A stretch of DNA of 64,000 nt from Mesobacillus subterraneus (lineage in GTDB: Bacteria > Bacillota > Bacilli > Bacillales > Cytobacillaceae). The stretch lies in NCBI RefSeq assembly GCF_000934845.1, contig NZ_JXIQ01000029.1, forward strand, positions 1 to 64,000, given 5' to 3'. Shown in pieces: positions 1 to 64,000 of the stretch. Each line of letters starts with the position of its first letter. Within the stretch, counting starts at the first letter, position 1. The notes under the pieces are model-generated. The model had not been told where the DNA came from. It saw only the letters and a list, made by a program, of their open reading frames with translations, and ran no database searches. The position numbers and the translations under genes are program-made.

Positions 1-37
1 AAGTTTACTCCTCAGAGCTGCCTTACCGGACAAACCC

Positions 38-66
38 TTGACAATAAAATTAGGCAGCTTTACAAT
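38..66 (+). promoter_or_regulatory. SigA promoter of rny
   Basis: TTGACA at 38-43 and TACAAT at 61-66 are separated by exactly 17 bases, one mismatch from the vegetative consensus. Transcription would start near 73, giving a leader of about 130 nt before rny. Confidence 0.8.
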
Positions 67-201
67 TAAAAATGTATATTTTACATTTTCATGGTATTAA
101 AAACGTTTAAAAGCAATAGAGCTGTATATTGATGCTTATAACAATGTACATGCCGACACTTTAAAAAACGTATCACAAGTTCATAGCAAGAGGAGGTGAA
201 A

Positions 202-1767
202 ATGATGGATCTACTTATTTCAATCATCTCCATTTTGCTTGGTCTAATCGTCGGTGCAGTTGTTGGCTATTTTTATCGTAAATCCGTTGCGGAAGCAAAA
301 ATTGCAGGTGCCAAAAACGCCGCAGAACAAATTGTTGAAGATGCGAAGCGTGAAGCAGAGGCAATGAAGAAGGAAGCCTTGCTAGAGGCTAAGGATGAAA
401 ATCACCGACTGCGTACGGAAGCAGAACGTGAGATTCGTGAACGAAGAAATGAACTGCAAAAACAAGAAAATCGTTTATTGCAAAAAGAGGAGAATCTTGA
501 TCGTAAGGATGAGTCGTTGAACAAACGCGAGATTCTTTTAGAGAAAAAAGATGACGCTCTTACCAAAAGACAACAGCATATTGAAGAGATGGAAAGCAAA
601 GTGGACGAGATGGTACAAAAACAGCAGGCTGAACTGGAACGCATCTCGAGCTTAACACGTGATGAGGCTAAATCCATCATTTTGGAGCGGACTGAGCAAG
701 AACTTGCTCACGACATTGCAATAATGATTAAGGAAAGCGAAAACAGGGCAAAAGAAGAATCCGATAAGAAAGCGAAAGAGGTACTTTCCATTGCCATCCA
801 AAGATGCGCTGCAGACCATGTCGCTGAAACGACTGTGTCAGTTGTAAATCTTCCGAATGATGAAATGAAGGGACGCATTATCGGACGTGAGGGACGGAAT
901 ATCCGCACCCTGGAAACGTTGACGGGAATAGACCTTATAATTGATGATACTCCGGAAGCGGTAATTTTATCCGGATTTGATCCAATTAGACGTGAAACAG
1001 CCCGATTAGCTCTTGAAAAGCTTGTTCAGGATGGACGTATTCATCCGGCACGAATCGAAGAAATGGTAGAGAAGGCACGCCGAGAAGTGGATGAACATAT
1101 TCGTGAGGTTGGGGAACAGACAACCTTCGAAGTGGGAGTTCACGGGCTGCATCCGGACCTGATCAAGATTCTTGGCCGCTTGAAGTACCGTACAAGCTAC
1201 GGACAGAATGTTCTTAAACATTCAATCGAAGTAGCCCAGTTGTCCGGATTGCTTGCTGCAGAGCTTGGTGAAGACGAAACATTGGCTCGCCGTGCAGGAC
1301 TCCTGCATGATATCGGAAAGGCGATTGACCATGAAGTAGAAGGCAGCCACGTTGAGATCGGCGTAGAGCTGGCGACGAAATACAAGGAACATCCTGTTGT
1401 TATCAACAGTATTGCTTCCCACCATGGTGATACGGAGCCAACTTCGATCATCGCAGTTTTAGTTGCTGCTGCCGATGCATTATCCGCTGCAAGGCCTGGT
1501 GCCCGCAGCGAAGCATTGGAAAACTATATCCGCCGTCTTGAAAGACTCGAAGAAATCTCTGAATCCTATGAAGGAGTCGAGAAATCCTTCGCGATTCAGG
1601 CGGGAAGAGAAATCAGGATCATGGTTAGACCTGATCAAATTGATGACTTGCAGGCACACCGCCTTGCTCGTGATATCCGCAAAAAAATTGAGGAAGAGCT
1701 TGATTATCCTGGGCATATCAAGGTTACAGTCATCCGTGAAACACGTGCAGTTGAATACGCAAAATAA
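202..1767 (+). CDS. rny: Ribonuclease Y
   Basis: RNase Y is a membrane-anchored endoribonuclease that starts bulk mRNA turnover and processing in Firmicutes. The product (about 521 aa) has one N-terminal transmembrane helix in its first 25 residues. A long charged coiled coil follows to about residue 200, then a KH RNA-binding domain ([10 protein letters not shown]) and an HD metal-dependent hydrolase domain ([12 protein letters not shown]). Identity to the remembered B. subtilis protein is high through the whole length, including the VEYAK C-terminus. AGGAGG at 191-196 supports ATG 202 or the adjacent ATG 205; an in-frame GTG at 196 lies inside the ribosome site and is less likely. It is followed by a terminator and ymdB, as in B. 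subtilis. Confidence 0.97.
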
Positions 1768-1791
1768 AGCGGTGCTTAGGCGCCGCTTTTT
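1768..1791 (+). terminator. Terminator after rny
   Basis: An 8-bp stem (AGCGGTGC pairing with GCGCCGCT) with a TTAG loop is followed by a T run. Confidence 0.8.
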
Positions 1792-1880
1792 GTATTAGAG
1801 CTACTTTGCTGGTTTTCATCAAATGACGATGCTATGATACAATTTTTACATAAATAACTTGAAGGCAGGAATGAAAACCA

Positions 1881-2678
1881 ATGAGAATTTTATTTGTAGG
1901 AGATGTTGTAGGCTCTCCTGGCAGGGATATGGTTACAGAATACCTACCAAAGCTAAAGGGAAAGTTTCGTCCGACTGTTACGATCATTAATGGGGAGAAT
2001 GCAGCGAGCGGAAAAGGGATAACCGAGAAGATTTACCGGCAGTTTCTTGAGCAGGGAGCACAGGCAGTTACATTAGGAAACCATGCATGGGATAACCGCG
2101 ATATTTTTGAGTTTATTGATGCAGCTAAATATTTGATAAGACCCGCTAATTTTCCGAAAGAGGTACCCGGAAAAGGGATTGTATATTTAAAGATTAATCA
2201 GGAAGAACTGGCAATAATCAATTTACAGGGACGGACATTTTTAACGCCAATTGATTGCCCTTTTAAAAAAGCAGATGAACTGATTGAAGAAGCGAAAAAG
2301 CGCACCTCGTTCATTTTTGTCGATTTTCATGCAGAGGCGACTAGCGAAAAGCAGGCAATGGGCTGGTATCTTGATGGCAAAGTTTCCGCTGTTGTCGGTA
2401 CGCATACTCATGTCCAGACTTCTGATGAGCGGATTTTACCATCTGGGACTGCGTTTTTGACCGATGTAGGCATGACCGGACCATATGATGGGATATTAGG
2501 GGTAGAAAAAGACGCGGTTCTCCGAAGGTTTCTCACAAGCTTGCCGACCCGTTTTGAAGTTGTCAAGGACGGAAGGAGCCAGCTATCAGCAGTATTGATC
2601 GATTTAGATAAAAAGACCGGTAAAGCAGTAAAGATTCAGAAAATCCTTATTAATGAAGACCATCCTTTTTATGAATAG
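1881..2678 (+). CDS. ymdB: YmdB family metallophosphoesterase
   Basis: This 265-aa protein belongs to the YmdB family of calcineurin-like phosphoesterases. In B. subtilis YmdB hydrolyses cyclic nucleotides in vitro and affects biofilm and motility cell fate. The dinuclear metal-site motifs are all visible: GDVVGSPGRD at the N-terminus, NGENAASGKG, GNHAWD, VDFHAEATSEK and GTHTHVQT. Length is typical of the family (about 264 aa). ATG 1881 follows a weak AAGGCAGGA ribosome site. It lies between rny and spoVS, the order seen in B. subtilis. Confidence 0.93.
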   Translation: MRILFVGDVVGSPGRDMVTEYLPKLKGKFRPTVTIINGENAASGKGITEKIYRQFLEQGAQAVTLGNHAWDNRDIFEFIDAAKYLIRPANFPKEVPGKGIVYLKINQEELAIINLQGRTFLTPIDCPFKKADELIEEAKKRTSFIFVDFHAEATSEKQAMGWYLDGKVSAVVGTHTHVQTSDERILPSGTAFLTDVGMTGPYDGILGVEKDAVLRRFLTSLPTRFEVVKDGRSQLSAVLIDLDKKTGKAVKIQKILINEDHPFYE

Positions 2679-2798
2679 AACATCAGATTTACCATCTTTA
2701 GAATGGAGACTAACGTATGCTACTTTGTCTGCAGTCTTTATTATGCTGTAATTTGGTTTTTTGGCGATGGATTAAGGGATTCCCTGTCTTATGAAGAC

Positions 2799-2922
2799 AC
2801 CATTCCACCCGAAAGATGCCCTTATGTAGAGGAACGGGTGCACATAAGGGTACCATTCCACCCGAAAGATACCCTTATGAAGAGGAAAGGGTACGCATAA
2901 GGCACCATCTTCCGCCGGAGAG
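2799..2922 (+). repeat. Tandem 52-53 bp hairpin repeat before spoVS
   Basis: A unit starting ACCATTCCACCCGAAAGAT begins at 2799 and again at 2852, with a decayed third start at 2904. Each full unit carries an internal inverted repeat, CCCTTATG paired with CATAAGGG, so the array folds into consecutive hairpins. There is no T run, so these are not ordinary terminators. A partial earlier copy may start near 2787. Confidence 0.8.
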
Positions 2923-2944
2923 ATATCATTGCTTTTTTTTACTG

Positions 2945-2972
2945 AAGGTCATATGTGGGATTTCTCCTGAAT
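2945..2972 (+). promoter_or_regulatory. Possible SigH promoter of spoVS
   Basis: AAGGTCAT at 2945-2952 and GAAT at 2969-2972 resemble the SigH pattern (AGGAWWW, then GAAT). spoVS is a known SigH gene in B. subtilis. The match is partial, so this is tentative. Confidence 0.35.
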
Positions 2973-3047
2973 ATAGTAGCAGTGGAACAGACTAAACTGG
3001 ATGTCCACACGGGCATTTGGTACGGGATAAATAAGGAGGAGCCAGGA

Positions 3048-3308
3048 ATGGATATCTTAAAAGTTTCAGCAAAATCTAATCCTAATTCTGTAGCTGGTGC
3101 GCTTGCTGGAGTACTGCGCGAGAGAGGGAACGCAGAGATTCAGGCAATTGGGGCGGGTGCATTAAATCAAGCCGTGAAGGCAGTAGCGATCGCAAGAGGG
3201 TTCGTAGCTCCTAGCGGCGTTGATTTAATTTGCATCCCGGCATTTACTGATATTCTGATTGATGGCGAAGAGCGGACAGCCATAAAATTAATTGTTGAAC
3301 CACGATAA
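3048..3308 (+). CDS. spoVS: Stage V sporulation protein S
   Basis: SpoVS is a small Alba-fold protein needed for progression past stage V of sporulation. The 86-aa product (MDILKVSAKSNPNSVAG to KLIVEPR) matches the B. subtilis protein almost residue for residue and has its exact length. The reading frame extends upstream, but AAGGAGGAGCCAGGA directly precedes ATG 3048 and the family starts with MDILKVS. It lies downstream of ymdB, as in B. subtilis, with the hairpin repeats between them. Confidence 0.97.
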   Translation: MDILKVSAKSNPNSVAGALAGVLRERGNAEIQAIGAGALNQAVKAVAIARGFVAPSGVDLICIPAFTDILIDGEERTAIKLIVEPR

Positions 3309-3336
3309 AAGAAACCCATATGAAATTGCTATATTC

Positions 3337-3370
3337 CCTGTTTGCATGTGCAAGCAGGTTTCTTTATTTC
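3337..3370 (+). terminator. Terminator after spoVS
   Basis: A 10-bp stem (CCTGTTTGCA with TGCAAGCAGG, 2-nt loop) is followed by TTTCTTTATTT. Confidence 0.7.
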
Positions 3371-3400
3371 TCTTGTGAAATTGCTAGAGGGGGGATTTTA

Positions 3401-4336
3401 GTGAAAATCTATGATGCTCATTGTGATGTTCTCTATAAACTATTAATGAATCCGACACTTGATTACATTCAAGCAGCGGAATTACAGGTCAACTTGGAAA
3501 AGTTAAAAGCTTCCGGAACGAAAGTCCAATTGTTTGCCATTTACGTGCCTGAATCGGTACATCCTGATTTGAAATTCATGGCAGCACTTAGGATGGTGGA
3601 TTTGTTTTACGAAAAAGTTTTATTGCCGAGTCCGCAAATGAAGCTGATAACGAATAGAAAACAGATTAGGGAACTTGCTGAAAATGAAATAGGTGCTGTC
3701 CTAACGCTAGAAGGGTGCGATGCCATAGGACAGGACTTATTGAAATTGCGGACGCTTTTACGGCTTGGAGTCCGGTCAGTAGGGCTGACGTGGAACTTTG
3801 GTAATTATTGCGCTGACGGGGCGTTAGAAGAAAGGGGAGCAGGACTGACAAAATTCGGGCGCCAGGTTGTTCAGCTTCTGAATGAAACGGAAACGATCTG
3901 TGATGTCTCCCATCTATCGGAGAGGGGGTTCTGGGATGTGCTGGAAGTATCAGACCGCGTGTTTGCGTCTCATTCCAACTGCTATTCGAAATACCAGCAT
4001 CCGAGGAATTTAAGGGACGATCAAATCGAAGCGCTGATCAGCTTGGATTCTGTTATGGGTCTCACCTTTGTTCCAAAATTTTTGTCAGGTAAAAAAGAAT
4101 CAGCGTCGATCGATGATATCATCCGCCATTTGGAGCATGTCTGTACTCTCGGAGGAGAAAATCATGTTGGCTTCGGTTCAGACTTTGATGGGCTAGAGTT
4201 TACGGTGATGAAGCTTTCTGGAAATGATCAATATGAAAATCTTTGGAACGAGTTGCAAAAATATTATTCTGATATACAAGTTAAGAAATTCTTTTTTGAT
4301 AATATGGCATCAAGACTTCCATTGCAAAATGGCTAA
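3401..4336 (+). CDS. Membrane dipeptidase (renal dipeptidase, M19)
   Basis: A zinc peptidase of family M19 (311 aa) that hydrolyses dipeptides, often including D-amino-acid dipeptides. The metal-ligand motifs are visible in order: HCD near the N-terminus, LTLEGCD, DVSHLS and ASHSNC, then GFGSDFDG. There is no signal peptide, so it is probably cytoplasmic despite the family name. The frame opens upstream at 3320, but that part overlaps the spoVS terminator. GTG 3401 has AGAGGGGGGA at 3386-3395. The gene sits between spoVS and the oxidoreductase pair, a position I recall from other bacilli outside B. subtilis. Confidence 0.9.
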   Translation: MKIYDAHCDVLYKLLMNPTLDYIQAAELQVNLEKLKASGTKVQLFAIYVPESVHPDLKFMAALRMVDLFYEKVLLPSPQMKLITNRKQIRELAENEIGAVLTLEGCDAIGQDLLKLRTLLRLGVRSVGLTWNFGNYCADGALEERGAGLTKFGRQVVQLLNETETICDVSHLSERGFWDVLEVSDRVFASHSNCYSKYQHPRNLRDDQIEALISLDSVMGLTFVPKFLSGKKESASIDDIIRHLEHVCTLGGENHVGFGSDFDGLEFTVMKLSGNDQYENLWNELQKYYSDIQVKKFFFDNMASRLPLQNG

Positions 4337-4484
4337 AATCAATAGACGCAATCGAATTTTAAATAGGAAAAAAGGTGCTGGAAAAACAAAGAACTTTAAA
4401 TATTTTAACAAATAAAAAAATATTCATATTTTCGTCAATAATTATTCTGAAAGGGTTGCTTTTTTTTTCACATAGGTCTAGAAT

Positions 4485-4498
4485 TGAAAGCGTTTAGT
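4485..4498 (+). promoter_or_regulatory. Possible CcpA (cre) site before korA
   Basis: TGAAAGCGTTTAGT matches the left half and centre of the cre palindrome (TGAAANCGNTTTCA) and departs at its last positions. The site lies in the 280-nt gap between the dipeptidase gene and korA, about 120 nt before korA. TTGACA at 4518-4523 has no good -10 partner. Nothing else clear was seen in this gap. Confidence 0.3.
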
Positions 4499-4616
4499 AC
4501 GATACATTTTACTAGATTTGACAGGGGATTGAAGAAATAACCATTCTAGTGAATATGTTGGATACGTGCTACACTTAAAAACAAAGCGTTTTTACATATC
4601 TAAAGGGGTGTAAGAG

Positions 4617-6350
4617 ATGATCAATCAACTTTCATGGAAAGTTGGCGGACAGCAGGGAGAAGGAATTGAATCTACCGGGGAAATTTTCTCTATTGCATTG
4701 AACCGTCTAGGCTACTACTTGTATGGCTACCGTCACTTTTCGTCACGTATTAAGGGTGGCCACACAAACAACAAGATCCGGGTAAGCACTAAAGAGGTTC
4801 GATCTATTTCTGACGATTTAGATATTCTAGTAGCTTTTGATCAGGAAACGGTTGATGTTAACTACAAGGAATTGCATGAGAAAGGCGTCATTTTAGCTGA
4901 TGCGAAGTTTGACCCTAAGAAGCCAGAAGATACTCAAGCTGCATTGTATGCGGTTCCATTTACAGAAATGGCTTCTGAACTAGGGACATCTCTTATGAAA
5001 AACATGGTTGCAATTGGTGCGACTAGTGCCATCCTAGACTTGGATATCCAGGTTTTCGAGGAAGTTGTTCAGGAAATTTTTGGACGAAAAGGACAACAAG
5101 TAGTTGATAAAAACATGGAAGCCATTAAGGCTGGCTACGAATATACAAAGGAAAAATTGGCTGGAGCAGAGCCGATGCATCTTGAGAAGGCTGATGGTCA
5201 GAAGCGTCTATTTATGATTGGCAATGATGCAATTGCCATGGGAGCACTTGCAGGAGGCTGCAGATTCATGGCTGCCTACCCGATCACACCTGCTTCAGAA
5301 ATTATGGAATATTTGATCAAGAAACTGCCTGCTCTTGGCGGAACTGTCATTCAGACTGAAGATGAAATCGCTGCTGCTACAATGGCAATCGGCGCCAACT
5401 ATGGCGGTGTCCGTGCGATTACAGCTTCTGCGGGACCTGGCCTTTCACTGAAAATGGAAGCAATCGGCTTGGCCGGAATCACGGAAACGCCAATCGTTAT
5501 TGTCGATACCCAGCGTGGCGGTCCATCAACAGGGCTTCCTACCAAACAGGAACAATCTGATCTTATGGCAATGATCTACGGAACGCATGGTGAAATTCCT
5601 AAGATTGTCATGGCTCCAAGTACGGTCCAGGAAGCATTTTATGATGCAGCAGAAGCATTCAACCTTGCTGAAGAGTATCAGTGCCCAGTGATCGTTTTGA
5701 CTGACCTACAGCTTTCACTTGGAAAGCAAACAGTCGAGCCGCTTAACTTTGATAAAGTGGAGATTCGCCGAGGCAAGCTGAAGGCAGATGATCTTCCTGA
5801 GATTGAAAACAAAGGGTACTTCAAACGTTATGAAGTAACAGAAGATGGCGTTTCACCACGTGTTATTCCAGGAATGAAAAACGGCATCCACCACGTAACA
5901 GGTGTCGAGCATGATGAAACAGGAAAACCTTCAGAATCTGCAGCGAACCGCATTGCCCAAATGGATAAGCGTTTCCGCAAAATTAGCCATCTGAAGTTTG
6001 ATACGCCAATCCATAAAAATGCTCCACATGAGGAAGCTGATCTTTTGATCGTAGGTTTCAACTCTACACGAGGCGCAATCGAAGAGGCAATGGGAAGACT
6101 GGAGAAGGACGGATTGAAAGTAAACCACGCCCATGTTCGTCTGATCCACCCATTTCCGGCTGAGGAAATGATGCAGCTTGTAAAATCTGCGAAGAAAGTG
6201 GCAGTGATTGAAAACAATGCGACAGGACAGCTGGCAAACATCATGAAGATGAATGTCGGAGGACATGAGAAGATTCACAAGATTCTCAAGTACGACGGAA
6301 ACCCATTCTTGCCGCAGGAAGTCCACACAAAATGCAAGGAGTTGTTCTAG
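4617..6350 (+). CDS. korA: 2-oxoacid:ferredoxin oxidoreductase, fused gamma/alpha subunit
   Basis: The larger subunit (577 aa) of a two-subunit oxidoreductase that oxidatively decarboxylates a 2-oxoacid (2-oxoglutarate or pyruvate) to the acyl-CoA and reduces ferredoxin. Residues 1-190 form the gamma domain (GGQQGEGIESTGEIF, SSRIKGGHTNNKIR). From about residue 195 follows the alpha domain (GNDAIAMGALAGGCRFMAAYPITPASEIMEYL, with the YPITP motif). Fusion of gamma and alpha is normal for the KorA form found in bacilli. ATG 4617 follows AAAGGGGTGTAAGAG. korB begins one base after the stop codon, so the pair is one translational unit. Substrate preference cannot be read from sequence. Confidence 0.92.
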   Translation: MINQLSWKVGGQQGEGIESTGEIFSIALNRLGYYLYGYRHFSSRIKGGHTNNKIRVSTKEVRSISDDLDILVAFDQETVDVNYKELHEKGVILADAKFDPKKPEDTQAALYAVPFTEMASELGTSLMKNMVAIGATSAILDLDIQVFEEVVQEIFGRKGQQVVDKNMEAIKAGYEYTKEKLAGAEPMHLEKADGQKRLFMIGNDAIAMGALAGGCRFMAAYPITPASEIMEYLIKKLPALGGTVIQTEDEIAAATMAIGANYGGVRAITASAGPGLSLKMEAIGLAGITETPIVIVDTQRGGPSTGLPTKQEQSDLMAMIYGTHGEIPKIVMAPSTVQEAFYDAAEAFNLAEEYQCPVIVLTDLQLSLGKQTVEPLNFDKVEIRRGKLKADDLPEIENKGYFKRYEVTEDGVSPRVIPGMKNGIHHVTGVEHDETGKPSESAANRIAQMDKRFRKISHLKFDTPIHKNAPHEEADLLIVGFNSTRGAIEEAMGRLEKDGLKVNHAHVRLIHPFPAEEMMQLVKSAKKVAVIENNATGQLANIMKMNVGGHEKIHKILKYDGNPFLPQEVHTKCKELF

Positions 6351-6351
6351 G

Positions 6352-7218
6352 ATGGCGACTTTTAAAGAATTTCGTAACAATGTAAAACCAAATTGGTGCC
6401 CAGGCTGTGGCGACTTCTCTGTACAGGCTGCCATGCAGCGTGCAGCAGCTAATGTTGGCCTGGAGCCAGAAAATCTGGCTGTAATCTCAGGTATCGGCTG
6501 TTCTGGCCGTATCTCTGGATATATTAATTCCTACGGCTTCCACGGAATCCATGGCCGTTCTCTTCCAATCGCACAAGGAGTGAAGATGGCAAACCGTGAT
6601 TTAACGGTTATTGCTTCCGGCGGTGACGGGGACGGATTCGCCATTGGAATGGGGCATACCATCCATGCAATCCGCCGTAACATAAACATTACTTATATCG
6701 TCATGGATAACCAAATTTACGGTCTGACGAAGGGGCAAACGTCCCCGCGTTCAGCTGCTGGTTTCAAAACAAAGTCAACTCCAGCAGGTTCAATTGAACA
6801 AGCCATTTCTCCAATGGAAATGGCATTGACAGCTGGCGCTACTTTTGTGGCGCAAAGCTTCTCAACTGATCTGAAAGACTTGACTGCCCTAATTGAAGCA
6901 GGTATTAAGCACGAAGGTTTTTCATTAATCAACGTTTTCAGTCCGTGCGTAACTTATAACAAGGTTAACACCTACGATTGGTTTAAAGAAAACCTGACAA
7001 AACTTAGCGATATCGAAGGATATGATCCATCAAATCGTGAAGCAGCAATGCAGACGTTGATGAAACATAACGGATTGGTTACAGGCTTAATCTATCAAAA
7101 CACAGAGCGCAAATCATATCAGGAACTGGTAAACGGTTATTCAAAAACACCGCTTTCTAAAGCAGACCTTAAGCTTGATCAAGCTCATTTTGATAAGCTA
7201 GTTGCTGAATTTATGTAA
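6352..7218 (+). CDS. korB: 2-oxoacid:ferredoxin oxidoreductase, beta subunit
   Basis: The thiamine-pyrophosphate-binding beta subunit (288 aa). It has the N-terminal NWCPGCGDF motif, the ISGIGCSGRI segment and the TPP/Mg motif GGDGDGFAIGMGH followed by MDNQIYGLTKGQTSP. ATG 6352 lies one base after the korA stop and is preceded by TGCAAGGAG; a longer frame from 6253 only overlaps korA. It completes the enzyme with KorA. No four-cysteine ferredoxin domain is fused, so an external ferredoxin must take the electrons. Confidence 0.93.
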   Translation: MATFKEFRNNVKPNWCPGCGDFSVQAAMQRAAANVGLEPENLAVISGIGCSGRISGYINSYGFHGIHGRSLPIAQGVKMANRDLTVIASGGDGDGFAIGMGHTIHAIRRNINITYIVMDNQIYGLTKGQTSPRSAAGFKTKSTPAGSIEQAISPMEMALTAGATFVAQSFSTDLKDLTALIEAGIKHEGFSLINVFSPCVTYNKVNTYDWFKENLTKLSDIEGYDPSNREAAMQTLMKHNGLVTGLIYQNTERKSYQELVNGYSKTPLSKADLKLDQAHFDKLVAEFM

Positions 7219-7237
7219 TAAATCTGTACTTTTTACA

Positions 7238-7272
7238 TAAAACCCCAATCATCTAATGATTGGGGTTTTATT
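7238..7272 (+). terminator. Terminator after korAB
   Basis: The stem AACCCCAATCAT pairs with ATGATTGGGGTT and is followed by TTATT. Confidence 0.85.
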
Positions 7273-7364
7273 GTACAAAGTTGTATTTAAACAATAAGGA
7301 TCACTACGAAAATGAGAGCAATTTTTTCGTAAAGCCAGTATCAGCAATACTACTATTGTTTTCA

Positions 7365-7392
7365 TTGATTCAAGAGTTTATACTAGTATAAT
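7365..7392 (+). promoter_or_regulatory. Promoter of miaB
   Basis: TTGATT at 7365-7370, a 16-base spacer and TATAAT at 7387-7392. It lies about 107 nt before the miaB start. Confidence 0.55.
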
Positions 7393-7498
7393 GTGTATAT
7401 TTCATATTTTCAGGGCGAAATATTCCCTTTTTTCAACGAATGCAGTTTAGGAATTTTTCGCTTAATGCACGTTTTTTTATGAAAGGAGATTGGTCGTC

Positions 7499-9043
7499 AT
7501 GAACGAAAATCAACGCTTGGAAGGTCAACAAGTAGCAACAAATAATTCTTCGGACAAAAAATCCAGTAAGGATTATAGCAAGTACTTTGAAACAGTATAT
7601 ACTGCTCCTTCTTTGAAGGATGCCAAAAAGCGCGGAAAAGAAGAGGTTACGTATCATAAGGATTTCGATATTCCTGAAGAGTTCTTAAAAATGGGAAATG
7701 GCCGAAAATTTTATATTCGTACGTATGGCTGTCAGATGAATGAACATGATACGGAAGTGATGGCGGGTATTTTCCTTGGTTTGGGCTATGAACCTACTGA
7801 TAGTGTCGAGGAAGCGAATGTCATTCTCCTGAATACATGTGCGATTCGGGAAAACGCTGAAAACAAGGTATTTGGTGAACTAGGTCATTTGAAGCATCTG
7901 AAACGAGAAAATCCAGATTTGCTCTTGGGTGTTTGTGGTTGCATGTCACAGGAAGAATCAGTCGTCAACAAAATTCTGAAAACCTATCACCAGGTGGATA
8001 TGATTTTTGGTACGCATAATATTCATCGCCTTCCAAATATTCTAAAGGAAGCATACATGTCTAAAGAAATAGTCGTCGAAGTTTGGTCAAAGGAAGGAGA
8101 TGTAATTGAAAACCTTCCTAAAGTCCGCAGAGGGAATATTAAAGCATGGGTTAATATTATGTATGGCTGCGATAAATTCTGTACGTACTGCATCGTTCCT
8201 TATACACGGGGCAAAGAACGAAGCCGCCGTCCTGAAGATATCATCCAGGAAGTCCGCTTGCTTGCATCACAGGGCTATCAGGAAATTACCCTGCTAGGCC
8301 AGAACGTAAACGCATATGGAAAAGACTTCACTGATTTAAAATATGGTTTAGGAGACTTGATGGAGGAAATCCGTAAAATCGATATCCCAAGGATCCGATT
8401 CACTACGAGCCATCCACGTGATTTTGATGATCACTTGATTGAAGTCTTGGCAAAAGGCGGAAACTTGATGGACCATATCCATCTTCCGGTCCAATCCGGT
8501 TCTTCTGAGGTATTGAAAATCATGGCGCGGAAGTATACTCGTGAACAATATCTAGAACTTGTACACAAGATCAAGGCGGAGATTCCAGATGTTACTTTGA
8601 CAACAGACATCATCGTCGGATATCCGAATGAAACAGATGAACAATTCGAGGAAACATTGTCGTTAGTCCGTGAGGTAGGCTATGAATCTGCGTACACCTT
8701 CATTTATTCTCCAAGAGAAGGAACTCCGGCGGCAAAAATGCAGGATAATATTCCTATGGAAGTGAAGAAGGAACGTCTTCAGCGTTTGAATGCACTTGTG
8801 AATGAACAGTCGGCTCAGTCGATGAAGAAGTATCAGGATCAAATTGTCGAAGTATTGGTTGAAGGCGAAAGCAAAAACAATCCTGATGTACTTGCAGGAT
8901 ATACAAGCAAGATGAAGCTTGTCAACTTTGTCGGGCCAAAGTCTGCAATCGGAAAAATCGTCAAGGTAAAGATCACCGATGCAAAAACTTGGTCTTTAAA
9001 CGGGGAAATGGCAGAAGAAAACGAACCAGTTGAGGTGAAGTAA
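7499..9043 (+). CDS. miaB: tRNA-2-methylthio-N6-dimethylallyladenosine synthase
   Basis: A radical-SAM methylthiotransferase (514 aa) that adds the 2-methylthio group to i6A37 in tRNAs reading UNN codons. It acts after MiaA, which is also encoded in this window. Order of domains: N-terminal cluster cysteines ([25 protein letters not shown]), the radical-SAM motif CDKFCTYC, a HLPVQSGS segment and a C-terminal TRAM domain. ATG 7499 is 8 nt past AAAGGAGAT; an in-frame TTG at 7490 is too close to the ribosome site. The N-terminal 65 residues are a variable extension, as in B. subtilis. ymcA follows directly. Confidence 0.96.
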
Positions 9044-9044
9044 T

Positions 9045-9482
9045 TTGGTCAAGTACAATAAAGATGACATTATTTTGCGTTCCAGAGAAATCGCACGGAT
9101 GATTGCAGAAACAGAAGAAGTAGACTTTTTCAAGCGAGCAGAAGCGCAAATTCATGAAAATGAAAAAGTAAGAACGCTTATTTCTTCGATAAAAGGTCTC
9201 CAAAAACAAGCGGTGAACTTTCAGCATTACGGGAAAACGGAAGCGTTGAAGAAGACGGAAGAAAAAATCGCCGCTCTAGAAGCAGAGCTTGACGCAATTC
9301 CGGTTGTACAGGAATTCAAGCAATCCCAAATTGATGTGAATGATCTGCTGCAAATGGTTGCGACAACTATTTCCAATACCGTGACAGACGAAATCGTCGT
9401 ATCAACAGGAGGAGATCTCCTCAGCGGTGAAACTGGTGCAGCACGGAAGAACGGAAAGAGCTGCCATACCCATGATCATTAA
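9045..9482 (+). CDS. ymcA: RicA family regulator YmcA
   Basis: YmcA (RicA) forms a complex with YlbF and YaaT that stimulates RNase Y-dependent mRNA maturation in B. subtilis. It promotes competence, sporulation and biofilm formation. The 145-aa product is mostly helical with a long charged middle, typical of the YlbF/YmcA family (PF06133). It ends in a Cys/His-rich tail (KSCHTHDH). The start is TTG 9045, one base after miaB, with GAGGTG at 9032-9037. Its likely partner gene rny is also in this window. Confidence 0.9.
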   Translation: MVKYNKDDIILRSREIARMIAETEEVDFFKRAEAQIHENEKVRTLISSIKGLQKQAVNFQHYGKTEALKKTEEKIAALEAELDAIPVVQEFKQSQIDVNDLLQMVATTISNTVTDEIVVSTGGDLLSGETGAARKNGKSCHTHDH

Positions 9483-9499
9483 GCATTGAGTTAAAACAA

Positions 9500-9528
9500 G
9501 GCACCTGTTTCCTTCAGGTGTCTTTTTT
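9500..9528 (+). terminator. Terminator after ymcA
   Basis: The stem GGCACCTG with CAGGTGTC, a 7-nt loop, then TTTTTT. Confidence 0.85.
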
Positions 9529-9607
9529 ATTCCAATCAATTGTTTCAACTTCTACATCAGTTTCTCCCTAAATACATATGAAATCTCCCCTCGCTTGCTA
9601 TCAATCG

Positions 9608-9636
9608 GGAACATTCATCTCCTGTGGGCATACAAT
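9608..9636 (+). promoter_or_regulatory. SigE promoter (P1) of cotE
   Basis: GGAACATT at 9608-9615, 13 bases, then CATACAAT at 9629-9636. The -10 is a perfect SigE element and the -35 is close to GGMATATT. B. subtilis cotE has a SigE P1 promoter. Confidence 0.7.
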
Positions 9637-9677
9637 GAACTATGCCTAAGTTTTTCACAGCGGTTCTAATTTTATCG

Positions 9678-9706
9678 CACACTAGTCTAATATCACGCAT
9701 AGGATG
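9678..9706 (+). promoter_or_regulatory. Possible SigK promoter (P2) of cotE
   Basis: CAC at 9678-9680, 16 bases, then GCATAGGATG at 9697-9706, which fits the SigK -10 pattern GCATANNNT. B. subtilis cotE has a SigK P2 promoter in this order. Confidence 0.5.
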
Positions 9707-9737
9707 AATTGAAAAAGATTGAGGAGGTTTCGCTCGC

Positions 9738-10280
9738 ATGGGAGATTACAGAGAGATTATCACGAAAGCAGTTGTAGCGAAAGGACGTAAATTTACACAG
9801 TCCAATCATACGATCACCCCAGCGCATAATCCAAGCAGCATTCTTGGCGCTTGGGTCATAAACCATAAGTACAAGGCGAAAAAAGTAGGGAAAGTGGTGG
9901 AGGTAAACGGGTCATACGAGGCAAACATCTGGTACTCCTGTGATGATAACACAAAAACAGAAGTAGTCACCGAGAAAGTAACTTACTGTGATGTCATCAA
10001 GTTAAAGTACCGCGATCCGGATTGCATGGATGACCATGACGTACTCGTTGAAGTTCTTCAGCAGCCTAACTGCATCGAAGCCGTCATTTCTCCAAATGGC
10101 AATAAAATCATTGTTCACGTCGAACGGGAATTCCTAGTCGAAGTTATCGGTGAAACAAAGGTTTGTGTCGTTACTCACCCAGACGGATGCGACAGTGACG
10201 AAGACGAGTGGGGACACGGAATCGATGATGAAGAATTTGAAGACTTGAACCCAGACTTCCTGCTTGGTGAGGAAGAATAA
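9738..10280 (+). CDS. cotE: Outer spore coat morphogenetic protein CotE
   Basis: CotE directs assembly of the outer spore coat from the mother cell. The 180-aa product matches the B. subtilis protein (181 aa), from an N-terminus reading [16 protein letters not shown]. It ends in a very acidic C-terminal tail ([27 protein letters not shown] is split across the last 30 residues), the region used to recruit other coat proteins. ATG 9738 follows GAGGAGG at 9721-9727. Two sporulation promoters precede it. It lies between ymcA and mutS as in B. subtilis, but the respiratory module is inserted between cotE and mutS here. Confidence 0.96.
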
Positions 10281-10284
10281 CAAC

Positions 10285-10320
10285 GAACTAGGAAGCTTCT
10301 ACTTCCTAGTTTTTTTTTTT
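10285..10320. terminator. Terminator after cotE
   Basis: The stem AACTAGGAAG with CTTCCTAGTT is followed by ten T residues. It sits between convergent cotE and the ferredoxin gene and could serve both. Confidence 0.85.
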
Positions 10321-10378
10321 AAAAAGTCGTTTACGCTTTCGATCCATCTGGAAGCCGCTTCTTTTCTCGAATAGGTGC

Positions 10379-11293
10379 TTACAGAAAGAAATTCGGTTTA
10401 TCACCAGAGCTACAAATCGGACATAATTCTTCTGCCCCTTTCCAGGAAGGGAAGTTAGTGTGACATTTTTTACAATTAGCTTGGACGAGCGAAAAACTTT
10501 CTTCCTCACTTATGTGAACATTATCAGTGATTTGCACCGCTTTTTCTCTGCAAATATCGCTGCAAAGTCGGCATCCACAGCAGTTATGGTCTGTTAGCTT
10601 GAGTGAGTCTTCAGCAATGCGGAATACATCAGAAGGACAAATCATAAAACAGGCTTTGCATAATGTACAATCTTCATGATTCAACTTTATCTTAAAAAAT
10701 GACCAACCTTTAAATAGGTTTGAAGTTTTGAAACTGTGTTCATTGAACCGCCATTTAATTGGCGTCAAAGATGTAAGAACGGTATTTTTGCTATTGGAAC
10801 CAATTCTGGCAAAAAAAGCACGCCTTGATATCATTTGCGGATGTTCGCTCTCTGCTTCCACATGTTCTACAAAGGATAGTTGCTCAAGCTCCATTTTCGC
10901 AAGTATGTTATTTACCCGGCTCACTACCTCGCTAAGTTCTTCGTTAACAGAAGATTCATGGATAGATCGTATTCCTTTTTTATGATAATAAAGGAGCTCT
11001 GCGACTGTGGGTAATACATAGCCATTCTCCAGCAATACATAATTCCGGATGATTCTCCTGGATGGAGATTTGCCTTTGATCGCCTGTACCGGACAAACCG
11101 TGGTACAAACACCACAGATTGTGCACAGGTGGTTGCTAATAGTTATTTCTCCATTAACAACTCTTATTGCTTCAGTTGGACATTTGTCTATGCAGGTTGT
11201 ACAGGAACTCATAGGACTGATTTTTCTTGTACACGAGTAAGAAATTTCCAATTCATAACTTAAGCTCTCAATCCAATTGCCAATTAGCGACAT
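10379..11293 (-). CDS. Polyferredoxin-like 4Fe-4S protein of the respiratory cluster
   Basis: A 304-aa protein with four ferredoxin-type cysteine motifs in two pairs. The N-terminal pair is CTTCIDKCP and CTICGVCTTVCP. The central pair is CTLCKACFMICP and CCGCRLCSDICR. A C-terminal CKKC...CPIC zinc-ribbon-like module follows. No signal peptide or membrane helix is seen, so it is probably a soluble cytoplasmic electron carrier or an assembly factor. Transcribed divergently from the torD-molybdoenzyme operon across 347 nt, it most likely serves that enzyme. GGGGTGACC precedes the ATG. I do not recognise a named homologue; the family is usually annotated only as 4Fe-4S binding protein. Confidence 0.8.
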   Translation of the reverse strand: MSLIGNWIESLSYELEISYSCTRKISPMSSCTTCIDKCPTEAIRVVNGEITISNHLCTICGVCTTVCPVQAIKGKSPSRRIIRNYVLLENGYVLPTVAELLYYHKKGIRSIHESSVNEELSEVVSRVNNILAKMELEQLSFVEHVEAESEHPQMISRRAFFARIGSNSKNTVLTSLTPIKWRFNEHSFKTSNLFKGWSFFKIKLNHEDCTLCKACFMICPSDVFRIAEDSLKLTDHNCCGCRLCSDICREKAVQITDNVHISEEESFSLVQANCKKCHTNFPSWKGAEELCPICSSGDKPNFFL

Positions 11294-11534
11294 GGAAGGT
11301 CACCCCAATATTCATTTTAAGTATCATTCCTTTCGCTGCGCTCAAGGCACAATACTACTTCCTTATTATTTTACGATGAAAGTCTGTTAAAAAAGGCGTG
11401 TTCGTCAGAAATTCATCTAGATGTAAAGGAATGTTCACAAAACAACTAACATGAATTTGAAAAAAAAAGCAGAAAATATCGGGTTTAACACAGGAAATGA
11501 TGGGCCGATCAGTGAAAAACCCTATGACTGATTA

Positions 11535-11550
11535 GGTGAAATCCTTCACA
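11535..11550 (+). promoter_or_regulatory. Fnr box of the torD-molybdoenzyme operon
   Basis: GGTGA-N6-TCACA matches nine of the ten fixed bases of the Bacillus Fnr consensus TGTGA-N6-TCACA. Its centre (11542.5) lies about 41 bp before the start predicted from the -10 element at 11571-11576, the standard activating position. The rest of the 347-nt divergent gap shows nothing else clear. Confidence 0.7.
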
Positions 11551-11570
11551 TAGTAAGTGGTCATTCTCCA

Positions 11571-11576
11571 CATAAT
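11571..11576 (+). promoter_or_regulatory. -10 element of the torD operon
   Basis: CATAAT, with no recognisable -35. That absence, together with the Fnr box at about -41, is typical of an activator-dependent promoter. Confidence 0.5.
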
Positions 11577-11640
11577 GTTTATTGTTTCACAAACTTTGTT
11601 GCCATATAGTGAAGATGTAATCGAAAGGTGGTGTAATCAG

Positions 11641-12252
11641 ATGATAGCGTCAATGGAAAAAAGAGCAGGATCGGCGATGATTTTCACTATTATTGCAGAC
11701 TTATTTAAGCCGCCTACTATGGAGACATGGCAAGAAATCGAGGATAACCAGCTACTGAATAAGCTGGAGAGAATGGCCAGGGATTTATATGGTATCGAAT
11801 TCCCATTAGACGGAATCTTACCTGAAGACTTTGAGCATTTTTGCGAATTACATAAAAAGGTGATTGGGTCTGTAGCAGAGAAAGCAGTTCTCCCGGTAGA
11901 GTCGCTGTATAAACCGTGGACACAGGATGAAACTTGTACTCTTCCATTCGCCCGAGAAAAAGGCTATCTGCAAGGGGATCCTACCATGCATATTGCCTTC
12001 CTTTTAAATGAGCTGCAAATAGAAATTCCTAGACAGTACAATGGTATCCCCGATCATTTGTCTATTTTGCTTGAGCTGGCAGCGTATTTCCTAGAGCATG
12101 CTCCAGAAAAATTCAGTAGGGAGTTCATGGAGGACCACCTGGACTGGCTACCTGATTTTAAAACAAAGCTGAAGGAAAAATCGGCCCATCCTTTCTATGA
12201 AGGGATTACTGATTTTTTAATAAAAGTAATAGAAGCACAGAAAAATGATTGA
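11641..12252 (+). CDS. TorD/DmsD family molybdoenzyme chaperone
   Basis: A cytoplasmic chaperone (203 aa) of the TorD family. These proteins bind the Tat signal of a molybdopterin enzyme and hold it until the cofactor is inserted. The helical protein carries the family signature region around GIPDHLSILLELAAYFLE, and the LPFAREKGYLQGDP segment just before it. ATG 11641 is 7 nt past AAAGGTGGTG; the frame opens earlier at 11557, but that part overlaps the promoter. The gene directly precedes a Tat-exported molybdoenzyme, its expected client. Similarity is at family level only. Confidence 0.85.
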   Translation: MIASMEKRAGSAMIFTIIADLFKPPTMETWQEIEDNQLLNKLERMARDLYGIEFPLDGILPEDFEHFCELHKKVIGSVAEKAVLPVESLYKPWTQDETCTLPFAREKGYLQGDPTMHIAFLLNELQIEIPRQYNGIPDHLSILLELAAYFLEHAPEKFSREFMEDHLDWLPDFKTKLKEKSAHPFYEGITDFLIKVIEAQKND

Positions 12253-12264
12253 TGGAAAAGGTCA

Positions 12265-12402
12265 ATGAAGGTGGTGGTGCTTTCTGTGCGAGCAATGATG
12301 CAATTGCCAGAGGGAGAGGCCGGTTTGAATTTGTACGAGGCTGTCTGCCTAACGGAAGGCGGGGACGGGTCAAGAGAAAAAGGAGGGCTAGTATCATGCT
12401 AG
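12265..12402 (+). CDS. Possible 45-aa peptide overlapping the molybdoenzyme start
   Basis: A short frame (MKVVVLSVRAMMQLPEGEAG to GLVSC) fills the 143-nt gap between the TorD-like gene and the molybdoenzyme gene. It overlaps the next start by 7 nt (ATGCTAG), which would couple translation. The upstream AAAAGG is a poor ribosome site at short spacing, and I recognise no family. It may only be a chance frame. Confidence 0.3.
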   Translation: MKVVVLSVRAMMQLPEGEAGLNLYEAVCLTEGGDGSREKGGLVSC

Positions 12403-14591
12403 AAACAAAACTATCAAGGCGAGGATTCATTAAAGCTTCTGCCGCAACAGCTGTCCTGGCATCAGCGGGGACGGTTGGTTTTAATGAGTGGTCGAAAGAA
12501 TATGTGAAAGCAAGTGCTAACACGAAAATTAAAGAGATTCCTAGTACTTGCAATGCATGCTCAAGCAAATGCGGAATGGTTGGACATGTAAAGAATGGAC
12601 GATTATGGAAGCTTACCGGGCATCCAGATCATCCTTATTCCAAAGGAAAACTTTGTGCCAGAGGCCATGGATATGCAACAGTTGTATATTCTCAAGACAG
12701 GCTGACCCAGCCATTGAAACGATTAGGAGAGAATAAATTCGAGCCGATCACCTGGGAGCAGGCCTATAAAGAGATTGCTGGAAAATTGACACAGATCATC
12801 AAAGAGCATGGTCCCCAGGCAGTTGCGTTAACAGAAGATCCAAGAGCTTCAGGGAAATTCTATTCGCCAAGATTCATTAATGCGCTTGGCTCAGCCAATT
12901 ATTATACACATCATGTCGTTTGTTCCAACTCAAGAGATGCAGGTTTTCTTCATACGGTTGGTGTAACTGCAACAAGTGCTGACATCAGCAATGCAAAATA
13001 CATCATGTTCATTGGCAGGAGCTATGGAGATGGGATTCGTCCGAGTTCGGTCCAGTCTTTGGCAGCCGCCCGGGACAATGGGGCAAAGATAGTCATCGTG
13101 GATCCTCGATTGAATAATACGGCTAATCTCGCAACAGAATGGCTGGCAATTCGTCCAGGAACCGACCTTGCCCTCGTGCTGGCAATGTCACATGTTTTAA
13201 TCAAGGAAAATCTCCACGATCTGAATTTTATTAAAACATACACCGTTGGTTTTGAAGCATATGCCAAAGAATTAGCAAAATATACTCCGCAATGGGCAGA
13301 GGGCATCACGGGAATTCCGGCTGCTGATATTAGCCGTATCGCAATTGATATGGGCAAAGCAAAACCAAAAGCCCTGATTGAACAATCCTGGAGAGGTGCA
13401 TTTGGCTGCAACTATGAAAATAGCACAGAAACCGGCCGTGCGGTGGCCATGTTCAATGCGTTACTAGGAAATTACCAGCAAAAAGGCGGAAGTATCTTTG
13501 GAGTTAAACCGCATTTAGGAAAACTGGATGAGCAAAAATACCCTAATCCAAAGGAACCAGAGGCACCAAAAGCAGGCAAAAAGGAATTCCCTCTTGCCTA
13601 CGAGGGTAGTGGTGTTGCCACGATCGTCGCGAAAGAAGCACTGGAAGGAAAAATGAAGGCGGCTATTTACTACCATTCCAATGCTGCCCTTGGTTATGGG
13701 AATCCTAAAGTGATGAAAGAAGCATTTTCAAAACTGGACCTTGTTGTCGCGATAGATGTGCAAATGTCTGAAACAGCTCAATTAGCTGATTATGTTCTGC
13801 CAGAGGTAACTTATATTGAACGGGATGAAGTTATCGAGAGTCTTTCAGGTAAGGTGCCTGGAATTGCCTTAAGACAGCAAATGGTTGAAAAGGTTCACCC
13901 TGACACAAAGCCAATTCATGAGATTTACACAGAGTTAGCAAAAGCATGCGGTGTTGGTCAATACTTTAATTTTTCTCTAGATGAATTGAACGAAGCAAAG
14001 CTTGCACCGACTGGTATAACCTATAAACAGCTTAAAGAAAAAGGCACCATTATGTTTCCTGCGGAGGAAATTACAATAGGTGAAATGCCAAAAGTAAAGA
14101 CCCCATCCGGAAAAATTGAGTTTTACAGTGAAACGTATAAAAAAGCGGGTTATAATCCAATTGTCGAATGGATTGAGCCTAAAGTGAGTCCTGCGAATGA
14201 TTCATTCCGGCTAATCACGGGAAAACAGGCGATTCACAGCCACACTCAAACTGCGAATTTGCCAATTTTAATGCAAATTACAAAAGATTATGATTTAGAA
14301 AGAATCTGGATCAATCCTGTTCGTGCTAAAGAACTAGGAATAAAGGATGGCGACCTTGTTGAAGTGAAATCTAGTGAGGCTACCAGCAAAATCCGCGTTA
14401 AAGTAACAGAACGAATCCATCCTGAGGCAATTTTTGTTCCGAGCCACTACGGAATCACATCTAAGGATTTAAGGACTGGTTACGGTGTGGGCTTTAGCTA
14501 CATGGAGCATGTACCGTTCGATTTTGAGAAATGGAGCGGAGCAGGAAATATTCATGAAGTCATCGTTAAGGTTAGGAAGGTGAATAGCTGA
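12396..14591 (+). CDS. Tat-exported molybdopterin oxidoreductase catalytic subunit
   Basis: The catalytic subunit (731 aa) of a complex iron-sulfur molybdoenzyme. The N-terminus holds a Tat motif (SRRGFIK) and a hydrophobic stretch, so the enzyme acts outside the membrane. An FeS cluster motif C-x2-C-x3-C with a later CARG follows. The probable molybdenum-ligand region reads HHVVCSNSRDAG, suggesting cysteine ligation as in PsrA, PhsA and related enzymes rather than DmsA-type serine. The C-terminal cofactor domain (ITGKQAIHSH) is complete. ATG 12396 is 8 nt past AAAAGGAGGG; the longer frame from 12249 lacks a signal. With the next two genes it forms a PsrABC-like set. The acceptor (polysulfide, thiosulfate, tetrathionate or another oxyanion) is unknown. 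Confidence 0.88.
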   Translation: MLETKLSRRGFIKASAATAVLASAGTVGFNEWSKEYVKASANTKIKEIPSTCNACSSKCGMVGHVKNGRLWKLTGHPDHPYSKGKLCARGHGYATVVYSQDRLTQPLKRLGENKFEPITWEQAYKEIAGKLTQIIKEHGPQAVALTEDPRASGKFYSPRFINALGSANYYTHHVVCSNSRDAGFLHTVGVTATSADISNAKYIMFIGRSYGDGIRPSSVQSLAAARDNGAKIVIVDPRLNNTANLATEWLAIRPGTDLALVLAMSHVLIKENLHDLNFIKTYTVGFEAYAKELAKYTPQWAEGITGIPAADISRIAIDMGKAKPKALIEQSWRGAFGCNYENSTETGRAVAMFNALLGNYQQKGGSIFGVKPHLGKLDEQKYPNPKEPEAPKAGKKEFPLAYEGSGVATIVAKEALEGKMKAAIYYHSNAALGYGNPKVMKEAFSKLDLVVAIDVQMSETAQLADYVLPEVTYIERDEVIESLSGKVPGIALRQQMVEKVHPDTKPIHEIYTELAKACGVGQYFNFSLDELNEAKLAPTGITYKQLKEKGTIMFPAEEITIGEMPKVKTPSGKIEFYSETYKKAGYNPIVEWIEPKVSPANDSFRLITGKQAIHSHTQTANLPILMQITKDYDLERIWINPVRAKELGIKDGDLVEVKSSEATSKIRVKVTERIHPEAIFVPSHYGITSKDLRTGYGVGFSYMEHVPFDFEKWSGAGNIHEVIVKVRKVNS

Positions 14592-15127
14592 TGGCACGCT
14601 ATGGAATGATGATAGACACTAGAAAATGTGTCGGCTGTTATGCATGCCGGGTAAGCTGCCAGATGCAGAATGAACTCCCGGTGGAAGAGTCGTTTATTAA
14701 ATTTTATGAAAAAGAAACGGGTATTTTCCCTAACGTCAAAAATGAGATTATCCCAGTGCAGTGCCAGCATTGTGAGGATGCACCATGTGTAAGTGTGTGC
14801 CCGACAAAGGCTACCTACACGACTGCAGAAGGCATCGTCCTTGTTGATTCTGAGAAATGCATAGGCTGTAAATATTGTATGGTAGCGTGCGATTACGGAG
14901 CAAGAACACAGAATCACGAAACCGGAGTAGTAGAAAAATGCCGATTCTGTTCTGAGCTTGTGGCGGAAGGGAAACAGCCGGCATGCGTAACGACATGCAT
15001 CAGCAATGCCAGGATTTTCGGTGACCTTGATGATCCGAACAGTGAGGTATCAAGGGCTATTGTCCGATTGAATGCTCAGCCTTTAAGACCGGATTTAGGA
15101 AAGGCAAAAATTTATTACGTGAGGTGA
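14591..15127 (+). CDS. Four-cluster 4Fe-4S electron-transfer subunit (PsrB/NrfC-like)
   Basis: The iron-sulfur subunit (178 aa) linking the catalytic subunit to the membrane anchor. Four cysteine groups are visible: CVGCYACRVSCQ, CQHCEDAPCVSVCP, CIGCKYCMVACDYG and CRFC...CVTTC. This fits four [4Fe-4S] clusters. It has no own signal peptide, so it is probably co-exported with the Tat-bearing catalytic subunit. Its ATG overlaps the stop of the upstream gene by one base (TGATG), and AGGAAGG precedes it. Size and cysteine spacing fit the DmsB/PsrB/NrfC family. Confidence 0.92.
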   Translation: MARYGMMIDTRKCVGCYACRVSCQMQNELPVEESFIKFYEKETGIFPNVKNEIIPVQCQHCEDAPCVSVCPTKATYTTAEGIVLVDSEKCIGCKYCMVACDYGARTQNHETGVVEKCRFCSELVAEGKQPACVTTCISNARIFGDLDDPNSEVSRAIVRLNAQPLRPDLGKAKIYYVR

Positions 15128-15133
15128 ATATAA

Positions 15134-16030
15134 ATGGTTTGGGGAACGATTATCGCAGCTTATTTATTCCTAGCTGGTCTCAGCGCCGGCGCGTTTTTAA
15201 CTTCTTCCTATTCAGCGAGGAGATATCCAAATTCTGCTGACGTCCGAATTGTTGGCAGACTCATTAGTCCAATCTTGATGGGAATTGGCCTTTTGCTTCT
15301 CATTTTAGATGCCGAGGCTGGTCTAAAGAATCCATTACGCTTCCTTTATTTGTTTACAAATTTCAAATCAGTTATGACGATCGGTACGTATTTCATTAGT
15401 TTTTTCATGATGGCTGCCGCTTATATTGCCTTAATGGAGCTGTTGAAAAAAGAGATAAACAAAGTCATCGAATATGTAGGCATCGTTTTTGCTGTAGCAA
15501 CTGCCATTTACACAGGATTTCTGATTGGTGTAATCGGTGCCGTTCCGCTATGGAATACAGCTATCTTACCAATCTTGTTCGTCGTTTCTGCACTTTCAAC
15601 AGGAATTGCTGGCACAATGCTCGGGGCAGCTTTGGTTGATAAGAAGGTCATCCATCAAGTATTGTCCATTAAAAAAATTCACTTAACATTGCTTGTTACG
15701 GAAGTCTTCCTGCTTTTCACCATGTTTTTGGTCACTTCTTCCACCAATGAATCGGCCGCCCAATCTGTATCTAAGCTGTTGACTGGCGAATACAGTGCAT
15801 TCTTCTGGGTTGGCTTGGTGATCATCGGACTTCTGGTGCCAATCATTATCGAAGGACTAGAGTTGTTTTCATATAAAAAACTGAGTAATAGCCGCGCTGG
15901 ACAAGAAGTTGCAGCAGGAGGTACAAGCGGAATTACATCCACCCTCCTAACTGAAAGCGCCGTTCTTGCCGGCGGATTTATCCTGCGTTATCTTTTGCTC
16001 GCCGCTGCAGTGCCTATCATCTTTTTATAA
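15134..16030 (+). CDS. NrfD/PsrC family membrane anchor subunit
   Basis: An integral membrane protein (298 aa) with about eight or nine hydrophobic helices. It belongs to the NrfD/PsrC family that docks the FeS subunit and oxidises menaquinol. The N-terminal segment WGTIIAAYLFLAGLSAGAF is characteristic of NrfD-type anchors. It begins 6 nt after the FeS gene and is preceded by GAGGTGAAT. It completes a three-subunit quinol-linked reductase. A strong terminator follows. Confidence 0.9.
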   Translation: MVWGTIIAAYLFLAGLSAGAFLTSSYSARRYPNSADVRIVGRLISPILMGIGLLLLILDAEAGLKNPLRFLYLFTNFKSVMTIGTYFISFFMMAAAYIALMELLKKEINKVIEYVGIVFAVATAIYTGFLIGVIGAVPLWNTAILPILFVVSALSTGIAGTMLGAALVDKKVIHQVLSIKKIHLTLLVTEVFLLFTMFLVTSSTNESAAQSVSKLLTGEYSAFFWVGLVIIGLLVPIIIEGLELFSYKKLSNSRAGQEVAAGGTSGITSTLLTESAVLAGGFILRYLLLAAAVPIIFL

Positions 16031-16069
16031 AAGATGTTTCTTGAAGTAATATTAAAAGAAAAACGAATC

Positions 16070-16107
16070 AACGTGAAGTCGTGGGAGAAGACTTCACGTT
16101 TTTTTGC
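16070..16107 (+). terminator. Terminator of the molybdoenzyme operon
   Basis: The stem ACGTGAAGTC with GACTTCACGT and a 9-nt loop, then TTTTTTT. Confidence 0.85.
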
Positions 16108-16164
16108 GTAATGTCACTCAATGTTAATAAACAAACCACGTTACTCTTAAAATCGGAGGTTACA

Positions 16165-16209
16165 ATGGAGTTGTATAGAGATCGCGGTGGTGAGGGATTG
16201 CAATGTTAA
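16165..16209 (+). CDS. 14-aa leader peptide coupled to the sensor kinase
   Basis: A 14-codon frame (MELYRDRGGEGLQC) has an excellent ribosome site, CGGAGG at 16154-16159. Its TAA stop (16207-16209) forms TAATG with the kinase second ATG at 16209. The first kinase ATG (16203) also lies inside it. The arrangement suggests translational coupling or attenuation of the kinase; this is inference from position only. Confidence 0.4.
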   Translation: MELYRDRGGEGLQC

Positions 16210-17240
16210 TGCAAACAGAATATTTGGCAGAAATTGTCGATGATCTGCCTGAAGGCATGATTATCATGGATGAAGAGCGGATAATTCATTACCTTAATAA
16301 AAAGGGCAGCAAAATGACTGGCTGGAAGCTAGGAGAGAAGGTGCCATACTGCTCTTATTGCCAGGGAAGAGCAGTGAACGAGGATGAGAATCGCTGTATT
16401 CTTACTGCGGATAACCCCATTCCATCTTTTAACTCCCACCTAGCTGTGTATGAAGGCCTTGAAGAGTTTGAAATGTCCTTGAAAAAACGGAAGAATTATT
16501 ATGTTCTCCGGATACAGAAGCCTGTGCATAATGAAAACAGCGAACGTGCCCGGTTCCATGAGCTACTAGTCCGCGAGACGCTGCTAGCCCAGGAAGCGGA
16601 ACGGAAGAGGATTGCTAGGGAATTACATGACCATATTGGACAAAGTGTGTATAGTATTTTCCTTGGTCTGGAGGTTATAAAACAGGGGATTTTCGATCAC
16701 AAATACCAGCAACATCTATTCAATATGATGAACGTTATTGAGAAAACACTTGAAAATATTAAACAGCTGACCAAAAGCCTTCGTCCAGAAATGATCCATG
16801 ATATTGGCCTCGAAAAATCGCTTCGTCAGGCAGTAAGGGACTGGAGAAAACTGTATCAGATCGAAATCTTCCTTGAAATGGAGCTGGATAACGAACAGAA
16901 GTTTGACCCGGAAAAGGAGCTTCATTTATTCAGAGTCATACAAGAAAGTATTTCTAATTCGGTTCGCCACGGACAAGCATCCTATATCTCCATTCATTTA
17001 AAAACCTATTATCAATATGTCTTCTTTGATTTTTACGATAACGGAAACGGATTTAAACTAGAAGCAGGGAAAAAGAAAGGCCTAGGTTTAAAGCATATGT
17101 ATGAGCGTTGCAAAATGCTTGATGGAGATATCAAATGGCTTAGCAAAGAGGGAGGACCAACCAGAATCGAAGGGTTTGTATCTTTGATCAAAACGGAGGG
17201 AGAGAGGGAAAGTGAATGTAATGATCATCGACGACCATGA
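16203..17240 (+). CDS. PAS-domain sensor histidine kinase, NreB-like
   Basis: A soluble sensor kinase (345 aa) with no membrane helix. Residues 1-110 form a PAS-like sensor with cysteines at 50, 53 and 65 (C-x2-C-x11-C). NreB, the oxygen sensor of staphylococci, has the same spacing plus a fourth cysteine; here the fourth position is threonine 68. The HisKA_3 dimerisation motif ERKRIARELHDH places the phospho-accepting histidine at 142. The ATPase domain follows (QESISNSVRHGQ, FYDNGNGF, GLGLKHMYER). It overlaps the response regulator by 29 nt and follows the molybdoenzyme operon, so it probably senses redox state or oxygen for that enzyme. Confidence 0.85.
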   Translation: MLMQTEYLAEIVDDLPEGMIIMDEERIIHYLNKKGSKMTGWKLGEKVPYCSYCQGRAVNEDENRCILTADNPIPSFNSHLAVYEGLEEFEMSLKKRKNYYVLRIQKPVHNENSERARFHELLVRETLLAQEAERKRIARELHDHIGQSVYSIFLGLEVIKQGIFDHKYQQHLFNMMNVIEKTLENIKQLTKSLRPEMIHDIGLEKSLRQAVRDWRKLYQIEIFLEMELDNEQKFDPEKELHLFRVIQESISNSVRHGQASYISIHLKTYYQYVFFDFYDNGNGFKLEAGKKKGLGLKHMYERCKMLDGDIKWLSKEGGPTRIEGFVSLIKTEGERESECNDHRRP

Positions 17241-17838
17241 GATTGTCAGGGATGGATTAAGCATGCTGCTTCAACAATCTTTTTGTATTGACGGAAGGAT
17301 CTGTGCCTGTGATGGGTATGAGGCTGTAAAAGCTGCCGAAAATTTTCCAGCAGATCTCGTCCTCTTAGATCTTTCAATGCCTGGTGGATTGGATGGGATG
17401 TCAACCCTGGAAAGACTAAGGAAATTGCTTCCAGAGGCTAAAATTGTCATCTTCTCAATGCACGATGATATCGGCTACCAGAAACAAGCATATGAGGCAG
17501 GAGCGGACGGCTTTTTAATTAAACAGTTGAAGCGGGATCATCTTATCCAATCCCTTGACCAGATCTTGGCAAACCAGAAGGTATTCGATACGCATATTTG
17601 GGAAAACGGTTCACAAGGTGTTGGTTTCAATTTGGTCGATCTTCCGATTACCAAACGTGAAAAAGAAGTTTTTGTCCTGACAGTTAAAGGATATTCACAA
17701 AAAGATATTGCAGAAAGACTGGACATATCAGTAAAAACAGTCGAAAACCACCGGCAGAAAATTGGCGAGAAGCTCGGTACCCACAAGCGTTATGAATGGG
17801 TAGAAACCGCCAGGAAATACAATATATTCTATTCTTAG
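17212..17838 (+). CDS. NarL/FixJ family response regulator
   Basis: The partner response regulator (208 aa). The receiver domain has the acidic pair in MIIDDHE, the phosphorylation site in LVLLDLSMP and the conserved lysine in GFLIKQ. A C-terminal LuxR-type helix-turn-helix follows (TKREKEVFVLTVKGYSQKDIAERL). The start is GTG 17212 inside the 3' end of the kinase, with AGAGGG just before it. The arrangement is like nreB-nreC or degS-degU. The likely target is the adjacent respiratory operon, but no binding site could be assigned. Confidence 0.9.
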   Translation: MNVMIIDDHEIVRDGLSMLLQQSFCIDGRICACDGYEAVKAAENFPADLVLLDLSMPGGLDGMSTLERLRKLLPEAKIVIFSMHDDIGYQKQAYEAGADGFLIKQLKRDHLIQSLDQILANQKVFDTHIWENGSQGVGFNLVDLPITKREKEVFVLTVKGYSQKDIAERLDISVKTVENHRQKIGEKLGTHKRYEWVETARKYNIFYS

Positions 17839-17839
17839 T

Positions 17840-17868
17840 AACAGGGCCGATAAGTGTCCTGTTTTTTT
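17840..17868 (+). terminator. Terminator after the response regulator
   Basis: A short stem (ACAGG with CCTGT, loop of about 12 nt) followed by TTTTTTC. Confidence 0.5.
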
Positions 17869-17884
17869 CTGAGGTTTGATATTT

Positions 17885-17972
17885 AGACAGGTTAGAGGTT
17901 AGGAGGGACAAAGTTGTCAAAAAAGCGACGTTATTTTGACAGGTTTGGAAGTGAGAGGGGAAAAGTTGTCAA
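17885..17972. repeat. Two imperfect GACAGGTT...GTTGTCAA repeats
   Basis: Two 35-36 nt units, at 17885-17920 and 17938-17972, share GACAGGTT at the start, GAGGG in the middle and AAAGTTGTCAA at the end. The ends of each unit are mutually complementary (TTGACA/TGTCAA), so each can fold. They occupy most of the 344-nt gap before mutS. Confidence 0.6.
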
Positions 17973-18037
17973 GAAACCCCTATCACACGGATCCTTGCCG
18001 GATTTATGGGCTGGTCATTCTTTTTAAGTGGATTCTA

Positions 18038-18066
18038 TCGAAAATTATTTTGTGTCGAGTTATAAT
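18038..18066 (+). promoter_or_regulatory. Promoter of mutSL
   Basis: TCGAAA at 18038-18043, 17 bases, TATAAT at 18061-18066. Confidence 0.55.
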
Positions 18067-18182
18067 AGATATTTAGAGTAGGAGTCGAAACTGTTTCCTT
18101 GAAACCTGGAAAGAGTCGGTGCTACAACGACAAATGCAAAATAATGCAGAATAAAAACGCAAAAAGAATGTTGGAGGATAAT

Positions 18183-20825
18183 ATGGCTACATATACCCCT
18201 ATGATCAAGCAATACCTGCAAGTGAAGGCGGATTACCAAGATGCCTTTTTATTTTTCCGACTGGGAGATTTTTATGAAATGTTCTTTGAGGATGCGCTCA
18301 AGGCATCCCAGGAGCTAGAGATCACACTTACAAGCAGAGAGGGCGGCGGGGAGGAACGGATTCCGATGTGCGGGGTGCCGTACCATGCTGCTCCAAATTA
18401 TATTGAGCAGCTGATAAATAGAGGCTATAAAGTGGCTATCTGTGAACAAACGGAAGACCCAAAGACAGCCAAAGGCGTCGTAAAGCGTGAGGTAGTCCAG
18501 TTGATCACACCTGGAACAGTGATGGAAGGGCATGGACTTCTGGAAAAAGAGAATAATTTTATTGCCACGGTAACTGTCTTTTCTAATAATCAATACGGTT
18601 TTGCCTGCAGCGATCTTTCAACAGGAGAAAGCAGGGCTACCTTAATTAAAGGAAGTATGGATGAGCTAATCAACGAACTATCGATTTCTGGCGCAAAAGA
18701 AGTTGTCATCGAAAGCACGCTACCGCCGGAAATCCAGCAAAAACTAAAGGAACGCTCCATTCTGGCCTTTTCCATTGAAGATAACAGCGACGTGAATGAG
18801 AATTTTTCAGCGTTATTTTCGGAACTGGATGAGGAGGCGCTGATCACAACCACTTCCAGATTATTTCATTATCTTTACCGAACCCAAAAGCGAAGTCTTG
18901 ATCATTTACAAAAAGTTACCGTTTATCAAGTGCAGCAATATATGAAGATTGATTATTTTTCTAAGCGAAATTTAGAACTGACGGAAACAATCCGTTCGAC
19001 AGCGAAAAAAGGCACGCTTTTGTGGCTGCTGGATGAAACGATGACAGCGATGGGCGGAAGGATGCTGAAACAATGGATCAACCGGCCGCTGATTGACAAA
19101 ACTGATATCGGCCGCCGACAGGAACTAGTTCAATTATTCGTTGGCCAGTTTTTTGAACGCCAGGAGTTGCGGGAAAAATTGAAGGAAGTATACGATTTGG
19201 AGCGATTGGCCGGCCGTGTTGCTTTTGGCAATCTGAATCCAAGAGACTTGATGCAGCTGAAAAGATCATTGCTTCAGGTGCCTGTGCTAAAGGATATACT
19301 GGTGAATCTCGATCACAATGAAGCAAAAAGAATGGCAGAAAGGCTTGATCCTTGTGAGGAAGCTGCCGATTTGCTCGAGACGGCAATCGTTGACCATCCT
19401 CCTATCTCTGTAAAAGAAGGAAACATCATCCGGGACGGTTATGACCACCAGTTGGACCAGTATCGGGATGCCAGTCGGAATGGGAAGACATGGATTGCGA
19501 TGCTGGAGCGCGAGGAGCGGGAAAAGACGGGCATTAAATCACTAAAAGTTGGTTATAATCGAGTGTTTGGCTACTATATTGAAGTGACCAGAGCGAATTT
19601 GCATTTGCTGCAGGAAGGGCGATATGAAAGAAAGCAGACTCTTTCCAATGCAGAGCGGTTCATTACTCCTGAGCTAAAGGAAAAGGAAGAATTGATCCTT
19701 GCTGCCGAGGAAAAAAGCATCGAGCTAGAGTACCAGCTATTTACCGGCATTCGCGAGACGATCAAAGAATATATTCCGAGATTGCAGGCCCTTGCCAAGG
19801 CGCTCAGTGAACTCGATGTCCTGCTAGGCTTTGCAGAGCTTAGTGAGCAAAGGCATTATGCCAGACCTGTATTTTCCCCTGACCGGAAAATACACTTGAA
19901 GGATGGACGCCATCCGGTGGTCGAAAAAGTGATGGATGCGCAAGAATACGTGCCTAATGACTGCTATATGGACAAGGATCGTGAAATCCTGTTGATTACA
20001 GGTCCGAATATGTCCGGGAAAAGCACCTATATGCGCCAGATTGCATTGACCGCCATTATGGCTCAAATTGGCTGCTTCGTTCCTGCTGATGAGGCCGAAC
20101 TGCCGATTTTTGACCAAGTGTTCACTAGAATCGGGGCCGCAGACGATCTTGTTTCCGGTCAAAGTACGTTCATGGTCGAAATGCTCGAGGCGAGGAACGC
20201 GATCATGAATGCCTCCGGAGACAGCTTGATTTTATTCGATGAAATCGGCCGGGGAACTTCCACCTATGACGGCATGGCACTCGCTCAGGCAATGATTGAA
20301 TACATCCATAATAAAATTGGTGCGAAAACATTGTTCTCAACGCATTATCATGAACTGACCACCTTGGAAAAGGATTTACGGAAATTGAAAAATGTTCATG
20401 TCAGCGCAGTGGAACAAAACGGCAAGGTCGTGTTCCTTCATAAAATCAGAGAAGGTGCAGCTGATAAGAGTTACGGTATCCATGTTGCCCAGCTGGCTGA
20501 ATTGCCGCAGGAACTGATTGAACGCGCTGCGGAAATCCTGCAGATCCTCGAGCAGACGGACAATCAGAGTTCTGATGTCCACGATTTGAAAAATGGATTG
20601 AATACCATTCGACCATCTGCGGAAGAAAATCTTCAGGCAAGGGAAACAGCAGCGGCAGCACAATTGTCCTTTTTCGATGAAGAGCCTGGACAGCCAAAAA
20701 ACAATAAAGCAAGCAAGAAGGAAAAGCAGATCCTCGAGCAATTAAGTGAACTGGAAATTCTCGATATGACCCCGTTACAGGCGATGAATATGCTCTATGA
20801 CTTGCAAAAAAAGCTTCGTAAGTAA
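18183..20825 (+). CDS. mutS: DNA mismatch repair protein MutS
   Basis: MutS recognises mismatches and small loops and recruits MutL (880 aa; B. subtilis 858). The mismatch-binding domain has the GDFYEMF signature with its intercalating phenylalanine near residue 35. Connector and lever regions follow. The ABC-type ATPase has Walker [10 protein letters not shown], Walker [10 protein letters not shown] and the STHYHEL motif. The C-terminal tail holds the SFFDE beta-clamp binding motif. ATG 18183 lies 5 nt past GGAGG; the in-frame TTG at 18099 would add 28 residues unlike the family. mutL follows after 30 nt. Confidence 0.97.
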
Positions 20826-20855
20826 TACTAAATATACCAGCTGGAGGGAAGAAAA

Positions 20856-22784
20856 TTGGGGAAGATCATTCAGCTTGATGATGCACTATCGAATAAAATT
20901 GCTGCCGGTGAAGTGGTTGAACGGCCGGCTTCTGTTGTAAAGGAGCTGCTTGAGAACGCGATTGATGCCAACAGTTCGGTAATTGAAATTGATTTGGAGG
21001 AAGCAGGACTAGCGAAGATAAGGATTACAGATAATGGCGATGGCATCGAGGAAGAAGACGTTCTGATTGCTTTCCAAAGGCACGCTACAAGCAAAATCAA
21101 GAATGAAAATGACTTGTTCCGGATCAGAACTCTCGGGTTCAGGGGAGAAGCCTTGCCAAGTATCGCCTCTGTTTCCAGGCTCGAAATGAAGACATCTACC
21201 GGATTAGAAGGCAATAAAGTGTTGATTGAAGGCGGCAAAGTTGAAACGATTGAAAAGGCAGCCAGCCGAAAAGGAACGGATATCACGATCTCTGACCTAT
21301 TTTTTAACACTCCTGCACGCCTTAAATATATGAAGACCGTCCATACTGAGCTTGGCAATATCACCGATGTTGTGAATCGCCTGGCACTTGCAAATCCGAG
21401 TATTTCATTCAGGCTTGTTCATAATGGACGTCAACTTTTGAAGACGACCGGAAATGGAGACGTTCGCCAGGTGCTAGCTGCTATTTACGGCATCAATATG
21501 GTCCAATCAATGATCCCGATTTCCGGAGAGTCATTGGATTATAAAATAACTGGCTATATTTCGATGCCTGAGATTACACGGGCATCAAGAAACTATATAT
21601 CGACGATGATCAACGGACGGTTTATCAAGAACTATGCGCTGGTGAAGGCGATCCAAGAAGGGTACCATACCCTGCTCCCGATTGGCCGATATCCGGTTGT
21701 CCTGCTTACCATCGAAATGGACCCGCTGCTCATTGATGTGAACGTCCATCCTTCAAAAATGGAAGTGCGATTGAGCAAGGAACAGGAACTTAATCATCTT
21801 GTCACCAGTGTGATTAAGGATGCTTTTAAGACAAAAGAGCTGATCCCAGCAGGGGTTGTTGCACAAAAACAAGAAAAGGCCAAATCAGAACAATTCTTCT
21901 TGGAACTGGACCACACGGAAGATGCTGACCACAAGCAGGATAACGGATCAACACCTGGGGTCAGCAAACCTTTCGTCGAGGAAAAAGCAGCAGAGCTGAG
22001 CGAGCGCTATAAAGCAGCAGGACAGCAGGAATTCCCTAAAAATGAGCTGCCAAACTGGCAAAATGCCATAGTGGCCCAGGAGCCCTTCATGGAGCCGAAG
22101 TTCAAAGTGCAAGAGGAACAGCATAATGTTCCGATCAATAGCCAATTCGGTACAGAGGACGTTAAGGACGATTCTGAAATTCAAGCAGAGGAGAAAGCAT
22201 TACGCGTTCCTCCTTTATACCCAATCGGGCAAATGCACGGAACGTATATTCTTGCCCAGAATGAACGTGGCTTATACATCATTGACCAACATGCTGCTCA
22301 GGAACGGATTAAATATGAATATTTCAGGGAAAAAGTAGGCCAGGTGACGACTGAGCTGCAGGACTTGCTGGTGCCGATCACCCTTGAGTATTCTGCCGAT
22401 GAATGCCTGAAAATCAGCGAATATCAGCATGAGCTTGAGCGAGTTGGTGTCATTCTAGAGCCATTTGGCTACAATAGTTTCATTGTCCGCTCACACCCTC
22501 AGTGGCTCCCTAACGGCGAGGAAAAAGAGTTAATTGAAGACATGATTGAACAGCTTTTGCTAATGAAAAAGGTGGATATTAAAAAGCTGAGAGAGGAAGC
22601 GGCGATCATGATGAGCTGCAAGGCATCGATCAAAGCGAATCATTTCTTACGTATTGATGAAATTCAGGCTTTGCTGGATGAACTCCGCCGTGCGTCTGAT
22701 CCATTCACTTGCCCACATGGCAGACCAATCATCGTTCATTATTCAACCTATGAAATGGAGAAAATGTTCAAAAGAGTGATGTAG
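20856..22784 (+). CDS. mutL: DNA mismatch repair protein MutL
   Basis: MutL (642 aa) couples mismatch recognition to strand removal. In bacteria lacking MutH, as here, it carries a latent nickase. The N-terminal GHKL ATPase shows [25 protein letters not shown] and [12 protein letters not shown]. The C-terminal domain has the endonuclease motif [12 protein letters not shown] and the CPHGRP segment. A variable acidic linker lies between. The start is TTG 20856, 7 nt past GGAGGG. It forms an operon with mutS. Confidence 0.97.
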
Positions 22785-22789
22785 TCTGA

Positions 22790-22826
22790 GAAAACAGTGT
22801 TCCTAAAAGAGGACACTGTTTTTTTA
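22790..22826 (+). terminator. Terminator after mutSL
   Basis: The stem AACAGTGT with ACACTGTT, extended by CCT/AGG with one bulge, then TTTTTT. Confidence 0.8.
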
Positions 22827-22847
22827 ACTCTTTAAAAAGTATGTTTA

Positions 22848-22867
22848 TTAGTGTAAAATTACACTAA
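22848..22867. promoter_or_regulatory. 20-bp palindrome before the 148-aa membrane protein gene
   Basis: TTAGTGTAA-AA-TTACACTAA is a perfect inverted repeat. It overlaps a candidate -10 (TAAAAT, 22854-22859) that has a weak TTTAAA 17 bases upstream. It looks like an operator for a dimeric repressor of unknown identity. Confidence 0.5.
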
Positions 22868-22935
22868 TAGAAAATTTTTTCAAGGAGATCATTCTTACTA
22901 CTTGATTTTTATAGGATAATAGGAGGGGGGATTCT

Positions 22936-23382
22936 ATGGTGGTCTTTTTGTTACTGATTTTAGTTATGCCAATAGTGATACTCGTTTTTATTGTAGCTTT
23001 TGCAGTGAAAAATAAGGAGCAGGGGGGAGAAAAAGTGGTTAGACATATTTACACTTACCTAGTTTTATTTGCGACATTGATGATGGTTATAGGCGGAGGG
23101 GTGTCCATTTTTATGGCGGCAGCAGACCTTGCAAGCCCGACAGGTTATTATCAAAGTTTTACAGACTATAAGCAAATGACGATAGCTGGTAAAATAGAAG
23201 GTTCAAAAACGGAAACAAGCGAGGATGAACTGCGAAGGAATTACGAGATCTATGTAAAAGAGGAAAAATTACGTCAAAAAGACGGGGCGATCAATCAAAT
23301 CATTAAGAGTCTTGGTTTTATTGTCATTCCACTTCCGGTTTTTCTTTACTTCAACAGACTGAGGAAGCATCAATCTGAGTGA
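22936..23382 (+). CDS. Small membrane protein, DUF5671-like
   Basis: A 148-aa protein of unknown function. Two hydrophobic helices lie in the first 75 residues (VVFLLLILVMPIVILVFIVAF and an IYTYLVLFATLMMVIGGGVS segment). A charged stretch of about 50 residues and a third helix near the C-terminus (SLGFIVIPLPVFLYF) follow. The second segment resembles DUF5671 domains, but I am not certain. A strong ribosome site (AGGAGGGGGG) precedes ATG 22936. It is alone between mutL and mreBH, and its promoter carries a perfect palindrome, so it is probably regulated individually. Confidence 0.75.
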   Translation: MVVFLLLILVMPIVILVFIVAFAVKNKEQGGEKVVRHIYTYLVLFATLMMVIGGGVSIFMAAADLASPTGYYQSFTDYKQMTIAGKIEGSKTETSEDELRRNYEIYVKEEKLRQKDGAINQIIKSLGFIVIPLPVFLYFNRLRKHQSE

Positions 23383-23403
23383 AGAGAATTTTTCGGAATA
23401 TGG

Positions 23404-23430
23404 AAAAGACCGCTATTATAGCGGTCTTTT
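23404..23430. terminator. Bidirectional terminator
   Basis: AAAAGACCGCTAT paired with ATAGCGGTCTTTT is symmetric and sits between convergent genes. Confidence 0.85.
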
Positions 23431-23443
23431 CATCAAAAGGAGT

Positions 23444-24451
23444 TTACCTGACTGCCGGCTGAAGTTTATGGATATACTGCAAGGCTTTCCCTGTACCAAT
23501 GGCAACAGATTCCAGTGGGTTTGGAGCGATATGCACTGGGACAACCATTTCGCTCCCAAGCCATTCCTGCATGCCGTTCAGCAGGGCGCCGCCACCAGAA
23601 AGGATTACGCCGCGATCAACTATATCGCCGCTCAGCTCTGCTGGGCAATCTTCCAAAGTCGCGCGGATTGCTTCCATGATATGTAGCAGAGCTTCCTTAA
23701 TAGCATCTCTAATCTCATAGGAATGAAGAGTAATCGTTTTTGGAAGCCCAGTTACGAGGTCACGGCCGCGAATGTCCATTTCCAATTTCTCATGGTCAAT
23801 AAGCGCGTAGCCAATTTCTATTTTGACTTTCTCCGCAGTTCTCTCACCGATCAGAACATTGTATTCCTTGCGGACATATTGAATGATATCCTCGTCCAGT
23901 CTGTCGCCGGCGATTCGAATGGAGTGGCAGGCGACTACGCCCCCATAAGAGATAATTGCCACTTCCGTCGTACCTCCGCCAATATCGACAACAACATTTG
24001 CGACGGGTTCATCGACAGGAAGTCCAGCCCCAATCGCTGCGGCTATGGGCTCCTCTATTAGATGGACTTTTTTTGCGCCCGCGTTTCTGACGGCATCCTG
24101 AATTGCGCGGCGCTCTACACTAGTTGCACCAGAAGGTGTGCAGACAACAACATCTGGTTTACGAAGGGAGAAACCGCCTTTTTTGGAGGCTTTTTTCATT
24201 ATTTGTTTCAGCATTTCTGTCGTCATATCAAAATCGGCGATCACTCCGTCTTTCAATGGTCGGATGGCAACGATTTTACCAGGTGTCTTTCCGATCATTT
24301 CCTTTGCTTCTTTGCCAACCGCAAGAACCTGCTTCGTTTCTGTGTCAATTGCTACAACGGAAGGCTCGTTTAGGGCAATCCCCTTATTTTTACTATAAAC
24401 TAGAATATTGGCAGTACCTAAGTCAATTCCGATTTCTGTTGTTGATAACAT
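23444..24451 (-). CDS. mreBH: Rod shape-determining protein MreBH
   Basis: An actin-like cytoskeletal protein (335 aa, the same length as B. subtilis MreBH) that guides lateral wall synthesis and LytE autolysin placement. Actin-fold motifs are visible: [13 protein letters not shown] (phosphate 1), [13 protein letters not shown] (phosphate 2) and [11 protein letters not shown] (adenosine). Sequence is closer to MreBH than to MreB or Mbl, for example in the N-terminal [21 protein letters not shown]. The frame could begin at 24475, but ATG 24451 has GGGTG 8 nt upstream and gives the family N-terminus. It is monocistronic. Confidence 0.92.
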
Positions 24452-24716
24452 AGTTTGTTCACCCAGTTCCTTCATAATTATTAAACCATCATAAACTTCT
24501 ATTAACCTATCATGATTTTGGGGGTGGGAAGGCTTTTGTTACCGAATCGTTATGGAACTGTAAAGGTTGAGGAAATTTTTCTCATTATAGGAAAGGAGAG
24601 AATAATACTTAGAAAGAAGGGTATAATGCATAAATGTTCAACTGCTTCTTATTTAATGGTAAACTAAATGTAAGATGTCCTAATTTAAAATCGGACTTCC
24701 TCCGTAAAAAGGCAGT

Positions 24717-25679
24717 GTGAATTTTTTGAAAGAAAAACAGAAATTACTTGTACTAATTGGGCCAACTGCTGTTGGCAAAACAAAATTAAGCATGGAACTG
24801 GCGAAAAAATACGATGCAGAAATAATCAGCGGCGATTCCATGCAAATTTATAAAGGGATGGATATCGGCACGGCTAAAATCAGCCCCGAAGAGATGGAAG
24901 GCATACCACATCATTTAATCGATGTGAAAGAAGCGGAGGAAAGTTTCTCAGCCGCTGAGTTTCAGGAGATTGTCAGAAGAAAAATAGTGGAAATCAGCGA
25001 ACGTGGAAAGATGCCAATGGTTGTTGGTGGTACAGGCTTATATATTCAGTCTGCTATCTATGACTATCATTTTAGTGAGGCCCCTTCCGACCCAGCATTC
25101 CGACTGAGGCTAGAGAAAGAAGCAGAAGAAAAAGGCCCGGACTCTCTCCATAAGGAACTGAAAAGAATCGACCCGGAAAGTGCAGCCAGGATTCATCCCA
25201 ATAATGTCCGCCGTGTGATCAGGGCGCTTGAAATGAATCATTGCACTGGAAAGACAGCAGGCGAGCTGCGGGCCAATCAGTTGCCAGAACTAGTGTATGA
25301 TACGGCACTCATCGGACTAACGATGGAGAGAGAGTTGCTATACAGCCGGATTAACCTTCGTGTCGATCTTATGTTGAAACAGGGGCTCCTTGATGAGGTA
25401 AAGTATTTTTATGACAAAGGATTGCGAGACTGCCAATCGATCCAGGCAATTGGCTACAAAGAGCTCTACGAATACTTTGATGGGAAAGTTCTGTTGAGTG
25501 AAGCGATTGAAAATTTAAAACAAAACTCACGTCGCTATGCAAAAAGACAGCTTACCTGGTTTCGAAACAAGATGAATGTGGAATGGTTTGATATGACAGA
25601 CTGTAATGATGCGGGAAAAAAAATCGCTGAAATTTCCCTCTTTATTGAAGGAAAGCTTAATATAAAAGCGAATACATAA
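24717..25679 (+). CDS. miaA: tRNA dimethylallyltransferase MiaA
   Basis: MiaA (320 aa) transfers the dimethylallyl group to A37 of tRNAs reading UNN codons, making the substrate for MiaB encoded upstream in this window. Visible motifs: P-loop GPTAVGKT, SGDSMQIYKGMDIGTAK, GGTGLYIQS and the C-terminal QAIGYKELYEY / RRYAKRQLTWFRN. The start is GTG 24717 after AAAAGG; TTG 24726 is the alternative. A TATAAT at 24622-24627 could be its promoter but lacks a clear -35. hfq follows after 30 nt. Confidence 0.95.
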   Translation: MNFLKEKQKLLVLIGPTAVGKTKLSMELAKKYDAEIISGDSMQIYKGMDIGTAKISPEEMEGIPHHLIDVKEAEESFSAAEFQEIVRRKIVEISERGKMPMVVGGTGLYIQSAIYDYHFSEAPSDPAFRLRLEKEAEEKGPDSLHKELKRIDPESAARIHPNNVRRVIRALEMNHCTGKTAGELRANQLPELVYDTALIGLTMERELLYSRINLRVDLMLKQGLLDEVKYFYDKGLRDCQSIQAIGYKELYEYFDGKVLLSEAIENLKQNSRRYAKRQLTWFRNKMNVEWFDMTDCNDAGKKIAEISLFIEGKLNIKANT

Positions 25680-25709
25680 TAATAGAGATAAAAGAGGAGG
25701 ATTCCACCC

Positions 25710-25940
25710 ATGAAACAAGTGAACATTCAAGACCAGTATTTAAACCAGCTGCGCAAAGATAACATCAATGTGACCGTATTTTTATTAAACGGCTTTCAAC
25801 TAAGGGGCCAAATAAAAGGATTTGATAATTTTACTGTTTTGTTTGAGTCAGAAGGGAAACAGCAGCTTGTGTATAAGCATGCTATTTCAACCTTTGCGCC
25901 GCAAAAAAATGTTCAAATTGATTTTGAAGCTCAGGCTTAA
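25710..25940 (+). CDS. hfq: RNA chaperone Hfq
   Basis: Hfq forms a hexameric ring that binds small RNAs and mRNAs (76 aa). Sm1 and Sm2 motifs are present ([25 protein letters not shown] and the YKHAIST signature). ATG 25710 follows AGAGGAGG. The miaA-hfq order is conserved widely. It is followed by a strong terminator. Confidence 0.97.
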
Positions 25941-25956
25941 TCTAATATTGAAAGAA

Positions 25957-25983
25957 GAAAACCCGCTGATTGCGGGTTTTTTC
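25957..25983 (+). terminator. Terminator after hfq
   Basis: The stem AAACCCGC with GCGGGTTT, then TTTTC. Confidence 0.85.
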
Positions 25984-26210
25984 TTGTGGAGTTGCAATAG
26001 TCCTGTATGGGAGCGAAAAAGAAAATGAAAAGTTTATTTTAAAAATGAATTCCAAGGTTGTTGAATACATATAAATATAGGAGTTTTCTTTCTTGGGAAA
26101 CCAACAAAATACGACAAGATAAAATTGTCTGGCATTATCTGAAAAAACCGAATGAATGGCACCTATACAGCGTTATGCTGTTATTGTTTTGAGAATGAGA
26201 GGTGTAATTT

Positions 26211-27170
26211 TTGGACCAACCGCTACGCAAGAAAAACAATGGTCAAATCAGCATTGTACTAAATGCACAAAAAAGAAAAGCGTTGACGAAGGATTTGCCA
26301 GAGTCGCAGCTGGTTCCAAAGTCGATCCCGCAGGAGCATACCGCTTTAAAGGAAATTGAAGAAGAGCTCGGAGCACTGGTTGGTATGGAAGAAATGAAAA
26401 GAATCATCAAAGAAATCTATGCCTGGATCTATGTGAACAAAAAGCGGGAAGAGATAGGACTAAGAGCTGGAAAACAGGCTCTCCATATGATGTTCAAAGG
26501 GAATCCAGGAACCGGAAAGACAACGGTGGCGAGGATTATTGGGAAGCTTTTTCTCAAGATGAATGTCCTCTCAAAAGGGCATTTGATTGAAGCCGAAAGA
26601 GCGGACCTAGTAGGGGAATACATTGGACACACGGCGCAGAAAACAAGGGATCTGATAAAGAAAGCAATGGGGGGAATTCTGTTCATTGATGAAGCGTATT
26701 CACTTGGCCGTGGAGGAGAGAAAGACTTCGGCAAAGAAGCGATTGATACTTTGGTAAAGCATATGGAGGATAAGCAACATGAATTCATCTTAATTCTTGC
26801 AGGCTACTCGCGGGAAATGGATTTTTTCTTGACCTTGAATCCTGGGCTTCAATCAAGATTTCCGCTGGTTATTGATTTCCCTGACTATACCATCGACCAG
26901 CTCATGGAAATCGGCCAGCAGATGTTGAAAGAAAGAGAATACAGCTTGAGCCATGAAGCCGAACGGAAACTGAGGGAACATCTAGTAACAGTGAAATCGA
27001 CGCTTAGTGCTGTAGCTTTTTCAAACGGACGATACGTAAGAAATATTATTGAAAAATCGATTAGGGCCCAGGCGATGCGTTTACTGCTGCAAAACCAATA
27101 TGATCGCCATGAACTGATGACTTTAAGGAGCAATGACCTTGTTTTTTCGGATGGCAGAAGGGGAAAATAA
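26211..27170 (+). CDS. spoVK: Stage V sporulation protein K
   Basis: SpoVK (319 aa) is an AAA+ ATPase of the CbxX/CfxQ type, made in the mother cell and required for spore maturation. It has Walker A GNPGTGKTT, Walker B GILFIDEAYSL and sensor motif FILILAGYSREMD. The start is TTG 26211, 6 nt past AGAGGTG. It occupies its B. subtilis position between hfq and hflX. The roughly 230-nt gap after the hfq terminator probably holds a SigE promoter, but I could not fix one. Confidence 0.94.
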   Translation: MDQPLRKKNNGQISIVLNAQKRKALTKDLPESQLVPKSIPQEHTALKEIEEELGALVGMEEMKRIIKEIYAWIYVNKKREEIGLRAGKQALHMMFKGNPGTGKTTVARIIGKLFLKMNVLSKGHLIEAERADLVGEYIGHTAQKTRDLIKKAMGGILFIDEAYSLGRGGEKDFGKEAIDTLVKHMEDKQHEFILILAGYSREMDFFLTLNPGLQSRFPLVIDFPDYTIDQLMEIGQQMLKEREYSLSHEAERKLREHLVTVKSTLSAVAFSNGRYVRNIIEKSIRAQAMRLLLQNQYDRHELMTLRSNDLVFSDGRRGK

Positions 27171-27185
27171 TGTCAGCACATATTG

Positions 27186-27214
27186 TTGACATTGTTTTTT
27201 GAAGTTGTTAATAT
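27186..27214 (+). promoter_or_regulatory. SigA promoter of the glutaredoxin gene
   Basis: TTGACA at 27186-27191, 17 bases, TAATAT at 27209-27214. The -35 is perfect and the -10 near-consensus. The -10 lies inside the palindrome at 27208-27233. Confidence 0.85.
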
Positions 27215-27233
27215 ACCCATATAGGTATATTAA
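27208..27233. promoter_or_regulatory. 26-bp operator-like palindrome over the -10 element
   Basis: TTAATATACC-N6-GGTATATTAA has perfect 10-bp arms and covers the -10 and the start site. The TATACC-N6-GGTATA core resembles operators of CsoR/CstR-type repressors and recurs at 58045-58062 before an MFS gene. Confidence 0.7.
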
Positions 27234-27253
27234 ACGAAACGGAGGAATGCAAA

Positions 27254-27484
27254 ATGAACGAAATTACGGTATACACAACGAACACATGTCCTTATTGCAC
27301 GATGTTGAAGAATTTTCTTGATGATAAAGGACTTTCATACAAAGAAGTGAATGTCCAGCGTGATCCGATCGCAGCGCAAAGATTGGTGGATGCAACCGGA
27401 CAAATGGGAGTGCCACAATCCAATGTCAATGGAAACTGGGTACTGGGATTTGATCCGAATTCCATTATGTCCTTCCTGAAATAA
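27254..27484 (+). CDS. Glutaredoxin family protein
   Basis: A 76-aa thioredoxin-fold protein with the CPYC active site near residue 12. It also has the cis-proline segment GVPQSNVNG and a GFDPN motif. It probably reduces disulfides or mixed disulfides, perhaps with bacillithiol or coenzyme A as partner, since Bacillaceae lack glutathione. GGAGG lies just before ATG 27254. It is monocistronic with its own strong promoter under a palindromic operator, which suggests repression in normal growth and induction by thiol, persulfide or metal stress. Confidence 0.9.
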
Positions 27485-27490
27485 TAGAAT

Positions 27491-27527
27491 GAAAAAAGGA
27501 TTCCTGTACTACTGGAATCCTTTTTTC
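27491..27527 (+). terminator. Terminator after the glutaredoxin gene
   Basis: AAAAAAGGATTCC pairs with GGAATCCTTTTTT around a loop of about 9 nt. Confidence 0.85.
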
Positions 27528-27560
27528 ATTTTCTCTGTATTTTTCTTTGCCGATCTATTT

Positions 27561-27569
27561 TGGTATGAT
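27561..27569 (+). promoter_or_regulatory. Extended -10 promoter of hflX
   Basis: TGG directly before TATGAT (27564-27569) gives an extended -10. The -35 region is T-rich but poor. Confidence 0.45.
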
Positions 27570-27602
27570 TACTTTAGTTATCTAAGGAGAGAAGGGTACG
27601 AT

Positions 27603-28862
27603 GTGGAACAGGATACTGTTTTTGAAAAAGTTATTCTTGTAGGCTGCCAGACGACGGAGGATGAGGACCTTCGTTTTCAATACTCGATGGAGGAGCTTGA
27701 GTCGCTAACGGAAACTGCGAAGGGAAAAGTCCTGATGCAGATTGTCCAAAAGCGGCCTAAGATCCATCCTGCTACATACATAGGGAAAGGCAAGGTGGAA
27801 GAACTGCAGGCACTTGTAGACGAACTTGAGCCGGATTTGATCATATTCAATGATGAGCTTTCCCCTAGCCAAAATCGGAATCTGTCATCTGGATTGAAGG
27901 CGAGGATCATTGATCGTACGCAGCTGATTCTTGATATATTCGCACAAAGAGCAAGATCGAAAGAAGGGAAGCTTCAGGTTGAGCTTGCACAGCTGCAATA
28001 TTTGCTTCCGCGTCTTAGTGGACAGGGGATTGAAATGTCGCGGCTTGGTGCCGGCATCGGGACAAGGGGTCCTGGTGAAACAAAGCTTGAATCGGACCGC
28101 CGCCATATCCGCAAGAAGATCGATGATATTAAAAGTCAGCTGTCCGTTATCGTTCAGCATCGTGATCGTTATAGAGAAAGAAGGAAAAAGAACAAGGCTT
28201 TTCAAATTGCTCTTGTCGGTTACACGAACGCCGGAAAATCAACCTTGTTCAATCGATTGACTGAAGCAGATTCATTCGAGGAAAACCGACTGTTCGCAAC
28301 GCTGGATCCAATGACTAGAAAGACGATTTTGCCAAGTGGCTTTACTGCGCTGCTAACAGACACAGTCGGATTTATCCAGGATTTGCCGACGACTTTGATT
28401 GCCGCATTTCGTTCCACACTTGAAGAGGTGGGGGAAGCGGATTTGCTTCTTCATGTTGTCGATATGTCGAACGAGGATTATTTTTCCCATGAACAGACAG
28501 TCAACAAGCTGCTGGAGGATCTCGATGTTCATCAAATTCCCCAGATTACCGTGTACAATAAACGGGATATTGCCCATCAAGATTTCGTACCTAACGCAAG
28601 GAACGAGACGGCATTCATCAGTGCGTTCAGTGAGGAAGATCGGAAGAATCTGCTCATCAAAATGGAACAGTCTATTATAGGTTTAATGGAGCCTTACCAT
28701 GTCATGGTGCCATCTGATGAGGGCAAACTGCTGGTTCAACTGAAAAATGACACCATTCTCCGTGAGCTCCGCTTTGATGAGGAAAAACAACACTATGAAT
28801 GCAAAGGATTCTCTTTAACTGACCATCAAATAACAGGGCAGCTAAAGCGATTTTCAAAGTGA
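27603..28862 (+). CDS. hflX: Ribosome-associated GTPase HflX
   Basis: HflX (419 aa) binds and splits stalled 70S ribosomes after stress. The N-terminal HflX domain ([30 protein letters not shown]) and a helical RR-rich linker precede the GTPase. The GTPase has G1 [10 protein letters not shown]3 DTVGFI and G4 YNKRD. The frame opens at 27489, but that part overlaps the preceding terminator. GTG 27603 has AGAAGGG 6 nt upstream and gives the normal N-terminus. ynbB follows, as in B. subtilis. Confidence 0.93.
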
Positions 28863-28889
28863 AAATGAGATATTAGATAGGAGAACAGC

Positions 28890-30161
28890 ATGTTTACACA
28901 ATTGAAGAACGGGCCTTTGCTGCAGCCGCTTGTAAGGGAAGTGGAGCAGCAAATTGCCGGAGTACACAGGAAATTGGAAGAACGAATCGATACCAATCAA
29001 TTCAGGGTGCTGCGAAGCTTCCAGAAACATCGCGTGAGCGACTCTCATTTTATCCCGACGACAGGCTATGGGTATGATGATGCAGGACGCGAGACGCTTG
29101 AAAAAATATACGCAGACGTGTTCGGTGCTGAAGCAGGACTTGTCCGCCCGCAAATCATATCAGGAACGCATGCGATCTCTATTTCTTTGTTTGGAATCCT
29201 GCGTCCTGGAGACGAGCTCTTATATATTACTGGAAAGCCATATGACACTCTGGAGGAGATTGTTGGAATTCGCGGAACCGGGAATGGTTCCTTGAAGGAA
29301 TTCGGGATTAGCTACAATTCGGTTAGTCTCACAGAAAAAGGCGAGATCGATTGGATGGCAGTAAAACAAGCAATAAAGCCTGAAACGAAAATGATAGGCA
29401 TACAGCGTTCAAAAGGCTATGCAACGAGGCCTTCATTCACTGTAGAACAAATTGGCGAAATGATCAGGTTTGTGAAGGAAATCAAAACGGAGCTCATCGT
29501 TTTTGTCGACAATTGCTATGGCGAGTTTGTCGAAGAGCTGGAGCCCTGTCATGTCGGTGCAGATTTGATGGCAGGTTCATTGATCAAAAATCCCGGGGGT
29601 GGTATTGCTAAAACAGGCGGATATATTGTCGGCAAGGCGCAATATGTCGAGTCCTGTGCCTACCGGATGACTTCTCCGGGAATTGGTGCAGAAGCTGGAG
29701 CATCCTTGTACTCTCTACAAGAAATGTATCAGGGCTTCTTTCTGGCGCCGCATATTGTTGCCCAGGCACTAAAGGGAGCAGTGTTCACAGCTGCATTGCT
29801 AGATCGTTTAGGAATGAATTCTTCTCCGAAATGGGATGCAGGGCGAACCGATTTAATCCAGTCTGTCCAATTCGATGACCGCGACAAAATGATTGCCTTT
29901 TGCCAGGCGATCCAGTATGCATCCCCAATCAATTCCCATGTAACTGCATACCCGGCCTATATGCCTGGATATGAAGATGATGTCATCATGGCTGCTGGTA
30001 CATTCATCCAGGGTGCAAGTATCGAATTGACCGCGGATGGGCCTATTAGGCCACCGTATACAGCGTATGTACAAGGTGGCTTGACCTATTCCCATGTGAA
30101 GATAGCGGTTCTTACTGCAGTCGATTCTTTAATAGAGAAAGGTTTAATCCTAGTAAAATAG
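28890..30161 (+). CDS. ynbB: Methionine gamma-lyase family protein YnbB
   Basis: A PLP-dependent fold-type I protein (423 aa) of the family once called aluminium resistance protein. Its true substrate is not established. The PLP lysine is probably in the SLIKNPGGG motif, with DNCYGEF as the cofactor-binding aspartate region. ATG 28890 is preceded by AGGAGA. It lies between hflX and glnR, as in B. subtilis. Confidence 0.9.
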   Translation: MFTQLKNGPLLQPLVREVEQQIAGVHRKLEERIDTNQFRVLRSFQKHRVSDSHFIPTTGYGYDDAGRETLEKIYADVFGAEAGLVRPQIISGTHAISISLFGILRPGDELLYITGKPYDTLEEIVGIRGTGNGSLKEFGISYNSVSLTEKGEIDWMAVKQAIKPETKMIGIQRSKGYATRPSFTVEQIGEMIRFVKEIKTELIVFVDNCYGEFVEELEPCHVGADLMAGSLIKNPGGGIAKTGGYIVGKAQYVESCAYRMTSPGIGAEAGASLYSLQEMYQGFFLAPHIVAQALKGAVFTAALLDRLGMNSSPKWDAGRTDLIQSVQFDDRDKMIAFCQAIQYASPINSHVTAYPAYMPGYEDDVIMAAGTFIQGASIELTADGPIRPPYTAYVQGGLTYSHVKIAVLTAVDSLIEKGLILVK

Positions 30162-30189
30162 GGAACGATACAAAAGATGAATATTTTTA

Positions 30190-30229
30190 TGTAAGAAAAT
30201 CTAACATGCATTTGACAACATATCTTACA
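30190..30229. promoter_or_regulatory. Tandem GlnR boxes of glnRA
   Basis: TGTAA-N7-TAACA at 30190-30206 is a perfect TGTNA-N7-TNACA site. TGACA-N7-TTACA at 30213-30229 has one mismatch. The 23-bp centre spacing matches the two glnRA operators of B. subtilis. Confidence 0.9.
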
Positions 30230-30240
30230 TTGATTATAAT
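30212..30240 (+). promoter_or_regulatory. SigA promoter of glnRA
   Basis: Perfect consensus: TTGACA at 30212-30217, 17 bases, TATAAT at 30235-30240. The second GlnR box overlaps the -35. Confidence 0.9.
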
Positions 30241-30273
30241 AAAAATATCTTAAGGAAGGGAGGAGAAATCATA

Positions 30274-30678
30274 ATGGACGGTAGTGAAATTCGCCGGAAT
30301 ATGCCACTTTTCAGCATCGGAATTGTCATGCAGCTGACAGATTTGACTGCCAGGCAAATCCGTTACTATGAAGAGCATGAATTGATTTCTCCAGCTAGAA
30401 CCGAGGGAAACAAACGGCTCTTTTCCTTAAACGATATAGACAAACTCTTAGAAATCAAAGATTTGATTGATCAGGGTGTCAACATGGCAGGCATCAAGAA
30501 ACTATTTCATGTAAAACAAGAGGCACGCATGAAGGATACGGAGACGTCAAATGTGGAAAAAACGAGGCCAAATCTTTCCGATGCAGACTTAAGAAAATTG
30601 CTTCGCAAAGAATTGCTACAGGCAGGCCGCTTCCATCGTTCAACAGACAGAGGAGACATGTCGAGGTTTTTTCATTAA
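30274..30678 (+). CDS. glnR: Glutamine synthetase repressor GlnR
   Basis: A MerR-family regulator (134 aa) that represses glnRA under nitrogen excess, with its C-terminal tail sensing feedback-inhibited glutamine synthetase. The N-terminal winged helix has [15 protein letters not shown] and EGNKRLFS. The C-terminal tail ends [11 protein letters not shown] 30274 follows GGGAGGAG. Tandem GlnR boxes cover the promoter, so it is autoregulated. Confidence 0.96.
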
Positions 30679-30738
30679 AGGTATTTTAGTAAATTTCGTT
30701 GCGTGCACAAAAAAAGAGGATGTAGGAGGAAAGCAAGG

Positions 30739-32079
30739 ATGGCGAAAACATACACTAGAGAAGATATTATCCGATTGTCAAAAGAAGAAAACGTGAAATT
30801 TATTCGATTGCAGTTCACTGATATTCTGGGAACAATCAAAAACGTAGAAATTCCGATCAGTCAACTTGAAAAAGCTCTTGATAATAAAATGATGTTTGAC
30901 GGATCTTCAATCGAAGGGTTCGTTCGAATTGAAGAGTCTGATATGTATCTAATCCCTGATTTTGACACATGGGTCATATTCCCATGGACAGCAGAAAAAG
31001 GGAAAGTTGCTCGCTTAATCTGTGATATCAATAATGCGGATGGCACACCTTTCGCAGGTGACCCTCGAGGAAACCTGAAGCGAGTTTTGAAAGAAATGGA
31101 AGAAATCGGATTCACTAATTTTAATCTTGGACCAGAACCGGAATTCTTCCTGTTCAAGCTTGATGCAAATGGCGAGCCAACACTCGAGTTAAATGACAAT
31201 GGTGGATATTTCGACCTTGCACCTACAGATCTTGGGGAAAACTGCCGCCGCGATATCGTCCTTGAACTGGAAGAGATGGGCTTTGAAATCGAAGCATCAC
31301 ACCATGAGGTAGCTCCTGGCCAACATGAAATCGACTTTAAATATGCAGATGCATTAACTGCATGCGACCGAATCCAAACTTTTAAGCTTGTTGTCAAAAC
31401 AATTGCAAGGAAACATGGACTGCATGCAACCTTCATGCCAAAGCCGTTGTTTGGCGTGAATGGATCTGGTATGCACTGCAATTTGTCATTATTCAAAAAC
31501 GGCGAGAATTCATTCTATGATCCATCCAATGAAAAACTGGAACTAAGTGAAACTGCTTACCAGTTTATCGCAGGAACACTAAAGCATGCTTCTGGATTCA
31601 CTGCAGTAACCAACCCTACTGTAAACTCCTATAAGCGTCTAGTTCCTGGCTATGAAGCACCTTGTTATGTAGCGTGGTCCGCTAAGAACCGCTCTCCATT
31701 GATCCGAATTCCGGCATCACGCGGTCTGAGCACACGGATTGAGGTGCGCAGTGTGGACCCGTCTGCTAACCCATACCTTGCGATGGCAGTATTGCTGGCT
31801 GCAGGACTTGATGGAATTAAAAAGAAGATGGCACCTCCTGCATCAGTTGACCGCAACATCTATGTAATGAACAAAGAAGAGCGTATAGAGGAAGGGATCA
31901 ACGATTTGCCGCCAACTCTAATAGCTGCACTTGATCTGCTGAAGAAAGATGAAGTCATCAGCGCGGCATTGGGCGACCATATCCTTGACCACTTCATCGA
32001 AGCAAAAGAAATCGAATGGGATATGTTCCGCACACAAGTACACCCTTGGGAACGCGAGCAGTATATGAGCATGTACTAA
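30739..32079 (+). CDS. glnA: Glutamine synthetase type I-alpha
   Basis: Forms glutamine from glutamate, ammonia and ATP (446 aa; B. subtilis 444). Motifs visible: [10 protein letters not shown] (latch), [45 protein letters not shown] and NRSPLIRIP. There is no adenylylation tyrosine motif, as expected for the alpha type that is controlled by feedback and GlnR. ATG 30739 follows AGGAGG and AAGGAT; the frame upstream from 30703 is unlike the family. It is in one operon with glnR. Confidence 0.97.
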
Positions 32080-32086
32080 CAAGATT

Positions 32087-32119
32087 AACCCTTCATACCA
32101 TTGGTATGAAGGGTTTTTT
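32087..32119 (+). terminator. Terminator after glnRA
   Basis: AACCCTTCATACCA pairs with TGGTATGAAGGGTT and runs into TTTT. Confidence 0.85.
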
Positions 32120-32309
32120 GCTTTTTGGGACGATTTTCTATGGATGTACAAACTGCTACAGAAAAAATTCTTTTCAGAGTGCCCTTTTACCTAGAAAATT
32201 TACGTTGGTTGCATCAAAATGTTTGTCGGCAATTTTCTTTTTTAATAGAATTTTCGGATCAAAATATGATAAGTTAATACAAAGTGATGGTAGGAAAGGG
32301 AGGATATTG

Positions 32310-32984
32310 ATGATCGATAAAGGGATGGTTAAACAAGAAATTTTGGATGCATTCCATTTTAGGCATGCAACAAAGGAATTTGACCCAAATAAGAAAATCC
32401 CGGAGGAGGACTTTCGTTTTATTCTCGAGATAGGGCAGCTGTCCCCTAGTTCTTTTGGATTTGAACCATGGCGTTTCCTTGTCGTTCAGAGTGCAGCTCT
32501 CCGCGAAAAAATTAAGAATACAGCCTGGGGGGCATATAGCAAGCTTCCGGAAGCAAGCCACTTTGTCGTGATTCTCGCAAGAACAAAGCTTGACACAAAA
32601 TATGATTCTGAATACTTGCAAGATCATTTCAGAAATAAAAAAAAGATGCCAGAAGATTTCATGGCCAATTACCTAAAGCGCATCGAGGAATTCCAAAAGT
32701 CTGATTTTCAATTGCTCGATGGTGATCGCCCGCTTTTTGATTGGGCATGCAGGCAAACTTATATTGCCCTTGCTAATATGATGACCGCAGCAGCGCAAAT
32801 TGGCATTGATTCCTGTCCAATTGAAGGGTTTAATTTTGAAAAAATGAACAAACTGCTCGAAGAGGAAGGGTTGCTAGAAGATGGGCATTTTGGCATTTCC
32901 GTTATGTGCGCGTTTGGCTACCGAATGAATGAGCCAAAGCCGAAAACAAGAAGGCCGCTTGATGACATCGTTAAATGGGTGTAA
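32310..32984 (+). CDS. Nitroreductase family NAD(P)H-dependent oxidoreductase
   Basis: A flavin-dependent reductase of the nitroreductase fold (224 aa). FMN-binding features include the N-terminal FRHATKEFDP motif, SPSSFGFEPW and the C-terminal FGISVMCAFGYR segment. Likely activities are reduction of nitro compounds or quinones; the physiological substrate is unknown. ATG 32310 follows GGGAGG; the long upstream frame from 32016 overlaps glnA and its terminator. It is convergent with the next gene. Confidence 0.88.
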   Translation: MIDKGMVKQEILDAFHFRHATKEFDPNKKIPEEDFRFILEIGQLSPSSFGFEPWRFLVVQSAALREKIKNTAWGAYSKLPEASHFVVILARTKLDTKYDSEYLQDHFRNKKKMPEDFMANYLKRIEEFQKSDFQLLDGDRPLFDWACRQTYIALANMMTAAAQIGIDSCPIEGFNFEKMNKLLEEEGLLEDGHFGISVMCAFGYRMNEPKPKTRRPLDDIVKWV

Positions 32985-32997
32985 AGGGAATTCGAAT

Positions 32998-33021
32998 GCC
33001 TGGCTAATGCCAGGCTTTTTT
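32998..33021. terminator. Terminator between convergent genes
   Basis: GCCTGGC-TAAT-GCCAGGC followed by TTTTTT. Confidence 0.85.
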
Positions 33022-33024
33022 CAG

Positions 33025-33546
33025 TTACTGTGATTCTTCCAGCGTTTCGCGATACTCCTTGCCTTTTTGGACATATGTTTCGATGGAAAGCTGAATGAGC
33101 TGCAAATCTTTTTCACCAATTTCCCGAACTACTTTACCAGGTGCACCCACTACAAGAGAACGTGGCGGAATCTTCTTCCCCGATGGTATCAAGGTGTTGG
33201 CTCCGATGATGCATTCCTCCCCGATTTCTGCTCCGTCCAGGATTGTCGATCCCATTCCGATAATACATCTTTTCTTGATCGTACAGCCATGGAGAATTGC
33301 ATTGTGGCCAACAGTCACCTCGTCCTCAATAACAAGAGGTGAGCCTTCATACAAATGGCAGGTAACATTATCCTGAATGCTGCACCTTTCACCTATTGTA
33401 ATCGTATCTTCATCCCCTCGCAAAACGGCATTGAACCAGACAGTCGAATTTTTTCCGATTTTCACATCTCCGATAATATAGCTTCCAGGTGCTTGGAACA
33501 CTGTTTCATGAACTGCAGGTTTTTTTTCTAAATAAGATAGAATCAT
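33025..33546 (-). CDS. Gamma-carbonic-anhydrase-like hexapeptide protein (YtoA-like)
   Basis: A left-handed beta-helix protein (173 aa) of the gamma carbonic anhydrase family, with hexapeptide repeats through most of its length. The metal-binding histidines appear in VTCHLYEG and VGHNAILHG, so the zinc site is intact. Whether it hydrates CO2 or has another role is unknown for the bacillus members. GGAGAGG precedes the start on the minus strand. It stands alone. Confidence 0.85.
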   Translation of the reverse strand: MILSYLEKKPAVHETVFQAPGSYIIGDVKIGKNSTVWFNAVLRGDEDTITIGERCSIQDNVTCHLYEGSPLVIEDEVTVGHNAILHGCTIKKRCIIGMGSTILDGAEIGEECIIGANTLIPSGKKIPPRSLVVGAPGKVVREIGEKDLQLIQLSIETYVQKGKEYRETLEESQ

Positions 33547-33702
33547 GTGAGCCTCTCCTTATCTTAATTGTCTTAATTATAAAAAAATTATAACATGAAT
33601 CAAGGCTTATTTTGTGAATTTTGTATGGAGAGCTTCCCCATAACTTTCTATAAAATGAGGCATGCTCATTCTTTTGATAAAAGTTAATAAATCAGAAAAA
33701 AA

Positions 33703-33711
33703 TGATAAAAT
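33703..33711 (+). promoter_or_regulatory. Possible extended -10 promoter of the TrpXYZ-like operon
   Basis: TGA before TAAAAT at 33706-33711. A second TATAAT lies at 33759-33764 without a good -35. I see no T-box or riboswitch in the 269-nt gap. Confidence 0.35.
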
Positions 33712-33815
33712 ACATCTTTACTTTTATGCATAAAAGCGGTAAAGTAACCAAAAGACCTTATAATAAAACATACATAAATCAAAGCCGGTTTTTAAAAAAA
33801 TCTAGGGGGATTACC

Positions 33816-34811
33816 ATGAAAAAACCAGGAAAAGCAATTTCTCTTATTTTAGCTAGTGCTCTGCTAATGGCTGGCTGCGGAGGAAAGGAAACATCCAATG
33901 GCTCAGCAGAAAAACAATACAAAATCGGTTTGACACAATTCGCAGAGCATCCATCTCTTGATGCTGCAACAGACGGATTTAAAAAAGCACTTGAAGAAAA
34001 AGGCTTCAAGGAGGGGGAGAATGTCACTTTTGACTTTCAGAACGCTCAGGCTGATATGAACAATACAGCAACCATTGCCAATAATTTCGTTGGTGATAAG
34101 GTGGACCTGATCTTTGCCAATGCAACTCCAAGCGCTGTAGCCGCACTTAATGCAACAAAGAATATCCCAATCATTTTCACATCCGTGACAGACCCGGTGG
34201 GAGCGGGCCTTGTAGAAGCATTTGACAAGCCAGGCGACAATATTACTGGTACAACCGATAACCATCCAGAAGCGACGAAAAAGACCATTGATTTCATGAC
34301 GAATGAAATTGGTGCTAAGAAAATCGGTGTGATTTATAATGCAGGTGAACAGAACTCCGAAGTTCAGCTGAAGGAAGTGAAGAAGCTTGCGGAAGCAAAT
34401 GGAGCGAGTGTAGTCGAAGCATCGATTTCAACATCTGCTGAAGTTAAACAGGCAGCTGAATCACTTGTGGGTCGTGTGGATGGAATTTACATACCAACAG
34501 ATAACACAGTCGTTTCTGCGCTTGAATCGGTTATCTCTGTCGCAAACGACAAGAAGATTCCATTGTTTGTCGGCGAACTTGATTCAATGAAGCGTGGAGC
34601 AGTTGCTGCCAGCGGGTTTAGCTATTTTGACATTGGCTATCAGTCGGGGCTTATGGCTGCTCAAATTTTAGCAGGTGACAAGAAAGCTTCTGAAATTCCT
34701 GTAGAACTTCCAAAATCTTTGACATTAACCATCAATAAAAAGGCTGCGGAAGCACAAGGAGTTGTAGTCAAGGAAGAATGGGGAGACAACGCAGAGTTTT
34801 ACGAAGAATAA
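33816..34811 (+). CDS. ABC importer substrate-binding lipoprotein, TrpX-like
   Basis: A membrane-tethered binding protein (331 aa) of the ABC_sub_bind family, related to streptococcal TrpX. It has a lipoprotein signal with lipobox LMAGC, so residue 21 or so is lipidated. The mature part has a two-lobed periplasmic-binding fold (QFAEHPSLDAATDGF near the N-terminus). ATG 33816 is preceded by TAGGGGGA. Tryptophan or another aromatic amino acid is a plausible ligand, but this is inferred from family alone. It is first in a three-gene operon. Confidence 0.85.
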   Translation: MKKPGKAISLILASALLMAGCGGKETSNGSAEKQYKIGLTQFAEHPSLDAATDGFKKALEEKGFKEGENVTFDFQNAQADMNNTATIANNFVGDKVDLIFANATPSAVAALNATKNIPIIFTSVTDPVGAGLVEAFDKPGDNITGTTDNHPEATKKTIDFMTNEIGAKKIGVIYNAGEQNSEVQLKEVKKLAEANGASVVEASISTSAEVKQAAESLVGRVDGIYIPTDNTVVSALESVISVANDKKIPLFVGELDSMKRGAVAASGFSYFDIGYQSGLMAAQILAGDKKASEIPVELPKSLTLTINKKAAEAQGVVVKEEWGDNAEFYEE

Positions 34812-34829
34812 GGGAAAGGATGGTTCAAC

Positions 34830-35861
34830 TTGTTTACATCAATATTTGGAGCATTTGAGTCGGGCATTATCTATGCCATTATGGCTCTAGGCGTATACCT
34901 GTCCTTTCGGATACTTGATTTTCCAGATTTGACGGTAGACGGCAGCTTTGTAACAGGAGCGGCCGTTGCCGCGATTATGATCGTGAATGGCTCTAATCCG
35001 TTTGCTGCTACGTTGACGGCTCTTGTTGCGGGATTTATTGCAGGTAGCCTGACAGGCTTGATTCACACTGTCGGCAAAGTCAATGCGCTCTTATCAGGTA
35101 TTCTGATGATGATTGCTTTGTATTCTATCAACCTAAGAATAATGGGTAAATCAAATGTGCCGCTGCTGAATACCGATACTGCAATGACCTCCGTAAGGGG
35201 CTTTTTCGAAAAAACTGGCATCGATGGATTTATGAATGGGTTGCTGACAGCAGTAGGACTGGGAGACAGCCTCCCTCAGACTTGGGGAATTTTGCTGTTC
35301 ATGCTTATCGTGACATTTGCGATAAAATTCCTTACTGATGCATTTTTAAAAACAGAAGTAGGCCTTGCGATCAGGGCTACTGGAGATAACAAAAGGATGA
35401 TTCGCAGCTTTTCTTCCAATACAAATTTGATGATTATTCTTGGTCTTGGTCTTTCGAATGCGATGGTAGCATTTTCGGGTGCACTGATTGCCCAGCAGGG
35501 TGGATTTGCGGATGTTGGCATGGGAATTGGGATGATTATCATTGGACTTGCTTCTGTTATTATTGGTGAAGCATTGTTCGGAACTAAATCAATCGCCAGG
35601 ACAACGCTTGCTGTTATTGGCGGATCGATTATCTATCGCATTGTGGTTACTCTGGCGCTAAGAGTGGAGTTCCTTGAACCAGGTGATATGAAATTGATCA
35701 CAGCCGTGATCGTCATTCTGGCGCTGACTGCTCCGAAGATGATCGAAAGCTATAGAGAGAAAAAGCGGAAGGTCAAAAGACAGCTTGACAATCTGCAAAT
35801 GGTTGTTGTTTCTTCTGAAGGAAGGGGGAAGGCTGGTGCTGCGCTTAAGTCAGATTCATAG
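34830..35861 (+). CDS. ABC importer permease, TrpY-like
   Basis: An integral membrane permease (343 aa) with about nine hydrophobic helices, of the BPD_transp_2 / LivHM-like group that works with TrpX-type binding proteins. Features include SFRILDFPDLTVDGSF near the N-terminus and GLAIRATGDNKRMIRSF, the loop that contacts the ATPase. The start is TTG 34830 with AAAGGATGG upstream. A cytoplasmic C-terminal tail of about 35 residues overlaps the next gene by 26 nt. Confidence 0.87.
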   Translation: MFTSIFGAFESGIIYAIMALGVYLSFRILDFPDLTVDGSFVTGAAVAAIMIVNGSNPFAATLTALVAGFIAGSLTGLIHTVGKVNALLSGILMMIALYSINLRIMGKSNVPLLNTDTAMTSVRGFFEKTGIDGFMNGLLTAVGLGDSLPQTWGILLFMLIVTFAIKFLTDAFLKTEVGLAIRATGDNKRMIRSFSSNTNLMIILGLGLSNAMVAFSGALIAQQGGFADVGMGIGMIIIGLASVIIGEALFGTKSIARTTLAVIGGSIIYRIVVTLALRVEFLEPGDMKLITAVIVILALTAPKMIESYREKKRKVKRQLDNLQMVVVSSEGRGKAGAALKSDS

Positions 35862-36630
35862 AATTTTTAATGAAGGCACTCCAGATGAAAAAACAGCCCT
35901 GGATAATATCAATCTTACATTAAATAAAGGAGACTTTGTTACCGTAATTGGCAGTAATGGGGCAGGTAAGTCTACTTTAATGAATGTCATTTCCGGTGTT
36001 ATGCTCCCTGACCACGGAAGGGTGGAACTGGATGGAAAAGATGTTACCAATATATCTGAGTATAACCGGTCGAAAATGATTGGCCGAGTCTTTCAAGATC
36101 CAATGGCCGGCACTGCTCCGAGCATGACCATCGAAGAAAACTTGGCGATTGCCTTTTCGCGGAACAAGCGACGGACGCTTGCCCGTGGAGTCACCAAGAA
36201 ACGACGTGATTTTTTTAAAGAAGTATTGGAATCCCTCCACCTTGGCCTTGAAAACCGCTTGAATGCAAAAGTCGGAATGCTGTCAGGTGGAGAGCGACAA
36301 GCCCTATCCTTGCTGATGGCTACCTTCACCGAGCCATCGATCCTCCTTTTGGATGAGCATACAGCAGCACTTGATCCGTCACGGGCAGAACTTATTACCA
36401 ATTTGACAAAAGAAATTGTGGATAAATACAACCTTACAACTCTGATGGTCACGCACAATATGCAACAGGCACTAGATCTTGGCAACAGGTTGATCATGAT
36501 GGACAACGGGCAGATTATCCTTGAAGTAGATGAAGATCAAAAAGCGAAGCTGACAATCGAAGACTTGCTGAAAGAATTCCAGCGTATTCGCGGAACGAAA
36601 ATGGCTAGTGACAGGGCATTGCTTAGCTAA
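35836..36630 (+). CDS. ABC importer ATP-binding protein, TrpZ-like
   Basis: The ATPase subunit (264 aa). Walker A GSNGAGKST, signature LSGGERQ, Walker B ILLLDEHTAALDP and the switch histidine in MVTHNM are all intact. GTG 35836 has GAAGGGGGAAGG upstream; the frame from 35785 adds residues unlike the family. It overlaps the permease gene and ends at a strong terminator, so the three genes form one transport operon. Confidence 0.9.
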   Translation: MLRLSQIHRIFNEGTPDEKTALDNINLTLNKGDFVTVIGSNGAGKSTLMNVISGVMLPDHGRVELDGKDVTNISEYNRSKMIGRVFQDPMAGTAPSMTIEENLAIAFSRNKRRTLARGVTKKRRDFFKEVLESLHLGLENRLNAKVGMLSGGERQALSLLMATFTEPSILLLDEHTAALDPSRAELITNLTKEIVDKYNLTTLMVTHNMQQALDLGNRLIMMDNGQIILEVDEDQKAKLTIEDLLKEFQRIRGTKMASDRALLS

Positions 36631-36632
36631 AA

Positions 36633-36666
36633 AAATCAACCAGCTTATATGCTGGTTGATTTTTTT
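36633..36666 (+). terminator. Terminator of the TrpXYZ-like operon
   Basis: AATCAACCAGC-TTATAT-GCTGGTTGATT followed by TTTTT. Confidence 0.9.
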
Positions 36667-36686
36667 GTGTCTTTTTAAAAACAGAA

Positions 36687-36890
36687 ATTGGTATCAGCTG
36701 TGGAGAATGGAGGGCAATCTGCTCAAGGAACAACTGGCAAGCTTCAGTAAGACTGATACAGTGTGTAAAAACGGCATTGAATGTTCTGGAAAATGCTGAA
36801 GCGTTAATTGTTCCTGTTGTTGGGAGCGTGCGAACCCTGGAAAATGTGGTAAATAAAATGGCGGTTACTGGTTCTGATCCAGCAGGTTGA
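36687..36890 (+). pseudogene. Degenerate coding relic of unknown origin
   Basis: One frame reads KLVSAVENGGQSAQGTTGKLQ to a stop. The neighbouring frame continues as VKTALNVLENAEALIVP then VVGSVRTLENVVNKMAV and ends TGSDPAG. The protein-like composition across a frame change suggests a decayed gene, but I recognise no family. No start codon or ribosome site is seen. Confidence 0.35.
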
Positions 36891-36937
36891 ATAACTGATC
36901 AAGATGGATTGGCTTTTGCAAGATAAAGAGTTAGTAA

Positions 36938-37045
36938 GGCTGCGAAAAGTTCGGAAGCAGGTTCCGAACAACTGGTTGCGAAGGATTCGGAAGTAGGTTC
37001 TGAACGATAGCTTCGAGTCTCGGGAGTGGGTTCAGCTGGTTGAAG
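36938..37045. repeat. Degenerate 36-bp tandem repeat
   Basis: About three units with the core TTCGGAAGYAGGTTCYGAAC recur at near 36-bp spacing (near 36951, 36987 and 37021). A looser copy lies near 37075. In one frame the unit would encode a 12-residue repeat like AKSSEAGSEQLV, interrupted by a stop. The rest of 37046-37287 shows nothing I can name. Confidence 0.4.
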
Positions 37046-37287
37046 ATAAGGCAGCCGACAGTCTGCTTCCGAGCGGTTCAAAAGCAGGTTTCGAAGCGGA
37101 TCCAAGAGTTGCTTCCAACAACATCTCATTGATGCTTGCATTCCGTGGACGACTGAAGCAGATTGCCAAAAGGATGGTTTAATTCTTGTATACCTGGATC
37201 GAGAGATAGAAAGAGTAGGCCGAATGAATTGGCCTTTTATACGAGAGTGTAAAAACTGCTGGAAAAAATACGCATTTTTTTCCAATT

Positions 37288-37398
37288 CGCCAATAAAAAT
37301 AAATTATCGCCAATAAAAAAAATTTATCGCCAATAACTATAGCATTATCGCCAATAAAATGGTGAACTCCGCCAATAAAATGAAATTTTCGCCAATAA
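37288..37398. repeat. Six CGCCAATAA repeats at 20-21 bp spacing
   Basis: CGCCAATAA begins at 37288, 37308, 37328, 37349, 37370 and 37390. All six copies are exact and direct, spaced 20, 20, 21, 21 and 20 bp (two helical turns). The spacers are A/T-rich and unrelated. The array ends about 120 nt before the RNase J start. Confidence 0.9.
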
Positions 37399-37516
37399 AC
37401 GGATTTCCATCTACTTAATGGGTATAGAAAAGATGAGATATTCTACTCCAAACGAAATAATCGGAATTATAGTGGGCAATACTAACAAAATCGACTACGG
37501 TTTAGGAGGATATGAC

Positions 37517-39175
37517 GTGACTTTATCGATCTTCGCCTTGGGAGGAATCAATGAAATCGGCAAAAATATGTATGTAATCCAATATGAGGACGATATTTTT
37601 GTGATTGATTGCGGCGGAAAATTTCCTGATGAGAGTCTGCTTGGAATCGATTTGATTATCCCGGAAATGACTTATCTAGAAGAAAACCGCGAAAAAATTC
37701 GCGGCTTGATCGTGACCCATGGACATGAGGACCATATCGGGGGCATTCCCTATTTTTTCAAAAAGCTAAAAGCGCCTGTGTATGCTACTAATTTCACGCT
37801 TGGCTTGATCGAGTTAAAATTAAGGGAGCATAAGCTGTTGCGAGATACAGAGCTGAAGAAAATCAATTCAGATTCAGAATTAAATTTCGGCAAGGTAAAG
37901 GTTTCGTTTTTCAAAGTAAGCCATAGTATTCCGGATTGTCTCGGGGTTGTTTTCCACACGCCAGAGGGGAATATTGTCCATACAGGAGACTTCAAATTCG
38001 ATCTGACCCCAGCAAATGATGGACACTCAGAAATTCATAAAATGGCAAGAATCGGAACTGAAGGAGTTCTGGCCATGCTGTCTGAAAGTACGAATGCGGA
38101 GCGGATAGGGCTCACGCCATCAGAGCGAATGGTCGCCGGTCATTTGGAAGAAGCATTCATGAAGGCGGAAGGGAAAATTTTTGTCTCTACTTTTGCCTCA
38201 AACGTAAACAGGATTCAGCAGGTTGTCGAGGCGACAGTCAAAACAGACAGGAAGCTTGCTTTGCTTGGTAGGAGCATGGTGAATGTTGTAGATGTTGCGA
38301 TAGAAAGAGGCTACCTCGATGTTCCAGAGGGAATGCTAATTGAACCGCATGTTGTCGACCAGCTGGACCCTGGAAAGGTTACAATTTTATGTACGGGCAG
38401 TCAAGGTGAACCGATGGCAGCACTTGCCCGTCTTGCAACCGGGAATTTTCGAGATGTATCGGTCTATCCTGGAGATACGGTCATCATGGCTGCGTCACCG
38501 ATTCCAGGCAATGAAAAAGATGTATCAAAAATCATTGATAACCTTTTTAAGCTCGGAGCCAATGTGATTTACGGCTCAGGTAGCACGACCGGTATGCATG
38601 TTTCCGGTCATGGCTACCAGGAAGATCTCAAATTAATGTTGACACTGATGAAACCGAAATATTTCATCCCGATCCATGGGGAATATCGCATGCTCCATCA
38701 TCATCGCTTGCTTGCAGAATCAGTTGGCGTAGAAAAAGGACATACATTCATCATTAGAAATGGAGACATCGTTGATCTTGCAAATGGAGAAGCAAGACAG
38801 ACTCGAAACATTCCGGCAGGTGACACTTATGTAGATGGTATAAGTGTCGGAGACGTCGGCGAAATCGTACTAAGAGACAGAAAGCAGCTTTCTGAGGATG
38901 GAATGCTTGTGATCGTCCTGACTTTGAGCAAGTCGGAACGGAAAATTATCTCGGGGCCAGATACGATTTCTCGCGGGTTCGTATTCGTGAAAAACTCTGA
39001 AGATCTTATGCGCGACGTAAATAACCTAGTTGCTAAAACGGTAACGGAATTGCATGAGGATAATGTCCATCGTTGGAATGCCATTAAGCAGGGAATCAAA
39101 AAAGCAGTAGGCCAGCATATTTTCCAGCAGACGAGAAGAAAGCCAATGATCCTGCCGATAATTATTGAAATCTAA
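37517..39175 (+). CDS. Ribonuclease J family protein
   Basis: A metallo-beta-lactamase/beta-CASP ribonuclease (552 aa). RNase J enzymes combine 5'-3' exonuclease and endonuclease activity in mRNA decay and rRNA maturation. The metal motif THGHEDHIGG is intact, as are HTGDFKFD, the beta-CASP segment FVSTFASNVNRIQQ, CTGSQGEP and HVSGHG. The C-terminal dimer domain ends RKPMILPIIIEI. It resembles RnjA slightly more than RnjB of B. subtilis and may be a further paralogue. The frame opens at 37418, but GTG 37517 is 7 nt past AGGAGG and gives a normal N-terminus. Its upstream region holds the CGCCAATAA array. Confidence 0.9.
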   Translation: MTLSIFALGGINEIGKNMYVIQYEDDIFVIDCGGKFPDESLLGIDLIIPEMTYLEENREKIRGLIVTHGHEDHIGGIPYFFKKLKAPVYATNFTLGLIELKLREHKLLRDTELKKINSDSELNFGKVKVSFFKVSHSIPDCLGVVFHTPEGNIVHTGDFKFDLTPANDGHSEIHKMARIGTEGVLAMLSESTNAERIGLTPSERMVAGHLEEAFMKAEGKIFVSTFASNVNRIQQVVEATVKTDRKLALLGRSMVNVVDVAIERGYLDVPEGMLIEPHVVDQLDPGKVTILCTGSQGEPMAALARLATGNFRDVSVYPGDTVIMAASPIPGNEKDVSKIIDNLFKLGANVIYGSGSTTGMHVSGHGYQEDLKLMLTLMKPKYFIPIHGEYRMLHHHRLLAESVGVEKGHTFIIRNGDIVDLANGEARQTRNIPAGDTYVDGISVGDVGEIVLRDRKQLSEDGMLVIVLTLSKSERKIISGPDTISRGFVFVKNSEDLMRDVNNLVAKTVTELHEDNVHRWNAIKQGIKKAVGQHIFQQTRRKPMILPIIIEI

Positions 39176-39203
39176 CCAGATACTAATTAGTATCTGGCTT
39201 TTT
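39176..39203 (+). terminator. Terminator after the RNase J gene
   Basis: CCAGATACTAATTAGTATCTGG followed by CTTTTT. Confidence 0.85.
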
Positions 39204-39204
39204 C

Positions 39205-39232
39205 TTGACATAACACTTAAAGGTGTTATAAT
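39205..39232 (+). promoter_or_regulatory. SigA promoter of the SRPBCC/arsR operon
   Basis: TTGACA at 39205-39210, 16 bases, TATAAT at 39227-39232. Confidence 0.8.
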
Positions 39233-39258
39233 CATTAAGTGACACAAAAAGGTGTCAC
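39211..39258. promoter_or_regulatory. Twin operators of the ArsR-type regulator
   Basis: TAACAC-TTAAAG-GTGTTA at 39211-39228 fills the promoter spacer. GTGACAC-AAAAAG-GTGTCAC at 39239-39258 lies over the start region. Both share ACAC-N6-GTGT, so one dimer could bind each. The downstream arsR gene is the probable source of the repressor. Confidence 0.7.
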
Positions 39259-39277
39259 AAATGAATGGAGGTCAAAC

Positions 39278-39691
39278 ATGAGTGTACAAAGTGAAATTCG
39301 CAAATCAGTTATTTTAAATGCACCGATCGCAAAAGTTTGGAAAGCTGTCGCAACATCAGAAGGAATTGCTGCCTGGTGGATGCCAAACACCTTTGAAGCA
39401 GAACTCGGCAAGGAGTTCATTCTTCATGCAAAGCCATTTGGAGATTCAACATGCAAGGTGACAGAATTGGATCCGCCGAATCGTCTCGGATTTGATTGGG
39501 GAAAAGACTGGCATCTAGTATTTGAATTAAGGGAGCTTGCCGGCAAGACTGAATTTACCCTAATCCACTCCGGTTGGGATCCTGAAAAGGTTACTGAATT
39601 TGGACAGCCTCATAGCATCGTCCAGGGAATCATGGAAAGTGGCTGGGATAAAATCGTCAAAGAAGCACTTCCTTCCTATATCGAGGGTTAA
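39278..39691 (+). CDS. SRPBCC (AHSA1-like) domain protein
   Basis: A single-domain protein (137 aa) of the START-like AHSA1 family, which has a hydrophobic cavity for small ligands. Typical landmarks are the N-terminal VILNAPIAKVWKAV, the AAWWMPN segment and a C-terminal amphipathic helix (ESGWDKIVKEALPSYI). Function is unknown. ATG 39278 follows AATGGAGG. It is co-transcribed with an ArsR regulator one base downstream, an association common for AHSA1 genes in bacilli, so the pair may respond to a ligand bound by this protein. Confidence 0.87.
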   Translation: MSVQSEIRKSVILNAPIAKVWKAVATSEGIAAWWMPNTFEAELGKEFILHAKPFGDSTCKVTELDPPNRLGFDWGKDWHLVFELRELAGKTEFTLIHSGWDPEKVTEFGQPHSIVQGIMESGWDKIVKEALPSYIEG

Positions 39692-39692
39692 C

Positions 39693-40019
39693 ATGCCAGT
39701 TTCTCAAGCGAGACATGATGTGTTCCAGGCTGTTGCTGATCCAACTCGCCGAAAAATAATAAAACTTCTCGCCGATAAGGAGATGCCGATCGCTTCCATA
39801 ACGGAAAGATTCCCGATAACCAGGACGGCCGTTAATAAGCATTTATTTGTGTTATCAGAAGCGGGGCTTGTCACAAGCAGGAAAATCGGACGAGAAACAC
39901 GTTACAAATTGCAGCCGGATCCGCTGCGTGAATTGCAGGAGTGGCTCTCCTTTTTTGAAGTCTATTGGGATAACAAATTATCCTCACTTAAAAATTTTGT
40001 CGAATCAGATAAAGAATAG
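39693..40019 (+). CDS. ArsR family transcriptional regulator
   Basis: A winged-helix regulator (108 aa). The fold is visible from FQAVADPTRRKIIKLLA through the recognition helix region RTAVNKHLFVLSEAGLV to the wing (RKIGRETRYKL). There is no CxC metal motif, so it is unlikely to sense metals in the classical way. ATG 39693 follows GAGGG and starts just after the SRPBCC stop. Twin palindromes at the operon promoter suggest autorepression. Confidence 0.9.
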   Translation: MPVSQARHDVFQAVADPTRRKIIKLLADKEMPIASITERFPITRTAVNKHLFVLSEAGLVTSRKIGRETRYKLQPDPLRELQEWLSFFEVYWDNKLSSLKNFVESDKE

Positions 40020-40094
40020 GTGCTTTCCCGTCAGGAAAAAGGAAGGATGATTCTCCTTCGTTTCCTTTGACGAGCACGTCTTGACTAAATACTA

Positions 40095-40122
40095 GAGCAT
40101 GGAGCTTTCTCCATGCTTTTTT
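40095..40122 (+). terminator. Terminator after arsR
   Basis: AGCATGGA-GCTTTC-TCCATGCT followed by TTTTT. Confidence 0.85.
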
Positions 40123-40201
40123 ACATTCCTGCTTAACAAATGCTGTGAGAAAGTATACTATTAATTATTGATTCACGCATCTGCCAGGAGGGGAGCAGGC
40201 C

Positions 40202-43200
40202 ATGGATATCAAACTGAGTCACAAAGCGATCAAAGATTTATGCGGAACTGTTTCCTTCAAGCGCGGGGATGCATTTTACCGAGCGGATAAAGTGAAGTTT
40301 ATTGAGTACCATTCTGAACGTGCAAAAGCAATCGTGACAGGCGCAGATGACTTCTCTGTCACTGTAAAAAAAAGCGGAGATGGGCGTTTCCAGACTGAAT
40401 GCACTTGTCCGAAGCTTTCCTCTGTCAAACATGAGTGCCAGCATGTAGCTTCTGTCCTGCTGGCGATTTTCGATGAGCAAAAACGGAGAGTTTCAAGTTT
40501 ATCAAATAGGATGGACGAACCGAATCAGGACCTTGTAGAAGGAGTGCTGGCTATTTTCAATGAAGAGTCCCGTAGAACCAGTGGCCACCAACGGCACTTT
40601 GAAACGAGGAAGGTATTGCATGCTCAGTTTAGGGTTAAGCCGGTTGCTAACAGGAATCAGGAACTACTGCTTGGTGTTTCCATGAGTATTGATTTCGTCA
40701 GCGTACAGGATATTTCTTCCTTTTTGCTAAGTGTAGCTAATCGGAATCCAGCAACGCTTTCAAATGGATTTCTGTATGATCCGAAACTTCATTGTTTTCA
40801 AACGGAAGCTGATGAAGTAATCATGCTTCTTACTCAAATTGTCTTGGATGCTGAATTCGTCATCGAAGAAGAGCACGACGATTCCATCTTGATCATTTCG
40901 CCATTCTTTTGGCAGCAACTCTTGCCGCTGTTTCAGAAGATGCCAGATGTAAAACTGGAAGCAAGTGAAAATCTGGCCGATTTATCTGTAACAAACAAAA
41001 CGCTTCCACTGAAATTCAATTTTGAAAAAAGCACAGGGCATGATTATGCTTTAAGAATTTCAGGGATCAATGGGTTAACTGTCTTGACCAAATATAATCT
41101 AGTCCTATCGAATGCCCAATTGGTCGAGCTAAGCACGGAGGATTCAAGCAGAATTTGTGAGTTGAAAAACATGCTTGCAAAGTCTAACGCAGACAGTATC
41201 CCAATTTTACAAGAACAAATGGGATTCTTTGTCGAAAAAGTCGTTCCCGGCCTTCGCCGTATTGGCGAGGTGCAAATTCATGGCGATGTCGCAAAGCTCT
41301 TCCTGAATGAACCTCTAGTTGCAAAGCTTTATCTGGACCGGGTCCATAACCGTTTGCTGGCAGGGCTGGAATTCCAGTACGGCAACATGGTGTTCAATCC
41401 CCTCGAACAAAGGGAACCGAGAGTGAATTTTTTATTGATTAGGGAAATGGAAAAAGAAGAAGAAATTATGGAAATGCTGGATGACAGTTCATTCGCAAAA
41501 ACAGATGGCGGCTATCTTTTGCATAATGAAGAACTTGAATATGAATTTCTTTATCATGTCCTGCCGAAGTTACAAAAAATGACTCAGGTTTATGCTTCTA
41601 CAGCTGTCAGAAACCGAATTTTCAGAGAGCCTGCCAGGCCGCAAATCCGTGTGAAAGTAAAAAAAGAACGGACAAACTGGCTAGAATTCAAATTTGAAAT
41701 GAATGGAATACCGGAAAAGCAAATTCGTGAGATCCTTGAAGCGCTAGAGGAAAAGCGGAAGTATTTCCGCTTGCGCAATGGGGCACTTATGTCGCTTGAA
41801 ACACGAGAATGGGAGGAAATCCAGCGCTTCCTGAAAGCTGGTCCAATTCAAGCAGAGGACCTGGAAACAGGGTTAAATATGCCAATTGTCCGCGGAATGC
41901 AGATGGTGGATTCTTTCGAGGGTGAATCTGTCTTTAAAGCAGAAGAATCATTCCGGCAATTTTTAGAAGAAATGACCAGCCCTGGTAAAACAAAATTCAA
42001 GATTCCTGAAAAATTGGAGCCTATTTTGCGTGATTATCAGAAACAGGGCTATCAATGGCTGAAAACATTGGCGAGTTATCGGTTTGGCGGCATACTGGCT
42101 GATGATATGGGGCTAGGAAAAACGCTTCAAAGCATCACCTATATTGCATCCGAACTCGCAGATGGAAGAGATAGGAACCTTCCATTCCTGATTGTATGTC
42201 CCTCGTCCCTCGTCTACAACTGGCTAGGAGAATTCCTGAAATTCACCCCGGAAATAGAGGCTGTGATCATCGACGGCAACAGGACCGAACGAACAAGGTT
42301 GTTAACCGACATGTCGGGAATAGATCCCGATATGTCGGGAATTGATGTGGTTATTACATCGTACATGCTTTTGAGGAGAGATATCCATTTGTACGAAAAA
42401 ACCCATTTTCACACTGTTTTTTTTGATGAAGCACAGGCTTTCAAAAATCCGCTGACACAAACAGCAAAGGCCGTCATGAATATCCAGGCAGAGCACCGTT
42501 TTGCGCTGACCGGAACGCCGATTGAAAACGCAACAGAAGAATTATGGTCGATTTTCAGGGTGGTTTTTCCGGAGCTTTTTCATGGATTAAAGCAGTATAG
42601 CCAGCTGACAAGCAAAGCAATAGCTCGCAGGATTCAGCCTTTTTTGCTGCGAAGGATGAAAGAGGAAGTCCTTGGAGAGCTCCCAAAGAAAATCGAATCG
42701 ATCGAGATGGTAGACTTGCTACCTGAACAGAAAAAGCTATATGCAGCTTATTTGGCTAAGCTCCGTCATCAAACATTAAAGCAGCTTGATAAGGCTACAA
42801 TCAGGAAAAATCGGATTAAAATCCTTGCTGGATTGACAAGGCTCCGGCAAATATGCTGCCATCCTGCCTTATTTGTTGACGGTTATGAAGGTACCTCGGC
42901 TAAGTTTGAAGAATTGAAGAAAATCGTTGCTGAAGCAAGATATGCCGGCAGGAGAGTGCTTATTTTTTCACAGTTTACAAAAATGCTCCACTTGATAGGT
43001 AGGGAGTTAGCAAATCAGGGCATACGATATTTTTATCTGGACGGACAAACGCCATCCGAAGATCGGGTGGAAACATGCGAAAAGTTCAATTCTGGAGAAC
43101 GTGACTTCTTCCTCATATCCTTAAAAGCCGGGGGAACAGGCTTGAATTTAACTGGAGCCGATACAGTGATCCTCTATGATTTATGGTGGAATCCAGCGGT

Positions 43201-43401
43201 AGAACAGCAGGCTGCTGATAGAGCACATCGAATGGGCCAGAAAAACAACGTCCAGGTTATTAAGCTCATTTCTCGCGGGACTATTGAAGAAAGATGAATG
43301 AACTCCAGAATAAAAAGCGTAATATGATAGAAGAAATTATAGAAGAGCAGTCCTCATCAACCATGACAGAGGAAGATATCCGCGAGATTCTTATGTTGTA
43401 G
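40202..43401 (+). pseudogene. SNF2 family helicase with C-terminal frameshift
   Basis: A SWI2/SNF2 DNA translocase. The N-terminal region carries a SWIM zinc finger (CTCPKLS...CQHVASVLLA). The ATPase shows ADDMGLGKTLQ, DEAQAFKNP, TGTPIENA, SLKAGGTGLNLT and QAADRAHRMGQ. ATG 40202 follows GGAGGGGAGC. Frame zero stops at 43297 (1031 aa, ending GTIEER). The expected ending (MNELQNKKRNMIEEI to EDIREILML) continues in the -1 frame from 43294 to 43401. Adding one A to the GAAGAAAGA run would restore a single frame of about 1067 codons. Only the last 36 or so residues are lost, so the protein may still work. A sequencing error is an alternative. Confidence 0.85.
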
Positions 43402-43406
43402 CTTCT

Positions 43407-43581
43407 AAGAGTTAACAATAAATGGGATAGTTTCCGGATCGCGATTCCAAGCACCTATGTTTTGGATGAAAAGCATGTGATCCGCTACAGCTATATAGGC
43501 GATTCGCAATTTGACCGTCCAGCACTTGATGAAATTTTCAAGATTGTCGAGGAAGTCCAGCATTTAAGTGAAGATGGGTGA
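43407..43581 (+). pseudogene. Relic of an AhpC/TSA (peroxiredoxin-like) gene
   Basis: An open stretch without a start reads WDSFRIAIPSTYVLDE, then KHVIRYSYIGDSQFDR and PALDEIFKIVEEV. This resembles the C-terminal third of redoxin/AhpC-TSA proteins (pattern IPxTYVxDxxxVIRYxxxGxxxxxR). The N-terminal part with the active-site cysteine is absent. A 33-codon frame at 43586-43687 follows but is not recognisable. Confidence 0.55.
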
Positions 43582-43757
43582 TTTTATGGGAGAGCATTAT
43601 TTTTCGGACAAACAAGTCGAGGAACTAATAAGATATCCTTTTGTTGACGTCAGGAAGAGTCCGGGGGATCGATCCTTTGGAGTGTGAGCAGAAAATGAGG
43701 GAGTATTTATAAAAGGTAAGGAAGTTTCCGAACGATGCAAAAAGCCTTTATGTAGCA

Positions 43758-43787
43758 TAAAAGACTGCCTCGCAAGGCAGTCTTTTA
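43758..43787. terminator. Terminator after the anti-sigma gene
   Basis: AAAAGACTGCCT-CGCA-AGGCAGTCTTTT, symmetric; it serves the minus-strand sigma/anti-sigma operon. Confidence 0.85.
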
Positions 43788-43794
43788 GATGAGA

Positions 43795-45240
43795 TTATAA
43801 GTCGTCCAAGTAAACTTTCTCCTCTAGGCCAGTTTTGGCTGAAATAAATTTCCCTTCTTCAAAATGCTCCAAATCAGGTTTCATGTAGACCAATTCGAAA
43901 TTTCCGCTTAAAGCGGAGTAAATGACAACTGCTTGTTTGTCACCATTATTGTTGAAGGAAGCTGTTAGGTCTACTTGATCCAGCTTGTCAAAGGAAGGAA
44001 TATGGCGATTGTGATAAAAGCTTTCAAGTTTACCATTCCTGGCATTAACATGCAGAAATGTTTCAGTTTCTAATGGTGTAAAAAATGTATAACCTTCAAC
44101 CTTAGGGATCGCTTTGAAGCTATAAACCTTATATCTGGAATCATCTGAAAAAGAATGATAATTAAAACCTAAAGATATGATTTCCAGCTTTATATCTTTT
44201 CCATAAATTTTTTCTAAATAATACCTGGCTTTCTCTTCCGCTTTTCCTTCTTTCATAATAGGCCCGTCAGATAACGGGCCAGTATCCCCGTTATAATGAG
44301 TGATTTGGCCGGTGATTGCATCGATTTCTCCGCCAAATCCATTTTTATTCTCAAAATGGTAGACGTATAGGTTATTGATAGGGCTTTCCTTTACTAGTTC
44401 GATTTCCCCTTTATTGATATCCAGAGCGTCGGCGATCCTATTTTTCAACTCCGACTCCTTCAACGGCTTGATTTGATCTGGTAGTTTGTGGAAACGAGTA
44501 TAGCTGTAGCTTAATGAATTAACATTCTCATAAAATTTATCTATTTCTTTTACATCTAGTGTATAAAGGTATGAGCTGTACCCATGGTGGGTTTTTTCAT
44601 AGGCCTCTCTAAAATCTTGTCTGTGACTTTGAATATCCTTCTTTAACGCCTGAAATGCTGCTTCGTCCGTTTCAGACCACCTGCCCTGATTGTACCGGAT
44701 TTTCATCACCTTAAGCATCTCATTCAGCTTTTGAGTATTCAGGATTAGTTTGAATTCTGTTGAATTCCTGCTATAATCCTCAATGACGTTCATATTCTCT
44801 TTAAGCGCGTTATTATATTCAATGAAACGCCCCATTTCATAGGATTCAAAGCCCATTTGTTCTTTATTTTTAACTGCCTCAATTACTATGTCCATTTGCT
44901 CCAGAACATCATAATAACCATCTGTCGCCATGAATAATTGTTCCCGCTCATTGATGTAATCTGTCAATATTATCGAAAAAAGAATTCCGGCAAGAACAAC
45001 AGAAAGGAGCCTTAGACGATTCAGCTTCATTTTTAAAATGATTTTTTCATCAAGAGACTTTGATACGAAAGGCTTCTCCATATCAGTCAACTGGATCGTT
45101 TTCTCCCCAGTTTCGTAGAACTTCTGGCATGCCTCACAATCCTTCAGATGCTCATCCACTGCTGTTTTTACGGAAGGGCTTAAATCATTTTCTACATACA
45201 ACGGATATAGATCCTGGACAATTTCATGTTCCAAATTCAT
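43795..45240 (-). CDS. Zinc-finger anti-sigma factor with large extracytoplasmic domain
   Basis: A 481-aa membrane protein. The cytoplasmic N-terminus has a zinc-finger anti-sigma motif (EHLKDCEACQKF, H-x3-C-x2-C). A single transmembrane helix follows near residues 77-95 (LSVVLAGILFSIILTDYI). About 380 residues then lie outside the cell. The C-terminal half resembles YcdB/PepSY-type repeats (GGEIDAITGQITHY). Most zf-HC2 anti-sigma factors of bacilli are much shorter, so the external sensor is unusual. It overlaps the ECF sigma gene by ATGA and should sequester that sigma factor. Confidence 0.85.
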   Translation of the reverse strand: MNLEHEIVQDLYPLYVENDLSPSVKTAVDEHLKDCEACQKFYETGEKTIQLTDMEKPFVSKSLDEKIILKMKLNRLRLLSVVLAGILFSIILTDYINEREQLFMATDGYYDVLEQMDIVIEAVKNKEQMGFESYEMGRFIEYNNALKENMNVIEDYSRNSTEFKLILNTQKLNEMLKVMKIRYNQGRWSETDEAAFQALKKDIQSHRQDFREAYEKTHHGYSSYLYTLDVKEIDKFYENVNSLSYSYTRFHKLPDQIKPLKESELKNRIADALDINKGEIELVKESPINNLYVYHFENKNGFGGEIDAITGQITHYNGDTGPLSDGPIMKEGKAEEKARYYLEKIYGKDIKLEIISLGFNYHSFSDDSRYKVYSFKAIPKVEGYTFFTPLETETFLHVNARNGKLESFYHNRHIPSFDKLDQVDLTASFNNNGDKQAVVIYSALSGNFELVYMKPDLEHFEEGKFISAKTGLEEKVYLDDL

Positions 45241-45734
45241 TCCCGTTCCCCCAAATCCCTGTAGATTTCCTTGAATTTCTTACGGGCCCTATACAAGCCA
45301 ACTTTTACCTGGCCGATTGTTTCGTTTGTGATGGCCGCAACTTCCCCATACGTAAGATCGTTCACGTCACGCAAAATAATATATGTCCGGTAATTTTCCG
45401 GCAGTCTCATCAAGGTTGATTCAATCGCAGATTGTTCATCTGCGCGTTTGTATGGATCATGTTGCTGGATTAATTGCTGATTTATCCTATCAGTCTGAAA
45501 CTCCATGCTGGTTTGTTTTTTTCTGCTGTAATTGATATAAGTGTTCCTGGCAATCTTAAAAAGCCATGTTTTCAAGGAGGAATCTCCCCGAAACCTGGCT
45601 AATGACTGGAAAGCTTTCAAAAAAGTATCCTGAGTCAGGTCTTCTGCAACATGTTTATTTAACGTGGAACGGTAAAGATACAAGAAAATCGCATTTTTGT
45701 AGGTTTCATATAATTCAATCCGCGGGTCCGACAT
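45237..45734 (-). CDS. ECF-type RNA polymerase sigma factor
   Basis: A group IV sigma factor (165 aa). Region 2 shows AEDLTQDTFLKAF and SLKTWLFKIARNTYINYSR. Region 4 shows LPENYRTYIILRDVNDLTYGEVA and the helix-turn-helix IGQVKVGLYRARKKFK. It overlaps its anti-sigma gene by 4 nt. The signal and regulon are unknown. A possible autoregulated promoter lies upstream on the minus strand. Confidence 0.93.
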   Translation of the reverse strand: MSDPRIELYETYKNAIFLYLYRSTLNKHVAEDLTQDTFLKAFQSLARFRGDSSLKTWLFKIARNTYINYSRKKQTSMEFQTDRINQQLIQQHDPYKRADEQSAIESTLMRLPENYRTYIILRDVNDLTYGEVAAITNETIGQVKVGLYRARKKFKEIYRDLGERE

Positions 45735-45761
45735 TCCATCCCCCTCTCTCTGGTAAACATA

Positions 45762-45787
45762 GACATTTGATAATGGTAAAAGTTACA
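45762..45787 (-). promoter_or_regulatory. Possible ECF autoregulated promoter
   Basis: Read on the minus strand, TGTAAC is followed by 16 bases and then TGTC. This approximates the ECF pattern TGAAAC-16-CGTC. It lies about 30 nt before the sigma gene. Confidence 0.4.
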
Positions 45788-45931
45788 CCTTATTTTATAA
45801 AAATTTTTATTAGGAAGGTTGAGAATGTTTGAATAAATGGTAAAATTAGTTAAAATATCAACGATAATATCATCGGATAAGTTTTATATTTTTAATGAAA
45901 AAAGTTACCTTTATAATTTTTTGGATTGGTG

Positions 45932-45962
45932 AAAGCGCCCCTGCGGAAACAGGGGCGCTTTC
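45932..45962. terminator. Strong GC hairpin
   Basis: AAAGCGCCCCTG pairs with CAGGGGCGCTTT around a 6-nt loop. A T-rich tail is present only on the plus side, yet the neighbouring genes are both on the minus strand, so its role is unclear. Confidence 0.6.
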
Positions 45963-45990
45963 ACTTTTGTTTTTAAATGCCTCACATAAT

Positions 45991-46272
45991 TCAGTTTGCT
46001 AAATTACCAACAAATAGTATAAAACTAATACTTAAAATTAATAAGATACTTAACACTAAAGCTAAAAGGCTACTTAAAGCAAATTTCCAATTGTGGATAT
46101 TTTTCAACCCTAAAATTGAGAAATATATAACCAAAACAGCAATTATTAAATCTATTCCCAACATGTTGATTCTAATTGTTTCTGAAACTTTAAAGAAAAA
46201 TGCAACTAATAAAAATAATATCCAGGAGCATATTGATAATATTAAAGAAAAAGTATTCCAATTTATCCTCAT
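45991..46272 (-). CDS. Small three-helix membrane protein
   Basis: A 93-aa hydrophobic protein with three predicted transmembrane helices (around residues 8-28, 36-55 and 65-88). No family recognised. A good ribosome site (GAGGAGAGAC on the minus strand) supports the start and argues that it is expressed. It is unusually A/T-rich compared with its neighbours, which may mean recent acquisition. It stands alone next to decayed genes. Confidence 0.65.
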   Translation of the reverse strand: MRINWNTFSLILSICSWILFLLVAFFFKVSETIRINMLGIDLIIAVLVIYFSILGLKNIHNWKFALSSLLALVLSILLILSISFILFVGNLAN

Positions 46273-46489
46273 GCTGTCTCTCCTCGTGGTTTAATAAGAA
46301 TATTCTCCAAAATTATATTAAATCCTCTTTTTATTAAAACAGCTTTTCCATAACTTTGAAAGAGCTGAGGAAGCCGAGAGGTCAACCTGTTAACAACTAT
46401 GAATAGGTCCTAGAGTAATTTCAGAGGATCCGGATCTACTGGAAATTTTTCTAGAAAGAGCTCTTACTACTAATGTACGAGGAGTAATT

Positions 46490-46620
46490 TCATGATGCTA
46501 AATTTACAACTCATATAACCGGGAAAACGAAGGAGTAAGAGCAGTATACAAGAGGGCTGGATTTGTCGGGACAGAAATTTCACCCTGGTGGAGGACAACT
46601 TGCAGCATTTAAGCTGAAGG
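46490..46620 (+). pseudogene. Possible GNAT acetyltransferase relic
   Basis: The frame YNSYNRENEGVRAVYKRAGF matches the conserved C-terminal motif of GNAT acetyltransferases (N-x-x-A-x-x-x-Y-x-x-x-GF), then reads into a stop. No start and no N-terminal part were found. The rest of 46273-46700 shows nothing clear. Confidence 0.35.
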
Positions 46621-46697
46621 TTTGAGTGAAGCAGGGTTTTTCCTTTAACTTATGAAGAGTATGGAAAACTTCCTGACTGCGGTCATAAAGCAAAAAA

Positions 46698-46730
46698 AAT
46701 AGTCAACAGGGTCCCTATTGACTATTGCTA
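46698..46730. terminator. Terminator-like hairpin
   Basis: AATAGTCAA pairs with TTGACTATT, with CAGGG/CCCT extending the stem. It directly follows the symporter relic on the minus strand. Confidence 0.6.
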
Positions 46731-46733
46731 AAT

Positions 46734-47060
46734 TTAGGAAGCTTTCGTTATTGCAGCTGATTGCTTTCTTGGCTTGAATACGCCTTCCCATTTTGCGATT
46801 ACATTCGTTACAAGAGAATTTTCGACTATATTTACGGCAGTGCGACCCATATCAAGATTTCTGTCAATACCGGCAATGAACGCTAAACCTTGAACAAGCA
46901 ATATAACATTGCGTCAGCTGTTCCTTGGAAGAAGCAATCACTTGTATTTCTTTTTCGCCGATTGCCGAAATTCCTAAACCAAATACAAGGAAAAAAAAGA
47001 TGATGATTGCAAGCGTATCGCCATCTGCAAAAACAACGAAGTGGATTTCGCTTTCCATTT
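46734..47060 (-). pseudogene. Cation:dicarboxylate/amino-acid symporter relic (SDF family)
   Basis: Three fragments of one SDF-family transporter are recognisable on the minus strand. A middle-domain segment reads GDTLAIIIFFFLVFGLGIS and AIGEK. FFQGTADAMLY follows in a shifted frame. After a large internal deletion comes the C-terminal segment FIAGIDRNLDMGRTAVNI and IAKWEGVFKPRK, ending in a stop at 46734-46736. About the first half of the protein and the central transport core are missing, so the gene cannot be functional. Confidence 0.7.
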
Positions 47061-47206
47061 GATTTGAATTCGTGAGGAGGTAGCTTAATCGGGAACAAAA
47101 GTGTTTGCATAAATATAAATAGAAACGAAGTGCAGGCGAGATACGTACTCTTCATACAAGTTGCAGCATCAATGGTTTAATTTATTTCACTTAATGATCT
47201 ATTTTC

Positions 47207-47215
47207 TGTTATGAT
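47207..47215 (+). promoter_or_regulatory. Extended -10 promoter of the helicase gene
   Basis: TGT directly precedes TATGAT at 47210-47215; TTCACT lies 18 bases upstream. Confidence 0.5.
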
Positions 47216-47260
47216 AAGAGTTGGCTTTTTGCCCGAATCAATTCATTGAGGAGAACTTGA

Positions 47261-49183
47261 ATGACAAATAACCTTCCATTTACCATCACTAAAAATGATA
47301 CGTTCTTTGATTTATTAGGAGATTATATTGGGGATGTATTTTATGATATTTTGCCGGAAAAAGGCTATGAACTGCGTGACGAACAGATTTATATGGCATT
47401 TCAGGTAGAGCAGGCCTTTAAGAACAAAGGAATTGTTTTCGCGGAAGCGGGGGTTGGAACAGGGAAGACATTCGTCTACCTTATTTATGCCATCCTATAT
47501 GCACGCTATATGGGAAAACCTGCTATCGTTTCCTGTTCAGATGAAACGTTGATCGAACAGCTTGTTAAAGAAGACGGAGATATCCAAAAACTTGAGCAGG
47601 CACTGGGACTGAAAGTAGATGTCCGTCTGGCAAAGGCTAGAGAACAGTATGTTTGTATTAAGAAGCTGGATGAGCTTTCAAATACGTCAGACGATCTCGA
47701 TATCCTGGCCGTCCATGATCAGCTTCCTGATTTTATTTTTGATGAAGGCATTTCCATGAATTCGTTTACCCGTTATGGTGATCGAAAGGAATATCCATGG
47801 GTGACAAATGAAAAATGGTCACAGCTGGCGTGGGACCCACTTCAGCAATGCTCGACATGCAGCTGGCGCCATCGCTGTGGACAAACACTCAATCGGGATT
47901 ACTATCGACATGCCGGGGATTTGATTATCTGTTCCCATGATTTTTATATGGAGCATGTTTGGACAAAAGATTCGCGGAAACGAGAAGGGCAGATGCCCCT
48001 GCTGCCCGAAGCAAGCACTGTCATTTTTGATGAAGGCCATCTGCTTGAATTTGCGGCACAAAAAGGGTTGACTTACAGATTTAATTCACAGACTCTGGCG
48101 ACGGTGTTAACAGGATATATGCATCAGGATGTCAGGGAGGAATCTCTTTATTTAATTGAAGATATAATAGAACTTCATGATTCATGGTTCGATCTTCTAG
48201 TCGAAAACGCCACTGCAGTGGAAGGTTCAAACAGAAAAGAAGTAGCGATGCACCTATCTATCAGGAAAACGGCTGAGACACTGGAGAAGAAGGTCAGCGA
48301 ATTAATGGACCAGCTCGTTTTTGATGCGGAAATGTTCCTGATTGATGAATATCATTTGAAGATCATGGAGGAATATCTTGAGTTTTTTGCTTATGGATTA
48401 TCCATATTCTTGAAGAATGAAGAAGGTATCTTCTGGCTTGAGGAAAATGAAGTCCAATCTTCTCTTGTCATTATGCCTCGACTGGTGGAGGACATTTTGA
48501 AAAAGGAAGTTTTCTCACAGAACATCCCGTTTGTGTTTTCATCAGCAACTTTATCGCAAGCTGGGAATTTCCACTATATAGCGAAAAGTCTTGGAATTGA
48601 AAAATATTCCTCCTTCACTGTCGCGTCCCCATTTGATTACGCAGAGCAGATGGGTGTGAAAATTCATGTTCAAGATGATGAATGCATTAAATGGAAAAAG
48701 ATAGGGGAAGACCTGCGAACAACCAATGGAAGCACCCTTGTATTGTTTTCTTCCATACAAGAAATGGAGCGTTTCAGAATCTGGTCGAATGATCAAAAAT
48801 GGGATTTTGCCATTCTGTTCGAAGGAGACCGAGAGATTAGTGAAACGGTTAAAGACTTCCAGAATGTTACTAGTACGGTGCTTTGCTCATACAGTTTATG
48901 GGAGGGTCTAGACGTCCCTGGAGAACCTCTTATTCAAGTGATCGTTGCCTCCTTGCCGTTCCCACCTCATGACCCCGTCTTCCAAGCAAAACGAAAGCAA
49001 GCAGAAAATCCTGCAGCAGAAATTGACATACCATATATGCTGCTTCGATTAAGACAGGGAATTGGCCGTTTGATTAGGAACAGCCAGGATTATGGCACGG
49101 TTCATTTGTGGCTTACGAAAGCGCAAGAAGAAAAATTCATGGGAGAGATAAGAGAAGTGCTTCCTGCTGCAAATATTCATTAA
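47261..49183 (+). CDS. DinG/YoaA-like ATP-dependent DNA helicase
   Basis: A superfamily 2 helicase of the XPD/DinG type (640 aa). It has Walker A AEAGVGTGKTF and a DEGH box in IFDEGHLLEFA. C-terminal motifs are FVFSSATLS, SYSLWEGLDVPGEP and LRQGIGRLIRN. Four cysteines between motifs I and II (YVCIKK, then CSTCSWRHRC) fit the iron-sulfur cluster of this family. These helicases unwind damaged or D-loop DNA. ATG 47261 follows TGAGGAGA. It stands alone. Confidence 0.9.
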   Translation: MTNNLPFTITKNDTFFDLLGDYIGDVFYDILPEKGYELRDEQIYMAFQVEQAFKNKGIVFAEAGVGTGKTFVYLIYAILYARYMGKPAIVSCSDETLIEQLVKEDGDIQKLEQALGLKVDVRLAKAREQYVCIKKLDELSNTSDDLDILAVHDQLPDFIFDEGISMNSFTRYGDRKEYPWVTNEKWSQLAWDPLQQCSTCSWRHRCGQTLNRDYYRHAGDLIICSHDFYMEHVWTKDSRKREGQMPLLPEASTVIFDEGHLLEFAAQKGLTYRFNSQTLATVLTGYMHQDVREESLYLIEDIIELHDSWFDLLVENATAVEGSNRKEVAMHLSIRKTAETLEKKVSELMDQLVFDAEMFLIDEYHLKIMEEYLEFFAYGLSIFLKNEEGIFWLEENEVQSSLVIMPRLVEDILKKEVFSQNIPFVFSSATLSQAGNFHYIAKSLGIEKYSSFTVASPFDYAEQMGVKIHVQDDECIKWKKIGEDLRTTNGSTLVLFSSIQEMERFRIWSNDQKWDFAILFEGDREISETVKDFQNVTSTVLCSYSLWEGLDVPGEPLIQVIVASLPFPPHDPVFQAKRKQAENPAAEIDIPYMLLRLRQGIGRLIRNSQDYGTVHLWLTKAQEEKFMGEIREVLPAANIH

Positions 49184-49189
49184 TCAGGG

Positions 49190-49227
49190 AAAATCCCGAC
49201 AGGCTTAGGCTTGTCGGGATTTTTTGA
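49190..49227 (+). terminator. Terminator after the helicase gene
   Basis: AATCCCGACA pairs with TGTCGGGATT (loop with additional GCC/GGC pairing), then TTTT. Confidence 0.85.
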
Positions 49228-49232
49228 TACAA

Positions 49233-49433
49233 TTAGTTTCTGCACTTGCACTTTTTATAGCCGCAACCACATTCAGAATTTTCATCTTGAGCATCGGCAA
49301 CCAAATCATTGATGATGCAACGTCGAACTGCTCTGCAAAGGTCCTCAAAATCAATCGTTGCTTTTACTTGATTGTTGTTGTGGTTAGGATAATAAACCCC
49401 TGCAACGTCATTGCCATTTCGTTTGTATCCCAT
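49233..49433 (-). CDS. Small cysteine-rich protein, possibly spore-associated
   Basis: A 66-aa protein with an Asn/Tyr-rich N-terminal part, an acidic middle and a C-terminal cysteine cluster (CGCGYKKCKC). No family recognised with certainty. The composition recalls small spore-coat proteins of the CotY/CotZ kind, but that is a guess. GGAAGGAG lies upstream at long spacing (about 11 nt). It is convergent with the helicase gene and shares its terminator region. Confidence 0.55.
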   Translation of the reverse strand: MGYKRNGNDVAGVYYPNHNNNQVKATIDFEDLCRAVRRCIINDLVADAQDENSECGCGYKKCKCRN

Positions 49434-49573
49434 CTATGACTCAACTCCTTCCCTTCTAAAAATGCTTACACCTCATCTTATTCGGAAAGGGACAAGTTGG
49501 TAGTAATTCTACCTATTTCGTACGAAAATGTGCACTTTTCATAGTCTTTCACATAAAAAAGAATAATAGAACG

Positions 49574-49602
49574 AAAAAAGCAAGCGGTGTCCGCTTGCTT
49601 TT
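49574..49602 (-). terminator. Terminator of lexA
   Basis: On the minus strand AAGCAAGCGG-ACA-CCGCTTGCTT is followed by TTTTC; it begins inside the lexA stop codon. Confidence 0.85.
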
Positions 49603-50224
49603 AGTGCATATGACGATATACACCGATCACCTTACCGAGAATGGATACATTTCGAAGGATAATTGGATCCATCGATGAGTTTTCCGGCTGAAGTCGGAAA
49701 TGGTCTTTCTCCTTAAAAAAACGTTTTACCGTCGCTTCATCCTCCTCTGTCATGGCAACAACAATGTCACCATTATTGGCAGTTTTTTGCTGCTTGACGA
49801 TAACATAATCTCCGTCGAGGATCCCAGCTTCAATCATACTGTCCCCCATAACTTCCAGCATAAAAACCTGTTCATCATGCGGAACCAGGCGATCTGGAAG
49901 TGGGAAGTATTCTTCAACATTTTCAATTGCAGTTATCGGCACACCAGCAGTAACTTTCCCAACCACGGGAACATTTACGACATTGTATTTAGGAATTCGC
50001 GTTTCTTCGTCCAGCTCAAGAATTTCTATCGCACGCGGTTTTGTGGGGTCACGTCTGATCAGCCCTTTGCTTTCAAGCCTTGCCAGGTGGCCATGTACGG
50101 TTGAACTAGAGGCCAGTCCAACTGCTTCGCCAATTTCGCGAACGGATGGCGGATACCCTTTTTTCTTGACTTCAGCTTTTATGAATTCAAATATATCTTG
50201 TTGCCTCTTAGATAACTTTGTCAT
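49601..50224 (-). CDS. lexA: SOS repressor LexA
   Basis: LexA (207 aa; B. subtilis 205) represses DNA-damage genes and self-cleaves when RecA is active. The N-terminal winged helix reads [13 protein letters not shown] and [19 protein letters not shown]. The cleavage bond is the AG of VTAGVP. Serine and lysine of the catalytic dyad lie in MGDSMIEAG and DEATVKRF. The frame extends 35 residues upstream through the operator, but the start with GAGGTG before it gives the normal N-terminus. It is divergent from yneA. Confidence 0.97.
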
Positions 50225-50255
50225 ATTCACGCACCTCGTATATTTTCTTGTCCTT

Positions 50256-50285
50256 ATTATACCATGTCCGGTCAGTAGATACAAA
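50256..50285 (-). promoter_or_regulatory. Promoter of lexA
   Basis: Read on the minus strand: TTTGTA, 18 bases, TATAAT preceded by TGG (extended -10). Confidence 0.65.
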
Positions 50286-50362
50286 CATAAGTTCGAATTT
50301 TTCTGTTGACATGAAACGGATGTTCGCATTATAATAAATTCAAATAAGCGAACGTATATTCG
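50282..50362. promoter_or_regulatory. Three LexA boxes between lexA and yneA
   Basis: CAAAC-ATAA-GTTCG (50282-50295), GAAAC-GGAT-GTTCG (50313-50326) and CGAAC-GTAT-ATTCG (50349-50362) each approximate the Bacillus SOS box CGAAC-N4-GTTCG. The B. subtilis lexA-yneA region also has three boxes. Confidence 0.8.
50306..50335 (+). promoter_or_regulatory. Promoter of yneA
   Basis: TTGACA at 50306-50311, 18 bases, TATAAT at 50330-50335. The middle LexA box fills the spacer. Confidence 0.8.
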
Positions 50363-50378
50363 ATAAGGGGTGTCAAAG

Positions 50379-50693
50379 ATGAAAAAAATTTGGGATGGCT
50401 ATTCATACACTTTTATTCTGATTGCTGTCAGTCTGATTTTTTCACTTGTAGCAAAAGCACATTTCAATAACAGTGAACAATACATAACTGTTACTATAGA
50501 AGAAGGGCAATCCTTATGGGAGATCGCTGAAACTTATGCAGCTGAGCATCATTTATCTGAAAATGAATTCGTGAGCTGGGTGGAAAAGGAAAATGGAATT
50601 ATCGGTGAGAGGATTTTTCCGGGAGATGAGCTTGTTATTCCTGTGACGGCTGAATTTGGACAACCAACTCAAATCGCTGGCGCGGAAAGATAA
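50379..50693 (+). CDS. yneA: SOS cell division suppressor YneA
   Basis: YneA delays division during the SOS response. The 104-aa product has one N-terminal transmembrane helix (about residues 10-28) and an extracytoplasmic LysM domain ([19 protein letters not shown] to [10 protein letters not shown]), as in B. subtilis. ATG 50379 lies 8 nt past AAGGGG; GTG 50370 overlaps that site. It is the first gene of the SOS operon yneA-yneB-ynzC. Confidence 0.93.
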
Positions 50694-50709
50694 CTTAGAC
50701 GTAGAATAA

Positions 50710-51369
<660 letters not shown>

Positions 51370-51414
51370 AGCTCCTTTCTTGTAATACATTATGCTTTTT
51401 AGTAAGATGACAGT

Positions 51415-51423
51415 TGATATAAT
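51415..51423 (+). promoter_or_regulatory. Extended -10 promoter of ynzC
   Basis: TGA directly precedes TATAAT at 51418-51423; no good -35. Confidence 0.45.
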
Positions 51424-51444
51424 TTTTTACAAAGGAGCTTTACT

Positions 51445-51678
51445 ATGCTATCAAGTGATAAGATTGCTAGGATCAATGAACTGGCAAGGAAAGCAAAATC
51501 ATCCATGTTGACTGAAGAAGAAGCAAAGGAGCAAACTAAGCTTCGTGCCGAATACCTCCAGTCATTTCGTTCTTCGATGCTTAATACCCTAAAGGGAGTT
51601 ACCATTGTTGACCCAGAGGGCAATGATGTAACACCTGAAAAATTAAAAGAAGAAAAAATGAAGAGTAAACTTCATTGA
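51445..51678 (+). CDS. ynzC: DUF896 protein YnzC
   Basis: A 77-aa helical protein of the DUF896/YnzC family ([32 protein letters not shown]). It is SOS-associated in B. subtilis, with no defined biochemical role. ATG 51445 follows AAAGGAG. It keeps its B. subtilis position after yneB. Confidence 0.93.
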
Positions 51679-51689
51679 TATATTCAATT

Positions 51690-51719
51690 TGGGATACAGA
51701 AGAGGATGTATCCCTTTTT
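51690..51719 (+). terminator. Terminator after ynzC
   Basis: GGGATACA-N8-TGTATCCC followed by TTTTT. Confidence 0.85.
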
Positions 51720-51865
51720 GATTTCGACAGCATCGTAGAAAACACTAACAGCAGAAATAGGTTAAATGAAAGACCCTTCCGCCTTCATCGTTTGGTTACA
51801 TAAGGGTAGCGAGTATGAGACAAAATAAATAATGATACAGCCTTTCCATCTCTCTCAGGCATAAT

Positions 51866-51895
51866 TTGTTGTATAATATTTTCTCGCGCTATAAT
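51866..51895 (+). promoter_or_regulatory. Promoter of tkt
   Basis: TTGTTG at 51866-51871, 18 bases, TATAAT at 51890-51895. A second TATAAT lies at 51872-51877. Confidence 0.55.
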
Positions 51896-51935
51896 ATTAA
51901 GGGTGTAGTTAGTACTTATAGAAAGGATGTATTTA

Positions 51936-53945
51936 ATGTTTAAAGAAATTGATATGCTTTCCATTGATTCCGTTCGTACATTATCTATTGATGCGATTGA
52001 AAAGGCAAATTCTGGTCACCCTGGCATGCCGATGGGTGCAGCTCCAATGGCTTATACATTGTGGACACGTTACATGAACATCAATCCTAAAAATCCCCAA
52101 TGGTTCAATCGCGACCGTTTCGTCCTGTCTGCTGGACATGGATCCATGTTGTTATACAGCTTGCTGCATCTTTCAGGATACGATTTATCCATGGAAGATA
52201 TTAAGCAATTCCGTCAATGGGGAAGTAAGACCCCTGGACACCCTGAGTTTGGACACACTGCTGGTGTGGATGCAACTACTGGGCCGCTTGGTCAGGGGAT
52301 TGCCATGGCAGTTGGTATGGCAATGGCAGAGCGTCATCTTTCAGCAGTTTACAACAAGGATAACTATAACATCGTTGACCACTATACATATAGCATTTGT
52401 GGCGATGGCGATTTAATGGAAGGCGTTTCAGCTGAAGCCGCTTCTCTAGCAGCACACCTTAAATTAGGGAAAATGGTTGTCCTTTACGATTCAAACGATA
52501 TTTCACTGGATGGGGACCTTAATAAGTCATTCTCCGAGAGCGTGGAAGGCCGTTTCAAGTCGTACGGATGGCAGTACATCCGTGTTGAAGACGGCAATAA
52601 CCTGGAAGAAATCTCGAGAGCAATTGAGGAAGCAAAAACAGATGCAGACCGCCCGACTATGATCGAAGTCAAGACAATCATCGGATATGGTTCTCCTAAT
52701 TTATCTGGTAAATCAGATGTTCACGGTGCTCCACTTGGTGCGAATGAATCGAAACTAACAAAAGAAGCTTATAAATGGACCTTTGAAGATGATTTCTATG
52801 TTCCAAATGAAGTTTATGAGCATTTCAAACAGCAAATTGCTGAAAAAGGGGAACGAACAGAACAGGCATGGAATGAAATGTTCTTACAATATAAGAGTGA
52901 CTATCCTGAACTGGGTTCCCAGTTTGAAAAAGCATTGAAGGGTGAACTAGTGGAAGGATGGGATAAGGATATCCCTGTTTACGAAGAAGGAAAGAGCCTT
53001 GCGAGCCGCGCATCATCCGGTGAAACACTAAATAAAATCGCTAAAAACCTGCCTTATTTAATCGGTGGATCAGCTGATCTTGCTGGTTCAAACAAGACAA
53101 TGATCAAAGGATCAGGTGACTTCTTCCCAGGTTCATTCGAGGGCCGGAACATCTGGTTTGGTGTACGTGAATTCGCAATGGGCGCAGCCATGAACGGTAT
53201 GGCACTTCATGGCGGTTTAAGAATTTTTGGTGGCACTTTCTTTGTGTTCTCTGATTACTTAAAGCCTGCAATCAGACTTGCTGCATTAATGGGCTTGCCT
53301 GTGACCTATGTATTTACTCATGACAGCATTGCAGTAGGGGAAGATGGTCCTACACACGAGCCTGTTGAGCAACTGGCTGGGCTGCGCGCAATGCCAAACT
53401 TGTCAGTGATTCGTCCTGCTGATGGAAACGAAACAGCAGCTGCTTGGAAGCTAGCAGTTGAATCAACAAAGAATCCGACTGCTCTAGTGCTGACTCGCCA
53501 AAACTTGCCGACCATTAAGAACACGGACAAGAATGCATATGAAGGTGTGTCAAAAGGCGCTTATGTCATATCTCCGGCAGGGAAAGAAAGTGCAGATGCC
53601 ATGATTCTTGCAGCTGGTTCAGAAGTCGGCCTAGCTGTCAAAGCACAAGAAGCTTTAGCTTCCGAAGGCATTAACGTGTCTGTTGTCAGCATGCCATCAT
53701 GGGATCGCTTTGAACAGCAATCAAAAGAATACAAAGAATCTGTCATTCCGAAATCTGTCAAGAAACGCCTTGGAATCGAAATGGGATCTTCACTCGGCTG
53801 GCACCGTTATGTCGGCGACGAGGGAGAAGTACTTGCAATCGATACATTTGGTGCATCTGCTCCAGGTGAAAAAATCATGGAAGAGTATGGATTTTCTATA
53901 AATAATGTCGTATCACGTGTAAAAGCATTACTTTATCAAAACTAA
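51936..53945 (+). CDS. tkt: Transketolase
   Basis: Transketolase (669 aa) moves two-carbon units between sugar phosphates in the pentose phosphate pathway using thiamine diphosphate. Motifs: the N-terminal [30 protein letters not shown], the TPP motif [13 protein letters not shown] ending in YDSN, the transketolase signature around [17 protein letters not shown], and DTFGASAPG near the end. ATG 51936 follows GAAAGGA; 51927 and 51951 are alternatives. The gene follows the SOS operon, as in B. subtilis. Confidence 0.97.
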
Positions 53946-53962
53946 AGGATAAGAAAAGTAAT

Positions 53963-53999
53963 CATAAGCTGGACTGCAATTGCAGTCTGGCTTATTTAA
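53963..53999 (+). terminator. Terminator after tkt
   Basis: ATAAGC-TGGACTGCA pairs with TGCAGTCTG-GCTTAT (minor mismatch), then TTAA. Confidence 0.6.
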
Positions 54000-54024
54000 T
54001 ACAAAAGAGAGGGAGGATCTATTT

Positions 54025-54771
54025 ATGGCAGGTAAGTTTCAGGGCAAGACCGTTATCATAACCGGTGGTTCTAATGGTATAGGAGAAGGAATCGCAGCAG
54101 CATTTGCGAAAGAGCATGCGAATGTATGTATTGCTGACATAGATGAAGCAAAGGGAAAGAAATTGATTGGCAGGCTAAAAGAGTTCGGAGCACAAGCTGC
54201 TTTTTATAAAACAGATGTTAGGAAAGAAGAAGATATTGTTAACCTACTAGATAGGATTATGAATGATTTCGGGCAAATCGATGTATTGATTAATAATGCA
54301 GGGGTGTCTCGGTTCAAGCCTCTATTTGAATTAACAACAGAAGAATGGGAGGATGTCATTTTCACGAACCTTAGGAGCGTCTTCATTGGCTCTCGTGAAG
54401 CCGCGAAAAAGATGAATAAAGGGGGAGGGATTATCAACATGGCATCAACTAGGGCAATAATGTCTGAACCAAATTCAGAAGCTTATGCCTCCTCTAAGGG
54501 AGGAATCGTTGCCTTGACACATGCACTTGCTGCTTCGCTTCAAGAGAAAGGAATCACAGTGAATTCTATTAGCCCAGGCTGGATCCAGACATCAAACTAT
54601 GATGAACTGCGGGAAAAAGATCATCATCAGCACTGGTCAAACCGGGTCGGGAAATCGGAAGATATAGCAAGGGCATGCCTGTATTTGGCGGATCCAGAGA
54701 ATGATTTTATCAATGGGCAAAACTTGATTATTGATGGTGGCATGACTCGGAAAATGATCTATGAAGAATAG
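54025..54771 (+). CDS. Short-chain dehydrogenase/reductase
   Basis: A classical SDR oxidoreductase (248 aa). The cofactor motif TGGSNGIG, NNAG, the serine in INMASTRA and the catalytic YASSK are all present, with the family C-terminus GQNLIIDGGMTRK. Substrate unknown; the Asp after beta-2 (IADIDEAK) suggests NAD(H). ATG 54025 follows GAGGGAGG. It is a single gene between tkt and the lysozyme-like gene. Confidence 0.9.
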   Translation: MAGKFQGKTVIITGGSNGIGEGIAAAFAKEHANVCIADIDEAKGKKLIGRLKEFGAQAAFYKTDVRKEEDIVNLLDRIMNDFGQIDVLINNAGVSRFKPLFELTTEEWEDVIFTNLRSVFIGSREAAKKMNKGGGIINMASTRAIMSEPNSEAYASSKGGIVALTHALAASLQEKGITVNSISPGWIQTSNYDELREKDHHQHWSNRVGKSEDIARACLYLADPENDFINGQNLIIDGGMTRKMIYEE

Positions 54772-54773
54772 GG

Positions 54774-54808
54774 GAAAGGGAGCTGCAAAAAATTGCTGCT
54801 CCCTTTAT
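54774..54808 (+). terminator. Terminator after the SDR gene
   Basis: AAAGGGAGCTGC pairs with GCTGCTCCCTTT (one mismatch) and runs into ATT. Confidence 0.7.
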
Positions 54809-54867
54809 TCTTTAGATGATTTCTATTAAAATAGAGGAAGAAGATCATTTAGGAGAGAAGTCATAAA

Positions 54868-55563
54868 ATGAAATCCACGAAAAAGAAGCCAAAAAAGAAA
54901 AAGCAGATCCAAAGAAACTTTAATCTGGTAATGTTATTGTTTTTGTTCTTCATAGGGTTATTCCTATTTGATAGATTCTTTGATTTATATAATGAAAGTT
55001 TAAAGAAAATTAATGTTGGTGCAAATAGTTCGATTGGAGAGGTTGCAAAGTATACGCCAGTCATAAAAAAAGAATTGGAAAAGATTGATCTGGAGGAGTA
55101 TACCGTTACCGTTGCAGCTTTAATGATGCAGGAAAGCAAAGGGAAGGGCGGTGATCCCATGCAAGCCTCTGAATCTTTGGGATTAGCCCCTAATACCATT
55201 CAAGACCCGCAAAAAAGCATACAGCAGGGTGTAAAGTATTTTCAACAGGTTATGAGTTATGGAGAAAAGATGCAAGTTGATTTTCCTACAGTTATTCAGT
55301 CATATAACATGGGAATCGGCTATATTGACTATGTAGCCAAAAACGGGAAAAAGCACAGTGAGGAACTCGCGAAGAAGTTTTCGAAAATTCAGGTAGATAA
55401 AAATCCGCAAACTTATAATTGCGGAGGAAATAAGAATAATTTTCGCTATCCTTATTGTTATGGAGATTTTACCTATAGCACAAAGGTTGCTAAGCATATG
55501 GAAACTATTTCTGTCAACAATCCTGCGAATTTAATCGACGAGCCCACTAAAATTTCCTTTTAA
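54868..55563 (+). CDS. Lysozyme-like (CwlT/YocA-type) membrane-anchored protein
   Basis: A 231-aa protein with a lysine-rich cytoplasmic N-terminus and one transmembrane helix (residues 22-38, VMLLFLFFIGLFLF). The extracytoplasmic lysozyme-like domain includes ALMMQESKGKGGDPMQASESLGLAPN, with the catalytic glutamate in QES, and QSYNMGIGYIDYV. The domain matches the N-terminal muramidase of CwlT and B. subtilis YocA. It probably cleaves peptidoglycan locally. ATG 54868 follows AGGAGAG. Confidence 0.85.
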   Translation: MKSTKKKPKKKKQIQRNFNLVMLLFLFFIGLFLFDRFFDLYNESLKKINVGANSSIGEVAKYTPVIKKELEKIDLEEYTVTVAALMMQESKGKGGDPMQASESLGLAPNTIQDPQKSIQQGVKYFQQVMSYGEKMQVDFPTVIQSYNMGIGYIDYVAKNGKKHSEELAKKFSKIQVDKNPQTYNCGGNKNNFRYPYCYGDFTYSTKVAKHMETISVNNPANLIDEPTKISF

Positions 55564-55715
55564 CTCTATATACTAATCAAGGATTATGGAAATACTCTGC
55601 TTGCCACAGGGCGTGACGTTATAGCTTTTCTTAATAAAAAATGTCGCAGGTTTGACAAGAAAAGGGAAATATATTAGGAACAAATGCCCATAATAATAGT
55701 AAGGAGGTGTAAAGA

Positions 55716-55865
55716 ATGTTTGAGTATGGCAAGGATATTCCTTTGGAAGGTGCTATGGTAAATCAGGCTGCTCAACAAGGTAATGAAGAGAAAAGGCAAA
55801 TCAGTGAAGGTACATCTTTTAATTTTGACCACCGCAAGGATATCCCATTAGACGGAGTAAAATAA
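55716..55865 (+). CDS. 49-aa protein with duplicated KDIPL motif
   Basis: A small hydrophilic protein not usually found by length-limited gene callers. An ideal ribosome site, TAAGGAGGTG at 55700-55709, sits 6 nt before ATG 55716. The N-terminus MFEYGKDIPLEGAM and the C-terminus FDHRKDIPLDGVK carry the same motif (KDIPL, then E or D, then G), separated by a Gln/Glu-rich linker. A terminator follows directly. No family is known to me. The clean ribosome site, the internal repeat and the terminator argue that it is a real gene. Confidence 0.75.
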   Translation: MFEYGKDIPLEGAMVNQAAQQGNEEKRQISEGTSFNFDHRKDIPLDGVK

Positions 55866-55890
55866 GCCTGGAATTTCAGGCTTTTTTTTA
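55864..55890. terminator. Terminator between the 49-aa gene and azoR
   Basis: AAGCCTG-GAATTT-CAGGCTT followed by TTTTTT. It separates convergent genes. Confidence 0.85.
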
Positions 55891-55892
55891 AA

Positions 55893-56528
55893 CTAAAATT
55901 GTTTTGCCAGTTTGTAAGCGTGCTGGATTGCCTGCTGCTTAATTTCCTGGGCTTTATCAGGAGTAGCTGCCATACCTTCTACCGCTAGTGTTTCAATATC
56001 TGTCACTCCCATGAACGCAAGTACTGCACGAAGATAGCGATCACCAAATTCCCATTCTTTTGCCGGCCCCTCAGAGTATACTCCACCACGAGCCTGGATA
56101 TGAAGGGCTTTTTTATTACCTAACAAGCCAACCGGTCCCTCGGCTGTATACTTAAATGTTTTTCCGGCAATGGCGATGTTATCAATATAAGCTTTCATTT
56201 TTGGCGGAATGCTGAAATTCCACAAAGGAGTCGCAAAGATGTATTTATCTCCAGAAATAAATTGGTCAGTAAGTTGATTGATTGAGCTCACTTTCTCTTT
56301 TTCATCGTCACTAAGCTGTTCGAAAGCAGTTCCTTGCTGTAATTTGCCCCAGCCGCTGAAAACGTCCGTATCTATAAACGGAATGTCTATTCTATAAATA
56401 TCCAGTCTTACAATTTCATCATTAGGGTTATTCTCACGGTAAGCCTTAATAAACTCTTCTCCCACCGACAAACTGAATGATTCCTCAACTGGTTTAGGAT
56501 TTGCTGTAATATAAAGTACTGTAGCCAT
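55893..56528 (-). CDS. azoR: FMN-dependent NADH-azoreductase
   Basis: A flavodoxin-fold quinone/azo reductase (211 aa). Features are the N-terminal [24 protein letters not shown], the FMN-contact segment [19 protein letters not shown] and the [22 protein letters not shown] region. It reduces quinones by two electrons and protects against thiol-reactive electrophiles. GAAAGGATG precedes the start. A short inverted repeat upstream may be its operator. Confidence 0.93.
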
Positions 56529-56575
56529 GTATATTCATCCTTTCTCTTTCAAAGTAACATTGATATATTCCCCTC

Positions 56576-56591
56576 AATACAAAACAGTATT
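56576..56591. promoter_or_regulatory. Inverted repeat upstream of azoR
   Basis: AATAC-AAAACA-GTATT lies about 48-63 nt before the azoR start. It could bind a MarR/DUF24-type quinone sensor such as YodB, but the match to known sites is not certain. Confidence 0.35.
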
Positions 56592-56665
56592 CGCTTATTA
56601 TGAACATCGAGATTCGTGACAATGTGTTAGGTATTATTTATAATAAAGAGTAAGAAAGTTTTGAA

Positions 56666-56706
56666 TTCGACAAAATTAGTGAAAATTATCGTCATCATTA
56701 GACAAA
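56666..56706 (+). promoter_or_regulatory. Spo0A boxes of sirA
   Basis: TTCGACAAAA at 56666-56675 is the exact complement of the 0A box TTTTGTCGAA. TTAGACAAA at 56698-56706 is one mismatch away and sits at the -35 position of the promoter with -10 TATAAT at 56726-56731. sirA is a direct Spo0A target in B. subtilis. Confidence 0.7.
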
Positions 56707-56766
56707 CGCAGATCAAATGTTTTTCTATAATTAAAACAAAAGCTTGTCTGCAGAGGAGGGGATCAA

Positions 56767-57207
56767 GTGCGATCCTACCAGCTATATTTAATAGAAGATG
56801 AATTCGCCTCCCATTATTTAGGAAGAGAGCGGATGTTTTACCAATTATTTTTAGAATATAGACAAACAAAAGGGTATCTGAAGTCAATCATTTCAAAACA
56901 GGTTGACTTCGTAACTAGGCCCATCCCTGTACTTCGCATCCATCAGCTTTTGCATCAGCAACTCCAAAAAACTCAAGGATTCTATGTCGATAACGGATCA
57001 TATGTATATAAAAACAAAACAAACAATAGTTCAGCCATACTAAAAGTCCATGAACGGTGGCTAGAGCTAGAATCGGATGGACAGATTGACACGGAAACAG
57101 TCTTTTTTGAAATCCTTCGGAAATGTGAATCTGCTTTCCTTGCGATCGATCTTGAATCAAACAAATATGGCTGGCTGAAGCCGATAAAAGAGCGCAAATA
57201 CGTATGA
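56767..57207 (+). CDS. sirA: Sporulation inhibitor of replication SirA
   Basis: SirA binds domain I of DnaA and blocks new rounds of replication as cells enter sporulation. The 146-aa product aligns with B. subtilis SirA (YneE) at both ends: YLIEDEFASHYLGRE at the start, and ETVFFEILRKCESAFLAIDLES then YGWLKPIKERK at the end. The start is GTG 56767 or nearby, with AGAGGAGGGG upstream. Spo0A boxes in its promoter fit its known control. Confidence 0.88.
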   Translation: MRSYQLYLIEDEFASHYLGRERMFYQLFLEYRQTKGYLKSIISKQVDFVTRPIPVLRIHQLLHQQLQKTQGFYVDNGSYVYKNKTNNSSAILKVHERWLELESDGQIDTETVFFEILRKCESAFLAIDLESNKYGWLKPIKERKYV

Positions 57208-57375
57208 AAAAAAAGATTTTTCTAGATCGAAGTAAAGATTGATTCATCTTTGTTGGAAAACTTACAAAAACTATCGAAAATAGGGTTTGGATAGACAAAA
57301 AAATGCACACAGATATTGTATAATAGCTGCTGGTTTAGTAAACTGTATGTTAGACAACACGAAGGAGGAAGTTTT

Positions 57376-57591
57376 ATGTGGACAATAATTCTAGTTGGTA
57401 TACTGGCATTGGTTGTCGGTGTAGCGCTAGGATTTTTCATTGCTCGTAAATACATGGAGAGCTACTTAAAGAAAAATCCGCCAATCAACGAACAAATGCT
57501 TAAAATGATGATGATGCAGATGGGTATGAAGCCATCGCAGAAGAAAATCAATCAAATGATGTCAGCAATGAACAAGCAGTCTGGTAAATAA
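57376..57591 (+). CDS. yneF: UPF0154 membrane protein YneF
   Basis: A 71-aa protein with a single N-terminal transmembrane helix ([20 protein letters not shown]) and a methionine-rich cytoplasmic tail ([21 protein letters not shown]). It matches the UPF0154/YneF family in length and sequence. Function unknown. ATG 57376 follows GAAGGAGGAAG. A TATAAT at 57319-57324 probably serves it. It follows sirA, as in B. subtilis. Confidence 0.93.
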
Positions 57592-57602
57592 TAAAGATGG
57601 AC

Positions 57603-57642
57603 AAGCACTTACCTCATGGATGGGTGCTTTTCTTATTTTTGA
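57603..57642 (+). terminator. Terminator after yneF
   Basis: AAGCAC pairs with GTGCTT around a loop with further pairing, then TTCTTATTTTT. Confidence 0.6.
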
Positions 57643-57691
57643 GAGGATCGAAAACAGATTGACGCAAACAAATACAACGCCAACAACGGCG

Positions 57692-57844
57692 TTATTTTTG
57701 TTTGTCATTGCGCCTCTTTTCTGGTCTTTGTTGGAAAATGGAATCAAAAAATTCATCTGCTGTTTCTAACGTTCCGCCGTGTAATTGACCGTCTCTGCCC
57801 CGTTTGTTTTTATCTTCGGTTACAGGATTATGGATTCTAACCAT
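57692..57844 (-). CDS. 50-aa hydrophilic protein
   Basis: A short minus-strand gene (MVRIHNPVTEDKNKRGRDG to QQRPEKRRNDKQK) with a consensus ribosome site, GGAGGTG, 7 nt before ATG. It is rich in Arg, Lys, Asp and Gly and has no membrane segment. Its composition recalls small spore or nucleic-acid-binding proteins, but I recognise no family. A hairpin (AACGCC with GGCGTT, 57676-57693) lies at its end and could terminate it. Confidence 0.65.
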   Translation of the reverse strand: MVRIHNPVTEDKNKRGRDGQLHGGTLETADEFFDSIFQQRPEKRRNDKQK

Positions 57845-58039
57845 CTATAAGCACCTCCATTAAATAGAGTTTCTCATAATTGCTTCATTTATCCGCAATA
57901 GAAATTGTGAATGAATGCCAAAACCTGTTCAGACTGAAACAGGGGAAACGGTAACTTGTGTTATCATGAATAAATTCCACGGAAAAATAAAAATTACGTA
58001 TCAAGCTTTTACATTCACGCAGTCGAGCTCATTTATATT

Positions 58040-58067
58040 TTCATTATACCCTTTATGGTATAATGAA
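58040..58067. promoter_or_regulatory. 28-bp operator-like palindrome at the MFS promoter
   Basis: TTCATTATACC-CTTTAT-GGTATAATGAA has perfect 11-bp arms. Its right arm contains the -10 element TATAAT (58059-58064, extended by TGG). The TATACC-N6-GGTATA core equals that at 27212-27229. Confidence 0.7.
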
Positions 58068-58100
58068 AAAATCAATGAACAGAAAGAGAGAGTTGCAAAA

Positions 58101-59396
58101 ATGTCAAATCAAAATAATCAAGCAGTTCCCGGTGAGGATCAGCCGGAGTGGCTGCAAGCCTATGTCGAATCTCCTGATAAGCAGAAGGCTTTATATAAGA
58201 AAACGTTACTCATCGTTGTCTTGTCACAGATTTTTGGCGGTGCCGGTCTTGCTGCCGGAATTACAGTAGGAGCATTGTTAGCAAAGGATATGCTTGGCAC
58301 AGACACGGTTGCCGGACTCCCAACCGCTCTTTTTACCTTAGGTTCAGCCGGTGCAGCGCTTGTAGTCGGTCGGTTATCACAACGGTATGGCCGGCGCCCC
58401 GGATTAGCTTCGGGATTTTTGACAGGAGGAATCGGTGCAATTGGCGTTATCATTGCAGCCGTTACTAATAATATATATATTCTGTTTGCGGCTTTGTTGG
58501 TTTATGGTGCCGGAAGTGCGACGAATTTGCAGGCTCGATATGCAGGTACTGATTTGGCAACCACAAAACAGCGGGCAACAGCTGTCAGTATTGCGATGGT
58601 GTCGACAACTTTTGGTGCAGTAGCCGGGCCAAATTTGGTCAATGTGATGGGAGATTTCGCTGTCTCGATCGGATTTCCGCCTTTATCCGGACCATTCTTT
58701 TTGGCTGCAGCAGCCTATATTGTTGCTGGTTTGATTTTGCTAATTTTCCTTCGTCCTGATCCATTTGTCGTTGCACGCGCAATAGCGTTAGCAGAACGGA
58801 ATGCCAGAGTCTTGAGCCATGAATTTAGTGAGGAAGAAGAAGCAACAGATAAACGGGGCATTGCTGTCGCTGCACTGATCATGGTATTGACCCAAATGGT
58901 AATGGTGGCGATCATGACTATGACCCCAGTCCATATGGGGGCGCATGGTCATGGTTTGAGTGCTGTTGGGATGGTTATCGGTTTTCATATTGGAGCGATG
59001 TACCTTCCGTCCTTAATGACAGGTGTGCTTGTAGATAAAATAGGGCGCGGCGCAATGGCTGTTGCCTCAGGGGTTACATTACTCGCAGCAGGAATAATGG
59101 CTGCTGTTGCACCGGGTGAGTCCATGCTTTGGATCACATTGGCTCTGATTTTGCTGGGCCTAGGCTGGAACTTTGGATTGATCAGCGGAACAGCATTGCT
59201 AGTCGACGCAACCAATCCGACCAACCGGGCAAAAATGCAAGGAACGATTGATGTTATGGTCGCATTGTCAGGAGCGTCAGGGGGAATGTTATCAGGCATG
59301 GTTGTCGCTAATTCGAGCTTTGCATTTTTATCTTTAGCAGGTGGAGTTCTTTCGCTAATATTGATCCCATTTGTGATTTGGTCGCAGAGGAAATGA
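58101..59396 (+). CDS. MFS transporter
   Basis: A major facilitator superfamily protein (431 aa) with about 12 hydrophobic helices. A long acidic cytoplasmic loop (FSEEEEATDKR) separates the halves. The loop 2-3 motif is GRLSQRYGRRPGL, repeated less strongly as GVLVDKIGRG. Substrate unknown; the fold and size fit drug or sugar-phosphate exporters. ATG 58101 is preceded by GAGAGAG; the frame upstream to 57915 crosses the promoter. The gene stands alone and its promoter lies inside a palindrome, so it is probably inducible. Confidence 0.88.
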   Translation: MSNQNNQAVPGEDQPEWLQAYVESPDKQKALYKKTLLIVVLSQIFGGAGLAAGITVGALLAKDMLGTDTVAGLPTALFTLGSAGAALVVGRLSQRYGRRPGLASGFLTGGIGAIGVIIAAVTNNIYILFAALLVYGAGSATNLQARYAGTDLATTKQRATAVSIAMVSTTFGAVAGPNLVNVMGDFAVSIGFPPLSGPFFLAAAAYIVAGLILLIFLRPDPFVVARAIALAERNARVLSHEFSEEEEATDKRGIAVAALIMVLTQMVMVAIMTMTPVHMGAHGHGLSAVGMVIGFHIGAMYLPSLMTGVLVDKIGRGAMAVASGVTLLAAGIMAAVAPGESMLWITLALILLGLGWNFGLISGTALLVDATNPTNRAKMQGTIDVMVALSGASGGMLSGMVVANSSFAFLSLAGGVLSLILIPFVIWSQRK

Positions 59397-59429
59397 GGAG
59401 TCTGGTTTTTTTCAGGCTCTTTTTTTTAA
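59397..59429 (+). terminator. Terminator after the MFS gene
   Basis: GAGTCTG pairs with CAGGCTC around a T-rich loop, then TTTTTTTT. Confidence 0.75.
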
Positions 59430-59541
59430 AAAAAAATCTTTCGTTTTTAGAGGAGAATCCTTGGAAGTGTCTTTTCTTGTACGCATGGGAAGGATAGAAT
59501 CATAATGGACGACCTGAAGTTTTCAATTGTTTTAAGAATAC

Positions 59542-59550
59542 TGTTATAAT
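59542..59550 (+). promoter_or_regulatory. Extended -10 promoter of mtnN-luxS
   Basis: TGT directly before TATAAT at 59545-59550; the -35 region is weak. Confidence 0.6.
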
Positions 59551-59578
59551 AAACAAAAAGTATTGAGGAGTTGCAGCA

Positions 59579-60277
59579 ATGAGAATCGGAATTATCGGTG
59601 CAATGGATGAAGAAGTGGATTTGCTTCGCAGTAAAATCACAGAAATAGATGAGATGAATCTTGCAGGAAGCGAATTTTACAAAGGTTATATTGGTCATCA
59701 GGAGGTAGTGCTGCTTAAGTCTGGAATTGGGAAAGTAAACGCTGCAATGGGAACAGCATTGATGATTGAAAAGTTTCAACCTGATGTCATCATCAATACA
59801 GGGTCTGCTGGAGGATTCCATGGCGAGTTGAGTGTCGGTGATATCGTCATTTCGACAGAGGTGAGACACCATGACGTAGACGTGACCATTTTTGGATATG
59901 AATATGGCCAGGTGCCAAAAATGCCTGCATCTTTTTCACCGGATGAAAACCTCGTGAGAGTCGCGGAAAAAAGTGCAGTAAAAATTAAGGGAATTCAAGT
60001 CGTAAAGGGCCTGATTGCATCTGGGGATTCATTTATGAACGATCCTGAAAAGGTTGAGTTTATCAGAAACAAGATGCCTGATTTGTTTGCTGTGGAAATG
60101 GAAGCAGCTGCAATTGCCCAGGTGGCGTATCAATTTAAAGTGCCATTTGTGATTATCAGGTCTTTATCCGACATTGCAGGGAAAGATTCGAATGTATCAT
60201 TCGATCAATTCCTTGAAACGGCCGCTAAAAATTCGGCAGAACTAATATTATTAATGGTAGAGGAGCTGAAGAAGTAA
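59579..60277 (+). CDS. mtnN: 5'-methylthioadenosine/S-adenosylhomocysteine nucleosidase
   Basis: Cleaves adenine from methylthioadenosine and S-adenosylhomocysteine (232 aa), releasing S-ribosylhomocysteine for LuxS. Motifs: [12 protein letters not shown] at the N-terminus, [18 protein letters not shown], the catalytic-site [11 protein letters not shown] and [14 protein letters not shown] 59579 follows AGGAGTTG. Its TAA stop overlaps the luxS start (TAATG), so the two enzymes of this pathway are translationally coupled. Confidence 0.96.
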
Positions 60278-60750
60278 TGGTTAAGAAAATGAATGTGGAA
60301 AGCTTTAATTTGGACCACACAAAGGTCGCAGCCCCGTATGTCAGGCTTGCTGGGACAACTCGAGGTGCTAATGGGGATGTGATTCATAAGTACGATATCC
60401 GCTTCTGCCAACCAAACAAGGGGCATATGGAAATGCCAGGCCTCCATTCATTGGAACATTTAATGGCTGAAAATATCCGCAATCATCATGATACTGTTGT
60501 CGACATTAGCCCTATGGGATGCCAAACAGGTTTTTATCTTTCGGTAATTAACCACGATGATTACGATCATATCCTCGAAGTATTGGAAAAAACTTTACAT
60601 GATGTACTGGAGGCAGATGAGGTACCTGCATGCAACGAAATTCAGTGCGGCTGGGCAGCAAGCCACAGCTTAGAGGGAGCTAAAGAAATCGCTGCGAAAA
60701 TGCTGGAAAAGAAAGAGGAATGGAGCCAAGTTTTCGCTGAAAAACAATAA
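60277..60750 (+). CDS. luxS: S-ribosylhomocysteine lyase LuxS
   Basis: LuxS (157 aa) splits S-ribosylhomocysteine into homocysteine and DPD, the precursor of autoinducer 2. Metal ligands are visible in HSLEHLM (two histidines) and QCGWA (cysteine), with the catalytic cysteine in [13 protein letters not shown] 60277 overlaps the mtnN stop and has AGAGGAG 8-12 nt upstream; ATG 60289 would give a slightly shorter start but has no ribosome site. Confidence 0.96.
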
Positions 60751-60763
60751 CTAGTATCTATAT

Positions 60764-60798
60764 GGAAAAAAGAGCAACCAAATAGATTGCTCTTTTTC
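60764..60798 (+). terminator. Terminator after luxS
   Basis: AAAAAGAGCAA pairs with TTGCTCTTTTT. Confidence 0.85.
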
Positions 60799-60851
60799 CT
60801 AGTTTCTCACAATATATCCTATATAATTACTACTTTCGTAAATTTGTAAAC

Positions 60852-62860
<2,009 letters not shown>

Positions 62861-62907
62861 AAAATAGCTGAAGACAAGAAGAGGAAAAATCCGCCTCTGG
62901 CATTGCT

Positions 62908-62978
62908 CACTCATAGTCAGATCATTTACGGTAATCCGGTAGATACTTGCAGGCCATATCCCTGCGATTATATGAGTG
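62908..62978 (-). ncRNA. Purine (guanine-class) riboswitch
   Basis: The minus-strand aptamer starts CACTCATATAATCGC and ends GACTATGAGTG. The P1 arms are complementary. The conserved ATATGG, the loop pair (around CTACC and CCGTAAATG) and the join region GACTATG match the xpt aptamer of B. subtilis. The C in GACTATG (position 74) indicates guanine or hypoxanthine rather than adenine. Ligand binding favours the downstream terminator. Confidence 0.93.
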
Positions 62979-62997
62979 AATAAATTAAGTTAAAGTC

Positions 62998-63025
62998 ATT
63001 ATACCACCATTTTTATTTTCTTCAA
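62998..63025 (-). promoter_or_regulatory. Promoter of xpt-pbuX
   Basis: Minus strand: TTGAAG, 16 bases, TATAAT preceded by TGG. Confidence 0.7.
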
Positions 63026-63177
63026 CCATAAAATCCGTATTTTCTTAATCATTAATCCGGATTTCGTTCGCTTTTTTAACAGAATCTATAAACCAAAGTA
63101 AAAAAGAAAAAATCTTTCCAGTTTTAAAAATATTTGATAAACTATTTAAGCATTTGAAGTGTTTGGGGGATCTATAT

Positions 63178-64000
63178 ATGAGTGTCTTTAAGGATTTACT
63201 TTGGTATTTTAAAGAAGAGAAAAAAGCGTACTTAACGGGGATTATTCTGTTGCTGTTCGTAGCATTTCTCCAGCTGGTGCCGCCCAAGGTGATCGGGATG
63301 GTCGTGGATGAAATCACGGATGGGACGCTTACGGCAGGAAAGTTGGGAAAATGGATCATCTTGCTGGCAACTTCGGGATTGGTGATGTATTCGCTCCGTT
63401 ATTATTGGAGAATCATGATATTCGGTTCCGCGGTAAAACTGTCTAGACTGTTAAGGAACCGCTTGTATGCGCATTTCACCAGTATGTCCCAGTCTTTTTA
63501 CCAAAAGACAAGGACAGGGGATTTGATGGCACATGCCACCAATGATTTGTCGGCAATTCAGCAAACGGCTGGTGCCGGGGTTCTTACCTTCGTTGACTCA
63601 GTTTCAACCGGAGGGTTTGTGATAATTGCTAAGGCAGCGACCATCAGCTGGAAGCTGACCCTGATCGCCTTGATTCCTATGCCGTTAATGGCGATGCTGA
63701 CAAGCTGGTACGGCACGATGCTTCATAAGAGATTTCACAAGGCTCAGGAAGCATTTTCCGCATTAAATGATAAGACGCAAGAAAGCATCACGGGTATAAA
63801 AGTAATGAAAACCTTTGGGCAGGAGAAGGAAGATATCGAGGATTTCAGGAAGCAGTCAGAGGATGTTGTAAACAAGAATATCTCGGTTGCAAAAGTAGAC
63901 GCCCTGTTTGACCCAACGATTTCCATTATTGTCGGGATTTCTTTTTTCCTGTCGATTGCGTTTGGGTCAAGGTATGTCGTGAATGAGGAGTTAACAATCG
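63178..64000 (+). CDS. ABC exporter half-transporter, YheI-like (partial)
   Basis: The first 274 codons of a multidrug-type ABC half-transporter; the gene runs off the right edge. The N-terminal membrane domain reads DLLWYFKEEKKAYLTG and LLFVAFLQLVPPKVIGM. The segments FYQKTRTGDLMAHATNDL and QESITGIKVMKTFGQE are typical of the type I exporter fold. It resembles B. subtilis YheI, which pairs with YheH. ATG 63178 follows TTTGGGGGATC. The ATPase domain lies beyond the window. Confidence 0.88.
   Translation, partial: MSVFKDLLWYFKEEKKAYLTGIILLLFVAFLQLVPPKVIGMVVDEITDGTLTAGKLGKWIILLATSGLVMYSLRYYWRIMIFGSAVKLSRLLRNRLYAHFTSMSQSFYQKTRTGDLMAHATNDLSAIQQTAGAGVLTFVDSVSTGGFVIIAKAATISWKLTLIALIPMPLMAMLTSWYGTMLHKRFHKAQEAFSALNDKTQESITGIKVMKTFGQEKEDIEDFRKQSEDVVNKNISVAKVDALFDPTISIIVGISFFLSIAFGSRYVVNEELTI

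Follow-up and report, generated by a model that had tools for sequence, protein, structure and literature searches.

Plasmid iterons and DnaA boxes are direct, non-palindromic 9-mers or repeats of 20-22 bp in A/T-rich DNA, the motif of the DnaA box being TTATNCACA. BOX elements are modular and have a repeated middle part. Those of Streptococcus pneumoniae have been described as interspersed repeats that are likely parasitic and have extensive secondary structure (PMC3049150). REP and BIME sequences are short, dispersed extragenic repeats with regularly spaced units, for which protein binding as well as roles in chromosome organisation and transcription termination have been proposed; BIMEs are built of REP palindromes in alternating orientation and are tied to RAYT transposases, and the repeats coevolve with the protein (PMC2817692). 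The BrickBuilt MITE of Porphyromonas gingivalis, present in 19 intergenic copies in one genome, is composed of 23-nt tandem repeats without spacers, a leader with an inverted-repeat end, and a tail module (PMC4596501). The DNA uptake sequences of the Neisseriaceae are short words that form "dialects" between related species, occur in thousands of copies and are linked to transformation (PMC3630211).

The stretch of DNA analysed here (the window) comprises 64,000 nucleotides of the genome of Mesobacillus subterraneus. A preliminary description had drawn attention to six exact copies of the nonamer CGCCAATAA upstream of an RNase J gene. This array represents a single copy of an element of about 140 bp that is dispersed between genes; it is not a feature of RNase J. 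Set against the published descriptions, we class it as a new form of the dispersed-repeat kind, outside the REP/BIME, BrickBuilt, BOX, and uptake-sequence families. With REP and BIME it has dispersed, regular repeats outside genes in common, but its words are non-palindromic and co-oriented, follow each other at 20 or 21 bp, and are flanked by an inverted repeat on one side only (PMC2817692). Intergenic copies, repeats of nearly two helical turns and an inverted-repeat leader recall BrickBuilt; in contrast to the latter, conservation extends to about nine of every 20-21 positions, the word varies between species, and a tail was not found (PMC4596501). Like BOX, it forms an interspersed family in one genome and is modular with a repeated middle, whereas its RNA fold does not rise above chance and its words look selected (PMC3049150). 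Uptake sequences likewise consist of short words that vary from one related species to another, yet the words of the present element form phased arrays, of which there are tens of copies, and several dialects occur in one genome (PMC3630211). As far as these sources describe REP/BIME, BrickBuilt, and BOX, the dispersed intergenic habit is common to all of them, while conservation of the words alone, co-oriented and in phase, is peculiar to the present element. Iterons and DnaA boxes differ in that tens of chromosomal copies occur here, and no replication gene was seen beside the arrays of this genome. The reversed words start with TTAT, as do DnaA boxes; a DnaA-box cluster was dismissed, because the reverse words TTATTGGCG, TTATTCGCA, and TTATAGCG have TTAT, not CACA.

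The Array in the Window

The six words were re-found at the positions originally reported, all of them exact, on the + strand and with start-to-start steps of 20, 20, 21, 21, and 20 bp (Table 1). In the whole window the nonamer occurs seven times, as compared to 0.57 expected, and none of 100 shuffles got to seven. While the words had been described correctly, the unit had been drawn too small: a 29-bp inverted repeat directly 5' of the first word is also part of it, and the element spans 37259 to 37398. The half-sites of the inverted repeat are spaced by about two helical turns.

Table 1: Features of the element in the window and of its surroundings
Feature	Position	Strand	Basis or remark
Gene 3'-end remnant	37186..37209	+	Letters near-identical to the upstream-gene end in G004 and others
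Terminator-like stem-loop and T run, 20 bp 5' of element	37218..37238	+	Sequence, stem-loop scan
Inverted repeat CTGGAAA...TTTCCAATT, start of element	37259..37287	+	Sequence; 29 bp
Word 1, CGCCAATAA	37288..37296	+	Exact match
Word 2, CGCCAATAA	37308..37316	+	Exact match
Word 3, CGCCAATAA	37328..37336	+	Exact match
Word 4, CGCCAATAA	37349..37357	+	Exact match
Word 5, CGCCAATAA	37370..37378	+	Exact match
Word 6, CGCCAATAA, right border of element	37390..37398	+	Exact match
RNase J family beta-CASP ribonuclease, 3' neighbour outside element	37517..39175	+	TIGR00649 above cut-off

The stem-loop 5' of the element was found by our own stem-loop scan and is absent from the list of a second terminator scan. 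Of the gene located upstream in most relatives, which we take to be hmgA for homogentisate 1,2-dioxygenase, only the last bases are kept in the window, the rest being gone. At the position of that gene in relatives, the window has imperfect GGTTCCGAAC-like repeats (36930-37110), which yield a spurious-looking ORF of 128 amino acids on the minus strand. The RNase J neighbour scores below the cut-off of the RnjA model and above that of TIGR00649. Its start is likely the GTG at 37517, the longest ORF beginning at 37418; an ORF of 552 amino acids from the equivalent start is present in G003, G009, G011, and G020, and longer ORFs, as in the window, are found in G005 and G007. With this GTG as the true start, the array would end about 118 bp 5' of the gene and not 20 bp. 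Since two further matches at the DNA level exist in the same genome (G000:C29 and C137; 65% and 64% identity), there are probably several RNase J-type genes, of which this is one.

Architecture and Copies of the Element

Counted over the genome, as had been suggested, the nonamer occurs 136 times, compared to 40 times for the reversed control. Pairs of CGCCAATAA with 8-16 bases between them number 52 (26 per strand; reversed control, 0) and fall into 16 clusters, as counted from the listed places. When viewed with their flanks, most of these clusters have an inverted repeat CTGGAAAaaa...TTTCCAGTT at the 5' side; its pattern is matched by 12 of the 16 arrays and not by the other four. The typical element starts with a 29-bp inverted repeat, CTGGAAA...TTTCCARTT, which is followed by about six words at steps of 20 or 21 bp. 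The units are co-oriented, non-palindromic words, and each element has a single inverted repeat at one of its ends, not at both. In G008 (C99:28829/28859) and G014 (C17:59144/59174), two arrays diverge about 30 bp apart, seemingly sharing one inverted repeat, which would then be a symmetric centre.

A combined search for inverted repeat and words in seven of the 21 genomes of the genus yielded 111 elements in 42 locus groups, one of which merges two loci with similar regulators; a recognisable inverted repeat beside the first word was required, so that arrays devoid of it (e.g., L191 and L198) are not among the 111. Six is the most frequent number of words per element (73 of 111), the range being one to eight; as parsing of an array ended at a word with more than two mismatches, strongly decayed words are not part of these counts. 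Among representatives of the 42 loci, little is kept beyond the inverted repeat and the last word save one or two A's, and 3' of the last word only the first base is appreciably conserved. Judged by eye, unrelated loci have repeat and spacer sets in common, which identifies the elements as dispersed copies of one ancestral element.

This origin can be accommodated by a non-autonomous, MITE-like mobile element, in which inverted repeat and words would be transposase sites and the words would look conserved because the copies are young or mobile. Transposases of the Tn7, Mu, and Tn552 type have several phased sites per end. In line with mobility, borders are sharp and flanks different in three among the six pairs with the highest similarity within a genome, two inverted-repeat subfamilies have their own spacer sets as if copied from masters (both by eye), elements lie behind terminators at 19 of 41 loci, and 17 of the 42 locus groups, as defined by flanking ORFs, are held by one of the seven genomes only. 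However, the flanks of the most similar pair within a genome (95.7%) are related, as if a segment had been duplicated, and one query element had no match at E 0.001 among 72,556 plasmid and 50,697 phage records. By eye, no transposase was recognised and no RAYT noticed among the seven gene families that were found repeatedly at distances of up to 2 kb from 100 arrays. Nor was a target-site duplication established, the flanks in G010 and G012 being too diverged for a junction to be placed by eye.

Conservation and Geometry

Between 34 pairs of orthologs, which had identical step patterns, at least four words and the same first two letters, the words differ at 34 of 1836 positions (1.9%) and the spacers at 399 of 1936 (20.6%). 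For 391 non-ortholog pairs, the respective values are 3.1% and 35.6%. It had been proposed from the six copies in the window that the nonamer and its phase are conserved and the spacers are not, and the orthologs bear this out. From the divergence of words and spacers between orthologs the words look selected, and it is strongly supported by sequence comparison that words and geometry would be kept by selection. Past mobility would explain the origin of the element, not the continued conservation of its words at fixed sites; words that are intact at orthologous sites while the spacers have diverged by a fifth are unlike a dead insertion, and the MITE-like explanation is possible but doubtful.

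The steps are equally well kept: they measure 20 bp (296 cases), 21 bp (190), 19 bp (4), or 22 bp (1), so that 486 of 491 follow the clustering at 20-21 bp first suggested, and the total is held near 102 bp. The most common orders are 20,21,20,21,20 (22 arrays) and 20,21,20,20,21 (21 arrays), and in 49 of the 77 arrays with at least six words the five steps add up to 102 bp. The span of these 77 arrays is 100-103 bp, whereas the gaps to adjacent genes often differ by tens or even hundreds of bases. The variance of the five-step sum is 0.39, compared to 0.91 for independent steps; being less than half of the summed variances, it implies that a longer step is usually offset by a shorter one, to which shared ancestry contributes. 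In addition, dinucleotides consisting of A and T only are phased at about 10.2 bp, with a power of 3.04 versus 1.54 after shuffling of the spacers (36 loci, median p 0.018). This exceeds what the fixed words alone impose, and it is the signature that would be expected for bent or wrapped DNA.

That the words lie on one face of the DNA, as originally assumed, agrees with the 20/21-bp phase but has to be modified, because the mean step of 20.4 bp drifts round a relaxed helix. It corresponds to 10.2 bp per turn, so that the words would share one face only if the DNA were wrapped or overtwisted. The assumption of protein binding or DNA bending is consistent with the phase, the step compensation, and the A/T phasing of about 10.2 bp, the binding protein itself being putative.

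According to the preliminary description, scattered arrays with random spacing would indicate a neutral repeat. The arrays are indeed scattered, but their spacing is not random. A neutral minisatellite would agree with copy numbers between one and eight and with the long arrays of 20-bp period in other genera; it is hardly tenable, given that spacers but not words differ within an array, that words are conserved between species, and that steps are compensated. Two other candidates were discarded: the spacers share A/T-rich patterns and are thus unlike the guides of CRISPR or TIGR-type arrays as we know them, and the frame of a coding repeat would be broken by the 20-bp steps.

Genomic Setting

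The arrays of the M. subterraneus genome are located next to pgi, ileS/lspA, mnmE/jag, trmB, pdaA, mrp/apbC-like, rodA/ftsW-like, and other genes. In all seven genomes examined, one element is found after pgi and another before RNase J. Over the 21 species, it precedes RNase J in 18 and is absent in G010, G012, and G018; in G019, only the last two words are present on a short contig. The usual order in relatives is upstream gene, terminator, element, and RNase J, and G010 and G012 have a terminator-like stem and the end of that upstream gene at the same place, with no array. Carriage by 18 of 21 species, together with these flanks devoid of an array, implies that the array is tied to the site and not to the regulation of RNase J in particular. 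The proposed link to RNase J and RNA decay could not be upheld, since the same element is present beside many unrelated genes and only three of 41 loci are divergent.

The location of the elements is biased, with 28 tandem, ten convergent, and three divergent loci (n = 41). A co-directional terminator is found within 110 nt upstream at 19 of 41 loci, the other three placements accounting for 8, 6, and 8; by our own stem-loop scan, 22 of 41 loci do not have a co-directional upstream terminator. The terminator scan covers 41 of the 42 loci, one locus being without flanks. Several loci differ greatly between genomes in their distance to the next gene, and others keep it constant.

These data bear on the view that the array is a classical operator, on which a transcription factor would control the next gene. 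Phased direct repeats resemble multi-site operators, and some arrays lie 50-150 bp 5' of a gene. Nevertheless, an operator fits poorly with the neighbours, which are unrelated housekeeping genes without a coherent set, and with the rarity of divergent loci among many convergent ones; the very variable distance at several loci also speaks against it, so that we regard it as unlikely. An RNA element, be it a leader, a 3' untranslated region or the repeated RNA site considered in the preliminary description, would be compatible with the fact that, of 41 representative loci, 25 have the element and the upstream gene in the same direction, and with the position behind a terminator at 19. However, the element in the window folds no better than shuffled sequences (z -0.32), the inner pairs of the inverted repeat are no better than independent columns in 97 elements, and hence without covariation, and a search of Rfam gave no match at the gathering score. 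The element is antisense to both neighbours at 8 of the 41 loci, or at 11 when counted more strictly, and its 102-bp geometry is fixed; an RNA element is therefore very improbable.

Among the recognisable DNA-binding families, only regulators of the sigma-54 type were met repeatedly within 2 kb of the 100 arrays; three genomes have them at two loci each, which could be a coincidence. Their genes lie directly 5' of two elements (L195, L202, and orthologs) in three genomes and provide a weak lead to the binding protein. The complete chromosomes of G003, G005, G007, and G011 have no inverted-repeat elements from about 2.0-2.2 to 3.4-4.05 Mb; a similar gap exists in G009 and none in G020. The density of core genes might account for this element-free stretch, as might avoidance of one chromosome region.

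Exchange of the Word at Fixed Sites

Arrays at the same site in related species can carry another word. Before RNase J, TGCGAATAA takes the place of CGCCAATAA in G011, G013, and G016; the array of G013 includes two words TGCGAACAA and ends with CACCAATAA. The array of G001 is mixed, with five TGCGAATAA words next to the inverted repeat and older-type words behind them. Pairs of TTTGCGAATAA are found in 13 of the 21 genomes and pairs of TCGCTATAA in 18, the exceptions being G010, G012, and the genome of the window.

Comparison of G020 with eleven element sites of G003 revealed four sites with CGCTATA, four with CGCCAATAA-type words and three without an element of this build. CGCTATA occurs at the sites of L286, L287, L297, and L300, with steps of exactly 20 bp, in the same orientation and behind an inverted repeat of the same kind, one change being present in a few of the words; this class was parsed at loci fetched beforehand. 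At L284, L295, L302, and L303 the CGCCAATAA-type words are partly altered, and L279, L298, and L299 are the sites without such an element. The inverted repeat of the mrp-side site (L287) does not differ between G005 (L344) and G020 (L378) in any of its 29 bases, and T is the final letter of both the first and the last word in G020 as in all five CGCC orthologs. In the parsed CGCC-class arrays of G020, 15 of 28 words after the first are intact, compared to 70-88% in the other six genomes.

Homology of the spacers across the switch is only suggestive. Their mean score is above the non-ortholog mean in seven of eight switched arrays and below it in one, and for the G020 arrays the G003 ortholog is matched or beaten by 44 of 81 (L297), 39 of 78 (L287), and 35 of 81 (L286) non-orthologous arrays; the G003 array at L300 is too short for a spacer score. 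The exact spacer AATCATTTTTT makes up six of 296 spacers of 11 nt, four of which come from RNase J arrays, the switched array of G011 among them; it is also present in G001. With homology as weak as this, the switch may be a conversion in place or a replacement of the whole array at the same inverted repeat. A letter-by-letter change of the words in place was not retained as proven, the spacer homology being suggestive at most.

Mixed arrangements of words were also observed. At the G020 site of L298 (L387:6600-6920), three GTGGTCGA words at 21-bp steps occur together with two CGCCAATAA; judged by eye, GTGGTCGA is perhaps a fourth type of word. Arrays of CGCTATA and of CGCCAATAA stand face to face in one gap at G003:C1:3635944-3636426, L317, L348, and G017:C3:122417-122655.

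Occurrence beyond the Genus

Pairs of the CGCCAATAA word are present in 20 of the 21 genomes of the genus. The exception, G012, has none, nor any array of the other words tested, which shows that the system is dispensable. In a sample of the order, 12 of 397 genomes matched, namely ten of this genus (including that of the window) and two of one other genus; CGCTATA triples were detected in five of 199 genomes, four of this genus and one other. Among the matches listed for a wider collection, Sporosarcina, Allobacillus, and Metasolibacillus also carry arrays. Among these matches, the arrays of Sporosarcina reach 20 copies, with steps of mostly 20 bp and of 21 bp in one species, and no such inverted repeat was seen. 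Two Sporosarcina arrays, of 17 and 20 CGCCAATAA copies (L066 and L082), lie about 0.5 kb or less from 5S rRNA genes. Many single pairs in unrelated bacteria among the matches listed were taken for chance, and each of 17 viral-contig matches consists of a single pair. Two loci recorded under Chryseobacterium sp. ISL-80 (L041 and L069) have elements with the inverted repeat typical of this Bacillus-like genus, and the record is probably mislabelled. The literature matches listed did not include a description of the element.

Long ATATCGC arrays with mostly 20-bp steps, two alternating spacers and 226 triples were noticed in another genus of the order (G168:C1, C2, and C5; L447-L476) through the reversed control of the CGCTATA-triple search; they represent either another dialect or an unrelated 20-bp satellite. 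In a further genus (G210:C1 and G104:C2; L269-L276), a reversed control led to near-exact 20-bp tandem arrays with AATAACCGC.

Proposed Function of the Element

The explanation we favour, with a probability of about one half, is a BIME/BOX-like dispersed element with a phased, probably DNA-wrapping row of putative protein sites, whose dialects would follow the binding protein. Its two modules, the inverted repeat and a set of about six non-palindromic words that follow each other at two helical turns in A/T-rich DNA, would formerly have spread as a unit, as is supported by the spacer sets common to several loci (by eye). Many copies were then inherited at fixed sites, as the comparison of genomes shows, and the divergence of words and spacers strongly supports that words and geometry are held by selection. 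Several molecules of a putative sequence-specific DNA-binding protein would be aligned side by side on the words, and this protein row, anchored at the inverted repeat and often at gene ends, would bend or wrap about 130 bp. The role of the element would be that of a chromosome-organising or transcription-insulating site rather than of an operator of the next gene. Upon a change in specificity of the protein, or takeover of a site by a related protein, the words of an array would change together; the dialects CGCCAATAA, TGCGAATAA, and CGCTATA, whose exchange is observed directly, would be the outcome.

More tentatively, and as a rather bold extension, the element might be a bacterial counterpart of a nucleosome-positioning array. 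Arrays of 102 bp with 10.2 bp per turn at gene ends would be wrapped round an oligomer of an undescribed DNA-binding protein, and the word would be rewritten across arrays and loci as the specificity of the protein shifts, giving rise to dialects on a fixed chassis in related species and even among loci of one genome.

If the proposed function is true, a class of A/T-rich sequence between genes would become explicable in genome annotation. Changes in the specificity of a binding protein would then be recorded directly in the sequence, at tens of fixed sites, in some of which the words have switched together, the flanks, inverted repeat, and spacing being unchanged. The coevolution of a DNA-binding protein and its sites would thus become testable in cultivable, harmless soil bacteria, and the arrays would point to a protein of the Bacillales with a possible role in chromosome organisation or in the insulation of gene ends.
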